DNA of 45,148 bases from Thalassospira sp. MCCC 1A01148 (GTDB lineage: Bacteria; Pseudomonadota; Alphaproteobacteria; Rhodospirillales; Thalassospiraceae). This document shows positions 1 through 45,148 of this stretch, one piece after another. The notes beneath the pieces are model-generated. The model saw nothing but the letters and a program-made list of their open reading frames with translations. It was not told where the DNA came from and did not search any database. The DNA is taken from the NCBI RefSeq assembly GCF_001613795.1, contig NZ_LPVZ01000007.1, positions 1 to 45,148 on the forward strand. The letters are read 5' to 3'. Position 1 is the first letter of the stretch; each line of letters opens with the position of its first letter. A program made the position numbers and the translations under genes.

Positions 1-14
1 TTGGTAGCGGAGGA
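1..14. repeat. Left copy of 14-bp attachment core
   Basis: The bases ttggtagcggagga open the window and recur exactly as its last 14 bases (45135-45148). With a serine recombinase gene running into the right copy, this is best read as the att core duplicated by integration. A short overlap from a circular assembly is the alternative. The reverse complement, tcctccgctaccaa, carries CCA where a tRNA 3' end would have it (discriminator A, then CCA), so the bacterial site may be a tRNA 3' end. That tRNA is not in the window and is inferred. Confidence 0.75.
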
Positions 15-22
15 ACGCTACC
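3..22. repeat. Inverted repeat overlapping the left att core
   Basis: GGTAGCG (3-9) and CGCTACC (16-22) are perfect inverted arms around gaggaa. Only the left arm lies inside the 14-bp core; the right arm is phage-specific. Such dyads are common in recombinase binding sites, but no binding can be shown here. Confidence 0.5.
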
Positions 23-70
23 GCCGAAACAGTCCTAAACGCGCCCTGATCACGATCGCCTGCTAGGCCC

Positions 71-895
71 TCAGATCAGGGTTTTCTGACCGCCAACGAG
101 CGCCGTCTCCACATTTGAGATCAACAGCTCGCCAACGGGCTTCGCCTCCCCGCCCTGCACCGTGTATTTGGTCTTCACCTCAAGCATGGCAAAGTCCGAG
201 AATATCTCGCGGATCTCTGGCACATCGTTGATCGACAGAATGAACGTGCCGGCCAAACCGGAAAGACGCTTGGCCAGGTCAACAAACCGCGACCGGGAAA
301 ACAGCGATTTCCCGTAATCCCCCTCACCACCGTAATAAGGCGGATCGAGGTAAACCAACGTTCGACCAGCGTCGTACCGGTCAATAACCTCGATGAAATC
401 CAAGCTCTCGATGATCACATGTGACAGGCGCTTGCGGATGCGCTCGATATTGGCTTCGATCTTCTCGATCGAGAAACGAGATCCTCGATCGCGGTCAACA
501 CCGAAATTCTGCCCCGACGGCTTGCCACCGAATGCCTGATGCTGCAGATACAGGAAACGCACCGCCCGCTCGATCTCTGTCATGAGATCCGGACGCTGCG
601 ACTTGAACCGCTCGAACTCTTCACGCGAGCACAGAAGGAATCGAGCTTCATCCAGAACGACCGAATGATGACGACGCAACTGCCGGAACAGGTTTGAGAC
701 CTCGCCATTATAGTCGTTGATCACTTCGCACTTTACCGATCGGCGACGACGAAAAAACACGCCGCCCATACCGATAAAAGGCTCTAGATAAAGGTCATGG
801 TCGACACCATCGATCAAATCGACGATCCGGTCAGCCAGACGACTTTTACCGCCGAGCCAAGGAGCCGGCGGTTCGCACTTGATTACATCTTCCAT
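71..895 (-). CDS. D12-class DNA N6-adenine methyltransferase (Dam-like)
   Basis: The product is 274 aa, normal for the family, and should transfer a methyl group from S-adenosylmethionine to adenine N6 in DNA. Visible motifs are the N-terminal PPAPWLGGKSRL (residues 9-20), the SAM-binding LEPFIGMGG (about 37-45) and the catalytic DPPY (184-187). These motifs in this order are typical of the MethyltransfD12 (Dam) family. The gene lies beyond the terminator at 1367-1406, so it probably has its own promoter in 896-1075. The target sequence cannot be read from the protein. Plausible roles are self-protection of phage DNA from host restriction or regulation. The start at 895 lacks a strong Shine-Dalgarno sequence. 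Confidence 0.9.
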   Translation of the reverse strand: MEDVIKCEPPAPWLGGKSRLADRIVDLIDGVDHDLYLEPFIGMGGVFFRRRRSVKCEVINDYNGEVSNLFRQLRRHHSVVLDEARFLLCSREEFERFKSQRPDLMTEIERAVRFLYLQHQAFGGKPSGQNFGVDRDRGSRFSIEKIEANIERIRKRLSHVIIESLDFIEVIDRYDAGRTLVYLDPPYYGGEGDYGKSLFSRSRFVDLAKRLSGLAGTFILSINDVPEIREIFSDFAMLEVKTKYTVQGGEAKPVGELLISNVETALVGGQKTLI

Positions 896-920
896 TTGTT
901 AACGATTTACCTGTACTGTC

Positions 921-1021
921 CCGCCCGCCGTCGACGGCAGCGCGGGGCGGCTTAGCCGTGGGATGTTTGCCCATCCCGGTTTGGGTCGCTGGTACGACCC
1001 AACCCCCGCCGAAACGGGGTT
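921..1021. other. Hairpin-rich divergent intergenic region, possible structured RNA
   Basis: This stretch between two divergent genes holds consecutive dyads. CCGCCC/GGGCGG (921-926, 945-950) encloses the 12-bp palindrome GCCGTCGACGGC (927-938). Next come GGGATG/CATCCC (960-965, 972-977), TTGGGTCG/CGACCCAA (981-988, 995-1002) and AACCCC/GGGGTT (1001-1006, 1016-1021). No T-run follows them, so they are not ordinary terminators. A structured leader, an ncRNA or a protein-binding array are all possible. Confidence 0.45.
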
Positions 1022-1075
1022 GCGATATTGGCGCCAAAGGCCATATCCACACCGATCGACAACGGAAGATGCGTG

Positions 1076-1411
1076 ATGGCTATCGATTGGGATGGATACA
1101 TTTCGCTGCATGAAGCGGCACGGCAAAACGATCATTGTGTGGTTCATTGCATCAATGATCGGTGCCAGCATTCCAGCAGGCTTGACTTCGAACCCTTGCT
1201 AGAACGGTTCGACAAATCGACCAGCCTTGGAAAGATCCTGAAGCGGCTTCGCTGTCAGGCCTGCAAAGGACTTGGCGCGACACCGATCATGCAGGCCGGG
1301 TCAAAGCAAAAACCGCCCACGCCACTTTTCTGCCCGATCGAAGGACGGCAGGATCACCGTTGCGACAAAAAAAAGGCGTGCCAAACCGGATGCAGGTTTG
1401 ACACGCTCTGA
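1076..1411 (+). CDS. Small zinc-ribbon-like phage protein, function unknown
   Basis: The product from ATG 1076 is 111 aa. The frame is open from 1028, but 1076 is the first ATG and has GGAAG 8-12 bases upstream. It contains CINDRC near residue 26, then a spacer, then LRCQAC with a second CxxC. This is the layout of short zinc-ribbon proteins seen in alphaproteobacterial prophages (HC...C, then RLRC..C). Two further cysteines lie near the C-terminus. The last codons overlap a minus-strand terminator hairpin, so the C-terminal tail may not be under protein-level selection. It is convergent with the lysis cassette and looks like an isolated accessory gene. No function is known to me. Confidence 0.55.
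   Translation: MAIDWDGYISLHEAARQNDHCVVHCINDRCQHSSRLDFEPLLERFDKSTSLGKILKRLRCQACKGLGATPIMQAGSKQKPPTPLFCPIEGRQDHRCDKKKACQTGCRFDTL
1367..1406 (-). terminator. Rho-independent terminator of the late (lysis/tail) operon
   Basis: On the minus strand GCGTGTCAAACC-tgcatcc-GGTTTGGCACGC forms a 12-bp stem with one mismatch, directly followed by eight T residues (complement of 1367-1374). It lies just downstream of the o-spanin stop at 1415, ending the long leftward late operon. Confidence 0.85.
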
Positions 1412-1414
1412 AAA

Positions 1415-1699
1415 TCACGGCCCGGGATTGAGATCCGGACCAAACAACTCGCCGATCTTGCGGTTCTTCCCAAAGCAATCATCGTGCGCTGAGAGCAGAT
1501 CGACGATAAACCGACCAACCTTTTTATCGGTAATCGGCGGGCTCGGATCATTCGGGCGGGGCGCGCACGATGTCAGCTCCCCCGGAACCTCCACCTCGAT
1601 CACTTCCGTCACCTGAATCGGCTCCGACACCATTGTCCCGCATGCTGTCAAAAAGACCGCGCACAGCAGGACCGACACAGCCATCGTCTGGTGCATCAT
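1415..1699 (-). CDS. Rz1-like o-spanin lipoprotein
   Basis: The product is 94 aa with a hydrophobic signal sequence ending in a lipobox, FLTAC, so Cys20 would be lipidated and the protein anchored in the outer membrane. The mature part is short and proline-containing (PRPNDPSPP), as in Rz1-type spanins. The 5' half overlaps the i-spanin gene in another frame (1548-1699), the classic Rz/Rz1 arrangement. GAGGGGGTGA precedes the ATG at 1699. Its role would be to join with the i-spanin to fuse the inner and outer membranes at the end of lysis. Confidence 0.8.
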   Translation of the reverse strand: MMHQTMAVSVLLCAVFLTACGTMVSEPIQVTEVIEVEVPGELTSCAPRPNDPSPPITDKKVGRFIVDLLSAHDDCFGKNRKIGELFGPDLNPGP

Positions 1700-2006
1700 T
1701 CACCCCCTCGATAAAAGATTTGTACCTGGCTTCTGATCGCGAACGCCGATCCCGCTCTTCTGTCAGCGCGACCTCGATCCGGGATCGGGCACGGCGGAGG
1801 CGATCAATCGTTTCCATGTTCTGAATATTCGCATCCCGCCAGCGCGCGATCCGGACATCAGCAACCTCGACCCGCGCCATTGCCGCATCAAGGCGAACGG
1901 TTTGCACGCCCGCGAAGGCAAACAAACCAACACCCACAGCACCGATCAGCCACCAAAGCGTGCTGCCCGAGAAAAACCCGCCAACCAGCTTTAAAACACC
2001 GCCCAT
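1548..2006 (-). CDS. Rz-like i-spanin
   Basis: The product from ATG 2006 is 152 aa. It has one transmembrane segment near residues 14-34 (STLWWLIGAVGVGLFAFAGV) followed by a charged, coiled-coil-prone region (about 40-105) and a glycine-rich tail. This is the topology of an inner-membrane spanin subunit. The ATG overlaps the stop of the transglycosylase gene (TAATG at 2008-2004), which fixes the start and implies translational coupling. A GTG-type start 30 bases upstream is open but less likely. The o-spanin is embedded in its 3' end. Confidence 0.8.
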   Translation of the reverse strand: MGGVLKLVGGFFSGSTLWWLIGAVGVGLFAFAGVQTVRLDAAMARVEVADVRIARWRDANIQNMETIDRLRRARSRIEVALTEERDRRSRSEARYKSFIEGVNDAPDDGCVGPAVRGLFDSMRDNGVGADSGDGSDRGGGSGGADIVRAPPE

Positions 2007-2578
2007 TATCCACCCCCGATCATTTGCCCGTACCAACCCCAGATCCGATCGACATAAGTGATCGTCTCGCGAGAATGATGACCGGTCACATCAGGCAAAC
2101 ACGAAACGATATCCCGATACAGAACAGGACCGCCGCACACCTTTTGCGCCTTGAGAAGACTGCCAAGTCCGGCGTTGTAACTGCCAAGCGCAAGACTGTG
2201 ACGATCCCATTCCGGGCGCGGCGAAGACCACTGCCCCCGGAGCCCAGCCATATAAAAAGCCGCAGCCCGGATTGAGAGCTGCGGCATGAAAGCCGACGCA
2301 TTCGCCGGCAGATCAATCTGCCCGGAAACCTGTCGCCACGTCCCGGGCATGAATTGGCATAACCCCTGCGCGCCGACAGGTGAAACCGCCCTGGGCTTCA
2401 ACAAGCTTTCCTGATAACACTGCGCTTTCAAAAGCCGCCAATCAAGCCCAGGCAGATAGCGCGCCGAATGCTGGCGGAATTCTGCGTCAAAGCGATCCGG
2501 AAACGATAAGGCCCAGCAAGTGACAGACGGCAAGAATCCGAGCAGACACGTAAATAGAAACAGGCAAATCTTCCGCAT
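2006..2578 (-). CDS. Phage lysin of the SLT/lytic transglycosylase fold
   Basis: The product from ATG 2578 is 190 aa. The N-terminus (MRKICLFLFTCLLGFLPSV) looks like a signal or signal-arrest-release sequence, so export could be holin-independent. The catalytic domain shows the SLT hallmarks: QES with the presumed catalytic Glu57, GAQGLCQFMPGTW (about 69-82) and SYNAGLGSLL. It should cleave murein glycan strands at the end of infection. The start overlaps the upstream membrane-protein gene by 92 bases. An alternative start at 2602 adds eight residues. Confidence 0.9.
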   Translation of the reverse strand: MRKICLFLFTCLLGFLPSVTCWALSFPDRFDAEFRQHSARYLPGLDWRLLKAQCYQESLLKPRAVSPVGAQGLCQFMPGTWRQVSGQIDLPANASAFMPQLSIRAAAFYMAGLRGQWSSPRPEWDRHSLALGSYNAGLGSLLKAQKVCGGPVLYRDIVSCLPDVTGHHSRETITYVDRIWGWYGQMIGGG

Positions 2579-2771
2579 TTGATATCCACCTCTTGAAATC
2601 AAAACCGGTACGCTTGTCCAAGCCTTTCAGCATCCAGCGCGCGACCAGAAACGCGATCAGCGCAAGTACGATCTGGATACAGGCCGAGACCACGGCAGGC
2701 GGAAGGACGTACGCAATCTGAGCGAGAACCGACAGAACTTCCGCCGGCAAGAACTTCAAAATTTGATCCAT
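2487..2771 (-). CDS. Small membrane protein in lysis cassette, holin-like
   Basis: The product from ATG 2771 is 94 aa. It has a long hydrophobic stretch at about residues 12-46, a polar loop (LDKRTGFDFKRW) and a second hydrophobic C-terminus (LPVSIYVSARILAVCHLLGLIV). It sits between another small membrane protein and the lysin, and overlaps the lysin start out of frame. Position and topology suggest a holin or antiholin. The sequence alone does not match a holin class I can name. Confidence 0.55.
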   Translation of the reverse strand: MDQILKFLPAEVLSVLAQIAYVLPPAVVSACIQIVLALIAFLVARWMLKGLDKRTGFDFKRWISNAEDLPVSIYVSARILAVCHLLGLIVSGSL

Positions 2772-2772
2772 T

Positions 2773-3087
2773 TCAGACCCCTTTCCAGCGACCGAGCAAA
2801 ATGGCCTGTATGCCTTTCGGGCCAAGCCAACCGATGAAGGTCGCAACCCCACAGGCCCCCTCGATGCTCATTTTGAAATAATCGACAACCCCCATGGAAA
2901 TCGCGAAACACAACACCGCTGTGCCCAATTCCCACCAGAGTTCCCGCCCCCAGAACCGCCGCGAACCCTTGGCAACAAGATTCCGATGCCAGAGAACGCG
3001 AGCAAACAAAGTCAGGCCAACGACCGGCCACCAGAATTTCAACGCCGTGAGCCACTCAGGCTCGATATCATGCGGCGGCTTGTCCAT
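2773..3087 (-). CDS. Putative holin, LydA/superfamily-III-like
   Basis: The product from ATG 3087 is 104 aa with three likely membrane segments: WWPVVGLTLFARVLWH, ELGTAVLCFAISMGVVDYF and GVATFIGWLGPKGIQAILL. The C-terminal pattern (GxxTFIGWLGPKGIQ) resembles the LydA-type phage holin family. The frame is open upstream to 3225, but ATG 3087 gives the family-like N-terminus. It is the first gene after the terminator-like hairpin at 3116-3137, so the lysis cassette may have read-through or its own promoter. Function as a holin is inferred. Confidence 0.65.
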   Translation of the reverse strand: MDKPPHDIEPEWLTALKFWWPVVGLTLFARVLWHRNLVAKGSRRFWGRELWWELGTAVLCFAISMGVVDYFKMSIEGACGVATFIGWLGPKGIQAILLGRWKGV

Positions 3088-3115
3088 GCCGGCACCCCTC
3101 CACCAAGCAAGCATT

Positions 3116-3137
3116 AAAAAAGCCGCCGATCGGCGAC
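3116..3137 (-). terminator. Probable terminator after the tail fibre genes
   Basis: On the minus strand GTCGCC-gatc-GGCGGC forms a 6-bp stem (one G-T pair), followed by six T residues. It lies 30 bases past the stop of the DUF4376-like gene at 3167 and before the lysis cassette. Confidence 0.5.
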
Positions 3138-3166
3138 TGAGAGAGGGCGCGTTGGGGCAACAAAGA

Positions 3167-3838
3167 TTAAGCCAGGTCAGGAACAGCCGGGAAACCTGTC
3201 GAACAATCGAACGCAATACAAGCATCGAGATCCGGCAACGCCTCGATCAAAGCCCAGACGTCATCAAGGTTTTCGATACAATCATCACGCAGAATGGCAA
3301 CCGTGTCGGCAATCTGGACCATTTCTGCCGGGGTGATTTTCGGTGTCGAGTTATCGGCCATCCGGAACGGGATCAGCGTAGCATCCGACGCAGCAACCCG
3401 CCGATCGGCAAGACGACCTTTCTCAGCGATATTCGCACGGCTCATTTCATCGGTTTGCACAAGGTAGCTCTCACCCTCCGCGCGATCCCAGATCCAACCG
3501 CTAAACATCGCCATCTTGCAGCAATGCACAGCTTTCTTGCGCAGCTTCGCTTTGGCCGCATCGATATTGATTGGCGAAGTAGACCAAACCAGCGCCGCCG
3601 TCTGGTTCTCGCCTTCACCCTCGATCAAAACATCCGGCGAGGAGGCCACACTCTGCCATTCGGTTGAGGGCTTGCTTGTCTGAGCAATCGGCTTGACAAA
3701 ATGCTCCGCCAGATGGCCGATCGAATGATCCGTCGCCGGCTTGAACTGGCGTCCGGTCACTGAGGTGAAATTCACCCCTTTCTCGTAGCGATTGACCGAC
3801 CAGTCTTCGTTGAAAATCACATAAAGTGGATAACCCAT
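3167..3838 (-). CDS. Tail-fibre-associated protein with DUF4376-like C-terminus
   Basis: The product is 223 aa. The N-terminal third (YPLYVIFNEDWSVNRYEKGV) looks like a fibre-tip or assembly region. The C-terminal part (residues about 110-205, with IPFRMADNSTPKITPAEMVQIADTV and IENLDDVWALIEAL) resembles the helical DUF4376 domain found at the ends of phage tail fibre proteins. AGGAG eight bases before ATG 3838 supports the start. It follows the large receptor-binding protein gene by 11 bases. A role in fibre assembly or as a fibre tip is inferred from position. Confidence 0.6.
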   Translation of the reverse strand: MGYPLYVIFNEDWSVNRYEKGVNFTSVTGRQFKPATDHSIGHLAEHFVKPIAQTSKPSTEWQSVASSPDVLIEGEGENQTAALVWSTSPINIDAAKAKLRKKAVHCCKMAMFSGWIWDRAEGESYLVQTDEMSRANIAEKGRLADRRVAASDATLIPFRMADNSTPKITPAEMVQIADTVAILRDDCIENLDDVWALIEALPDLDACIAFDCSTGFPAVPDLA

Positions 3839-3849
3839 TTGGTTAGCTC

Positions 3850-6060
3850 CTAAACAGCATTTGCAAATTTGACCGGCGTCTTGGCGACAGCAAAGCCAGC
3901 ATATAAACCGCTATCGTTGGTTGATTGCGATGCGTCAAACCACTTCACACCGTTGCCGTAAAAGTCCATGCCCCATGTATCTACGCCAGGTGAAGATATG
4001 GAATTCAGAAACTGATTCTGGACATTTGGATTAGATCCAAGGTTGTCTTTGACGAAATAATTACTGCCCCCGGAAAGCTTGCGCCCCATAAACAAATCAG
4101 CCTCGAAATCGAGCTGGGCAAACGCACCGTCTGCCGCATCGTCATTCCCTTCGTAAACATACGATTTGGAAAACTGAGGGACGGATCTCTTAATCCAAAC
4201 ACGATAAGTGCCACTCGGCAGGGAGCCATCGACGGTGAATTGATTGACCGTATTACCGGTGATGAAACCGGGATCAGATGTAAATTCAATTCCGTTCAAG
4301 CGTCGATAGCCATCGCCACCCTGTGAGCGCAAATATTCGCGACGATCCCCACCCGAAACCGGGAAAAATGTCGCCTCATCCGCGACGCCACCCGCCGAAT
4401 GATTGACGACAGTCGGAACACCGTTGACATGGTTAATTGTGACCAAAGACATGCCCGATTGGGACGTGCACCTGAATGCACGGTCGATACGCGTCCCTTG
4501 ATAGCTCACATCAGCACCGACCGCCGCACCGCCAGAGTTAAACGTAAACCCGTCCTCTCCGACGATTTCGCCCGAATTGTCCGCTGTATCGAATGGGTTA
4601 ACCTGCACGCCACCAATAATCATATTAACGCGCCATTCTTCGGCACTGTCTGTGCGGTTGGTGAGAACCAACGTATCGTCGACAAGAGGATTCCAGTTGG
4701 TGGAGAGATCACCACCACCAATGATCTGTTCACGCTGGTAGTATTCGGACGGGTCGAGTATCTGCGGGCAAGAAACCGAACCTGTACTGAGCGCCGCATT
4801 GGTGGGCGGTGCAAACCCCCACGGGTTTTGCCCGAAATTGACCTCTACGGTTGGAGAATTCCCATCATCGGAGAAAAAACCGAAATAGAAAGGCGTTTCG
4901 CCAAACAACTCAGGCGCAGATATCGCGCCTTGCGGGACCCCATCAATAAAGAACTCGATGGTTTCTGCCGCAGGGTCGGTGTATGCACCAACTTCTTCTG
5001 TCGTAAAGCCAGAGCTGTACGACGAGACCACTTCGAAGACTGACAGGGTGCCGTCATCTTCAAGCCAGATTGAACTTTCAGTGGCTACAATTCGATCAGA
5101 AAGATCGCTCGAGACACCCAGCACAAGTCTCGATCCGAAAACATCTACTTTGACGGTGAAATATGACGGCTTGTCCCTGTGAATGGGCAGCGTGGCGAAG
5201 CCAGAGGCATTCAAGGATAGATAAACCCCTGATGACCTCAAGTTTCCATGGCTGTAATTTCCATCCTTTGGACCATAGGGCAACGCCGCATTAAGGGTCG
5301 CGAAGTTGTTCTCGGGAACATCTACGGTCTGCTCGACAGATCCAACAACAGTAAGATCAGCGCCAGCCAAGTTTAGCCCCATGTTCAGAGCATCCGAAAA
5401 CGGGGCATTAATGACCGCTGGGCCGGAGTAGTTTTTATTGACCCAATGGCCGTCATTGTTGAACCGACCGAAATCCTCCCGCGCTGGCGTCAAGCTGTCC
5501 GAATAGACAAAACGGCTAATGTACTGATCTTTGCCCTGCCCCGGTGAACTACTACCACCCCAAGAGCCGATATAATAATCGGTTGTCGTACCAAGATGCG
5601 GCATGTCGTAATCAAGGGCAGGGAATGTCCCTGTCAGAAGCATTCTGACCCCGTTAAGCCAAAACTGCACGCGGTCTGAATTGACAAGCGCCCCGGTATT
5701 AATGCGAATATGCGGGTTCTTATGAGCAGCCCCGCCGCGCACCTTCCCAACCGTTGCCACACTAAAACCGCCGCCTGAAGTAGGAGCGTTCTGAATCAGA
5801 AACTGGTCAGTAACGCCAGGTCCTGCATAGAAGTAATTCGCTCCGCTGAACGGAGTAGGCCCGCAGCAAAAGTGCTGCCGGTTAGCCCCCGGCGCGGTGT
5901 CCTTATACCAATAATCAATAACCGCTTCTCGCTGACTTGACGGGGAAAAATTCCCCACCAAGTAATTGCCGCCCTCAGGGAACAGCGACGAAAAATTTTC
6001 TGGATCACCCGGATCTCCACAGCCGATCTTGGCATATGCATTTTCCATCATCAGCGACAT
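3850..6060 (-). CDS. Large tail fibre / receptor-binding protein with concanavalin-like and SPRY-like domains
   Basis: The product from ATG 6060 is 736 aa. GGAGG at 6066-6070 sits at ideal distance from this ATG, so the upstream in-frame extension is not used. Residues about 30-210 look like a lectin-type LamG/concanavalin A jelly roll (YIGSWGGSS, FNNDGHWVN). Residues about 270-420 look like a SPRY-type domain (SYFTVKVDVFGSRLVLGVSS followed by FFIDGVPQGAIS). The rest is beta-rich with many Asn, Gly and Ser. It lies last in the tail operon before the lysis genes, where the host-range protein is expected. Lectin domains suggest glycan recognition on the host surface. Confidence 0.7.
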   Translation of the reverse strand: MSLMMENAYAKIGCGDPGDPENFSSLFPEGGNYLVGNFSPSSQREAVIDYWYKDTAPGANRQHFCCGPTPFSGANYFYAGPGVTDQFLIQNAPTSGGGFSVATVGKVRGGAAHKNPHIRINTGALVNSDRVQFWLNGVRMLLTGTFPALDYDMPHLGTTTDYYIGSWGGSSSPGQGKDQYISRFVYSDSLTPAREDFGRFNNDGHWVNKNYSGPAVINAPFSDALNMGLNLAGADLTVVGSVEQTVDVPENNFATLNAALPYGPKDGNYSHGNLRSSGVYLSLNASGFATLPIHRDKPSYFTVKVDVFGSRLVLGVSSDLSDRIVATESSIWLEDDGTLSVFEVVSSYSSGFTTEEVGAYTDPAAETIEFFIDGVPQGAISAPELFGETPFYFGFFSDDGNSPTVEVNFGQNPWGFAPPTNAALSTGSVSCPQILDPSEYYQREQIIGGGDLSTNWNPLVDDTLVLTNRTDSAEEWRVNMIIGGVQVNPFDTADNSGEIVGEDGFTFNSGGAAVGADVSYQGTRIDRAFRCTSQSGMSLVTINHVNGVPTVVNHSAGGVADEATFFPVSGGDRREYLRSQGGDGYRRLNGIEFTSDPGFITGNTVNQFTVDGSLPSGTYRVWIKRSVPQFSKSYVYEGNDDAADGAFAQLDFEADLFMGRKLSGGSNYFVKDNLGSNPNVQNQFLNSISSPGVDTWGMDFYGNGVKWFDASQSTNDSGLYAGFAVAKTPVKFANAV

Positions 6061-6061
6061 A

Positions 6062-6664
6062 TCAGACCTCCGAGCGCTGAATGGTGACAACATCAATCAC
6101 ATCGTCGTCAGCGTCGTATTCGAGCATGCAACGGTTGACCGCGCCTGCGTCGTTAACAGGCGCGCTTTTTACACGGTACTTTGTTCCCCAAGTGATGCCG
6201 TGACCACCAACACCATCAATGGTCAGTTTGATTTGCGCAGGGCCTGCATCAGGGATCGTTGCCGGGTTGGAAATGTGCAACGCGCCATCCACAACATGCT
6301 TGAAGCGGTTACCCGTGGCCGGATCGAACGTTGCGACACCAGCATTGACGATCAGATCAACCGGCGTGGTGTGGAAACCCGCCCCAAGAGTTGCCGGCAC
6401 AGTGCGCTGTAATGCATCCACCATGCCATCAATTACGGCCTGCGAAATTGCCTTGCGCAATTGCTGCAGATCCGCCTCATCCGCAGGGAGCGGCGTTTCG
6501 ACGGTGCCAAGGAAATAATTGATCGCATGCTCGATCTCGCGCATCGGATGCTCGATCGCCTCGGCAGGCGGGATTGACCCCTCTACGCCGTTTTCCGGCA
6601 CCGGGTTAACGTACTGGCGGTCCGGATCTTGGGTATCCCCATTAACTGGCGGCTGATACTGCAT
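6062..6664 (-). CDS. Tail fibre / baseplate-proximal tail protein
   Basis: The product from ATG 6664 is 200 aa, the ATG overlapping the TGA of the gp48-like gene (TGATG). The N-terminus (PPVNGDTQDPDRQYVNPVPENGVEGSIPPAEAIEHPMREI) is of a kind often found at the base of tail fibres in Mu/P2-type phages. A helical segment and then a beta-rich C-terminus follow. Its place after gp48 corresponds to the fibre gene (Mu gp49, S) position, so it probably links the baseplate to the larger fibre encoded next. No enzymatic motif is visible. Confidence 0.55.
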   Translation of the reverse strand: MQYQPPVNGDTQDPDRQYVNPVPENGVEGSIPPAEAIEHPMREIEHAINYFLGTVETPLPADEADLQQLRKAISQAVIDGMVDALQRTVPATLGAGFHTTPVDLIVNAGVATFDPATGNRFKHVVDGALHISNPATIPDAGPAQIKLTIDGVGGHGITWGTKYRVKSAPVNDAGAVNRCMLEYDADDDVIDVVTIQRSEV

Positions 6665-7317
6665 CACTCACCCTCATATGACATGGTCAAAAAAGAATGG
6701 GCCGGCTGATGCCGACCCAAGAGACATTCCAAATCTTCGGCACGCGATATTCGCGCAAGCGGGTCCTGACCCAATGTCGAGACCCCGACCTTGAACCACG
6801 TCACGCGCGGACCCAAAACCCGAACACGCCACCACGCACGCTTGTCGGCAGTCGCGCCAAGCATGTCGTATCGCGTGCTGTAATCATTGCCAGACGTGTT
6901 CGCTCCGCCAACTTGGCTTACACCGACCATGAACGGACGATATTCGACGATTTCGACCTCATATCCGAGCGTCTCCGCCAAACTGACAAAGTAACGCGGA
7001 CGCTGACCGCCCGTCGCACGCAAGCGCGTCAACACGGCGGCACGCCGTTCCTCGATCGGCAGGCCGGTCGTCTGAAAACAGCAATCCGGCAGGCCGACTT
7101 GGCGTTCATGATCGGCAAGCATTTCGACTGCCCGGGCCGGTTGGCTTTCGATAATCAGGCGCTCTGCCGTGATATCGACATCGACCCATGTCGCCACCTT
7201 CCCGATCAGGAATGCATGGCCGACACCATCGTAATCACGAAAACCCTGCCATGCCGCCCCGGGCGGAAATGCCCCGGCGATCACATCGGCATATGCTTCA
7301 AGACGCTCACGCGACAT
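6664..7317 (-). CDS. Mu gp48-like baseplate protein (YmfQ/DUF2313 family)
   Basis: The product is 217 aa, within the normal range of the family. Typical features are the N-terminal LPPGxAW-like GAFPPGAAWQGF, a central ERRAAVLTRLRATGGQRPRYFVSLAETLGYEV and a C-terminal region ending in PAHSFLTMSYEG. These proteins form part of the baseplate wedge in Mu- and P2-type contractile tails. It overlaps the gp47-like gene by 11 bases and follows it in Mu order. Confidence 0.85.
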   Translation of the reverse strand: MSRERLEAYADVIAGAFPPGAAWQGFRDYDGVGHAFLIGKVATWVDVDITAERLIIESQPARAVEMLADHERQVGLPDCCFQTTGLPIEERRAAVLTRLRATGGQRPRYFVSLAETLGYEVEIVEYRPFMVGVSQVGGANTSGNDYSTRYDMLGATADKRAWWRVRVLGPRVTWFKVGVSTLGQDPLARISRAEDLECLLGRHQPAHSFLTMSYEGE

Positions 7318-8404
7318 AGGACACCGCCCCGATTACCGGAATTTCGCCAATCTCACAGACCACATCACCAGCAGGCACCGTCATCTTGTGCCGGTCTTCG
7401 CCCGCTGCGATCGCAACAGCCTCAATCAGCCAGCTTTTGCTGACAGTGACACCGGGCTCGCCACGCCGGTAAAGCATGTCGCGAATTTCCGCCTCGATTG
7501 CCGATCGCGTTTCCGGTGTATCCGGGTCCAGACCGGAGATCGTGACATTGATCGGCTTGGCAATTGGCACAACAACGAACAAATCGCCAGTAACCGGGCG
7601 CTCCGCATTAATATGCGCCGCGACAAGGTCCACATCCGCCGCAGTCGGGATGCCTTCGGAATCTGCCCGAAGCTTATCCATCATGAAGCGGACGGTTACG
7701 GTACCAAGCCCCATTTCGCGCGGCGATGGCCAGACACGAGAAACCCCGGAAACTTCCTTGGCCCACTTGACATAGTCATCCTGATTGCCGCCGTGCGGCG
7801 GCGTTCTGATCCGGTCAAGGATGCGTCCGCGATAGTGCTCACTAATACCCTTTCGACCGTCAAGCTCCGTGTCCGAACCACCTGAAAAGCCCGCAGATGA
7901 AACAACAAGAACCGGGTCAACACCCTCGACCGGCGAGGTCAATGTCAGCTTTGCGCCCGCTTCGAGGTTTCCCGCTGCACCGGGATCCACAGCAACAAAT
8001 GAAGCGCTAGCCTCGCCGGAACCATCAAGAACAACACCCTCGACCAACCGAAACTCGGTGCCAGACTTGTCGCGTGCAGTCTGCGGAACAGGGAAAGATG
8101 CCCCAGCAAGACCCGTGGCACTCACAGAACCGCCGCCACGGGTCGCCTGATTGCGCTTTACACCCCAAGTGTAGCCATGGGCATCAAGGTTTTCTTCCGT
8201 CGCATACAACACCATCGTCTGAGCGGCGACATGATCGATGTATCCGTAAGCCCCCTTCGCGAGAAGGCCATCAACATAGGGCATGGCAGGAACAGGACCC
8301 TGCCCGACCGTAACACCCTGACCAAGCTCCCCCTCATAGTGTGCCTTGGATGTGGCGCGCAATTCAGCGAAATCCGGCGTCTGGAAACCTGTCAGTTTGC
8401 TCAT
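7307..8404 (-). CDS. Baseplate J-like protein (Mu gp47)
   Basis: The product is 365 aa, standard for Mu gp47 and P2 gpJ homologues. Visible family features are VDGLLAKGAYGYIDHVAAQTM near residue 45, GTEFRLVEGVVLDGSGEASASFVAVDPGAAGNLEAGAKL, and the GxDxExDGRKGISEHYRGRILDRIRTPPHGGNQDDY block. It forms the baseplate wedge. The ATG overlaps the stop of the gp46-like gene (ATGA), indicating coupled translation in the tail operon. Confidence 0.92.
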   Translation of the reverse strand: MSKLTGFQTPDFAELRATSKAHYEGELGQGVTVGQGPVPAMPYVDGLLAKGAYGYIDHVAAQTMVLYATEENLDAHGYTWGVKRNQATRGGGSVSATGLAGASFPVPQTARDKSGTEFRLVEGVVLDGSGEASASFVAVDPGAAGNLEAGAKLTLTSPVEGVDPVLVVSSAGFSGGSDTELDGRKGISEHYRGRILDRIRTPPHGGNQDDYVKWAKEVSGVSRVWPSPREMGLGTVTVRFMMDKLRADSEGIPTAADVDLVAAHINAERPVTGDLFVVVPIAKPINVTISGLDPDTPETRSAIEAEIRDMLYRRGEPGVTVSKSWLIEAVAIAAGEDRHKMTVPAGDVVCEIGEIPVIGAVSYVA

Positions 8405-8892
8405 GAGTTGCTATCCATCCATTTCCAGATATCAGAGTAACGGCGCTCAAAAACGGGCAGGTTTGGCCGCTCAATCAGCGCCCGACCCGAAATCACCCAC
8501 CGGCCAGCATCGCGGTCGCGGGACGCCTCGAAGGTTGCCGAACTTGCAAACCCCTGATCGACGATCCACTGCAAAGCTTCCGTCCCGTATTCGCGCACGC
8601 GCGTGACCGTTTCCGGGGTGATGATCGCGCGATTTAAAAGCCAGAAACGAGACCCGACTTTCATGCCCGGGATCGCGGGCCAGGTATCCCCCCAGAAGCC
8701 GCGACGACCCTTTCCATCTGGCAATTCGTCATCATCACGGGCGCGCTGGTCGGTAAACAAGGACACCGTGACGGCGGTTTCCAGACCGTGATCCGTATCA
8801 AGACCACCAGAACCGTCACCCAAAAGCTGCAAATCAAAACGCCCCGCCTCGTTATCGAAGCGGAGCGACATGTCGGTAATCAAATTTGGCAT
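8401..8892 (-). CDS. Mu gp46-like baseplate protein
   Basis: The product is 163 aa. It contains the gp46-family signatures LETAVTVSLFTDQRA, GRRGFWGDTW and GSRFWLLNRA. Mu gp46 family proteins (related to P2 gpW/T4 gp25) sit at the baseplate-sheath junction. It lies between gp45- and gp47-like genes exactly as in Mu. Confidence 0.9.
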   Translation of the reverse strand: MPNLITDMSLRFDNEAGRFDLQLLGDGSGGLDTDHGLETAVTVSLFTDQRARDDDELPDGKGRRGFWGDTWPAIPGMKVGSRFWLLNRAIITPETVTRVREYGTEALQWIVDQGFASSATFEASRDRDAGRWVISGRALIERPNLPVFERRYSDIWKWMDSNS

Positions 8893-8895
8893 TGA

Positions 8896-9507
8896 TCACA
8901 TTTCCTGATTGGGGGATCCCGTCGGGCCACCATTGTCGTTTTCAGGGTGGTTATGCCCGTTGTGGACTGACCGCATGCCGGCCACGGTCCGCGTGTTTCC
9001 ATCATTCGTTTGGTCGGTAATGTCTTGAGCGACCTCCAAATTCCCACCAATCTTGACGTTTTGGGTGAACTCCCCCTCGGGGGTTTCGAAGATGATTTTC
9101 TCGGTCGCGACAACCCGCAAGACCTTGGTTGTCAGAACAGCCTCCTCTCCGCGTTTAAAGGTGAAAGTCTGCCCCTGATCGTCATACAACCCAACCTCAC
9201 CCGGGACAGACACACCGCTCTTTGACCGGTGCCGCCGGTCCATCGGCGGCAAGCCGACGACCAAGTTGCGCTCTAGCTGTAGCGCCAACATCTCAGCGCC
9301 CCGCCCATTTGCATCCACCGGCAGAGGATATTGATCAAACCCGTAATGGTGCATGATCAACACATCATCCGGCGTCTCGCCGGCACGGCCCGAGGCTTGC
9401 GCGATCATCGCACCACTGCCCTCGGTCAGACGGCAACGACGGATGACCGCCCGAAAAAGCATATTCTCGACGCGGCGAGACAAACGATTGAGAATATCCT
9501 CAAACAT
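8896..9507 (-). CDS. Baseplate spike / assembly protein (Mu gp45, P2 gpV-like)
   Basis: The product from ATG 9507 is 203 aa. An OB-fold-like N-terminal half (FDQYPLPVDANGRGAEMLAL) is followed by a short beta-prism region (FETPEGEFTQNVKIGGNLEVAQDI) and a C-terminal VHNGHNHPENDNGGPTGSP. That last segment carries the HxH motif that binds metal in spike tips of this family. It would puncture the outer membrane during injection. The open frame upstream to 9591 overlaps the gp44-like gene and is not needed. Confidence 0.88.
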   Translation of the reverse strand: MFEDILNRLSRRVENMLFRAVIRRCRLTEGSGAMIAQASGRAGETPDDVLIMHHYGFDQYPLPVDANGRGAEMLALQLERNLVVGLPPMDRRHRSKSGVSVPGEVGLYDDQGQTFTFKRGEEAVLTTKVLRVVATEKIIFETPEGEFTQNVKIGGNLEVAQDITDQTNDGNTRTVAGMRSVHNGHNHPENDNGGPTGSPNQEM

Positions 9508-10607
9508 CAAGAACCCCCACTGACCGCAGCTCGCAACGCGGCATATTGAGCATCGCCTTCCGCCTCTTTGAAAACGGGCTTCGGAGCCCAAGCAGATAAC
9601 GGCTCAAGCGACAATGACGTCCGGTAACCGCCAGCATCCTCATCAAGCATCAAAGAGACCGACACGATCAGCATGTCGGAGCTGATCTTGTTTTTCTCAT
9701 CCTCGACAGGGACGACGATACCTGGCTTCCAAAACGAGCCGCCCGATGTTTGCCGCCAGCCTTCAAGCTGGTAGCTGACACCGGTCGAAAGACCGATACG
9801 GCGGGACGCCTCCCATTCCACACGCGCCTTTAGCTGCGCGGAAGTTCCGGCACCATCTGAGGTCAGGATCGCGGGGCGGTAACGTTTGACCGCCTCGTCA
9901 ATCGCAACCGCCTCAGACTGGGCAGCGGAAAGACCAAAATCCATGTCCGACGTTGCCGCCTGAGACCGCATGATCAGCCGGCTAAATCGACCGGACATAT
10001 CGAAAGATCCGCTCAGCTCGACGATGTTATTGTCCAGCCGCAACTGACCCGTTTCGGTATATCGGTATCGAAGCACGGCCTCCGATCGCGCAAAACCGGG
10101 ACGCCCGATCACGACACCACCATCGGTACCGGCCCACGCATTAAACCCGCGCTCTCGACAAATCCGGTCAATAACTTGCGAAACGGTTTCACCTTGCTCG
10201 ACCTTGATCCGGTCAAACCTGTCGCCTGTTTGATCAACCGCAGACACGCCGACACCGAACGGACGACACAATTCCCGGCAAGCATCCAGCAACGAAACAT
10301 TGCGCAGCTCTCCGCCTTGGACGATCGCAGCGCAATCGACCAAATCCCCGGACTTTGAACGCCCACTGATCCGTGTCCCTTCCCGATCGGGAACCGTCGA
10401 CGTGTCGACACGGTCAAGCCAGCCCGTGAGAAGATCCTCATCACCGCAACGGACCTTGACCGACATATCCCCCACATCTTCGGGCGAGAAATCATCAACC
10501 GTCAGGGCAAAGCTGCCGGCGATATCCTTGATCGACATATTGAGGGAGCATTTCTGCCAACCATCATAAATCCGGCCATTCAGCTCGACCTCTGGAACAT
10601 CACTCAT
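9507..10607 (-). CDS. Mu gp44-like (gpP) baseplate hub protein
   Basis: The product from ATG 10607 is 366 aa. It resembles phage Mu gpP and P2 gpD hub proteins, with PEVELNGRIYDGWQKCSLNMSIK at the N-terminus, a DGVSVSAVDQTG-like central domain with VSQVIDRICRERGFNAW, and a C-terminal region that lists base-plate-type beta strands (VPVEDEKN...LMIVSVSL). It forms the central hub that threads the tube and holds the spike. It is downstream of the DNA circularisation protein as in Mu. Confidence 0.85.
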   Translation of the reverse strand: MSDVPEVELNGRIYDGWQKCSLNMSIKDIAGSFALTVDDFSPEDVGDMSVKVRCGDEDLLTGWLDRVDTSTVPDREGTRISGRSKSGDLVDCAAIVQGGELRNVSLLDACRELCRPFGVGVSAVDQTGDRFDRIKVEQGETVSQVIDRICRERGFNAWAGTDGGVVIGRPGFARSEAVLRYRYTETGQLRLDNNIVELSGSFDMSGRFSRLIMRSQAATSDMDFGLSAAQSEAVAIDEAVKRYRPAILTSDGAGTSAQLKARVEWEASRRIGLSTGVSYQLEGWRQTSGGSFWKPGIVVPVEDEKNKISSDMLIVSVSLMLDEDAGGYRTSLSLEPLSAWAPKPVFKEAEGDAQYAALRAAVSGGS

Positions 10608-11826
10608 CAAGAACCTCGACCGGAGCCCATGACGGCACCAAATTCGGATGCGCCAGATCATTGCGGCGAACGATCTCGCCTGCCCGGGAAGCATCCCCAT
10701 AGAGACGATAAGCAGTCACCTCGGACGGCTCAGTAAGCCACGGCAGATCTTCGACGACGTTCGCCTTGCCAGCACCAGCTTCGCGCGTGAAATCAAAAAC
10801 CGCCGATCGGACCGATGAAAGGGCGGCAAACACACCACCATCCCCCTCGCCAGCAACATCACTGCCAGCGCGGTCAATTTCGGCATCGATCACGTTAACG
10901 AAACCCTCGGTGATAGTCTGAGCCTGATTGTAGGAGAGGAAGGTATATTTCGGCAGAAGCTCTGTCGCCATTGAGATCGATGTTCGACGCACGAACGAAC
11001 CAAGTGCAGACCTGTTGATCGCCTCAATACCCCGCGTTGCCGTCGAGATCGGGACGTCGATCCCAGACGCCTCGAACGCCCCCAGAGACAAGAACCCGCT
11101 AACACCGTCGTCAATAGATGGAACGGCGGCAGACAAAGCGGAAAATCCAGCCGACAATCCGGTCGCGATATCCAAACCACCACCGGTTAAAGCGGTAAGA
11201 CCAACCGCACCGATTTCCGAGATCGCATCCTGCATGGTCGAGCTGACACCGAGCGCAGTGAAGACCTGACCACCAACCTGATCGGTTAGCGCCCCGATAA
11301 CATCCCCACCAGCTTGACGAACGAACCCCGGAACGCCATCGGTAACATACGAGTTAACGAAAGCGTTCTGGGCAGCCAAACCAAGAGCGGACGATTTTTC
11401 AGTAAGCTGGAAGGCAGAAGAAATGCGACCAGCAGTAAAACCGCGCTCGGTGTTTTCGCCAACCTCTTCGAAATTGATCGTGAAGCTGGCGACGCATTCT
11501 GCATCGAAACTCTCATCAAGGTCATAGGTCACAACCTTGACCCGGCGCTCGGCAAAGCGGCCACCAAACGGGTCGACAAACGTACCTGGCCCCGCAGCAT
11601 CTAGAGCCGCGACAAGCCGGTCCTTTGCCTCAAACCCGTCAGACGTCAAGACAAAGGCCGGCACACTGAATGAGCGAACCTTTCGCCCTAGATCCTGTGC
11701 CTCGGCCTGATCGCGGTTTGGGCGCTCAATTGTCGGGCCACGACGACCAGACGTTAGCTTGCGCGATTTGGTATGGAACGGAACACCGCGAAAACTGCCT
11801 TGACGCAAAAGATCCTCAAACGCCAT
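10600..11826 (-). CDS. DNA circularisation protein N-like (Mu gp43)
   Basis: The product from ATG 11826 is 408 aa. The N-terminal domain shows the family signature: SFRGVPFHTKSRKLTSGRRGPTIERPNRD, VRSFSVPAFVLTSDGF and DAAGPGTFVDPFGGRF. The C-terminal half is rich in Ala, Gly and Ser helices. In Mu the N protein is a tail/baseplate hub-associated component, with an old annotation of DNA circularisation. The start 75 bases inside the open frame avoids overlap with the gene upstream. Confidence 0.88.
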   Translation of the reverse strand: MAFEDLLRQGSFRGVPFHTKSRKLTSGRRGPTIERPNRDQAEAQDLGRKVRSFSVPAFVLTSDGFEAKDRLVAALDAAGPGTFVDPFGGRFAERRVKVVTYDLDESFDAECVASFTINFEEVGENTERGFTAGRISSAFQLTEKSSALGLAAQNAFVNSYVTDGVPGFVRQAGGDVIGALTDQVGGQVFTALGVSSTMQDAISEIGAVGLTALTGGGLDIATGLSAGFSALSAAVPSIDDGVSGFLSLGAFEASGIDVPISTATRGIEAINRSALGSFVRRTSISMATELLPKYTFLSYNQAQTITEGFVNVIDAEIDRAGSDVAGEGDGGVFAALSSVRSAVFDFTREAGAGKANVVEDLPWLTEPSEVTAYRLYGDASRAGEIVRRNDLAHPNLVPSWAPVEVLDE

Positions 11827-11827
11827 A

Positions 11828-12676
11828 TCAAACCCCCGGCAACCCGCGCGCCACTTGCGACAATTGATCGAGCGTACTACCGCCTGAAAGCGAACCTCCA
11901 CCCGGAATTCCGGGCATTGCCGGGACAGGCTTTGTGGCGATCAGATGCTCGATAAACATACTTTTCTTAGGACCCGATCGGGAGGTTTTGAGTGCATCAC
12001 GCATTTCACGCGCGAAATACGCCGCCATACGCCCCTCGACCACCCCGCTCATTGTCTTCTCAAACCGCCAGCGCGGCCTGATCCTTCGGGAATCCTGAAT
12101 AACCCAAAGGAGCGACAGCGGGGTGCGCTTGCCCTTCTTTTGACGGACAAAAACGCCGCGCTTGCCGCGACCAAGATCAACAACAAACGGCTTTTGCTTG
12201 GCATACCCTTGCTTATTACGCTTGGAGCGCCGCGCTCCGGGGTATGTCCTGTTAGCCTTGAGATCCTGCCGAACCTTCTGCTTGGTAAATCGCCGCGCAA
12301 CACGACCCTCTTTGGATTTCCGGGTCCTTGCCCCCAAACCCGGAATCCACGACCCCTCGCCCGATTTGCCGCGACGGGTACCGCCGACCTCTTGGTCCTC
12401 AAGAAACCAAAACGGCGTCCCGATCTCGGACTGGATCACGGGCTGAGACTTGTTGCTCGGCTTGACCCAAAGAGCCCTGCGCCCGCCGCCAGAGGCCTTG
12501 AGGGACTTTTCTCGAATGGTGAAACGACGCGGAAGTTGGTCAATTACAACATCCCGCCCCTCGTAAGTCAGACGGTTGATCGTGCGCGAGAGCGCATAAG
12601 GAACATGCTTTTTCTCCAATTCCGTCAAACGATCGATCACATCATCGATGTTGGTCGCGTAATCGAGATCAAGCAT
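11828..12676 (-). CDS. Basic minor tail protein (gpZ/HK97 gp10-like candidate)
   Basis: The product is 282 aa. The N-terminus (DDVIDRLTELEKKHVPYALSRTINRLTYEGRD) resembles the start of minor tail proteins of gpZ or gp10 type, which form neck or tail-terminator rings. The middle is strikingly basic (RTRKSKEGRVARRFTKQKVRQDLKANR). It sits between tape measure and gp43 genes, where Mu itself has no extra gene. I assign it to the tail with moderate confidence and the precise role only tentatively. Confidence 0.55.
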   Translation of the reverse strand: MLDLDYATNIDDVIDRLTELEKKHVPYALSRTINRLTYEGRDVVIDQLPRRFTIREKSLKASGGGRRALWVKPSNKSQPVIQSEIGTPFWFLEDQEVGGTRRGKSGEGSWIPGLGARTRKSKEGRVARRFTKQKVRQDLKANRTYPGARRSKRNKQGYAKQKPFVVDLGRGKRGVFVRQKKGKRTPLSLLWVIQDSRRIRPRWRFEKTMSGVVEGRMAAYFAREMRDALKTSRSGPKKSMFIEHLIATKPVPAMPGIPGGGSLSGGSTLDQLSQVARGLPGV

Positions 12677-12690
12677 GTCACCCTCAAATC

Positions 12691-14406
12691 TTAGCCCGCA
12701 CCGAGCCCCGCCAAACTCGGACCAGTTTTCAGATTGGTTTCAAGACCAATCCCACGAGACGCTGACCGGACAACCCGAGCCTCTTGGGCACCACCACCGA
12801 CCAGCTCGATCGTTATCTTGCCCTCGGGAGCCTCCGGCACCGTCACGACGTTGCGGGTTTCAACCCGCGCATTCGCCACACGCTGCGCTGTTTGAGCGAT
12901 AGACGGATCAGAAACCGGACCAGATTCCTCACCAGCGCCCGTGTCCGCCACTGCAGCATCGCCTTGCGAGATCCCCAACCGGTCGACAACCCAATCAGGG
13001 AGAACAGAAACCATCGACCGGATCTTGCCTTCGATAATAGATGCCAGGTCAAATCCGGTGATGTATTCAACCAGCCCCGTGAAGCCATCATACAAGAGGG
13101 AAAACGGGTTAAATTCGGCCATATAGGCCATTATTCCGTCGATAAAACCGTTTTTAAAAGCACCGCGGACTGCTTCGATCTTGCCCGTAAAGAAGGACAC
13201 GATCCCATCCCAATTGTCATAGATCGCGTAAACCGCGCCCGCAATCAGACCCGCCGCCAGAACGATCGGGTTTGATGCAAGGACCCACCCGAGATTGGCA
13301 AAGGCCGTGCCAACGCTCAGAAGCGATGCGATGAACGGGCCAGCCATCAAGGCCGCAAAACCCAGCGCCGCATTCTGCCAGCCGCCAAGAAAATCAACGA
13401 TACTTGCGCCATATCCGATCATGCTCTCGATCGAGGAAATGAAGCTCATAATCGCCTGACCTGCAGGCGTCGTGCCATCCTTCGCTACCGTGAACCACTG
13501 CGACATGGTAGCCGACACACCTATAATCGCCGCGCTAAGGCTCTCGACGATTTGCGGACGCATCGAGATAACGAACTCTTTCATCTTGGCAACCAATGGC
13601 GTCAGGACGGGAAACAAAGCCCCCATCAAACCGTTCCGCACACCGGTAACCGACTTACCGAAACTATCCATCGCGTCGTTGTAAGCTTCGGTGTCTTTGG
13701 CTGCCTGCCCGCTGATCATGCCGAGATCGGTCATTTCATCGAACAAACGCTCCAGTTCGGCCTGCGGCTGAGACAGTAGCTGAGCCATCGCTATACCACT
13801 CTCGCCGAAAAGCTTCATCGCGGCTGAGGTTTTCAGCGAAGGATCTTCGATCTTGCTGAATGCAGCCTGAAGCTCTGGCAGCAACTCATTGAACCCCCGA
13901 ACCTCTCCACTTCCGTCACGGAGAGATATCCCCATAGCGTCAAAAATGGGCTTAGCCCTACCGATCCCGTTAGCCGCATCACCAACATTCTTTGACAAAT
14001 CGCGGAAGCTTTTCATCAAATCCGCATTCGTCATGCCTGCGGCCTGATTTGCTGCATGCTGCCATTGCTGCAACTGCTCGGTGGTCAGCCCAACACGACG
14101 GCCAAACTTGGCCAGAACGTCCGCATCATCCGCCCCGCCATGTATCCACGCCAGCAATCCGCCACCGAGCCCGATACCGGCCAACCCCAAAAGCCCAGCT
14201 CCAACCCCGGAAATATGCCGACTGAGGCCGACAAACGACGTCCCGAGACGGCGGAAGCCATCGGTGATCTTATGGAACCCAAGACTGCGGGAAACCGCTG
14301 CAGCACGGGCGCGGATAACGGCAAGCATACCTTGCACACGGCGCATTGGCCCTGCGACCCGTTCCCGGGCATTCAGGATCATGCTAACGACGAAATTCTT
14401 ACCCAT
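12691..14406 (-). CDS. Tail tape measure protein
   Basis: The product is 571 aa. It has the N-terminal MILNARERVAGPMRRVQGMLAVIRARAAAVSRSL helix, hydrophobic glycine-rich segments (GVGAGLLGLAGIGLGGGLLAWI, LAAGLIAGAVYAIYDNWDGIVSFFTGKIEAVRGAFKNG) and long helices, typical of TP901/Mu gp42-type tape measures. These set tail length and are ejected first. By the common rule of about 0.15 nm per residue the tail would be roughly 85 nm, an inference. The ATG lies inside the end of the frameshifted chaperone frame (14399-14407). Confidence 0.92.
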   Translation of the reverse strand: MGKNFVVSMILNARERVAGPMRRVQGMLAVIRARAAAVSRSLGFHKITDGFRRLGTSFVGLSRHISGVGAGLLGLAGIGLGGGLLAWIHGGADDADVLAKFGRRVGLTTEQLQQWQHAANQAAGMTNADLMKSFRDLSKNVGDAANGIGRAKPIFDAMGISLRDGSGEVRGFNELLPELQAAFSKIEDPSLKTSAAMKLFGESGIAMAQLLSQPQAELERLFDEMTDLGMISGQAAKDTEAYNDAMDSFGKSVTGVRNGLMGALFPVLTPLVAKMKEFVISMRPQIVESLSAAIIGVSATMSQWFTVAKDGTTPAGQAIMSFISSIESMIGYGASIVDFLGGWQNAALGFAALMAGPFIASLLSVGTAFANLGWVLASNPIVLAAGLIAGAVYAIYDNWDGIVSFFTGKIEAVRGAFKNGFIDGIMAYMAEFNPFSLLYDGFTGLVEYITGFDLASIIEGKIRSMVSVLPDWVVDRLGISQGDAAVADTGAGEESGPVSDPSIAQTAQRVANARVETRNVVTVPEAPEGKITIELVGGGAQEARVVRSASRGIGLETNLKTGPSLAGLGAG

Positions 14407-14922
14407 TGTTCAGACCTTCCACAGCGGAAACCTGGCGCTGTGCATCTTCTTCATAGGCCTCGATGCACAGCGCAATGTCATCAAGTGTCATGTCGCGTAT
14501 TTCCTCAGGCTTCCACCCGAACCGCGCGACAAACACCTTGATTACTGAGCGGATGTCTTCCGGGACGGCTTTGGGAAAAAACTGAAAGCGATCGCCATAG
14601 AACGCAGGGAATCCGCCGCGTCCAGATCCCCCAGCTTCACCAAGCTAATCCGGTCATCACCAAAAATCAGAGGATGAACAAATTCCCGGGTTGCCGAGAA
14701 GACCTTGCTTGTGCCTTCGATTTTTTCCAAACGGTCCAAATCTCGCCCAACCGGGCGACGATACTCGATGTGAGTGATTTCCTCGGTCCGCTTGCCAGAG
14801 CTATCCTCGACCGTAACCGTGAGCGGGTACTCGAGCGTTTGGACCTTACGCCCAAAATCACTAGGCTCAACCCACCCCTCAAGGTCGATGTCTTCTGGAT
14901 TAAAGTCATCACTGGTTTTCAT
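14399..14922 (-). CDS. Frameshift-extended tail assembly chaperone (gp41/GT-like fusion)
   Basis: After 118 codons of the gp41-like frame, the minus-strand heptamer C CCA AAG (complement of 14569-14575) follows the X XXY YYZ rule for -1 slippage. A run of six T precedes it. Slippage joins a second frame coding AVPEDIRSVIKVFVARFGW... (56 aa) that stays open to TAA at 14399-14401, giving about 174 aa. The extension has normal protein composition and ends exactly over the tape measure start codon. This is the conserved tail-assembly-chaperone frameshift layout (lambda G/GT). Confidence 0.85.
14542..14922 (-). CDS. Tail assembly chaperone, unshifted product (Mu gp41-like)
   Basis: The product is 126 aa, directly between tail tube and tape measure, the invariant position of tail assembly chaperones. 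It contains VQTLEYPLTVTVEDSSGKRTEEITHIEYRRPVGRD, typical of gp41-family proteins, and DAADSLRSMAIAFSFF near the shift site. It should coat the tape measure with the frameshifted form during tail assembly. It overlaps the tube gene by 4 bases (ATGA). The last eight codons (after the slippery site) are used only when no shift happens. Confidence 0.85.
   Translation of the reverse strand: MKTSDDFNPEDIDLEGWVEPSDFGRKVQTLEYPLTVTVEDSSGKRTEEITHIEYRRPVGRDLDRLEKIEGTSKVFSATREFVHPLIFGDDRISLVKLGDLDAADSLRSMAIAFSFFPKPSRKTSAQ
14569..14575 (-). promoter_or_regulatory. -1 ribosomal frameshift slippery heptamer
   Basis: Minus-strand C CCA AAG in the gp41 frame permits re-pairing as CCC AAA after a one-base backward slip. 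A second possible heptamer, T TTT TTC, overlaps just upstream. The -1 frame downstream is open for 56 codons, unlike the zero frame, which stops after eight. Confidence 0.8.
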
Positions 14923-15275
14923 GACACCGCCCGCGCACTATTGCCTTCAAAACGAACCGTGAGGCTGTTTTCCGAGGCATCGTTATCAGCCGAACCCACT
15001 TCATCACCAGAATTCATCACGATCGTGCGGTCAGCACACTCGAGTTGAATTTCTTGGGACGTAGCATTCGTCACATCGTCCGACGACTGGCCCTCATCGA
15101 GGTAAATCTTCACCTCAATGAAGGCCGGACGAGCCTTCTCACTATAACCTGCCCGCTTTCCACCACCCATGATGGATTCACGCTGCTTGCCGCCCAAGTT
15201 GTACGTCGCTGTCTCTGCGGTCGTGTACGACACACCCGCAACCTTAAGGGATCGAACCCCTGCTACCGTTGGCAT
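14919..15275 (-). CDS. Tail tube protein (Mu gp40 / gpM)
   Basis: The product is 118 aa, matching the family length. It has the characteristic MPTVAGVRSLKVAGVSYTTAET start with GVGG-like YNLGGKQRESIMGGGKRAGYSEKARPAFIEVKIYLDEG, seen in Mu gpM-type tube proteins. It polymerises inside the contractile sheath. It follows the sheath gene as in all Mu-type tails. Confidence 0.92.
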   Translation of the reverse strand: MPTVAGVRSLKVAGVSYTTAETATYNLGGKQRESIMGGGKRAGYSEKARPAFIEVKIYLDEGQSSDDVTNATSQEIQLECADRTIVMNSGDEVGSADNDASENSLTVRFEGNSARAVS

Positions 15276-15289
15276 AATTCAATCCCCCA

Positions 15290-16801
15290 TCAATAGTTGC
15301 GGAAATCTAGAGAGAACGCGATCTTCGACGCGAGGACATAGAGTGGATTCGTAAGATCCGGCTCATAAATCACGTTCGCACGGAATGCGTCATTCGGCGA
15401 TTTGGACACCGTCAGACGTTTTTCAAACTCCTCAATGCTCTCGACCAGACCAAAGCCCTGCAGGTACTCATAGTGCGACACCAAAGTCCCTTTGATTTGA
15501 CGCGGCGATACGTGCGGCACCGCATCATCAATGGCGGTGCCGTCATTGACCAGAATCGGGCGCAAAGACATGATGCGCGAATTCACCACACTGCGCATCT
15601 CATCACGAAGACGACCGAGCTGCGCGACAGTGTTCAGCAGAAGATAAGCCGCCGATTCATCGCCAAATTCGTTTGTCTGATACATCGTGATCGGCATATT
15701 CAGACGAACTTTGCCGTCCGCCCCAACGTCCGTGACCGTGATACCAGCGAACATCAGAGTGTTCTTATCCGAGAAGGTGAACAGGCTGCTTTTCGGCGGG
15801 GCCATTTCACCGATAAGCTCAACCCCATAAAGCGGTCGAGCGGGATGATTAAACAGCTTCGCCGAAGCCTGCCCCATATAACGTGCAGCCTTCAACCAGA
15901 CCGGACCTGGCGCATCAAAACTCTCGACCGTCGTAACAAAACGATCATTACGAGGAGAACCATATGTGACCAGCTCGCTAAGCGTACCACGGCGACCGGT
16001 GAAGCCCTTGACGTCAACCTCGGAACCGGCAGATTGCTGTCCTTCGAGCCATCCGGTCGCGGCATCAAGCGTCGCACTATCCGCCCAAGGGAAACCGATA
16101 TAGTTGAACTTGTCATCACCGATGACCGCCAACGCGCCGGCAATATCCGGATTGCCAGACCCGCCAGTCAGGAAACCGGCATCAGAAACCGCAATCGAGA
16201 CACCATCCGGCACCTTCTCGCCATTCAGAATGCCACGCAGCGCAACCTGAATGCGCACATCGTTACCAACTTCACCAGCGTTCTTCGCGGTAAATGTCAC
16301 AACACCAGCCGCTGCAGCCGCAGTTACCGGAAGGTCGGGCTTTGCTGACACAGCCGCCACAATAGAAGCAGCAATATCTTCGTTGGTGTCATCCACCGAA
16401 ACCCCGACAAACACGCGCTCAGCCGCCACATAGACAGCCAGAGCGCGGCTCTCGGTTGCAGTGCCGGTAACGGTCAGAGTACCGGACGCCTTAACGCCTG
16501 CAACAAGATCCGCCATCGGCAGCGCATACAAGGTCATCGTGTCGTTGTTTTCGCGAAACGCCTTGACCATGAGCGCTAGGTTCGAACCCTTGCCAAACAG
16601 GTCACCAGAGGAATCGCCGGTGCCGGGAACAATGACAAGCTCATCATTATCCGCAGTACCCGTCGCAAGGCTCTGACCGATCAGCAGCGCAACATGGTTG
16701 GCCGTGAAGCCATCAGCGCGCGAACCATCAATCTCGAAGTAGGACCCCGCAACACGCGTGTTGATCGGGATCTCGTTAAAGACTTCATTTGGGATCGCCA
16801 T
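15290..16801 (-). CDS. Tail sheath protein (Mu gp39 / gpL)
   Basis: The product is 503 aa, normal for Mu gpL. The N-terminus IPNEVFNEIPINTRVAGSYFEIDGSRA and IGQSLATGTADNDELVIVPGTGDSSGDLFGKGSNLALMVKAF are typical, as are the central ASGTLTVTGTATESRALAVYVAAERV beta domain and the C-terminal RPILVNDGTAIDDAVPHVSPRQIKG. It forms the contractile sheath that drives injection. This gene establishes the myovirus morphology. Confidence 0.95.
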   Translation of the reverse strand: MAIPNEVFNEIPINTRVAGSYFEIDGSRADGFTANHVALLIGQSLATGTADNDELVIVPGTGDSSGDLFGKGSNLALMVKAFRENNDTMTLYALPMADLVAGVKASGTLTVTGTATESRALAVYVAAERVFVGVSVDDTNEDIAASIVAAVSAKPDLPVTAAAAAGVVTFTAKNAGEVGNDVRIQVALRGILNGEKVPDGVSIAVSDAGFLTGGSGNPDIAGALAVIGDDKFNYIGFPWADSATLDAATGWLEGQQSAGSEVDVKGFTGRRGTLSELVTYGSPRNDRFVTTVESFDAPGPVWLKAARYMGQASAKLFNHPARPLYGVELIGEMAPPKSSLFTFSDKNTLMFAGITVTDVGADGKVRLNMPITMYQTNEFGDESAAYLLLNTVAQLGRLRDEMRSVVNSRIMSLRPILVNDGTAIDDAVPHVSPRQIKGTLVSHYEYLQGFGLVESIEEFEKRLTVSKSPNDAFRANVIYEPDLTNPLYVLASKIAFSLDFRNY

Positions 16802-16804
16802 GGT

Positions 16805-17038
16805 TTACCCTTTTTTCTCTGCCTTAGCGGCACCCTTCACAGGGACCAGATCACCGAACTTGCCACCGGGAATACCACCAGCACTGACAGGCGGCAGCAA
16901 CCGGATCACGCTCGGATTGCGCAAATCCTTGTCGGAGAGTTCGAACTCGCCGTCGGGATAGAAACCACCCTTGACCGGGTTAACCACCCGGAGCGGCATG
17001 CCATCGACCTCTCGGTCGGGATTAATCCGCACCTTCAT
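16805..17038 (-). CDS. Mu gp38-like small protein (DUF2635)
   Basis: The product is 77 aa. It has the family pattern KVRINPDREVDGMPLRVVNPVKGGFYPDGEFEL and a PSVIRLLPP motif, then a Lys-rich tail. In Mu-type tails this short gene always precedes the sheath gene. Its function is unclear, probably in tail completion or assembly. Its ATG at 17038 abuts the gp37-like stop with a 1-base overlap. Confidence 0.85.
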   Translation of the reverse strand: MKVRINPDREVDGMPLRVVNPVKGGFYPDGEFELSDKDLRNPSVIRLLPPVSAGGIPGGKFGDLVPVKGAAKAEKKG

Positions 17039-17514
17039 TACTCACTCGCTCCTTGCTGAATATCGACACCCTGCAGCTCACCCGCAGAGATCGAAACGAC
17101 ACGCGGGCGAGTTAGCTCACCCGACATTGAAATGATTTCACCAACCAGCGGACCGCCGTCGCGATGCACGAACTGCTTGATCTCGACCTCCGGCGGCCTC
17201 TTCCACAGCTTGCGGAAATCACCATCGGCAAACAGGGCTTGGATGATCGAGGTCGTTTCTGCCTCCGCGACAGCACACCAATTATTCAAATCACGAACAT
17301 GAACCTCGATCGAAAGACTGACCGAGGGCATGAACTGCCACGCCGATCCGATCGGCGACATACCGTCGGCAGGCGCGTAGATGCTGACCGCCTTTTCCTG
17401 ATCATCCGGAATTTCAGTGACGCGCCCGATAACCGCGGCAGGACTGTCAGGCCGCGCTTCGATCTTGGTTTTGACGAAGGCCATCAAGTCTGATCGGGCA
17501 TAATATTCAGACAT
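17038..17514 (-). CDS. Mu gp37-like tail/neck protein (DUF1834-type)
   Basis: The product from ATG 17514 is 158 aa. Its place between the head-tail connector and gp38-like genes, and its size and style (VKTKIEARPDSPAAVIGRVTEIPDDQEKAVSIYAPADG, SLSIEVHVRD), fit Mu gp37-type tail terminators. It overlaps the FII-like gene by 8 bases. It would cap the tail and join it to the head. Confidence 0.7.
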   Translation of the reverse strand: MSEYYARSDLMAFVKTKIEARPDSPAAVIGRVTEIPDDQEKAVSIYAPADGMSPIGSAWQFMPSVSLSIEVHVRDLNNWCAVAEAETTSIIQALFADGDFRKLWKRPPEVEIKQFVHRDGGPLVGEIISMSGELTRPRVVSISAGELQGVDIQQGASE

Positions 17515-17830
17515 TGCCAACCTCACCCTTGATTAAACCGACCTCGATCCAACCAGTATCATCCGGGTCGATCTGATCGATCGTGAAAGACCCATCGGGG
17601 AGATCCACATAATCCCCCTGCTTAACGTTTGGAGCCTCCGACAATCGAAATGCGCCTGAGTATTCGTAGGCCTGATATTCGGCCTCGCCACCCCCAGATT
17701 CCGGACCTGCAGTGTGCCGATAATCAAATTCGGACACCGTAGACGTTCCACCGGCACGATGACGAATAGTCACCTGCTGACCGAGAACCTTGGAAACCGG
17801 CTCATTCAACAATCGATCAAAATTGATCAT
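17507..17830 (-). CDS. Head-tail joining protein (lambda gpFII-like)
   Basis: The product is 107 aa. A small beta-barrel-like composition (VTIRHRAGGTSTVSEFDYRHTA, VKQGDYVDLPDGSFTIDQIDPDDTGWIEVGLI) and its position, the last head gene before the tail genes, match lambda FII-type joining proteins. It is the first gene after the terminator at 17842-17874, so the tail operon may start here. Identification rests on position and style. Confidence 0.65.
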   Translation of the reverse strand: MINFDRLLNEPVSKVLGQQVTIRHRAGGTSTVSEFDYRHTAGPESGGGEAEYQAYEYSGAFRLSEAPNVKQGDYVDLPDGSFTIDQIDPDDTGWIEVGLIKGEVGNV

Positions 17831-17841
17831 GAAAAATCACC

Positions 17842-17874
17842 AAACAAAAAGCACCCGCCCCGAAGGGCGAGTGC
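17842..17874 (-). terminator. Rho-independent terminator between head and tail genes
   Basis: On the minus strand GCACTCGCCC-ttcg-GGGCGGGTGC forms a 10-bp stem with a UUCG tetraloop and is followed by five T residues. It lies 34 bases after the stop of the FI-position gene (17908), dividing head from tail transcripts or acting as an attenuator. Confidence 0.85.
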
Positions 17875-17907
17875 CGATAGCCAGGTCAAATCAATGGACC
17901 GTCAGGA

Positions 17908-18297
17908 CTACTTGCCCGCCGCATTCTCAGCAGCAACAAACTTTTCCCAAGCCGCGTCACGGCGCTTTGCCGTAACCTCAAGACCGGTGAGTTTTTCCAG
18001 CGCTTCGACCTTCGGACGACCATCAGCCGTGAAATCTTCCTCGGCGACATTTTCCATCACCGCAAAGATCTGATCGACTGTGGCAATATCCGGATCAGGC
18101 TCCACAACCGGGGCAGACGGTTGCGCAGAAACTTCCAAATCGGAAGCCGCAACAGCCTGCTTTTTGTCGATCAGATCCTTGGCTTCAGAAGCCAGAACCT
18201 CGACCGACTTTCCCGCAAGGTAGACAAAACGCTCGCCCTTCTTGTCGCGACCTTCAAGGGTGATTGTAGGCACAATGCTCTGCTTTTTTGTAGCCAT
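17908..18297 (-). CDS. Head protein in lambda FI position, unknown
   Basis: The product from ATG 18297 is 129 aa. The first 50 residues (KKQSIVPTITLEGRDKKGERFVYLAGKSVEVLASEAKDLIDKKQAVAA) look like a small domain seen in Mu-type head proteins. A Pro-rich linker (SAQPSAPVVEPDPD) follows. The C-terminus (DGRPKVEALEKLTGLEVTAKRRDAAWEKFVAAE) matches a short helical motif frequent in phage head genes next to the capsid. It may help packaging or head completion, as lambda FI does. It is located 10 bases after the major capsid gene. Confidence 0.6.
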   Translation of the reverse strand: MATKKQSIVPTITLEGRDKKGERFVYLAGKSVEVLASEAKDLIDKKQAVAASDLEVSAQPSAPVVEPDPDIATVDQIFAVMENVAEEDFTADGRPKVEALEKLTGLEVTAKRRDAAWEKFVAAENAAGK

Positions 18298-18307
18298 CAC
18301 CACCTCC

Positions 18308-19327
18308 TTACAAGACCGTCGCGCGGAGCGACGCGTTGACATTACCCGGGACAATCAGCGGACGCGATTGCGTCAGCACAGATTCGATCGACGGGTTGTC
18401 TTCCTCAATGATTTTCGGGAAGTATTCCATCGGCATGTAGCCGGCACCCTTGTCCAGAATCGCACCGTGCGCTTGCACACCCTGAATGCCGGCACCGACA
18501 ATAACGACCTCGTCAGCGCCGAGATACGGAACCTCGTTACCGTCATCATCTTCATAGGTTTCCGCGTAGACGAAGATGTTCAGATCGCCAAGTGTTCCGG
18601 CAAAACGAACCGAGTTAACCGAGATCGGCCCGATCTCGATCGAGCTTGACGTGCCACGACGGTTATCAAGCAGCTTCATGAACGCTTCATTCTTGCGCAT
18701 CGCCGACCAAACAGTCGGGGAGACGAAGACATCAAGCGCAACAACACCAGATTTGTTCTGAATGTCAGCGACCCAAGCTTCAAGGTCACCAATAATATCC
18801 GCGCCGGCTTCTGACCAGAGATTTGCCGGGATCAGAGCCTTGGTCAGCAGAGGGTCGCGGTTAAAATCAACCGTCCGAGACGGATATTCAGGACCTTCCA
18901 CAACAACCTGACCCGTGCGAAGAATCTGCCAGCCCATCCAGAGCTTGCGACGCATGATTTCATTGCGGTGATCCATCAGAATTGACGCAACCTGCGCATC
19001 ACGCCGCTGATCGGGCGACATGCTACCTGCGCCGAGAGCCTCACCTGGCATACGCGTAAGCAAGCGCTCAGGGTCGACAACGTCCATCGGCTTGAGGGTT
19101 GCAGGTTTGAAGCTCGTAGTCGTGAAACCTTCGCGAATTCCCGCCTTGGCCTTTGCCGTATCCATGACAAACGGGGCGAGTTTTTTGCCTTTGATAACTT
19201 CATCAAGAGCGATCGCCGATTTGTCAGACAGCATCAGCGCGCCGAAATAGCGATCAAGGACGAACATGTCCGGCGCCGAGAAACGCGTCAGGACGCCGAG
19301 AAGATCGGTAGTGCTATAGGTATCCAT
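18308..19327 (-). CDS. Major capsid protein (lambda gpE family)
   Basis: The product is 339 aa, as expected for lambda gpE (341 aa). The order DTYSTTDLLGVLTRF, FVLDRYFG, DPERLLTRMPGE, WQILRTGQVVVEGPEYPSRTVDFNRDP and the final SRPLIVPGNVNASLRATVL is typical of this family. It forms the icosahedral shell, decorated by the neighbouring gpD-like protein. No long scaffold region is present, consistent with a separate scaffold in the protease gene. Confidence 0.95.
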   Translation of the reverse strand: MDTYSTTDLLGVLTRFSAPDMFVLDRYFGALMLSDKSAIALDEVIKGKKLAPFVMDTAKAKAGIREGFTTTSFKPATLKPMDVVDPERLLTRMPGEALGAGSMSPDQRRDAQVASILMDHRNEIMRRKLWMGWQILRTGQVVVEGPEYPSRTVDFNRDPLLTKALIPANLWSEAGADIIGDLEAWVADIQNKSGVVALDVFVSPTVWSAMRKNEAFMKLLDNRRGTSSSIEIGPISVNSVRFAGTLGDLNIFVYAETYEDDDGNEVPYLGADEVVIVGAGIQGVQAHGAILDKGAGYMPMEYFPKIIEEDNPSIESVLTQSRPLIVPGNVNASLRATVL

Positions 19328-19339
19328 CGGACCCCCCGT

Positions 19340-19681
19340 TTAAACAGCGAACAGCGGGGCCAGGTCGAGCTTGGCGCGGAGGGACGCCTTTGTCCAACCA
19401 GAACCAACCTGCAGTCCGCTGTAATGGAAAATGCCGGTTTTATAAACCGGGGCTTCGATATCGCCGCCGCTGGTATCAAGAGCGGACGTCAGAACCGCAA
19501 TCGGGGTTTCGCTGCCATCGGAAGCACCCGACGCAGAGAGAGCCAGCTTCCCAGACGCGGTGACACGGCCCAGAAGCGCGCCTTTTGCCAGATTCTGACC
19601 GGAAGCAATCACTTCCGGTTCGGTCACCAGCGGATAATCGCCAGCGATGAGGTTTGGCGGAGTATAAGTTTCCGTGGTCAT
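19340..19681 (-). CDS. Head decoration protein (lambda gpD family)
   Basis: The product is 113 aa (lambda gpD has 110). It carries the family pattern LIAGDYPLVTEPEVIASGQNLAKGALLGRVTASGKLALS and ends in LDLAPLFAV. gpD trimers stabilise the capsid after expansion. It lies between the protease and the capsid gene exactly as in lambda. Confidence 0.9.
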   Translation of the reverse strand: MTTETYTPPNLIAGDYPLVTEPEVIASGQNLAKGALLGRVTASGKLALSASGASDGSETPIAVLTSALDTSGGDIEAPVYKTGIFHYSGLQVGSGWTKASLRAKLDLAPLFAV

Positions 19682-19684
19682 GGC

Positions 19685-20074
19685 TTAGCCTTTCGCCTTG
19701 CAACCCGTGGCCGCAGCATAGTTTGCGGCGATGGTTTCTGCTTTCGAGGGACGGTTTTCTTTACCGTCATCGCCGCCGTCATCACCGATGACATCGTTCG
19801 GCTCATTGTTCATGGCAGCACCGAGGGGATCGGCAACAGCAACAGGAGCCTTTGACAGCGCTGCAACTGCGGCCTCGACCGACATGTCGGTCTCGTAAGC
19901 GAAGTGTTCCGCAAGTTCCTTGCGGCCTTCCGCTTCCTTGCTGCTCATAATGCCGGCAATGCGCTTGCGCTCACCACCGATCGCCTCTTTGGCGTCGACA
20001 CCTTTCGGAGCCTCGGCACTGGTATCATCCGGATTGATATCGCCCGGACGGTTACCGTCGTTCGGTTCATCCAT
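19685..20074 (-). CDS. Candidate nested scaffold protein (Nu3-like internal start)
   Basis: An in-frame ATG at 20074 inside the protease gene has AAGGAT 10-15 bases upstream and would give a separate 129-aa protein. It begins MDEPNDGNRPGD, runs through a helical region (KEAIGGERKRIAGIMSSKEAEGRKELAEHF) and ends with the protease. In lambda, Nu3 is made from such an internal start of gene C. The internal start is inferred from position and this weak Shine-Dalgarno sequence. Confidence 0.5.
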   Translation of the reverse strand: MDEPNDGNRPGDINPDDTSAEAPKGVDAKEAIGGERKRIAGIMSSKEAEGRKELAEHFAYETDMSVEAAVAALSKAPVAVADPLGAAMNNEPNDVIGDDGGDDGKENRPSKAETIAANYAAATGCKAKG

Positions 20075-21001
20075 TTCAGAAGCATCCTTGCTTTGAATAG
20101 GTCCAATGACTGTCCGTCCGGACAGCTTCTCAACAAAGTCGGACATCGCCGACTTACTGGACTGCACCGCGTCGGCGAGCCCAATCTCGACCGCCTCTTC
20201 GGCGGAATAGCACTGCGCTTCGGTCGCCAAGACATCCTCAACGGATAGCCCGGAACGACCTTTGACGACTTCCTCGGCAAACAACTGTCGGGTAGCCTCG
20301 ACATCCGCCGCGACACGGGCGCGAACATCTTCGGGCAATGGCTCAAACGGGTTGCCGTCTGCCTTGTGGGTACCTGCAGCAATGATTGTGACCTTGACAC
20401 CGCTTTCATCGAGGCGCTTGGAGAGATCAGCATGCATCGTGATCACGCCGATCGAACCAACACCGCCTGTCTTCGGAACCATCAACCGGTCGGCTTGGCT
20501 ACCAATCCAGTAAGCGGCGCTATAGGCTTTTTCGTCTGCGACTGCCCATACCGGCTTTTTTTCCCGAGCTGCCCGGATAGTCTCGCCAAGCTCAAGAACG
20601 CCGGACACCTCGCCGCCCGGACTGTCGATGTCAAGCATGATCCCCTTGACCGCGCCGTCAGCAACCGCCCGATCAATCTTCAATGCGATGCCGTCATATC
20701 CGGTCATGCCGCAGTGGGGGTGAAGCCCCAACCGGTGAACCAAAGTATCGCGTACGGGGATCACCGCCACACCATCCATCACACGATAATAGTTATCGTA
20801 CTGATCCGACCGCGCTTTGACGCTGGTAACGCCAGCCATCAAGTCGGTCACAGAATGGACAGTGTTTTCATCGACGATGAAACCGTTCGACATATTCGAC
20901 CGGGTCATCAGATACGCTGTCAGGTCACGCGCACACTCAGGCGTAACAAGAAGGGGACGGCTTGTTAGCCGCCCCCATAGGTTTGCAAAGACAGGATTCA
21001 T
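19685..21001 (-). CDS. S49-family capsid maturation protease with C-terminal scaffold (lambda gpC/Nu3-like)
   Basis: The product from ATG 21001 is 438 aa. Residues about 75-290 form an S49 (SppA/ClpP-fold) protease with IDSPGGEV (125-132), the nucleophile Ser161 in AYSAAYW, GGVGSIGVI and Lys213 in GTHKADGNPFE. The rest (from about 310) is acidic and helical, as in the Nu3 scaffold. This arrangement processes the procapsid in lambda-type heads. The 54 upstream codon bases belong to the end of the portal gene, so the later ATG was chosen. Confidence 0.9.
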   Translation of the reverse strand: MNPVFANLWGRLTSRPLLVTPECARDLTAYLMTRSNMSNGFIVDENTVHSVTDLMAGVTSVKARSDQYDNYYRVMDGVAVIPVRDTLVHRLGLHPHCGMTGYDGIALKIDRAVADGAVKGIMLDIDSPGGEVSGVLELGETIRAAREKKPVWAVADEKAYSAAYWIGSQADRLMVPKTGGVGSIGVITMHADLSKRLDESGVKVTIIAAGTHKADGNPFEPLPEDVRARVAADVEATRQLFAEEVVKGRSGLSVEDVLATEAQCYSAEEAVEIGLADAVQSSKSAMSDFVEKLSGRTVIGPIQSKDASEMDEPNDGNRPGDINPDDTSAEAPKGVDAKEAIGGERKRIAGIMSSKEAEGRKELAEHFAYETDMSVEAAVAALSKAPVAVADPLGAAMNNEPNDVIGDDGGDDGKENRPSKAETIAANYAAATGCKAKG

Positions 21002-21002
21002 T

Positions 21003-22634
21003 CTACGTTCCCCGCAACTGAGCCCGCCGCCCGATATCCTCAAGCCGCGAGACATGCGCGTTTACAGTGTCGCCATTCTGATCTTCGACATAGACAACCT
21101 CGGTCTGACCAGACCCGGGGTAGACCAAGCCACGCTCTTCGAATTCGTCTTTCTCGCGCGCCCGTTGATCAAGGATCTCGCGATAGTCCGATCCCTGCTC
21201 CGCCGCCTCGGTCTGCAAGGTCGACAGATTGTTTTCCATCCGGATCTGGGAAGCGTTTGCTTCCTTGACCGGATCAACCCAACCGCGACCTGGCCCGATC
21301 CAGTTACCACGACACCAAGCCGCAGGGTTTTCCCAGAAGCGCGGCGTGCCGGGCGGGATATCGATGTTGCCTTGGCTGATATGCTCCTCAAGCCAAAGCG
21401 CGAAGATCGGTGTTGCAAACCCGTTAGCAAAGTGACCACGGCGCGTTGTCAGGAATTTCCAAGACTTGAGCATCGCAGCCCGGGCCGAGGAATAGTTGGT
21501 CCCCGACCAGTCGTTGGCGAACTCCTCGTATGACTGCCCCAGAGCCGTTGCCGCGTGGCGCAGAGCATTCTGGATGAACACCTGAAACGCTGCGTTGTCG
21601 CGATTTCCGTGATTGAAGTTGAAAGATTCGCCTGCGAACAAACGATGCACCTTGGACCCACCGAACAACACGGGGTTCGCCTCGGCAAATGCGGATCTCT
21701 CAGTTTGATATTGCGAGATCGCGCCTTCGTCTTCGCTGACCTCATCCATGATCGTCTTGTCGAACGGGCTCTCAATGAAGGCTGCAAAGATCGCATTGAT
21801 CAGCGCTGCCTCTTGCTCCGAACGCTCGTAGTCATCGGCGACCTTGAGCTTTTCGATCGCGGGACCAAGCAATCCCCGCCCGCGCGTCTGCCCAGCCTGT
21901 TCAACCTCAAAGAAATGAATGACACGGGACCGGCCCCACTTGGTGCGCGCCTTCACACGCTGCCAAGTCTGGTTATTCAGCGACCAAGGGTCGTTCGGAT
22001 GTCGAGACCGGAAATGGTACGCGATCGGCGCACCGTATCCATTGATCTCGATACCGTTCCGCAACCCCTCCCCATTGAACTTGCCATAAGGATTAGACAG
22101 CCGATCAGGATCGACAACCTGCACAGCAGTCGCATAGGCAGAGGATCGCTTGGGGAACCAGTGCGCCAGACAGATGGCGTCCCCCTCGCCCATACGATGG
22201 CGAAAGCCGAGGCCAAGAATGCCGGCAAGGCTCAACCGACCGCCTGCATCAAGCGGTCGACGAGGGTCGTTTGCATAGTTGTGGAATGCGCTCTCGGTAG
22301 CCGCGACAAACTCTTTCGCCCAATCTCGATCGAGACCGAGTGCCTTGAGGTCAGGATTCCAATTGAAGCGGAAGCTCGCACCGATTGCCTCATCGACTTG
22401 GCGCTGCACGGCACCGGACAGCCAACCGTTTCGATCGACAAGATCCCGAACACGGGCCACCATCCGATCACGACCAGACGATATGCGATCGTCGGCAGAG
22501 CGAAGGCGCGGAGACCAGCCAGCAAGCGAACCACCAACCGAACCACCCCCACCAGAACGAGGGACAGCAAAGGTTGAGGCCGACTTTTTCATTGGCAAAC
22601 CGTCAGCACCAAGGATTGTGACAGGATTAGTCAT
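21003..22634 (-). CDS. Portal protein (lambda gpB family)
   Basis: The product is 543 aa, normal for gpB. Recognisable parts are the N-terminal WSPRLRSADDRISSGRDRMVARVRDLVDRNGWLSGAVQRQVD, the EGDAICLAHWFP and RVIHFFEVEQAGQTRGRG segments, and LGQSYEEFANDWSGTNYSSARAAML (about 395-420). It forms the dodecameric vertex for DNA packaging. The gene overlaps the gpW-like stop by 4 bases. Confidence 0.95.
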   Translation of the reverse strand: MTNPVTILGADGLPMKKSASTFAVPRSGGGGSVGGSLAGWSPRLRSADDRISSGRDRMVARVRDLVDRNGWLSGAVQRQVDEAIGASFRFNWNPDLKALGLDRDWAKEFVAATESAFHNYANDPRRPLDAGGRLSLAGILGLGFRHRMGEGDAICLAHWFPKRSSAYATAVQVVDPDRLSNPYGKFNGEGLRNGIEINGYGAPIAYHFRSRHPNDPWSLNNQTWQRVKARTKWGRSRVIHFFEVEQAGQTRGRGLLGPAIEKLKVADDYERSEQEAALINAIFAAFIESPFDKTIMDEVSEDEGAISQYQTERSAFAEANPVLFGGSKVHRLFAGESFNFNHGNRDNAAFQVFIQNALRHAATALGQSYEEFANDWSGTNYSSARAAMLKSWKFLTTRRGHFANGFATPIFALWLEEHISQGNIDIPPGTPRFWENPAAWCRGNWIGPGRGWVDPVKEANASQIRMENNLSTLQTEAAEQGSDYREILDQRAREKDEFEERGLVYPGSGQTEVVYVEDQNGDTVNAHVSRLEDIGRRAQLRGT

Positions 22635-22849
22635 CGGCGACCTACCAGATACCCGCGCCGAAACTGCCCCAAAGCAAGTTTCAGCTCTTGAATTCGACGA
22701 TCAATGAGATCGATCTGCTTGGCCCGGTCCCCATATTGAACCGAACGACCGTTGGACCCGACACCCGACACCCACTCGTCGGTAATGATGGCCTTCTTTC
22801 TGGCCTCAAGGCCCGCAAGTTCGGCCTGCATTTCTGCTTTTGTCGCCAT
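22631..22849 (-). CDS. Head-tail joining protein gpW-like
   Basis: The product is 72 aa (lambda gpW has 68). It has the typical shape: a helix (KAEMQAELAGLEARKKAII), a short beta hairpin (NGRSVQYGDRAK) and a final helix (QIDLIDRRIQELKLALG). It lies between the terminase large subunit and portal genes as in lambda. It plugs the head after packaging. Confidence 0.9.
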   Translation of the reverse strand: MATKAEMQAELAGLEARKKAIITDEWVSGVGSNGRSVQYGDRAKQIDLIDRRIQELKLALGQFRRGYLVGRR

Positions 22850-22852
22850 CGA

Positions 22853-24808
22853 TCAGCTCGCATATTGTCGAGCGCGACGCATGGCCGGTGAAAGTTCCGG
22901 CTCTTTTTTCGTCGGCAGCTCTTTGTTCTGATTAACCAGCACCGGGGGCGCTGGCGGCTTTAGAAGCAGATCCTCAAGATCCATTTGCCCGGTGTCCGGG
23001 CGAGTTTCTCGCTCGCTGGTCATCCGATCCCAAGTCTCGGGCGGCATATCCCGCCACCCTTTGGTGATCGCTGCTGCCTCGCCGTAAATCGCCGTATCAA
23101 GGACCTCGTTTCGGACCCCATCACCCTTGACCCACACATATTCAGGCGGGGCACCAAGGGTTTTTGACTTTTTCGCGACGCGCTTTTCCGAGGTGTACTG
23201 CTCGAACCATTCGTCATCAAAGCCGCTGGCCAGAGCAACGTAACCACGCTGCAACGGGTCGGTTTTTTCCAAGTTCCGGTAGAGCGACAGCTTGAACTTA
23301 CTGACACACAGGTTATAGAACGGACGCCCACGGCGCTTTTTCTTGCGCCCTTTCCGGTCGCGCTCTTCCTTTACCTGCGCAATGAGCGGCGCTGTTTCCC
23401 CACGGCGACCACGGATAACCATGACCTTCGTGCGGGAATGCGATTTCGCCCAATCAAACACGTCCTCGGTGTAAGCGTTGCCGTCGATCGCCATCATATC
23501 AACGGCGATTTTGTTGCCGGCTGCATTAGGCCAGGTCGATTTGATCAGATCATCAAGACGCTTCTGGGTTTCTTCTTCTCCGATGAAACCATCGATTGTA
23601 CCGTATTCAACCGTCGCCTTCCGCAAGTCAGGACCAAACGCCTGCAGGTGCCATTCAAGGCGATCGCCCTGCACGTCGACACCCAACGTCAGAAGCGGGA
23701 AGCCCCAAGGAATAATGCCCCGGCGATGCCCCGTTTCATCAGCACGCTTTTTCAGCTCGTCAAATGGCGGCGCTTCGCCTTGGACCTCGTAAGGCAGACC
23801 AAGAACGTCGTTGTAGAAGGTTTTCTCCGAATCTGGATCACCTTCTGACCTGATTGCTTCCTCAGCAATTCGCTGCCACGACATCAATGGCGCATAGGCC
23901 GACCAAACGTAGAAGCTTCTGTGCGAAGCTTTAAGTTCGGGCCGTTCTGCAACCCAACGCCCTCGCTTCATCATGTTTTGACGATGGCGCTGTTCGATCA
24001 CGCAGCCATTGTCCGGACAGACAAAATGCGATTTCGCGGGGTTGTCACGATCGACAGCGAAGTTTTCCCATTCGAGCGAATGATAGACGCCACAAGACGG
24101 GCAAGGAACGTGGAACCGCTCCTGAGATCCGGCTCGATAGTTTCTCGTAATCCGACACCCGGGCCAAACCAACGGCGTCGAGTTCTTGAATATCTTGCCT
24201 TCCTCAAACGCCTGAGATCGCGAGTTCGCCAAAACCTCGGGATCACCCGCGACAGGATCGTTCACCCATTTCGCCAAGTCGTCCTGCACCTGGCGCTTCA
24301 TCGAGATCATGGACAGGCTTGCTGGAGACGATGCCCCGGAAACCTGAATACCGCCCCGCATATCTCGGCGCTCGATGTAGTCCCATGTCCCTTCGTTGCG
24401 GCCATAGGAAAATGCGCTCAATGCGGCGGGCATCTTCATAATCATGGGGCGAAGCTTTGTCTTTGCCCAGCGGATAGCGTTCCCTTCGGTTGGGTGAACG
24501 TACAAAAAGAACCCGGGATCTTGCAGAGAGGTCCCGAGCATGAAAGCCTGCGCCAAGATCGTTCCACCGATCTGCGCTGATTTCTTCAATGTCACGATGC
24601 GGCACGGATCTTCCGGACCGAGCGCTTTTAGAATTTCCGCAAAAAACGGGAAAAGGTCGCCGTTCCATGGTCCCGGAAACTGACTGTCCGAACCAAACGA
24701 CACATTGTCGGTCGCCCATTTATTCAGATCGACTGGTGCCGGCGGCTCAAGAATGCCCGCAAGGCTGTCAACGACAAGATGATCCGGGTTTCGCAAAAGA
24801 ATGGACAT
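22853..24808 (-). CDS. Terminase large subunit (lambda gpA family)
   Basis: The product is 651 aa (lambda gpA 641 aa). The ATPase motif is KKSAQIGGT (75-83), the gpA-type deviant Walker A. Family blocks include LYVHPTEGNAIRWAKTKLRPMI, the zinc-like CPSCGVYHSLEWENF with CPDNGC, and the nuclease-domain start TLGVDVQGDRLEWHLQAFG. It translocates DNA into the procapsid and cuts cos ends. This points to cos-type packaging instead of the headful Mu mechanism. Confidence 0.95.
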   Translation of the reverse strand: MSILLRNPDHLVVDSLAGILEPPAPVDLNKWATDNVSFGSDSQFPGPWNGDLFPFFAEILKALGPEDPCRIVTLKKSAQIGGTILAQAFMLGTSLQDPGFFLYVHPTEGNAIRWAKTKLRPMIMKMPAALSAFSYGRNEGTWDYIERRDMRGGIQVSGASSPASLSMISMKRQVQDDLAKWVNDPVAGDPEVLANSRSQAFEEGKIFKNSTPLVWPGCRITRNYRAGSQERFHVPCPSCGVYHSLEWENFAVDRDNPAKSHFVCPDNGCVIEQRHRQNMMKRGRWVAERPELKASHRSFYVWSAYAPLMSWQRIAEEAIRSEGDPDSEKTFYNDVLGLPYEVQGEAPPFDELKKRADETGHRRGIIPWGFPLLTLGVDVQGDRLEWHLQAFGPDLRKATVEYGTIDGFIGEEETQKRLDDLIKSTWPNAAGNKIAVDMMAIDGNAYTEDVFDWAKSHSRTKVMVIRGRRGETAPLIAQVKEERDRKGRKKKRRGRPFYNLCVSKFKLSLYRNLEKTDPLQRGYVALASGFDDEWFEQYTSEKRVAKKSKTLGAPPEYVWVKGDGVRNEVLDTAIYGEAAAITKGWRDMPPETWDRMTSERETRPDTGQMDLEDLLLKPPAPPVLVNQNKELPTKKEPELSPAMRRARQYAS

Positions 24809-24819
24809 CGCGTTTCCTA

Positions 24820-25461
24820 TCAGGCCGCGCTGCTGTCATCCCCGCTGTCGATCGCTTCCTCATCATGCTCGGGAAGATCGTTGACCAGATCACGGCTATG
24901 CCGCGCCAGCTTTTCGCGTGTGCCTCGAAACAGTTTTCTCAAACTGAGCTTGATCTCTTTAACCGAACCACCTGTCTCGGCAGATAGTTCCTCGGCCCAA
25001 TGACCGAGATCGGCCTCAAACCCGTCAATCATGTTGGCAACGTGGCGAATGACCGTCGAGCGCATCGCATCAGCACGAACATAAACCCCGTTCTTTTCCC
25101 GGCGGCGCTCCTCAAGATCCTCGTTTTCACGCTGGATCTTGCGCAACCGCTCTTGCTTGTAGAGATCTTCCGTTGTTGGTTCGCGTGGCGCTGTATCGAT
25201 CGGCGATGTGACAGGATGGTCCTGCCCTTGGTTAGCAACAGCAAGATCCGCAGTGCCATTCGCAGCACGCTGATCAAGGTCAAGGCCCGCACTAAGTTGC
25301 TGCTTGGCAATCCCGACCACGATCTTTGCCGACCGCCCATCACCCTGAATTGCAGGACCGTGGATCTTGCCCTCGCTGATCAACTGTGAAACACGGGGTT
25401 TCGACACACCGATGATCTGGGCAAATGCCGACTTCGAAACGACGTCAGAAGATGCTGCCAT
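24820..25461 (-). CDS. Terminase small subunit (lambda Nu1-like)
   Basis: The product is 213 aa, a little longer than Nu1 (181 aa). An N-terminal winged-helix-type HTH (VSKSAFAQIIGVSKPRVSQLISEGKI, residues 8-33) should bind cos DNA. A central coiled coil (EDLYKQERLRKIQRENEDLEERRREKNG, about 107-134) and a helical C-terminus follow, as in Nu1/DUF1441-type proteins. It is directly upstream of the gpA-like gene. The region before it holds AGTTAA repeats that may be its binding sites. Confidence 0.85.
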   Translation of the reverse strand: MAASSDVVSKSAFAQIIGVSKPRVSQLISEGKIHGPAIQGDGRSAKIVVGIAKQQLSAGLDLDQRAANGTADLAVANQGQDHPVTSPIDTAPREPTTEDLYKQERLRKIQRENEDLEERRREKNGVYVRADAMRSTVIRHVANMIDGFEADLGHWAEELSAETGGSVKEIKLSLRKLFRGTREKLARHSRDLVNDLPEHDEEAIDSGDDSSAA

Positions 25462-25492
25462 TTCGCCACCAAATTACGATATGAACGCGACC

Positions 25493-25552
25493 AGTTAACC
25501 GGGGATGATGCTAGTTAACCCCCTGAGTTAAGGTGGTTGTTAAGTTGTTAAG
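25493..25552. repeat. AGTTAA direct repeats upstream of terminase (candidate cosB)
   Basis: AGTTAACC occurs at 25493-25500 and 25513-25520, AGTTAAGG at 25526-25533, and further GTTAAG copies run to about 25552. They lie 30-90 bases before the terminase small-subunit start, where lambda has its Nu1-binding R sites. The binding role is inferred. Confidence 0.4.
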
Positions 25553-25612
25553 GCTCTCAAAACACGACAAAAAGAGCGAACACATGCGGGGCGCTTTACC
25601 CGTTTGGCGTTA

Positions 25613-25624
25613 CTTCCCGGGAAG
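25613..25624. other. 12-bp perfect palindrome (candidate cosN)
   Basis: CTTCCCGGGAAG is fully self-complementary. It lies 150 bases before the terminase small-subunit start and next to the AGTTAA repeats. Cos nicking sites of lambda-type phages show two-fold symmetry, so this is a candidate cut site. No cut can be seen from the sequence. Confidence 0.3.
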
Positions 25625-25709
25625 GACCCGTGCGGTTTTCTGTCAGTCGAGACAGGCCCACCAGTCCGAAAGCCAGGTCAGAAACCGATCAATCGAGAAC
25701 ATCGCGCAC

Positions 25710-25901
25710 CTATTCGTGAACGTGGCGGGTCCACTGCGTTCCGCAGCACCCGCAATACATCCGGTAGCGCCTTGGCCGAACCTGTTCGCCAAGGCGGACC
25801 GCCATCAAGGTCGCCGCATCATCGTTGCCGCATTGGCAACACGCCGCACCCTCGGCCCCATCCGGGTCAGACGCCTCCGCGTCAGCAGGATCAATCTGCA
25901 T
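25710..25901 (-). CDS. Small zinc-binding protein, function unknown
   Basis: The product is 63 aa from ATG 25901, with AAAGGGTGAG just upstream. It contains CCQCGN in the middle and MYCGCCGTQW near the C-terminus. Together they form a compact zinc ribbon with two CxxC-type knuckles. It stands between the tandem terminators and the candidate cos region, just before the terminase genes. Small zinc proteins in that position are common in phages, but I recognise no specific function. Confidence 0.55.
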   Translation of the reverse strand: MQIDPADAEASDPDGAEGAACCQCGNDDAATLMAVRLGEQVRPRRYRMYCGCCGTQWTRHVHE

Positions 25902-26003
25902 GGCTCACCCTTTCGATGCTGACGAGGACGGCGGTTCGCCGGTTGCCCCAGATACCAGCCACGCCCAACCGGTAAGCGGCGCTCCGCCGTCCACGTCAAC
26001 ACC

Positions 26004-26042
26004 CAAAAAGAACAGCCCGCCGCGATGGATGCGAACGGGCTG
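26004..26042 (-). terminator. Terminator-like hairpin, distal of three
   Basis: On the minus strand ACAGCCCG ... CGGGCTGT (8-bp arms, 15-base loop) is followed by TCTTTTT. It lies downstream of the 209-aa gene and before the late genes. Confidence 0.6.
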
Positions 26043-26171
26043 TCAGGTGCAAATCAGGGAGGGAGACAAAAACATCGTTACATGGGTCCAACCTTTCGAA
26101 CAGAGGTCCGCCTTGCTTCGTCCAACTACCGCCAGCACTTCCCGGGCTGGCACCCGATTCTGAAACGAGAA

Positions 26172-26196
26172 CGCCCCGCCAAAGTGAGGCAGGGCG
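26172..26196 (-). terminator. Hairpin, middle of three, weak terminator
   Basis: CGCCCTGCC/GGCGGGGCG arms around tcacttt on the minus strand, followed by TTCTCGTTT. The T-run is interrupted, so termination is less certain than at the flanking hairpins. Confidence 0.4.
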
Positions 26197-26217
26197 CGCG
26201 CAACAGAATTCGGGGCA

Positions 26218-26255
26218 AGAAAAAACGCCTGCCGGAAAGTTCCGATCAGGCGTTC
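26218..26255 (-). terminator. Terminator directly after the 209-aa gene
   Basis: On the minus strand AACGCCTG-N15-CAGGCGTT is followed by TTTTTCTT. It ends about 40 bases after the stop of the gene at 26295 and should stop leftward early transcription unless antiterminated. Confidence 0.7.
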
Positions 26256-26294
26256 TTTGGTTCGCTGCTAGGTTGTCAAATCCGCCTGCGTAAG

Positions 26295-26924
26295 TCAAGC
26301 CACTTTCTGATAGGCCAGCCCATTTCCATAACCCGAGATCACCCACGGATCTTTCGGCGGCATTTCCGTGGTCAGCTTCCATCGGGCCAAACCACCCTGT
26401 GCGGCCTCAACATCAAGCACCAATTGCTGCAGGAAATGAAGCGCCGCCCACCAGACCCGGTATTCACCGCGCGCCACCCGGACAATCTCGGGCAGCTTAC
26501 CCACCCGCTTGATCCGGCAGCTTTCCTTCACAAGGTTGCGGTGCTGATCCCGGGCAGGCTTTGGCTTGCCGGTGACCGGATCAACATCGGCAACAAACCG
26601 CAACACGCCGTCGACGACCCAATCCGGGCGATATCCCGCCTCGCCATAAGACCGGATCAAACACGCCCCCTCCGGGCTGGCGGCGCGAACCTCAAGCCAA
26701 GCGCCATAAACGATCGCGGCATCATCATGCATATCATACCCGCCCGAAAAGGCCGACCCGCCGCCAACCCGCTCGCCATAGCTGACCGTGGTGCGCTGCA
26801 ATTGCGACAGGATCGCGCCAATCCCCCGGTCACGCCCCGCCATGAGTGCGGCCTTTTGCTCCTCAAACGCCCAATTTACAAGCCCTTCGATCCCGATCGG
26901 TGTTCGCTGGTTTTTCTGATCCAT
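26295..26924 (-). CDS. Unrecognised 209-aa protein in late-regulator position
   Basis: The product is 209 aa and I do not recognise its family. It opens with helices rich in charged residues (GIEGLVNWAFEEQKAALMAGRDRGIGAILSQLQR), has a central GYRPDWVVDGVLRFV and ends with ALHFLQQLVLDVEAAQGG. No cysteines suggest a zinc finger apart from two single ones. It is the last early leftward gene, immediately before three hairpin terminators and the late operon. This is where lambda-type phages encode antiterminator Q (207 aa). A late-gene regulator is therefore a position-based guess. The origin-like array lies just upstream. Confidence 0.5.
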   Translation of the reverse strand: MDQKNQRTPIGIEGLVNWAFEEQKAALMAGRDRGIGAILSQLQRTTVSYGERVGGGSAFSGGYDMHDDAAIVYGAWLEVRAASPEGACLIRSYGEAGYRPDWVVDGVLRFVADVDPVTGKPKPARDQHRNLVKESCRIKRVGKLPEIVRVARGEYRVWWAALHFLQQLVLDVEAAQGGLARWKLTTEMPPKDPWVISGYGNGLAYQKVA

Positions 26925-26963
26925 TGCCTGCCTGCCTTTTGCTGCCGTCTTGCTGTCCTATGT

Positions 26964-27199
26964 TGTCCCCCGTAAATCTTCCCTGCGGGGGACAGGGATT
27001 TGATTATTTTATTGTTTAATTTCAGTAACTTATTTGTTTTGTCCTTAGTGTCCCTAGTGTCCTATGTAAATATTCCCGTGCAATAGGCGCGCCCGCGCAC
27101 GTACACGGGGGATTTGCCCGGGACACTAGGGACACTAGGGACACCCTTAGAGAACCGGCGCGTCGCGCTGTCCCCCGTTGCCGATTTTCACGGGGGACA
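26964..27199. repeat. Symmetric inverted-repeat array with AT-rich stretch, origin-like
   Basis: Two copies of TGTCCCCCG-N13-CGGGGGACA (26964-26994 and 27169-27199) flank the array. Inside lie tandem 9-mers TAGTGTCCC/TAGTGTCCT (27046-27063) and, inverted, GGGACACTA twice (27120-27137). An inner pair CCCGTG (27075-27080) / CACGGG (27104-27109) lies at the centre. A 40-base AT-rich run (26998-27040) lies beside the left repeats. No gene fits here. Iteron-like repeats beside an AT-rich segment next to a helicase gene are typical of replication origins. A multi-site operator is the alternative. Confidence 0.6.
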
Positions 27200-27265
27200 A
27201 CCCGGGACAAAGCCCCGGACGGACCACCGGTGCGGGCAAAAATCGGGAATGATTTCAGGGAAAGA

Positions 27266-28735
27266 TCACAGGTCATCCGGGCCGATCTCCTCATCAAATT
27301 CGACCTCGGACCAATCGATCGGCGTGCGGATCATTTCCGCGAATGCCTCGCGGCACGCCTCAAGCTTGGGCATGTGATAGACGTATTTGCGATTGCCGCT
27401 GATCCGCTTGCGCCCCTTCTCGACCCCCGGGACCAGCTTGTTGATCGTGCGACCAAACATTTCCTCGGTCAGCGGGAAGCGACGACCGCGCGCCGTGACC
27501 CATGCCAGATAGTTCGCATAGGCATCCTCGACCGCGACATAGTCCGACCACATGGCCGAACCGCCGCCCTCGCTGTTGTATTGAACAAACCCGCGCCGCA
27601 GGCAGTTGAGCCACCACGACTCCTCTGGCGACAAACTGGCCAGCTTCTGATCGGCCAACGCCGCCGTTTTCGGGATGTCATTCAGGTTGACGCTATCGAG
27701 GTCGAAACTGAGCAAATAGCCAAGCAGCGCCTCATATCCGCCCGCCTCAAGCTGGTCGTGCATATCGGCAAAATACTGGCGGTTTTGCTGCGCTGCGTTC
27801 TGGACATCAAAGACCGCGAACCGGCGCTCGTCATGGCCTGCCGGCACAACCCATTCGTTGTTGGATGTCACCAGCAGATGGACATAGTTCTTGACCCGGA
27901 AGGGATCGACGCCCTTGCGCTCGATCATGTGATAGTCGGATGTCACAAGCCCCTTGAGCCGCCCCTCGGAGTGCTTGTCACCAGCCCAGAAACCTTCATC
28001 GGCCTGCAGCAACAATGTCGAGGCCAGGTGCGCGTTAAAGTTCCCGACCACATAGCGCGGATCATCGACCAGCGCATAGTGATCCTCGATCAGCTTGCCG
28101 ATCGTCTTGCCGAAAACAGTCTTGCCGCTGCCCTGCCCGCCGCGCAACACGATCGCGATTCCGATACGGTCCGTCGGCTTCTGGAGCATATGCGCCGCCC
28201 ACCCCATGATGAACTTGAAATGCGCCTCATCCCCGCCTGCGATATTGGTCCGGACATGATCAAGAAAGATCGAACATTTCTGTTCGCTATCCTCATAATC
28301 CGCGACCATGCTGAAACCGCGCCAAAGGTTATAATAGCCCGATGGCGGCATGCCGCCCGGGGCAAATGACACCCCGCGATACTGGCGACGGATCGGGTCC
28401 TTGAACCAGATTTTCGACCACGAAACGCTCTTGTCGCTTGCAAGCCGCTGCTCTTGGTTGGCAAACCACGCGTGGAAAGCATCAACCGGCATGAAGTTGA
28501 GCCGCTCCTCGACCGGACAATCGCCGCGCTTGAAGTTTTCCTCAAGGATCAGCGGACGCCCGCCCATCATCACCAGCGCGTAATATTCGTTCATCGCATC
28601 GGCGTCATAGGCAACGTCCCCCGGATCGACGCGCTGGCCATCCATCCCGAATATTTCGGCCCCTTCGATAAGCTGCTTGGCGGCGTGAAACCCTGCCAGA
28701 TCGGCCTGCGGGTCGTTGTTCTCGTTCTCAGCCAT
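27266..28735 (-). CDS. Phage replication helicase/primase-like protein (VapE/DUF5906 type)
   Basis: The product is 489 aa. The ATPase core has Walker A GGQGSGKT (199-206), an acidic DE in LLLQADEGFW (about 246) and an SF3-type sensor LLVTSNNEWVVPAGHDERRFAVFD (about 287-310). This matches the D5/VapE/DUF5906 helicase-type proteins of phages. The C-terminus (MFGRTINKLVPGVEKGRKRISGNRKYVY) resembles a winged helix. It probably unwinds DNA at the origin together with the CHC2 primase encoded upstream. The origin-like array lies just downstream of the gene. Confidence 0.85.
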   Translation of the reverse strand: MAENENNDPQADLAGFHAAKQLIEGAEIFGMDGQRVDPGDVAYDADAMNEYYALVMMGGRPLILEENFKRGDCPVEERLNFMPVDAFHAWFANQEQRLASDKSVSWSKIWFKDPIRRQYRGVSFAPGGMPPSGYYNLWRGFSMVADYEDSEQKCSIFLDHVRTNIAGGDEAHFKFIMGWAAHMLQKPTDRIGIAIVLRGGQGSGKTVFGKTIGKLIEDHYALVDDPRYVVGNFNAHLASTLLLQADEGFWAGDKHSEGRLKGLVTSDYHMIERKGVDPFRVKNYVHLLVTSNNEWVVPAGHDERRFAVFDVQNAAQQNRQYFADMHDQLEAGGYEALLGYLLSFDLDSVNLNDIPKTAALADQKLASLSPEESWWLNCLRRGFVQYNSEGGGSAMWSDYVAVEDAYANYLAWVTARGRRFPLTEEMFGRTINKLVPGVEKGRKRISGNRKYVYHMPKLEACREAFAEMIRTPIDWSEVEFDEEIGPDDL

Positions 28736-28737
28736 CG

Positions 28738-28950
28738 CTACAACAGTTTCCCCTGTTTTGGTTTACGCTGATCGGCGGGCAACGGGCCGATCGGTTCAAT
28801 TTCTTGCTCTTGGCCTGCAGCAATCCGCTTGTAGCGGAAGAACTCAGGCGGGATATGTGTCCGGCACCAGCGCCCGTGATTGACCATGATGTGCGTCCCG
28901 GCGCGCTTGCAGCCTTTGTGATCACATGGCATTACGCTTGAAGGTTGCAT
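28738..28950 (-). CDS. Small zinc-finger-like phage protein
   Basis: The product is 70 aa from ATG 28950, with GGAGG at good distance. It contains CDHKGC (residues 9-14) and NHGRWCRTH (about 24-32), a C...C...H...C..H cluster suited to one zinc ion, then a basic/proline C-terminus. It ends 2 bases before the helicase gene, so the two are coupled. Small zinc proteins in this position accompany phage helicases; its function is unknown. Confidence 0.65.
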   Translation of the reverse strand: MQPSSVMPCDHKGCKRAGTHIMVNHGRWCRTHIPPEFFRYKRIAAGQEQEIEPIGPLPADQRKPKQGKLL

Positions 28951-28997
28951 TATGCTAACCTCCGCAATGTCTTGGGGGTTTCGGGAGTTAAAGTACC

Positions 28998-29717
28998 GTG
29001 AGCGACAAACCGGTTTACATCATCGCCGCAATGGGGGCTGGTAGTGCGGTCGGGTTTCCATTTGGGCTCATCGCGGCAACATACGTATTGCCAATAGCCG
29101 TCGGTGATGGATGGGCAACCATTGTCGGTGCACTTCTTGGCGCGGCCATGACATCCGCTGCGGCACTTTATGTTGTCCACAGGCAAGACAAACTTAGTCG
29201 TAAAGCCAAGCGCGAAGAACAATTCCACAACATTCTTGATGCTATCGAATGGCTTGAAGACATCTTCACCGATTACGAAGAGGTTCATTCCACTGATTAC
29301 TGGCAGAATCTTTCTCAAACAGATGGAATTATGAGAGATGGCAGCAAAGAACTGCTTGGCTACGCGAGCAAATGCAAACGCCAAATCCAATATCTGGCCA
29401 TAGACCTGAGCAGTGTTCTGGAGGAGCTCACGGAACTCACGTTGCCAGATAGCATTCCAATAACTATTCGCCGGATCTTCAAAGACAGCCTCAAACCGGT
29501 TCGCTTGATAATCAACGACTGGGAGACCCTTAAACCGCTCACGCTCGTCAAAGAGGAAAGCTACCATAGATTTTTCAACACGACGTACGATATTGCGGTT
29601 TCGATCATCCCGGCTGAGATTTGGGAATTCAGAATGCAGACCAAGTTTCTGCGAGCGGAAATACTTCGATTGATTGAGCAATCCCCACTGGAACCAACCT
29701 CCCGCCCCAGGTCGTAG
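28998..29717 (+). CDS. Plus-strand membrane protein 1 (moron family member)
   Basis: The product from GTG 28998 is 239 aa. Two membrane segments are likely: VYIIAAMGAGSAVGFPFGLIAATYV (about 6-30) and WATIVGALLGAAMTSAAALYVV (39-60). A basic turn (HRQDKLSRKAKREE) and a helical cytoplasmic domain of about 170 residues follow. GGGAG precedes the start. The gene is alone on the plus strand between minus-strand early genes, so it must have its own promoter. The W-x-x-h-h-x-G core of the second segment recurs in three neighbours (29916, 31267, 33095). No family is known to me. Superinfection exclusion or another lysogenic role is a reasonable guess. Confidence 0.65.
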   Translation: MSDKPVYIIAAMGAGSAVGFPFGLIAATYVLPIAVGDGWATIVGALLGAAMTSAAALYVVHRQDKLSRKAKREEQFHNILDAIEWLEDIFTDYEEVHSTDYWQNLSQTDGIMRDGSKELLGYASKCKRQIQYLAIDLSSVLEELTELTLPDSIPITIRRIFKDSLKPVRLIINDWETLKPLTLVKEESYHRFFNTTYDIAVSIIPAEIWEFRMQTKFLRAEILRLIEQSPLEPTSRPRS

Positions 29718-29915
29718 CGACGCTGATTTCCGTTTACGCATTTCCACGCCCTTCCATCGTTGTGGTGAAGGAAGGAGCCTTGCACGGACGACAAAGGGCA
29801 ATGTGCCGATACATGCGAAAATTTCGCTTAAACGCGCACGTTCGCCGATTTCTTTTGACCCAAGCACAACCCCAAAGGCATGATCGACAAAAGCACACAA
29901 CCAGAGAAATGACCC
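29718..29915. other. Intergenic stretch between plus-strand genes 1 and 2
   Basis: The 198 bases hold no supported gene. Short open frames present on both strands lack ribosome binding sites and typical composition. A promoter-like pair for the next gene lies at 29855-29884. Confidence 0.5.
29855..29884 (+). promoter_or_regulatory. Candidate sigma-70 promoter of plus-strand gene 2
   Basis: TTGACC (29855-29860), an 18-base spacer and CATGAT (29879-29884), 32 bases before the TTG start at 29916. Both hexamers deviate from consensus at one or two positions. Confidence 0.3.
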
Positions 29916-30509
29916 TTGAGATACCTCAGCATAAGGAAGGCAATCATTGGCGCGAGCATCGCATTTTTCGCAGGACCATTCATCTTTATGATGATCGACA
30001 GTGCATGCAGCCCCGTCAGCAATGAGATTTGCCGACAGTGGCTCGCGTTTAGCTGGGAAACGGTTCTGGCGGGCGGATTGGGACTTGTCGGCGGTTGGCT
30101 TGCCTTCAAAGGCGCTACAATCGACGGGCGCGTTCACAGGGAAGGCACAAGAATCCTTTTCCGTGAGCAAACACTGACCGAGTGCAGTTTTTTCGTGCCC
30201 ACGGACAAGGATGGAGAACCATCCGAAACAGGAACAAGCATATACGAAAGTAAAGCTCTCGACGACAACTTCGATGACAGTGTGAAGTATTGCGCCGACT
30301 TGTTGACAATATCCCTCCCCGATATCCCGCCCGAAATCGCGAACAAAGAACTCGCAAAGTATCGCGCGGCAGTGATTGAATCTGCCCTCGCAGTTTCGGG
30401 GGATGCAGCGGAAAACAAGATCACCGAAGCGAATATGAGAACGCTCAAAGGACGTATCCTTGGATACTTGGAGACCATTGACAACTTGAAGGACCCGCTC
30501 GGACATTAG
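29916..30509 (+). CDS. Plus-strand membrane protein 2 (moron family member)
   Basis: The product is 197 aa. It begins with TTG at 29916 and has a positively charged N-terminus (RYLSIRK). Membrane segments are AIIGASIAFFAGPFIFMMI (about 9-27) and SWETVLAGGLGLVGGWLAF (46-64). The second is very close to the segment in the gene at 31267. The remainder is soluble and helical, acidic near the middle. The stop at 30507-30509 overlaps the convergent methyltransferase stop. The start codon is uncertain because no ATG lies in this frame nearby; AGAGAA lies upstream. Confidence 0.65.
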   Translation: MRYLSIRKAIIGASIAFFAGPFIFMMIDSACSPVSNEICRQWLAFSWETVLAGGLGLVGGWLAFKGATIDGRVHREGTRILFREQTLTECSFFVPTDKDGEPSETGTSIYESKALDDNFDDSVKYCADLLTISLPDIPPEIANKELAKYRAAVIESALAVSGDAAENKITEANMRTLKGRILGYLETIDNLKDPLGH

Positions 30510-31183
30510 AGTAAGCTCTCCTGACTTGCGGCTTGCGCAACCAGCGTCGACTGATCGGTTGGCGTCACGCGCTCGGGCACAAACAGGTCAAGGTTATCCA
30601 ACTTTGGCTTGGACAGTGTGTCCCAGATCGTGCGGCCATTGAAATCGCGCTCGAACCCAAACCATGCGCAATTGAGCGCAGGGCTTCCAAGGCCTAGGCT
30701 ATCGATGCGCCATGACAGTTCGAGCTTGTATTTCGGGCGAATGCGCTGCTTGAAACCGGTGCGGCTGGCAGCTTGGTAATAATCGGTTTTCAGCAGCATC
30801 CAGACTTCTTCCAGATGCAGGCGCATGGCGTGTTCGATAAACGCCTGCGCCAGCGTGAAAGGCGGGTTGGTGACAGCCTTCGCCGCGCGACGACGGTGCG
30901 TGGCGAGAAAATCAACCCCACCCTCGCCATAGCCGCGATCAATCAGATCCGTGCCAATAACTTTGCAGCCGTGATGCTCAAGAACCCGGGCCAAGCGACC
31001 ATCGCCGCAAGCACATTCCCAGATTTTCTGCCCTGCAAGGTGCGGCATGGCGCGAATAAGGGCCTCGGTTGCTTCTGGCGGCGTTGGGTAAAACTGGTTT
31101 TCGTCAGGGCGCTCCCAATCAACCTCGCCAGAACGCCCGCCGAGCATCATCGCGCCTTTGTTGGTCTTGCGGTTTGCCACCAT
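30506..31183 (-). CDS. DNA adenine methyltransferase, NPPF type
   Basis: The product from ATG 31183 is 225 aa. AAGGGGG lies 8 bases upstream; the further upstream in-frame start at 31222 has no such site. It contains the SAM-binding WECACGDGRLARVLEHHG (about 54-71) and the catalytic VTNPPF (about 103-108), which mark an amino-methyltransferase of gamma/Dam-like order. It lies in the leftward early operon between helicase and primase. It could protect replicating phage DNA from restriction. Specificity cannot be deduced. Confidence 0.85.
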   Translation of the reverse strand: MVANRKTNKGAMMLGGRSGEVDWERPDENQFYPTPPEATEALIRAMPHLAGQKIWECACGDGRLARVLEHHGCKVIGTDLIDRGYGEGGVDFLATHRRRAAKAVTNPPFTLAQAFIEHAMRLHLEEVWMLLKTDYYQAASRTGFKQRIRPKYKLELSWRIDSLGLGSPALNCAWFGFERDFNGRTIWDTLSKPKLDNLDLFVPERVTPTDQSTLVAQAASQESLL

Positions 31184-31205
31184 CACGCTACCCCCTTGAG
31201 ATAGG

Positions 31206-31234
31206 TTGACGTTATCAGGCACCCCACCAACAAT
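31206..31234 (+). promoter_or_regulatory. Candidate sigma-70 promoter of plus-strand gene 3
   Basis: TTGACG (31206-31211), a 17-base spacer and AACAAT (31229-31234), 33 bases before the ATG of the gene at 31267. This is the best promoter match among the four plus-strand genes. Confidence 0.4.
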
Positions 31235-31266
31235 GCCCCGATCAGGGAAGCATGGGGAATTGAGAA

Positions 31267-31842
31267 ATGCGCAAGTTTGAAGACTGGTTCAATAGCATTC
31301 CGCTGACAGGAACGGTTGCAACAGCCTTTCTTACGGGCACGCTCTATGGGCGCGAGTTTGACATCAGTTGGGAAACGCTTGCCGCTGGATTCCTTGGCCT
31401 TACCGGTGGCTGGCTCGCCTATAAAGCCGCGACAGACCACAGAAGAGCGACCGAGAACCGAAACGAGTATATCTTCAGAGCAAGGCACCTCCCCGATCTC
31501 CACCGAGCAAGAGAACTGCTGGAGCGACACAGACCTCTTGGCCAAAATTTCCCAATGCTGGTGATTGGGGACTACAACCCCAATGGAATCATCGAACTCC
31601 TTGACGGGGCAGCATGCTTTGACAAGCCACTTCCAGCGAGACTTGCAAACGAAATTGAAAGTTTGTGCCTTGCTCTCCCAGCATTCAAAACCAGTCTGGA
31701 TGGCACTTCGACTAAACCTCACAACTCCGGGGCCACAAGCGTAGAGATCAAGGATACCGCTTCTATGGTTCGCTCTTTCTGGCGCCTCAAGGGAGCGACA
31801 GACGAGCTCATTCAAAACATAACGTTTGACGCATTGCGCTAA
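31267..31842 (+). CDS. Plus-strand membrane protein 3 (moron family member)
   Basis: The product is 191 aa. A weakly hydrophobic N-terminus (PLTGTVATAFLTGTLYG, 12-28) is followed by SWETLAAGFLGLTGGWLAY (34-52). This segment matches gene 2 (SWETVLAGGLGLVGGWLAF) at most positions. A cytoplasmic part of about 135 residues follows, rich in Arg and Leu (ARHLPDLHRARELLERH). The start has GGGGA upstream and a promoter-like pair at 31206-31234. It is convergent with the primase gene, the stops being 9 bases apart. The function is unknown, but the shared segment ties it to the other three genes. Confidence 0.7.
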   Translation: MRKFEDWFNSIPLTGTVATAFLTGTLYGREFDISWETLAAGFLGLTGGWLAYKAATDHRRATENRNEYIFRARHLPDLHRARELLERHRPLGQNFPMLVIGDYNPNGIIELLDGAACFDKPLPARLANEIESLCLALPAFKTSLDGTSTKPHNSGATSVEIKDTASMVRSFWRLKGATDELIQNITFDALR

Positions 31843-31850
31843 CCTTGACA

Positions 31851-33008
31851 TCACGCCGCCCCCAAAATCATCGAGTTGAAATCAGTACCTGGCTTTGACA
31901 TGGCGATGCGGCCAACCCGGCCCTCCGCCGCAGCACGGCGGCAACCGCGCTCAAGCTTCGCCTTGAGCATATGGATGTCTTTGGTGTCGCCATCGCCCAG
32001 AAAGATCCGCTCATGGCATTCGCGCGGCCAGATCATGCCCGGGCGGGCCATATCGGGCACCACCGTCGGCAGCTTTTTGCGACCATCAAGCGGATGATAT
32101 TCGCCCTTGGCGTCCATCAGACCGGCACCAACAAGGTTATCAAGCGAATAGGAACACCAGCCAGAAAGGCCGGACGCCATCATGCCGGAATAGGTCGTTT
32201 CCAACCCCTCCCCGCCGACCATCTTGAAGGCAGGCTTTCCAAGGCGGATCGCCGCCTTGGACGGATCGCCCATCACGCGTTTGGTGTTGAGTTCCCGGCT
32301 ATCATCGGGCGCATAAAGCTTGAGCCGCCCCTTGGGCCGGTTAAGGTCGATGCAGGTCACATGACAGGCGGCAAAGCGATCATCGCTATATTGCATCACG
32401 CTCAGCAATGCCGGACCGGTCCAGATCGCCTCGGATTTCTTGGCATCGCGGGCGCGGTACCAGAACTCATAATCAGGCACGAACCGATGCACCCCGTTAT
32501 GCAGGAAGAGATCGCGATCAATCCCGCGATAATTCGCAAGGTATTCCTCGGCCTCGGTATCCGCGATTGGAAGCCCCCGCTGCCAAAGCGCATGACCGCG
32601 CTTGCGACGCTTTTCGGTTTCCGAGACACGGTCCTTTTCATCGGCCCGACTGGCGATCTTGGGCTTGGGCTTGTGCGCAGGCTTTTCGGCCCGCCCGACA
32701 TATTCGGTCAGGTCAATACCGGCCTTCCATGCCAGATCCTTGAGCGCCTCGATAAATGTCTGGCCATAGACGCGCATCTGATAGCCGATCGGCTTTTCAT
32801 GCGCGCCGCAGCCAAAGCAATGCGCGAACCCCTTGTCAGGGCGAACCGTAAAGGATGGCGTGCGCTCGGAATGGAACGGACAAAGCCCCATCCATTCACG
32901 CCCCGACTTCGCCAGCTTGACACCGGATTTATCGACCAGCTCGACCAGATCGGTTCGCGCGTTAACATCATCGATCGCTGATTGCGGGATTGGGTTGCGA
33001 TGGGTCAT
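31851..33008 (-). CDS. DNA primase with CHC2 zinc finger and toprim domain
   Basis: The product is 385 aa. The zinc finger is C43-x2-H46-x17-C64-x2-C67 (CPFHSERTPSFTV...HCFGC). The toprim-like catalytic part carries GGEGLETTYSGM and, further on, LGDGDTKDIHMLKAKLE, the acidic residues that coordinate metal. A short linker rich in Lys and Arg (AHKPKPKIASRADEKDRV) separates the domains. It should prime replication together with the helicase at 27266. The gene is shorter than bacterial DnaG and lacks its C-terminal helicase-interaction region, as usual in phages. Confidence 0.9.
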   Translation of the reverse strand: MTHRNPIPQSAIDDVNARTDLVELVDKSGVKLAKSGREWMGLCPFHSERTPSFTVRPDKGFAHCFGCGAHEKPIGYQMRVYGQTFIEALKDLAWKAGIDLTEYVGRAEKPAHKPKPKIASRADEKDRVSETEKRRKRGHALWQRGLPIADTEAEEYLANYRGIDRDLFLHNGVHRFVPDYEFWYRARDAKKSEAIWTGPALLSVMQYSDDRFAACHVTCIDLNRPKGRLKLYAPDDSRELNTKRVMGDPSKAAIRLGKPAFKMVGGEGLETTYSGMMASGLSGWCSYSLDNLVGAGLMDAKGEYHPLDGRKKLPTVVPDMARPGMIWPRECHERIFLGDGDTKDIHMLKAKLERGCRRAAAEGRVGRIAMSKPGTDFNSMILGAA

Positions 33009-33031
33009 GATAGCCCCACCAGCTCAACAGG

Positions 33032-33061
33032 TTGCCAAAGCCAGAAAGACAACGATAGATA
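33032..33061 (+). promoter_or_regulatory. Candidate sigma-70 promoter of plus-strand gene 4
   Basis: TTGCCA (33032-33037), an 18-base spacer and TAGATA (33056-33061), followed by AGAGGGGG and the ATG at 33095. Confidence 0.35.
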
Positions 33062-33094
33062 GAACGGCTGATCAATTAAGAGGGGGCCTACAAA

Positions 33095-33883
33095 ATGGCA
33101 CACACCAACCACAGGGTCGCGGAAGATAGAGTATCGTTGTTCATTTGCGCCATTGTCGCCGGGTTCTGTGGAGCGGCCCTTTGCTTTATCTTGCTGGTTA
33201 TCTCCGGCACAAAGTTCGTAGCAGCGACACCAGATTCCTTCGCTGGTTTCTTTAAAACCGCTTTCGAGTGGCAGGCACTGATCGGTGGGCTGCTTACATT
33301 TGCAGCAGCAATGATCGCTGTCTGGCTTACGCATCGGCACTTCAACACCACCCGGATCTCTGCCCGCGCCAAAGCGAGAGCAGAGGCCCTGATCGGACTC
33401 TCCGAGGCTTTTGAGACAATGGGCAGCTTCATACACAGCGTAGAGGAAAACACCGGACCAAAAGGACCGAGAGAAGACGACTGGCCGGGCACCGATGGCT
33501 ACAAAATTGATCTGGAGAAGCTCAGAAGATTTAGACCCGATGACATCATCAAAGTGACGCCATTGATCGAGTATGAGCGAAACCCCGACACCAGACGCAT
33601 CCTTGAGGAATTCACCAAAAGTTACGCCATAACAGTGAACAGACTTAATGACTTCAAGATCAGCTACCGTAACGGAAAAAATAACACCAACATCGAAAAT
33701 GCCGTCTCCTCGGCTGTAGAAACTTACGCACTGGCAAGCAAAATCATCGCAGCGCTTCAAGGTGATATCGGGAGCTCCATCACCAACGACGACATCAGTC
33801 GATATGCTGCCCCAGCAGGCGTTGGCACGGCTTCCAAAGTAGAAAAAATGCTCTACAGGGCAATGAACCCGACCAAAAGATAA
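33095..33883 (+). CDS. Plus-strand membrane protein 4 (moron family member)
   Basis: The product is 262 aa, the longest of the four. Two clear membrane segments are visible: VSLFICAIVAGFCGAALCFILLVI (13-36) and WQALIGGLLTFAAAMIAVWL (59-78), with a basic follow-on (THRHFNTTRISARAKARAE). The remaining 180 residues are helical and charged. AGAGGGGG lies 8 bases before ATG 33095. It is placed alone on the plus strand between primase and the next minus-strand gene. The W-Q-x-L-x-G-G core recalls the other three. A role in blocking other phages at the membrane is speculation. Confidence 0.7.
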   Translation: MAHTNHRVAEDRVSLFICAIVAGFCGAALCFILLVISGTKFVAATPDSFAGFFKTAFEWQALIGGLLTFAAAMIAVWLTHRHFNTTRISARAKARAEALIGLSEAFETMGSFIHSVEENTGPKGPREDDWPGTDGYKIDLEKLRRFRPDDIIKVTPLIEYERNPDTRRILEEFTKSYAITVNRLNDFKISYRNGKNNTNIENAVSSAVETYALASKIIAALQGDIGSSITNDDISRYAAPAGVGTASKVEKMLYRAMNPTKR

Positions 33884-33888
33884 ACCAA

Positions 33889-34374
33889 TCATGCCGCCAC
33901 CTTCCGGGCAGCGCGCCCTTGGTAATAGCCGCGCATTTCAAGCTTTTGCGCCAGCTTGATCGCGTTCTTGCGGCCCGAGTTATAGGCGCCATCGACCAGA
34001 TCGTCATATTCCGAGATCCGATCAATCAGGCAGGTTGCCGCCTGATCAAAATCAGACCCTTCGATAAGGGTCAGCGTGCCATCCTCAAGCGCGTCACGCA
34101 GCCAGATCACCACCATCAGGAAAACCGTGATCACCGGGCGATCTTCATATTCACGAAGCAGCTCACCCTGCAGGGCCATCACGCGGTTGCGCAGCTTGTC
34201 GGCTTTGGCCTTGGGCAGATCCGAAAACGGTTCATCACAAGCCCGATCAAGGCATTCAAGCACTTCGGCATGGCCTTCTTTAACACCTGGCTCCAGTATC
34301 ACGCCCGCAACCCGCTGCATCAAAACGGCGGGAATGGCGAACTCGCAGCGATGGCGATCGGAAAGGTACGTCAT
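33889..34374 (-). CDS. Early leftward gene of unknown function
   Basis: The product is 161 aa and I do not recognise it. It appears soluble and helical (VKEGHAEVLECLDRACDEPFSDLPKAKADKLRNRVMALQGELLREYEDRPVITVFLMVVIWLRDALEDG), with a hydrophobic patch near residue 85 that is too short to be a sure membrane segment. The C-terminus is basic (GRAARKVAA). Its ATG overlaps the stop of the upstream HTH gene (ATGA), so the two are coupled in the early operon. Confidence 0.6.
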   Translation of the reverse strand: MTYLSDRHRCEFAIPAVLMQRVAGVILEPGVKEGHAEVLECLDRACDEPFSDLPKAKADKLRNRVMALQGELLREYEDRPVITVFLMVVIWLRDALEDGTLTLIEGSDFDQAATCLIDRISEYDDLVDGAYNSGRKNAIKLAQKLEMRGYYQGRAARKVAA

Positions 34375-34754
34375 GCCGCCACCCCGTAAAGACGCGGTTG
34401 CGGTTCAAGAGCTGCCGTCATCCGGTCCGCTGCCTCGCGAAGCAGGCTGGCGATTGATCGGATCAGGGCGCGCATACCGGCACGTTCGGCGTCAAACCCG
34501 CCAAGCACCCCGGCCTTGTGAAGCTGTGCGGCGTAACTTTCAAAATGCGGACAACCGGCCCCGGCGCGCGCCGCGGCGATATCCGCATCAACCGCGGCTT
34601 GCATGTTGATCACATCACCGCGCATCGGATTGGCGCATTGACGCAGGCGGGAATAGGAAACCCCGCAGGCATCCGCCAGAACCTCACCACCCACGGCGTG
34701 CATGGCCTTGGTGGTCGCATCGGCGAAACTGTTTTCTGATCGCAAATAAGGCAT
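34371..34754 (-). CDS. Putative phage regulatory protein with HTH (CII-like position)
   Basis: The product from ATG 34754 is 127 aa. The N-terminal part has an HTH-like region (GGEVLADACGVSYSRLRQCANPMRGDVINMQAAVDADIA). This pattern matches phage regulatory proteins of CII type that follow cro. The C-terminus is helical. It is the second leftward gene after the cro-like gene, as cII is in lambdoid immunity regions. Function as an activator is inferred from position and HTH. Confidence 0.55.
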   Translation of the reverse strand: MPYLRSENSFADATTKAMHAVGGEVLADACGVSYSRLRQCANPMRGDVINMQAAVDADIAAARAGAGCPHFESYAAQLHKAGVLGGFDAERAGMRALIRSIASLLREAADRMTAALEPQPRLYGVAA

Positions 34755-34845
34755 GACTATCAAACCTCCCCGGTTTGGGAGTTGCCGCCCGATCCATCGA
34801 CTGAGATAAATCGGGACAGCAACAGGGCAACATAATTGAAGCCAG

Positions 34846-35055
34846 TCACGAGGCAGCTTTGACAGTCACGAAACCATAGAAGTCATTTGGCGTGACAGCC
34901 CCGCCGGTTTCCGCCCAAACACGATGGGCAGTCTCGACATTGGGCATCAGACTTCCATCGCACAAACGGGTGACAGTCGAAGGGCTGACACCGATTTGGT
35001 CGGCAAAAACTGATTTTTTGGTTTTCGTGGCTTTAAGCCATTCACTGAGCTTCAT
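34846..35055 (-). CDS. Cro-like repressor
   Basis: The product is 69 aa, a lambda-repressor-like HTH (LKATKTKKSVFADQIGVSPSTVTRLCDGSLMPNVETAHRVWAETGG). It is divergent from the CI-type repressor gene and separated from it by 130 bases of operator DNA. It is the first gene of the leftward early operon. It probably binds the same operators as the repressor and switches off its gene during lytic growth. Confidence 0.8.
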   Translation of the reverse strand: MKLSEWLKATKTKKSVFADQIGVSPSTVTRLCDGSLMPNVETAHRVWAETGGAVTPNDFYGFVTVKAAS

Positions 35056-35075
35056 GCACCTAGATTTGCAGGATC

Positions 35076-35108
35076 AGCGAATTTTGACAACCGAAAAATT
35101 CGCTAATT
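35076..35108. promoter_or_regulatory. Operator cluster between cro-like and repressor genes
   Basis: AGCGAATTTT (35076-35085) and AAAATTCGCT (35095-35104) are 10-bp inverted arms. GAAAAATTCGCTAATT (35093-35108) is the exact reverse complement of a 16-mer at 36807-36822 before the rightward operon. TTGACA (35084-35089) overlaps the left arm and could be the -35 of the repressor promoter; the -10 is unclear. Further AT-rich half-sites (ATTTCGCA, TCTGCAAAATT) lie to 35160. Confidence 0.65.
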
Positions 35109-35185
35109 CAGATAATTTCGCAAAAAACGGCAAAGACCGAATTACAGTTTTCTGCAAAATTCCGAGAAACCCCCGGAGCAAGAAG

Positions 35186-35926
35186 ATGACAATGGACGAA
35201 CGCACCAAACGCAAAAAGGCACTTGAGGCAGTTACAGAAGACGCCCGAGACATTGCGAACGAGATCGCCACCAAGATTGACCGTGGCGAGATCGAAAACG
35301 CGGACGACCGCGACGAGCTGGAGAGCTACGTCAGCAAGTTTGCAGCGAACAACATTCGCAAACTGCGTAAAAAACGGGGATGGTCGCAGGGCGAGCTGGC
35401 GGAAAAAGCCAATAGCACCACCAGTCAGATATCACGCCTTGAACGCGGCGACCTGCAGCTCACGGTTCGATGGCTAGAGCTGATTGCCAACGCGCTGAAC
35501 TGCAAACCCTATCAACTGATCGCAAACATCCGCGAAACCGTGCGCGTCCCTGTGATCGGCTGGGTATCGGCAGGCCATTTCACCAATGCAGAATCCGTGG
35601 CAATACCGGATATCGACCGTTACGACATGATCGAATGCGCTGGGGTGAACCCCGCCACCTGCTTTGCGTTGCGCATTGAGGGCGATTCCATGAACCTGAT
35701 CGCCCCGGAAGGATCGACGATCATTGTGGACGTCAGCAACAAGGAACCCATGGACAAGAAATTCTATGTGGTTGCCAACAACGGCGGCGAAGCGACGTTC
35801 AAGCAGTTCAAAAACAGCCCTCCCCGTCTGGAGCCATGTTCAACCAACCCGGCCCACGAAACGATTTTCCCCAAGGGAGAGATCCACGTTGTCGGGCGCG
35901 TTATTCAGGTCATCCACGACCTTTGA
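35186..35926 (+). CDS. LexA/CI-type phage repressor (XRE HTH + S24 peptidase)
   Basis: The product from ATG 35186 is 246 aa; GGAG lies 9 bases upstream. An extra N-terminal helix of about 50 residues precedes the XRE-type HTH (NIRKLRKKRGWSQGELAEKANSTTSQISRLERGDLQL, about 56-92). The C-terminal S24 domain has the cleavage site Ala129-Gly130 (VSAGHF), nucleophile Ser168 (EGDSMN) and Lys206 (GGEATFKQF). All parts needed for RecA-stimulated self-cleavage are present, so SOS induction is expected. It should bind the operators at 35076-35108 and 36798-36822. Confidence 0.92.
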   Translation: MTMDERTKRKKALEAVTEDARDIANEIATKIDRGEIENADDRDELESYVSKFAANNIRKLRKKRGWSQGELAEKANSTTSQISRLERGDLQLTVRWLELIANALNCKPYQLIANIRETVRVPVIGWVSAGHFTNAESVAIPDIDRYDMIECAGVNPATCFALRIEGDSMNLIAPEGSTIIVDVSNKEPMDKKFYVVANNGGEATFKQFKNSPPRLEPCSTNPAHETIFPKGEIHVVGRVIQVIHDL

Positions 35927-35938
35927 GACCCCTGAAGA

Positions 35939-36640
35939 TCAAAGACGACCGGGTTCGGCGGACACCTCCAGAACCATTTCAGGGTCTGTCGAAAACGTGC
36001 AGACATAAATAACATTCTGCCAAGCCCCGAACCCGTTCTGCATCTTGAGCTTGTCACCAATAAAATCGACAATCCCGGCTTCTTTGTCCTTCCAACGGTA
36101 ATGACTGAATTTCATTTCAAGCATACCGTCAGTCCATTCATGATCCCATTTCGCCAGACGCTCAATCTGGTCGGGGCAATAGACAGACGCCGAAGCAATA
36201 TATTTATCGCCATAGCATGATACCGACTGGCGGCATGCAACCGCTTCGGCCTCGGCTTTTTCACGCGCGGCGACCTCGGCCTCGGCCAGTGCCTTGGCTG
36301 CAGCATCCGCAGCCGCTTGTGCCCCTGCCTCTGCCTTTGCTTTTTGATCAGCAAGATGATCGCGGTACGCCAAAGGGTCGGTAAAGCCGGCATTCTTAGC
36401 GGCGTTCATTTCGTCCTTGCCCGCAAACCCGGCCTCAATAGCACTCTCGTTCATGTCGGCGTCGGCAAAGTAACCACCAGCCACAAGCAGAACGAACATA
36501 GCCAGGAACGCTAAGCCCGTGCGTTTTGAATATTTCGTGCGCTGATCCTTGCGAATCAGCGACAAAACCAACCAAACGACCGCCAGCACTAGGGAAACGA
36601 GCGCCAGACAGAACGATATCAACCCAAGTGCCGTGTACAT
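35939..36640 (-). CDS. Membrane-anchored protein with coiled coil, next to the repressor
   Basis: The product from ATG 36640 is 233 aa, with GGGGGAG upstream. Two membrane segments (YTALGLISFCLALVSLVLAVVWLVLSLI and TGLAFLAMFVLLVAGGYFA) are followed by an Ala/Glu/Lys-rich coiled coil (AKAEAGAQAAADAAAKALAEAEVAAREKAEAEA, about 112-145). A C-terminal domain has three cysteines (CRQSVSCYGDKY, VYCPDQIERLAKWDHEWTDG). It is convergent with the repressor gene. As it is not part of the early operon, it may be expressed in lysogens. A surface or exclusion role is possible, not shown. Confidence 0.6.
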   Translation of the reverse strand: MYTALGLISFCLALVSLVLAVVWLVLSLIRKDQRTKYSKRTGLAFLAMFVLLVAGGYFADADMNESAIEAGFAGKDEMNAAKNAGFTDPLAYRDHLADQKAKAEAGAQAAADAAAKALAEAEVAAREKAEAEAVACRQSVSCYGDKYIASASVYCPDQIERLAKWDHEWTDGMLEMKFSHYRWKDKEAGIVDFIGDKLKMQNGFGAWQNVIYVCTFSTDPEMVLEVSAEPGRL

Positions 36641-36882
36641 GTCTCCCCCATTGGTAGATGTCGTTTTAATGTTTACAATCAGCACGATAACACAACGAGG
36701 CGAGCAAAACTCTTATCCCATAAGGGTAGGAAATCAACCACGAGGACGTGTAAAAATTTGCAGGTTTTGGACAATTTCAGGACAGGCAAAAATCACAAAT
36801 TCGCAAAATTAGCGAATTTTTCTTTGACAGAAATTTGCAAATTCTGCAAAGTTGGCGCATTCCGAAAAAGGAGAACGCGCCC
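36641..36882. promoter_or_regulatory. Regulatory region before the rightward accessory operon
   Basis: The 242 bases hold no gene. Near the right end AATTCGC-aaaatta-GCGAATT (36798-36818) forms a 7-bp-arm palindrome. It overlaps the 16-mer AATTAGCGAATTTTTC (36807-36822) that also occurs, inverted, at the cro/repressor operator. TTGACA (36824-36829) follows at once, then AATTTGCAAATT; the -10 is poor. The repressor probably controls this promoter too. Confidence 0.6.
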
Positions 36883-37119
36883 ATGTCTCTCTCAAATCCG
36901 ACGTTTAACGCCCTTGCGGCGACCGCACCCGACCCGTCCGATCTGATCGCCGATTTCGGCCATCCGCATTTTCCGGGCTGGATGCTTATCATGGCCTTGC
37001 TGTTGATCCTGATCACGGCACACAGCGTCATGCCATCATCAAACATCGCGCTCCGCCTCCGCCCTGCGCGGACCTCTGTCACGCGGCTTGTCCGTCGCGG
37101 TGAAGACGGGAGCTTTTGA
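36883..37119 (+). CDS. Small single-pass membrane protein
   Basis: The product from ATG 36883 is 78 aa, with AAAAGGAG upstream. One hydrophobic segment (GWMLIMALLLILITAHSVM, about 32-50) and a basic C-terminus (RLRPARTSVTRLVRRGE) are visible. It is the first gene of the rightward operon, under the repressor-like operator. No family is known to me. Confidence 0.6.
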   Translation: MSLSNPTFNALAATAPDPSDLIADFGHPHFPGWMLIMALLLILITAHSVMPSSNIALRLRPARTSVTRLVRRGEDGSF

Positions 37120-37120
37120 T

Positions 37121-37231
37121 ATGGCCATCACCCGTCACACATTGCGCCGCTGGCGCGACCATATCGACGCTTTCCTGCGTGCGATCTGGGATGACCACGA
37201 CGCGACCACCCACACCAAGGGAGGCCGCTGA
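37121..37231 (+). CDS. Very small basic protein in the rightward operon
   Basis: The 36-aa product (MAITRHTLRRWRDHIDAFLR...) begins with ATG 37121, 2 bases after the previous stop, and ends 1 base before the next start. The tight spacing and the Arg-rich helix suggest a real but tiny protein. No similarity is recognised. Confidence 0.4.
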   Translation: MAITRHTLRRWRDHIDAFLRAIWDDHDATTHTKGGR

Positions 37232-37232
37232 T

Positions 37233-37457
37233 ATGGCCATGATGATTTGCATCCACACCGACAGCGAAATGGTCGTGACCGAAATGCTCAGTGACGGCGC
37301 CAACGGCATGAGCGGCATTATCTCCGCCCGCTTTGGCGATCTCTCGCTGCAGCTAGACGAAAAAACCGCCGAGCAACTCGAAACCGCGATTGCCGCCAGC
37401 CGCGAAAAACTCCGCGTGGCCCGCGCCAAACGCACAGAACGGAGGGTTGCGGCATGA
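37233..37457 (+). CDS. Small phage protein, unknown
   Basis: The product from ATG 37233 is 74 aa. It starts with a Met-rich stretch (MAMMICIHTDSEMVVTEML) and continues with a helical, Ala/Arg-rich C-terminus (AEQLETAIAASREKLRVARAKR). The AGGGAGG sequence upstream is well placed. It overlaps the next gene by 4 bases. Confidence 0.55.
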   Translation: MAMMICIHTDSEMVVTEMLSDGANGMSGIISARFGDLSLQLDEKTAEQLETAIAASREKLRVARAKRTERRVAA

Positions 37458-37840
37458 CAACAGAAACCGAAACCCCGGCAGCGCGTTGGCGAGAACAAGG
37501 CGATCAAGATCCGCACGCAGGAAAGTACGACTGCGAGAGAAGCGAACTCGCTTATGGCGATTTCACTGATGATGAACTCGCTAACGCAGTTTACCTCTGC
37601 GACCACCGGACCAGCTTCCGCAGCATTGGGCTGATTGAAGCCGCGAAGCAGCGCATTCGCTGGCTATCACGCCAGAACGAAGCCAAGGCGGCGCGGATCA
37701 ATGAACTCGAACAGGCTGCGTCTGACCTGATCGAACGGTGGTCCGCATCCGGTGCATTGATCCTCGAAAACCCGGAAGACAAGTCAGCAATGCGCAAGTT
37801 TCGCGACGCCCTGACCAAAGCAAAGGAGACCGCACAATGA
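37454..37840 (+). CDS. Hypothetical phage protein with C-terminal coiled coil
   Basis: The product is 128 aa. The first half (RSELAYGDFTDDELANAVYLCDHRT) resembles short accessory phage proteins with an Ead-like composition, and the second half is helical (LSRQNEAKAARINELEQAASDLIERW). It overlaps both neighbours by 4 bases (ATGA type). The function is unknown. Confidence 0.6.
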   Translation: MTTETETPAARWREQGDQDPHAGKYDCERSELAYGDFTDDELANAVYLCDHRTSFRSIGLIEAAKQRIRWLSRQNEAKAARINELEQAASDLIERWSASGALILENPEDKSAMRKFRDALTKAKETAQ

Positions 37841-38163
37841 CCGCCTCCATCACTCCATTTCCGAGCCCGACCAAGATTGTCCGGATGCAGCAGCATGTTG
37901 CCAACCTGGCCGTTTTGCCCGCACCGGGATCAAGCCTGATCTTCATGAGCGATCGCAAGTTGGGGGCTGGCACCGTGATTGTCGCCCTGCCCAACAACCA
38001 GATCATGATCAAGGTTGAGGACAACACCCGCCACCCGAAGGCCGGTCAGAAGATCTGGATTGCACGCAACCAGATCCGCACCCACGCGATCTTCACCCCA
38101 CCCAACAACGAACTGATCGAACCGCCAACCGAGCCCGACGGATTCCCGCCGGCTGCGGCCTGA
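37837..38163 (+). CDS. Hypothetical small protein
   Basis: The product from ATG 37837 is 108 aa. It looks like a compact beta-rich protein (SSLIFMSDRKLGAGTVIVALPNNQIMIKVEDNTRHPKAGQKIWIARNQI) with a proline-rich C-terminus. No family is recognised. Operon position suggests co-expression with the DUF2303 gene. Confidence 0.55.
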   Translation: MTASITPFPSPTKIVRMQQHVANLAVLPAPGSSLIFMSDRKLGAGTVIVALPNNQIMIKVEDNTRHPKAGQKIWIARNQIRTHAIFTPPNNELIEPPTEPDGFPPAAA

Positions 38164-38190
38164 CCACAACACCCGATAGGAGGCATTCCA

Positions 38191-38547
38191 ATGTCGAACA
38201 GCAACGGCGAACTCAAAAGCTTTGGCACGCTCATTCAATCGCTTGAAGAAGGACAGTTTCACAGCGACCTGACCGACGAAATCACGGCGATTACCAAGGC
38301 CCTGCAAAACCACGTCATCAACCATGGCGGTTCCCCGAAAGGGAAGCTGGACCTGTCCTTGAAGTTCCAGCTCAAGAGCGGCGTCATCACGATCAGCACC
38401 ACCACCAGTACCAGCCTGCCGGTTGCGCCGCGCAGCCAGTCGATCCTTTGGGCCGACGACAAAGGCAACCTGTGCCGCCAGAACCCACGACAGCGCGACA
38501 TGTTCACCGACGTGAACGCCGAAGAGGCCGAAACCCGCGCCGTCTAG
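38191..38547 (+). CDS. Hypothetical protein upstream of DUF2303
   Basis: The product is 118 aa, mostly soluble, with a helical N-terminus (FGTLIQSLEEGQFHSDLTDEITAITKALQNHV), then beta strands (LDLSLKFQLKSGVITISTTTSTSLPV) and a charged tail ending RQRDMFTDVNAEEAETRAV. AGGAGG lies 8 bases before ATG 38191. It accompanies DUF2303 genes in several alphaproteobacterial phages I recall, so the pair may act together. Confidence 0.55.
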   Translation: MSNSNGELKSFGTLIQSLEEGQFHSDLTDEITAITKALQNHVINHGGSPKGKLDLSLKFQLKSGVITISTTTSTSLPVAPRSQSILWADDKGNLCRQNPRQRDMFTDVNAEEAETRAV

Positions 38548-38583
38548 GCGCAACCAACCAACCCGAGACAACGGAACATCACA

Positions 38584-39534
38584 ATGACCACCGATGCAAA
38601 ACCACTTTTCCAGACCGAGACCGAGGCGGCGCACAAGCTGACCGCGAAGTTCAGCGACCACAAGGTCGTTGACCTGAAACACGACGGACACAACGTCCCG
38701 GTTCTAATCCTGCCGGATGGCCGCAATGCAGCCAGCATCCAGCACTTTATCGACGAGATCCGCGAACATCCGAAGCGCCGCAAAGGCACAAGCGCGATGC
38801 AGGATCTCGACAGCTTTGTCGCCATGACCAACCGCTTCAAAGGTGATTTCAGTGCTGTTTTCGGTACCTGCAACGCGGAAAGCGCCGATCTGTCACTGAC
38901 CACCGTGTTTGACTACCACGACCCGTCCGAAAACAAGGACGGCATCCCGCGCTTTATGGACCACAAATGCATTTACCGCTTCCCGGTCTCCGATGAATGG
39001 AAAGCTTGGATGTCGATGAACGACAACTGGCTTGATCAGAACCAGTTTGCCGAGTTCCTCGAAGAACACATTATCGATGTCGCGGCACCACCCGCCTTTG
39101 ACAGCAAACCGGACATGACCGAGTTCGACAAGCATCTGCTTAATCTGGTTTCGACGCTTGAAAGCAAGTTCACCGGGCCGAGCGGCATCCTTGAGCTTTC
39201 CCGGGGGCTGATCATCCGGACCGAGGAAAAATTCGAATCCCGCCAGAAGCTCGCGACCGGCGAACTTGCTATCACGTTCAGCAACGAACACCGGGACGAG
39301 CAAGGCGGCAAACTCAAGGTGCCGGACCTTTTCCTGATCAACATCCCGGTCTTCAAGAACGGCGCCAACTACCTGATCCCGGTACGCCTGCGCTTCCGCA
39401 AGGACGGCGCAAATCTTGTTTGGAAGTTCCTGCTGCACCGGACCGAGCTGATCGTGAACCACGCCTTCGAGGAAGGCTGCGCAAAGGTCAAAGACGAAAC
39501 CAATCTCCCCCTGTTTATCGGCTACCCCGAGTAA
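38584..39534 (+). CDS. DUF2303 family protein (YfdQ-like)
   Basis: The product is 316 aa, within the family length. Recognisable parts are LPDGRNAASIQHFIDEIREHPKRRKGTSAMQDLDSF near the N-terminus, TTVFDYHDPSENKDGIPRFMDHKC in the middle and the C-terminal IRTEEKFESRQKLATGELAITFSNEH. E. coli YfdQ belongs to this family and is prophage-encoded, as is the neighbouring YfdR-like hydrolase. The biochemical function is not known. Confidence 0.9.
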   Translation: MTTDAKPLFQTETEAAHKLTAKFSDHKVVDLKHDGHNVPVLILPDGRNAASIQHFIDEIREHPKRRKGTSAMQDLDSFVAMTNRFKGDFSAVFGTCNAESADLSLTTVFDYHDPSENKDGIPRFMDHKCIYRFPVSDEWKAWMSMNDNWLDQNQFAEFLEEHIIDVAAPPAFDSKPDMTEFDKHLLNLVSTLESKFTGPSGILELSRGLIIRTEEKFESRQKLATGELAITFSNEHRDEQGGKLKVPDLFLINIPVFKNGANYLIPVRLRFRKDGANLVWKFLLHRTELIVNHAFEEGCAKVKDETNLPLFIGYPE

Positions 39535-39549
39535 GCCAGGTCAACATTC

Positions 39550-39572
39550 CCCGGCGGCACCGCGCCGCCGGG
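39550..39572 (+). other. Intercistronic hairpin between DUF2303 and HD genes
   Basis: CCCGGCGGC-accgc-GCCGCCGGG, a perfect 9-bp stem without a T-run. It probably stabilises or separates transcript parts and is not a terminator. Confidence 0.5.
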
Positions 39573-39591
39573 ACACCCGAAAGGACCTATC

Positions 39592-40203
39592 ATGAACACC
39601 CTTGTCCTAACCGTACATGGCCGCAAAATCGACCTTCTGGCACCGCGCCCGGAAGACATCTATTGGCCCGATGTCTGTTTTTCGCTTGCCAACATCAACC
39701 GGTTTACCGGGCACACCACAATCCCGGTCGCACAGCATTCCGTCATTGTTTGCGATCTGGTCGCTGACTTCGCCAAGCCGCACGCGCTTATCCATGACGC
39801 CAAGGAATACGCCAAAGGCGATGACAGCACCCCCAAGCAGGACGCAGAGAAGATCGCGTTCTTTGAGCAATTCCCGCCCGATGTGCGCGACATGCTTATG
39901 AAGTCCTACCCCAACCTCAAAATGGGCCGCGAGATCATCGAGGAACGGGTCGACGCTGCTATCCATGCTGCCGCCGGTCTGGAATGGCCAGTGCCGCCCC
40001 AGATTGTTGCCGAGATCAAGCGCGCCGATCTGATTTCGCTCGCGACCGAAAGCCGCGACAACCTGCCCGAACAAGTTGGCGACCAGACGATCCGCCCGAT
40101 CACCCCGACGATCAAACCGATGCCACCGACCGAGGCGCAACACCTGTTTGCCAACCGCCTGCAGATCATGCTGCCGGCACTGAATGACGGCATCGCGGCA
40201 TGA
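39592..40203 (+). CDS. HD-domain phosphohydrolase (YfdR-like)
   Basis: The product is 203 aa. The metal site is visible as GHTTIPVAQHSVIV (about 40-53), IHDAKEYAKGD (about 67-77) and a final DLIS... block with ADLISLATESRD (about 145-156). The family acts on nucleoside monophosphates; E. coli YfdR is a 5'-deoxynucleotidase. The helix between HD and the last motif is shorter than usual, and the second histidine of the LLHDAHE motif is replaced by Lys, so activity should be checked. It follows the DUF2303 gene as in E. coli prophages. Confidence 0.8.
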   Translation: MNTLVLTVHGRKIDLLAPRPEDIYWPDVCFSLANINRFTGHTTIPVAQHSVIVCDLVADFAKPHALIHDAKEYAKGDDSTPKQDAEKIAFFEQFPPDVRDMLMKSYPNLKMGREIIEERVDAAIHAAAGLEWPVPPQIVAEIKRADLISLATESRDNLPEQVGDQTIRPITPTIKPMPPTEAQHLFANRLQIMLPALNDGIAA

Positions 40204-40394
40204 CCGATCAAAGCAAACACATGCGCGGCGACGAGATCCTGCTTTTAGCCGAGATCAAAGCCGCCACTGCCATGCGCGAAGCGTTCGAAAGCCTTGAGGC
40301 CTATATCGAACGATTTCCCGGCGCGCCCATCAATCGCGACGAATTTATCCGACGGGTTGGCCTTCGGGCCACCAATCAGGACGACGCGGCCTAG
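40200..40394 (+). CDS. Small hypothetical protein
   Basis: The product is 64 aa, overlapping the HD gene by 4 bases (ATGA). It is helical (DEILLLAEIKAATAMREAFESLEAYIERFPG) with an acidic end. The function is unknown. Confidence 0.55.
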   Translation: MTDQSKHMRGDEILLLAEIKAATAMREAFESLEAYIERFPGAPINRDEFIRRVGLRATNQDDAA

Positions 40395-40400
40395 CGCCGC

Positions 40401-40487
40401 CTCGTTCCGCAGGACGGCGGCACGCCGGTTTCCCCACCGGCATCCCTCAACCCAAAACCCGCCAGTGCCGCCGTCCTACGCGACGAG
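40401..40487 (+). other. Long structured inverted repeat upstream of the 224-aa gene
   Basis: AGGACGGCGGCAC (40411-40423) pairs perfectly with GTGCCGCCGTCCT (40465-40477). Inside lies GCCGG/CCGGC (40424-40428, 40437-40441) and outside CTCGT/ACGAG (40401-40405, 40483-40487). The 87-base element ends 20 bases before the start codon at 40507. It could be an attenuator, an RNA processing site or a protein-binding element. No T-run follows. Confidence 0.5.
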
Positions 40488-40506
40488 AACGAAAGGAAAC
40501 AGAACC

Positions 40507-41181
40507 ATGCCCGATATCTTTGAAAACAACGCACTCGCCTATGAAGACGCCAAGCGCACCGTTGCCGAGTTCGAAGGCACCACGATCGCCGATGACTTCA
40601 AGATCCGTGCCGTCGAACACCTGATCAAAACCGATCCACTCGCGGCACTCTATGACGCGCTCGACGCCGCCGACCTTGCCAGCCATGAACCGGGACCTGG
40701 CTTTCTTGATCAGCTCGAAACCTTCTGCAAGCTGGCGACAAAGGTCACCATTGCCGATGACGGCGAACAAACCTCACGCCTTGTCCGGTTTCTGGTCTCG
40801 ATCGCAAGCGATCTTTACCACACTGCCCGGGTTGCCCGCCCGGAAACGGGCATCAATCCCGACCGGTACCGCAAACCGCTTGAACGGCTCGCAAACGAGA
40901 TCTGGGGCAACGAGCTTCTGTTTGCCCATCGCCTGCAGGACGGAAGCGACTACAAGATTGCGTTTCAAGCTGGCGAAATCAGCAAAAACGGGATGTATCC
41001 GATCCAATACAACTATCAGGACGATAGCAGACCGCAGGACACAAGCATCCTGATCAACCCGCGTCAAACCAGCACCGAAGCCCGAAGGCTCGCAAACGCC
41101 ATGAACCGGTGCCTCAAACTCACACCGATGCAGGTCGAGGCAATCACCACAGGCGAAACCCGAAACAGCGAGGCCGCATAA
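40507..41181 (+). CDS. Hypothetical protein, 224 aa
   Basis: The product from ATG 40507 has AAGGAAAC upstream. It is a soluble helical protein (DAKRTVAEFEGTTIADDFKIRAVEHLIKTDPLAALYDALDAADLASHEPGPGFLDQLETFCKLATK) with a C-terminal region (SILINPRQTSTEARRLANAMNRCLKLTPMQVEAIT). I do not recognise the family. Its stop overlaps the ASCH gene start (TAATG). Confidence 0.6.
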   Translation: MPDIFENNALAYEDAKRTVAEFEGTTIADDFKIRAVEHLIKTDPLAALYDALDAADLASHEPGPGFLDQLETFCKLATKVTIADDGEQTSRLVRFLVSIASDLYHTARVARPETGINPDRYRKPLERLANEIWGNELLFAHRLQDGSDYKIAFQAGEISKNGMYPIQYNYQDDSRPQDTSILINPRQTSTEARRLANAMNRCLKLTPMQVEAITTGETRNSEAA

Positions 41182-41927
41182 TGAAAGCGATAACCATCTG
41201 GCAACCATACGCGTCGCTTGTCGCCGAAAATTTCAAGAAAATTGAAACACGGGGATGGCAAACCCACTACCGGGGACAAATCGCCATTCACGCCGCGAAG
41301 AAACCCTTCAAGGAAGTAGATTTCCTAGACAACCTTCTTGAGCTGCAATCCGCATCCAACCAGAAGCCAGACGAGGCACAGGCCGTTATCGATTGGTATC
41401 ATTGCAATCGAAAATCCGGATTTCAGACCAGCGCCATTATCGCGGTCGCATATCTGGAAGCTGTAATACCGACCGAGGACCTGACCGACGAGGGCCTTCT
41501 GTGCCCTGTAGAATACGCACTTGGCGGGTACGGACCAGAGCGATTTGGCTGGTGCTTTTCAAATATCAAAAAACTGGAAAATCCAGTCATAACGAACGGC
41601 AAACAAGGGATTTGGAACCTAAGCCCATCGCTGACTGTCGAAACCCTAAAGCAGCTACTGAGCCGCGATGCTCAGATCGTTGCCCAATCACTTTTCGGCC
41701 TCGGGAAAAACAGCAGCGTCACTTTCCAGACGCCTTCAAGAATAACTCCCCGAACATCGATCGCGATCAATGAACTGATCAATGCCGGCATGGTCGTGCG
41801 CGACATGGATTGGCATGAAAGCATCAGAGTTTTCAAGGGAACCGAGAACATCGGAAACCCGCGCCGCGACTTCAAACCCGTCGAAGAGAACGAAGACTTC
41901 GCTATCGTCAAGGGAGACGCAGCATGA
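41181..41927 (+). CDS. ASCH-domain protein with C-terminal HTH-like extension
   Basis: The product from ATG 41181 is 248 aa. Residues 1-130 match an ASCH/PUA-like domain (KAITIWQPYASLVAENFKKIETRGWQTHYRGQIAIHAAKK), with the family pattern WQPYASL and ETRxW. The domain is thought to bind RNA or modified nucleic acid. The C-terminal 100 residues (LLSRDAQIVAQSLFGLGKNSSVTFQTPSRITPRTSIAINELINAGMVVRDMDW) resemble a winged-helix, an unusual fusion. It is coupled to the C5 methyltransferase gene (ATGA), so both may act on phage DNA or its transcripts. Confidence 0.8.
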   Translation: MKAITIWQPYASLVAENFKKIETRGWQTHYRGQIAIHAAKKPFKEVDFLDNLLELQSASNQKPDEAQAVIDWYHCNRKSGFQTSAIIAVAYLEAVIPTEDLTDEGLLCPVEYALGGYGPERFGWCFSNIKKLENPVITNGKQGIWNLSPSLTVETLKQLLSRDAQIVAQSLFGLGKNSSVTFQTPSRITPRTSIAINELINAGMVVRDMDWHESIRVFKGTENIGNPRRDFKPVEENEDFAIVKGDAA

Positions 41928-43300
41928 AATACCTATCGGTCTGCGCAGGCATAGAAGCCGCCAGCGTGGCATGGCATGACCTTGGCTGGGAGCCGGTCCT
42001 TTTGAGCGAGATAGAGAATTTCCCGCGCAAAGTTCTTGCCCATCGCCAGAACGCCATTGACGCCCGCAAGACCGGGGCTGCGGCGCGCGGTGTGCCACTT
42101 TGGGGTGATTTCACGGCCATGAGGCCACGCTTTATGAAAAGGTTGGGGATTGATGGAACAATTGAACTTGTTGTCGGCGGCACCCCCTGTCAGGACTTCT
42201 CGGTCGCAGGAAAGCGCGCAGGACTGGATGGCGCGCGTGGTAACCTTACCCTCGAATTTGCCCACCTTCTGCGCCGAACAAAGCCCCGCTGGTTCGTTTG
42301 GGAAAATGTCCCAGGCGCATTCTCTCTTAACAGTGGAAAAGATTTCGCAGCCGTCCTTGCACGATTTGCAGGGCATGCCCCCGGATCTGCCTTTGCAGTG
42401 CCAAAGGAAGGATGGCGAAATTCCGGCGTCGTCCCGCCTGCTGGTCCCGGATGTTACGGGCTTGCCTGGCGCGTGCTGGACGCTCAATACGTGCGCATGG
42501 ACAGCGCCCCCGGAGCAGTGCCACATCAGCGAAAACGTCTGTTCATTGTCGGATATCTTGGAGACTGGCGACCTGCCGCCGCGGTACTTCTTGAGCGCGA
42601 AAGCATGTGCGGGAATCCTCCGCCGCGCCGCAAGCCGGGGCAAGGCGCTACCCACGATATTGCACCGAGCCTTACGGCGAGTGGCCGGGGCGTTGAACGC
42701 AACGGCGAAAGCCGCGGACAAGATCCGGTAGTTGTTCACGGCTTTGGCGGCGGAAACACCAACGGCCCGATCGATGCCGCGGCCTGCCTGACTGCCAAGG
42801 GACAGCGCATCGACTTCGAAATCGAAACCTTTGTTGTCTCTCCTCAGGAAGAAAACGACAACATCCCGCTAGCCTTCGATTGCAAGGCGTCAGGACGCAA
42901 CGGCTTTGCAGTCGGGGACGTTGCGCCAACGTTACGCGCGATGGGAGCACTACACAGCCACCAGAATGCAGGCGGCCAAGTTGCCGTTGTAAACCGCGGT
43001 GAAGTGCGCCGCTTGACCCCCATGGAATGCGAACGCCTGCAAAACTTCCCCGATAATTACACCCTGATCCCGATGAATCGCCGCCGCCCGATCAGCTTTG
43101 AAGAAGCCAAATACTACTGGCGTCAGGCAGAACCCGGCATCAAGTGCTGGTGCGAAAACCGCAAATGGTACACCAACGCCGCCCCGGACGGCCCGCGCTA
43201 CAAGGCGCTCGGCAACAGCATGGCTACCAACGTTATGCGCTGGATCGGCAAACGCATCGAAATGGTTGAACAGATCATCAATGAAAGGATCGCAGCATGA
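41924..43300 (+). CDS. DNA cytosine-5 methyltransferase
   Basis: The product is 458 aa. SAM motif I (LSVCAGIEAASVAW, 4-17), the catalytic GGTPCQDFS with Cys89, FVWENVPGA (124-132) and HQRKRLFIV (motif VIII) are visible. The variable target-recognition stretch includes APSLTASGRGVERNGESRGQ. The C-terminal motif X region contains RYKALGNSMATNVMRWIG. It is the third methyltransferase of the phage, beside two adenine enzymes. A Cys-based enzyme of this length should methylate a short DNA target, probably to resist host restriction. Confidence 0.92.
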   Translation: MKYLSVCAGIEAASVAWHDLGWEPVLLSEIENFPRKVLAHRQNAIDARKTGAAARGVPLWGDFTAMRPRFMKRLGIDGTIELVVGGTPCQDFSVAGKRAGLDGARGNLTLEFAHLLRRTKPRWFVWENVPGAFSLNSGKDFAAVLARFAGHAPGSAFAVPKEGWRNSGVVPPAGPGCYGLAWRVLDAQYVRMDSAPGAVPHQRKRLFIVGYLGDWRPAAAVLLERESMCGNPPPRRKPGQGATHDIAPSLTASGRGVERNGESRGQDPVVVHGFGGGNTNGPIDAAACLTAKGQRIDFEIETFVVSPQEENDNIPLAFDCKASGRNGFAVGDVAPTLRAMGALHSHQNAGGQVAVVNRGEVRRLTPMECERLQNFPDNYTLIPMNRRRPISFEEAKYYWRQAEPGIKCWCENRKWYTNAAPDGPRYKALGNSMATNVMRWIGKRIEMVEQIINERIAA

Positions 43301-43377
43301 CGGCGCGCAAGACCATTGCGCCAATCAATGCCACGTTTCTTCATCAAGGAATAGAGGTTGAGAACGAGAAATCATGA
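43297..43377 (+). CDS. 26-aa open frame between methyltransferase and next gene
   Basis: ATG 43297 overlaps the methyltransferase TGA (ATGA) and the frame closes at 43375-43377, overlapping the next ATG. The product (MTARKTIAPINATFLHQGIE...) is basic and tiny. Tight spacing favours translation; a function is unknown. Confidence 0.35.
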   Translation: MTARKTIAPINATFLHQGIEVENEKS

Positions 43378-43532
43378 GCATCATCAACACGGATTTCCAG
43401 ATCGACCGATCACAAATGAGCACAGAGCGCCAGATCATCCATCTGGCGGAGTGCCTTGCGCGTGCGCTCGCAGTGGCGCATCATAACGAAGAATTGGCGG
43501 ACAAGACCAAAACGTCAGAACCGCAGGATTAA
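43374..43532 (+). CDS. 52-aa protein upstream of the recombinase
   Basis: ATG 43374 overlaps the preceding stop. The product (MSIINTDFQIDRSQMSTERQ...IIHLAECLARALAVAHH) is helical and ends 9 bases before the recombinase start. A short helical protein next to a serine recombinase might be its directionality factor, though this is only positional. Confidence 0.5.
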   Translation: MSIINTDFQIDRSQMSTERQIIHLAECLARALAVAHHNEELADKTKTSEPQD

Positions 43533-43541
43533 GACACGCCC

Positions 43542-45148
43542 ATGAAAATCGCTGTTTACGCCCGATATTCGTCTGAGCTTCAAGACGAAAGGTCGATCGA
43601 AGACCAGATATCACTTTGCAATGATCACGCCGCGCGCCGCCTTGGAGGTGCCGTCACCAAGGTCTATGCCGACTACGCCATTTCCGGCGCGCATATCGCA
43701 AACAGACCGGAAGTGAACCAGTTACTTGAAGATGCTGCAGCTCGCAAATTTGACGTGGTTCTCGCCGAGGATCTCGATCGAATTTCGCGCGACCAAGAAC
43801 ATATCGCCAGCATATTCAAGCGACTGACTTTTGCCGGTGTCCGGATACATACGGTAGCCGATGGCGATATCAATGAAATGCATATCGGGCTCAAAGGCAC
43901 CATGAGCGCGCTTTTCCTCAAAAACTTGGCGCTCAAGGTCAAGCGCGGCCTGACAGGACGCGTCAAGGAAGGAAGACACCCGGGCGGTCGAACCTACGGT
44001 TACGATATCACCAACCAAATCGCACCCGATGGCAGCGTCATCCGGGGGAAACGGCGCATCAACCCCGAGCAGGCAGAAGTCATCAAGCGGATTTTCCGAG
44101 AATACAACGCCGGTCGCTCCACCAGACAGATCGCCCGCGACCTGAACAAGGACAAGATCCCGGGACCTACTGGCAAAGAATGGACGGCCAGTACAATCAA
44201 TGGCAATCGCCAGCGCCGACACGGGTTTCTATACACCGAGCTTTATGCAGGATTCTTGATCTATAACCGCGTGCATATGGTCAAAGATCCTGCCACGGGC
44301 AGAAGGCTGAGCCGGCCAAACCCGCCCGAGGAATGGATCGTAACCGAGGTCCCCGACCTGGCTATCATTGACCGCGCTGAATGGGACGCAGCTCAAGCAC
44401 GGAAAGAAGCCAACAATCAGCACTGCCAGCTAAACAGAACGCACCGGCCCAAGCACCCGCTTAGCGGGTTGGTGAAGTGCGGAATTTGCGGCGGATCTTA
44501 TACCATCGTATCCAAGGACGCGATGGCCTGCTCTGCAGCGCGCGAGCGTGGAACCTGCCACAACAAACACCGCATCAAGATGCCAGACCTGCAGAAGCGG
44601 GTCTTTGACGGCATCACCGGCAAGCTGATATCACCAGACGCACTCGAAGCCGCAATGACGGCATACCATCAGGAACGAACGCGCCTGCGTAAGATCGCCC
44701 GCTCGAATCTAAAAGCCCTGACCAAACGCAGGACCGAGATTTCTCACTCGATCAACAACATCGTGAATGCGATCGCATCTGGCCACGCGCCCGAATCCCT
44801 TACCGGCAAACTGATCGAACTCGAAGGGGAACTAAAATCGATTGAGGCGGAGCTGAATGTCATCGACAGCGAAGATAATGTCGTCGAAATTCACCCGAAC
44901 GCCGTGCGGGAATACAAGCGGATGGTGAAGGACCTTACCTCAGCCCTCCGATCCGCAGCGGAACCGCACCGATCGGAAGCTATCGAGATCATTCGCGGAT
45001 TGATCGACCACATCGAAGTATTCCCCACTGACAAACCGCGCGTAACCGACGTGCAGGTCTACGGAATCCTCGATGAAATAAAAAACCTCGCCGGACTTGC
45101 GTCGGGCGAGGTCTCAGTCCAAAGGACTGTCTCGTTGGTAGCGGAGGA
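43542..45148 (+). CDS. Large serine recombinase (integrase), 3' end runs into the att core
   Basis: Open from ATG 43542 to the window end, 535 codons plus two bases. The resolvase domain has VYARYSSELQ with nucleophile Ser10 and Arg8, then DLDRISRD with Arg80 and Arg83. The recombinase domain (about 165-270) includes GYDITNQIAP and INPEQAEVIKRIFREYNAGRSTRQIARDLN. A zinc ribbon has Cys313, 316, 330 and 339 (KCGICGGSY...AC...GTC). A coiled coil and basic tail follow. The frame continues into the left end to TAG at 64 if the molecule is circular, making about 552 aa. It integrates the phage at the 14-bp core. Confidence 0.92.
   Translation, partial: MKIAVYARYSSELQDERSIEDQISLCNDHAARRLGGAVTKVYADYAISGAHIANRPEVNQLLEDAAARKFDVVLAEDLDRISRDQEHIASIFKRLTFAGVRIHTVADGDINEMHIGLKGTMSALFLKNLALKVKRGLTGRVKEGRHPGGRTYGYDITNQIAPDGSVIRGKRRINPEQAEVIKRIFREYNAGRSTRQIARDLNKDKIPGPTGKEWTASTINGNRQRRHGFLYTELYAGFLIYNRVHMVKDPATGRRLSRPNPPEEWIVTEVPDLAIIDRAEWDAAQARKEANNQHCQLNRTHRPKHPLSGLVKCGICGGSYTIVSKDAMACSAARERGTCHNKHRIKMPDLQKRVFDGITGKLISPDALEAAMTAYHQERTRLRKIARSNLKALTKRRTEISHSINNIVNAIASGHAPESLTGKLIELEGELKSIEAELNVIDSEDNVVEIHPNAVREYKRMVKDLTSALRSAAEPHRSEAIEIIRGLIDHIEVFPTDKPRVTDVQVYGILDEIKNLAGLASGEVSVQRTVSLVAE
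45080..45111 (-). terminator. Leftward terminator inside the recombinase 3' end
   Basis: On the minus strand CCTCGCCCGAC-gcaa-GTCCGGCGAGG forms an 11-bp stem with one mismatch, then six T residues. It lies 24 bases from the att core and faces transcripts entering from the right, as from a host gene at the integration site. Confidence 0.65.
45135..45148. repeat. Right copy of the 14-bp attachment core
   Basis: Identical to bases 1-14. In the recombinase frame it reads LVAEE. Beyond the window the host sequence (if integrated) or the left end (if circular) continues the reading frame. Confidence 0.75.

Follow-up and report, generated by a model that had tools for sequence, protein, structure and literature searches.

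Phage morons are single genes inserted between conserved genes of a phage, with a lower GC content and with a promoter and a terminator of their own. The four genes described here (genes 1 to 4) are found in a phage early operon within a 45,148-nucleotide stretch of Thalassospira sp. MCCC 1A01148 (contig NZ_LPVZ01000007.1, positions 1 to 45,148; hereafter, the window). They are likewise single genes between conserved phage genes, genes 2 and 3 have promoter-like leaders, and their GC content as a group of four (49.6 to 52.4%) is below that of four neighboring operon genes (57.2 to 59.1%), one further gene (55.4%), and the window as a whole (56.0%). However, a terminator scan returned 11 terminator-like sites (10.8 expected), none of them just after any of genes 1 to 4. 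A further difference is that one family fills several gaps of the same phage with different tails and is also found at chromosomal sites. The gaps resemble anti-phage hotspots, small high-turnover loci between two conserved genes that hold conflict-type cargo, but here there are three to four gaps of an early operon, often with a single gene and with one membrane family recurring, and they are known from sequence alone.

Two groups of membrane proteins are also similar. In PMC10883804, where the word “moron” occurs, SieA of phage P22 is described as a prophage-encoded inner-membrane protein that blocks injection, comes in three sequence types that are ~25% identical, has three predicted membrane helices, and is encoded between phage genes 16 and 9. 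Genes 1 to 4 also encode small, strongly diverged predicted inner-membrane proteins; however, these have two predicted helices and a predicted cytoplasmic tail and are found in early-operon gaps. SLATT effectors (PMC7159879) share with them the two membrane helices and a helical soluble part, and a SLATT-like protein is the site A cargo (Table 1) in two related phages, L069 and L070 (SLATT_1, E values of 1.6e-5 and 4.7e-5, below the curated cutoff). In contrast to SLATT systems, no nucleotide-signal partner is seen with genes 1 to 4; SLATT models gave no match to genes 1 to 3 and, for gene 4, E values of 0.31 (NCBIfam, 11 bits; cutoff, 41) and 3.1 (Pfam, 8.3 bits; cutoff, 26.3).

As read from the ORF list, minus-strand ORFs tile almost all of positions 71 to 28950, and genes 1 to 4 are the only plus-strand genes seen before a repressor-like ORF at 34892 to 35926, the arrangement given in the preliminary description of this DNA. 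Long antisense ORFs are found opposite these genes (e.g., 28950 to 30506, minus strand). The dN/dS frame comparison covered gene 1: relative to a chromosomal copy in L122, the plus frame has a dN/dS of 0.22 and the stop-free antisense frame one of 1.08, and codon positions 1, 2, and 3 carry 16, 11, and 37 substitutions, respectively. Judged by these values, the plus frame is the coding frame, and gene 1 is under purifying selection. The relatives of gene 1 include P0003 (89%) and P0004 (76%; T. tepidiphila), gene 3 matches a protein of L037 (48% over 149 residues), and gene 4 has relatives in L039 and L069; a large protein database search with gene 4 returned nothing but gene 4 itself.

Table 1. 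Features in and around the early-operon gaps (positions in the window)
Feature	Positions	Strand	Description
DUF5906 (VapE-like) protein	27266-28735	-	Early operon; Pfam
Small operon gene	28738-28950	-	Fragments adjoin members in L122 and L124
Site A	28951-30505		Holds genes 1 and 2; different cargo in related phages
Gene 1	28998-29717	+	239 aa; start GTG; WATIVGALLGAA core; two membrane helices predicted, plus a soluble tail
Promoter-like pair before gene 2	29855-29884	+	Promoter scan
Gene 2	29916-30509	+	197 aa; start TTG; WETVLAGGLGLVGGWLAF core
Putative methyltransferase	30506-31222	-	Presumed from an NPPF motif; no Pfam hit; start probably 31183
Junction copy, methyltransferase-like start	31181-31195	-	GGGGGTAGCGTGATG
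Site B	31184-31850		Holds gene 3; no cargo in L040, L041, and L042
Promoter-like pair before gene 3	31206-31234	+	TTGACG-17-AACAAT; TTGACG kept in L039 and L029
Gene 3	31267-31842	+	191 aa; start ATG; WETLAAGFLGLTGGWLAY core
Junction copy, primase-like stop	31849-31863	-	GGGGGCGGCGTGATG
Primase-like protein (CHC2 zinc finger)	31851-33008	-	Pfam; related phages
Site C	33009-33888		Holds gene 4
Gene 4	33095-33883	+	262 aa; start ATG; WQALIGGLLTFA core
Operon gene adjoining site C	33889-34374	-	Early operon

BLASTP identifies genes 2 and 3 as clear relatives (48% over 44 aa; E value of 2e-10). For profile-profile, decoy, and pairwise comparisons, the two-helix hairpin segments were excised by their W motif, yielding alignments of 55 gene-2/3-type (including some mutual duplicates), 14 gene-1-type, and 6 gene-4-type sequences. 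In hhalign comparisons, the gene-2/3 and gene-1 profiles match the gene-4 profile at 94% and 95%, respectively, and each other at 65%, whereas among 34 unrelated membrane families the top scores against the three hairpin profiles are 41%, 2%, and 1%, and 9 W-anchored decoy families reach at most 22%. Taken by itself, the connection between gene 1 and genes 2 and 3 is weak, and gene 4 serves as the bridge. Since the hairpin profiles match each other above the decoy families, genes 1 to 4 are assigned to one diverged family; the family and the shared core proposed in the preliminary description are upheld, and the core goes beyond hydrophobicity. In profile scoring, by our reading of the list, an E value of 0.001 was passed by family members alone; many of the members scored had themselves gone into the profiles (L122 to L144 had not). 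Pfam, PHROGs, NCBIfam, and PADLOC searches gave no noteworthy match to genes 1 to 4.

Among 703 pairs of 38 gene-2/3-type members, the hairpin scores at z > 6 (relative to composition shuffles) in 610 pairs and the tail in 65; a hairpin at z > 6 is combined with a tail at z < 3 in 506 pairs, and the opposite pattern is found in none. By this measure, the anchors remain alignable among members and the tails do not. Thus, of the earlier proposal of one family with exchanged tails, the retained anchor and tails that are unalike beyond recognition have been borne out; the exchange itself is likely, although very fast divergence could be an alternative source of the unrelated-looking tails. The fraction of Lys and Arg residues increases from 0.081 before the second helix to 0.207 after it, and this charge distribution predicts a cytoplasmic tail, with little of the protein exposed to the periplasm. 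The AlphaFold2 model of gene 3 (pLDDT of 88.4; pTM of 0.74) shows a helix at residues 11 to 31, a long helix at residues 35 to 87, and a helical bundle; two of its helices are of membrane length, the second extending into the soluble part. Structure prediction for gene 4 gave an unusable model, and fold comparison returned no match pointing to a function.

Promoter-like pairs had been suggested for three of the four genes. The scan of positions 27200 to 36000 found 3 sites, not above the number in shuffled sequences (4.7; SD, 2.4): two precede genes 2 and 3, and the other is inside gene 4, which bears out the suggestion in part. For genes 2 and 3, comparison with relatives backs the promoter-like leaders better than the scan does: TTGAC is conserved in both, and the region upstream of gene 2 (29750 to 29871) shares 70% identity with the one upstream of the L039 site A gene.

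The early operon is largely the same in eight related phages, and the cargo of its gaps differs and is mostly on the opposite strand. This cargo includes the W-centered family, HicAB (HicA/HicB E value of 2e-21) and other toxin-antitoxin genes (an HI1420-type antitoxin, E value of 3e-28, with DUF891, E value of 2e-5), SLATT-like proteins, and DUF4145 proteins, as well as genes with no known defensive role, which encode a SWIM protein, a PAPS-reductase-like protein, and a D12 methyltransferase. Over the nine phages, sites A to C are small high-turnover loci between conserved genes. Site B is occupied in the window, L037, L039, and L069, and the phage genes on either side of its cargo are adjacent to each other in L040 to L042. 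The moron character assigned to these genes at the outset is thereby supported: the operon gaps are fixed, their cargo changes, and one site is empty in three phages. The two junction copies around gene 3 agree in 13 of 15 positions, and the one at 31849 to 31863 resembles the empty site of L040 to L042.

Within Thalassospira, 20 of 29 genomes have relatives that match the gene-2/3 profile; across the class, the profile was matched in 4 of the 289 genomes searched, including two from Thalassospira. On these counts, the family is restricted for the most part to a single genus. In genomes, 44 members are found in 35 loci, many of them as single genes; a tRNA is present within 500 bp at 12 of these loci but not at the other 23. 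At two fixed chromosomal sites, one flanked by pyrC and the other with a YitT-like gene on one side and tRNA-Arg on the opposite side, the cargo varies by genome. One member is carried at the pyrC site by 9 of the 14 genomes with the same neighbor gene (pyrC is 93 to 100% identical), and clearly related tails are found in one pair among ten genomes. In 6 of the 35 loci, fragmented early-operon genes are located within 1 kb of an intact member (L028 and L131, with primase-like matches 5 to 6 kb from the member, were left out of this count). By their gene content, these six loci are remnants of this phage type with the family gene intact.

The relatives at chromosomal sites, the intact copies in decayed prophages, and the toxin-antitoxin and SLATT-like cargo of the gaps are additions to the preliminary description.

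Tentatively, and at somewhat less than an even chance, genes 1 to 4, as exchangeable accessory (moron) genes of one anchor family, may encode single-gene anti-phage proteins. They would be expressed in the lysogen from their own promoters; the constant two-helix anchor in the inner membrane would serve as the actuator, and recognition would fall to the variable, predicted cytoplasmic tail. In the cytoplasm, the tail might meet a component of an infecting phage, whereupon the hairpin would act on the inner membrane and stop the infection, perhaps via cell arrest. According to PMC9122126, anti-phage systems are believed to use their transmembrane proteins as effectors. A benefit to the host would explain the retention of the family gene after prophage decay, and the changing tails would follow from recognition pressure. 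Further points in favor are the conflict-type alternative cargo of the operon gaps, the cargo replacement at the pyrC site, and the purifying selection on gene 1; points against are the near restriction to one genus, the 23 loci away from a tRNA, the promoter-like sites being no more numerous than in shuffles, and the gap cargo with no known defensive role. PADLOC gave no noteworthy match speaking for a defense role.

Alternatively, though we consider this rather unlikely, the membrane proteins could be toxins, addiction factors, or regulators whose benefit to the element or the host involves no action on phages: toxin-antitoxin genes are alternative cargo and sometimes neighbors of family members, but no recurring antitoxin partner is found beside members, so many of which are single genes. 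Furthermore, toxin-antitoxin genes are often anti-phage, so that this explanation overlaps with the anti-phage one. Superinfection exclusion of the SieA type, in which inner-membrane proteins block DNA injection by related phages without cell arrest, is unlikely to a slightly greater degree. Small phage-encoded proteins predicted for the inner membrane and strongly divergent from phage to phage would fit it, as the P22 precedent illustrates; however, prediction places the variable part in the cytoplasm and leaves little exposed to the periplasm, SieA has the additional predicted helix, and single copies outside recognizable prophages are less expected of a phage-versus-phage tool. It is improbable that the genes are passengers, cassettes whose retention reflects nothing more than how readily operon junctions and tRNA sites recombine: the junction sequence flanks the gene 3 insert on both sides and tRNAs adjoin 12 of the 35 loci, but gene 1 is under purifying selection and intact members stand beside truncated operon genes in the six remnant loci. 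That the four proteins are unrelated and alike merely as membrane segments is hardly credible despite the modest gene 1 match to the gene-2/3 profile and the weak Pfam, PHROGs, and NCBIfam hits that differ among the four, given the lower scores of all decoy families, the hairpin agreement in most gene-2/3-type pairs, and the six places at which the three hairpin types adjoin each other.

On a broader and more speculative version of the anti-phage reading, the family might be a genus-wide polymorphic single-gene membrane immunity system, in which the conserved two-helix anchor is a socket for exchangeable cytoplasmic recognition tails and which travels between fixed sites in the chromosome and the early-operon slots of temperate phages, outliving the prophages that introduced it. 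If this is true, Thalassospira would offer a natural set of proteins with a constant anchor and variable tails for finding what a membrane guard recognizes. The fixed sites (pyrC, YitT-like/tRNA-Arg, and the early-operon gaps) may be mined for further new anti-phage genes, because much of the cargo there belongs to no known family. The remnants, in turn, would reveal which prophage gene is kept upon prophage loss, making the use of a decayed prophage directly testable.

Genes 1 to 4, described in the preliminary description as plus-strand ORFs coding for membrane proteins, are all present as described. Genes 2 and 3 match each other directly in sequence. A profile built from 17 relatives finds 18 proteins in a large protein database, including gene 3 itself, and the named sources among these are mostly Thalassospira. 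In the same database, gene 1 has two relatives besides itself and gene 4 has none, and related phages yielded diverged relatives of both. The predicted two-helix, Trp-centered hairpin is the shared part: profiles of the three types (gene 1, gene 2/3, and gene 4) score 94 to 95% via gene 4 and 65% between gene 1 and genes 2/3. The top scores are 41% among 34 unrelated membrane families used as a control and 22% among 9 control families that are likewise Trp anchored. Thus, the proposed core common to the four proteins holds above all control families, and by sequence comparison genes 1 to 4 are one family, whose proteins are referred to as members below. Among 4,961 ORFs of the scanned loci, 779 of which have a hydrophobic stretch, all those passing an E value of 0.001 bear the hairpin, as judged by reading the list.

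The window is one entire contig, 45,148 bases long, of a 4.3-Mb genome, and IMG/VR record UViG_2724679112_000001 agrees with it in length and content. The same 14 bases, TTGGTAGCGGAGGA, are found at both contig ends and also near an end of two further contigs of this genome. In locus L024, a tRNA-Met (cat) gene has these bases as its 3' end, and the shared contig ends resemble an integrated prophage's att site. The ORF at the right end is, by the look of its sequence, presumably a large serine recombinase. In view of this ORF and the tRNA-Met-end repeat, the window is most likely an integrated prophage that became a contig of its own in the assembly.

Features of the window and of other loci (L numbers; related phages or genome pieces)
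Feature	Location	Strand	Remark
14-base repeat	window 1-14 and 45135-45148		contig ends
DUF5906 (VapE-like) gene	window 27266-28735	-	early operon
Small operon gene	window 28738-28950	-	flanks site A
Gene 1	window 28998-29717	+	site A
Gene 2	window 29916-30509	+	site A
Methyltransferase-like gene	window 30506-31222	-	between sites A and B
Junction copies	window 31181-31195 and 31849-31863		flank gene 3 insert
Gene 3	window 31267-31842	+	site B
Primase-like gene	window 31851-33008	-	between sites B and C
Gene 4	window 33095-33883	+	site C
Operon gene	window 33889-34374	-	flanks site C
C-5 cytosine-specific DNA methylase	window 41924-43300	+	Pfam E 4e-32
Serine-recombinase-like ORF	window 43542-45146	+	long; runs off right end, no stop
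SLATT-like protein	L069 6273-6932		site A; E 1.6e-5, below curated cut-off
SLATT-like protein	L070 7081-7788		site A; E 4.7e-5, below curated cut-off
Other two-helix-looking protein	L150 736-1350		no Pfam match
HNH endonuclease gene	L130 8331-8846		adjoins member; Pfam E 3e-9
Site around a regulator-like gene	L125 8585-11103		gene-2/3-type and gene-4-type members on either side of the gene

The neighbors of the four genes at sites A to C, which are gaps in the early operon, are all on the minus strand. The GC content of the four genes is 49.6 to 52.4% versus 57.2 to 59.1% in four neighboring operon genes. The plus frame of gene 1 (dN 0.055, dS 0.247, ratio 0.22) is under purifying selection; its stop-free antisense frame gives a dN/dS of 1.08.

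Searches with the products of gene 3, the primase-like gene, and the DUF5906 gene retrieved eight related phages, nine with the window; a genome piece, L044, resembles L070. Site B is visible in eight of the nine. No methyltransferase-like gene was detected in L069, where sites B and A are therefore continuous; a gene-4-type protein is found in this phage one gene further up from site C. L042 is left out at site C, as its homologue of the 33889 gene is missing and the primase-like gene appears as two separate matches.

Cargo at sites A to C in nine related phages
Phage	Site A	Site B	Site C
Window	genes 1 + 2	member	gene 4
L037	273-aa protein + SWIM protein + gene-1-type protein	member	DUF4145 (Pfam)
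L039	gene-2/3-type protein	member	gene-4-type protein
L040	HicB + HicA (Pfam)	empty; two operon genes overlap	no antisense ORF of note
L041	SWIM-like protein (by eye)	empty; two operon genes overlap	D12 methyltransferase, same direction as operon
L042	HicB + HicA (identical sequences)	empty; two operon genes overlap	
L066	gene-1-type protein		
L069	SLATT-like protein + HicB	member	DUF4145 (by eye)
L070	HicB + DUF891/HI1420-type pair + SLATT-like protein	PAPS-reductase-like gene, same direction as operon	no insert

The junction at empty site B reads GGGGGCGGCGTGATGG in L040 and L042 and GGGGGCAGCGTGATGG in L041. Copies of it, equal at 13 of 15 positions, flank gene 3 in the window, and the junction is likewise found on both sides of the L039 insert. 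Such copies could arise either when operon junctions recombine or when selection preserves a translation start. A TTGACG leader is common to gene 3, L039, and L029, and a second leader type, with TTGAC, to L037 and L069; the upstream regions of gene 2 and of the site A gene of L039 have 70% identity.

The preliminary description had also proposed one family with differing soluble domains. This is borne out by comparison of 38 gene-2/3-type members (703 pairs, z scores against composition shuffles): a z of >6 is reached by the hairpin in 610 pairs and by the tail in only 65. In 506 pairs, a hairpin z of >6 goes with a tail z of <3; the reverse (hairpin <3, tail >6) is found in none of the 703. 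The tails form 15 clusters, 7 of them single. Some pairs with a high hairpin and a low tail score, such as gene 3 with the database proteins P0008, P0010, and P0011, reach 74 to 81% hairpin identity, and their unlike tails are hard to explain by divergence alone. Nine sequences have an almost invariant GGWLAYKAATDHRRATENRNEYIF where their second helix ends, and the first helix is variable. An AlphaFold2 model of gene 3 (pLDDT 88.4) consists of a helix (residues 11 to 31), a long helix (35 to 87), and a small helical bundle with two strands. The Lys/Arg fraction is 0.081 before the second helix and 0.207 after it, which, by the positive-inside rule, places the tail in the cytoplasm, as a prediction.

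Members also occur at chromosomal sites of the genus. Among 29 genomes (G numbers; C, contig), the gene-2/3 profile finds 35 places in 20, the gene-1 profile matches 10, the gene-4 profile 4, and any of the three 23. The types adjoin at six places (G000:C7, which is the window, G006:C6, G015:C44, G025:C30, G026:C23, and G021:C33). The G026:C23 place (L028), in a prophage-like region of another type that includes a CI-like repressor, has four members in about 5 kb. Outside this phage, 35 genome loci bear members; a tRNA lies within 500 bp of a member in 12 of them and not in the other 23. In 6 of these 35 loci (L022, L024, L029, L122, L124, and L128), fragments of the early operon of this phage, none spanning a whole gene, lie less than 1 kb from an intact member. 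L022 and L024 adjoin tRNA-Met genes whose 3' ends match the window att sequence exactly in L024 and with slight differences in L022, which also has two HicB-like genes nearby. L122 has a copy of gene 1 with 91% DNA identity to that of the window, and the match extends into the adjoining piece of the small operon gene. The simplest reading is loss of the surrounding prophage with retention of the gene.

Two chromosomal sites were traced across the genus, one upstream of a gene that we take, from its sequence, to be pyrC. The same neighbor gene is found in the stretch at hand in 14 genomes; nine of these have one member (5 of gene-2/3 type and 4 of gene-1 type, counting that of G013 at an E value of only 0.0035), and five have other ORFs instead. 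In G008, a member adjoins pyrC in the absence of the usual neighbor. In the ten member-bearing genomes, pyrC is 93 to 100% identical, and only 1 of 45 tail pairs (G000 and G002) is clearly related, with one more (G008 and G014) marginal; several pairs combine a common hairpin with unrelated tails. The other site, between a presumably YitT-like gene, recognized by its sequence, and tRNA-Arg, has members in at least 10 of 29 genomes (G003, G006, G009, G012, G015, G018, G021, G022, G025, and G028), a lower bound, as the anchor motif was unrecognized in six genomes and the 1.5-kb flank falls short of the tRNA in many others. The site is empty in G013 (21 bp) and G017 (29 bp). The G003 member adjoins a HigA antitoxin and that of G028 (L130) the HNH endonuclease gene. 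The pyrC and tRNA-Arg sites also have, as cargo, another two-helix-looking protein type (L150 and L197, the latter in G004). The regulator-like gene of L125 marks a further chromosomal site, at which L132, L141, and L142 have one or the other of the two member types.

Searches of Pfam, PHROGs, NCBIfam, and PADLOC gave no noteworthy match to genes 1 to 4; the same holds for the 38 members, compared with PADLOC and PHROGs. As a kind, accessory genes of prophage hotspots are known (PMC9122126); a literature search found no account of a single membrane family that varies its tails and is used both in phage slots and at chromosomal sites. As to function, toxin, addiction, or regulator roles appear rather unlikely, as does, slightly more so, a block of injection like that by SieA. 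That the genes are mere passengers is improbable, and a chance likeness of the four proteins is very improbable. The role ranked likeliest, if tentatively, is one in which the tail would serve in recognition and the hairpin, as an actuator, would act at the membrane. Toxin-antitoxin and SLATT-like genes as companions, the turnover, persistence once the prophage is lost, and a design that combines a constant anchor with a variable tail point to genes that may act in conflict with other phages.
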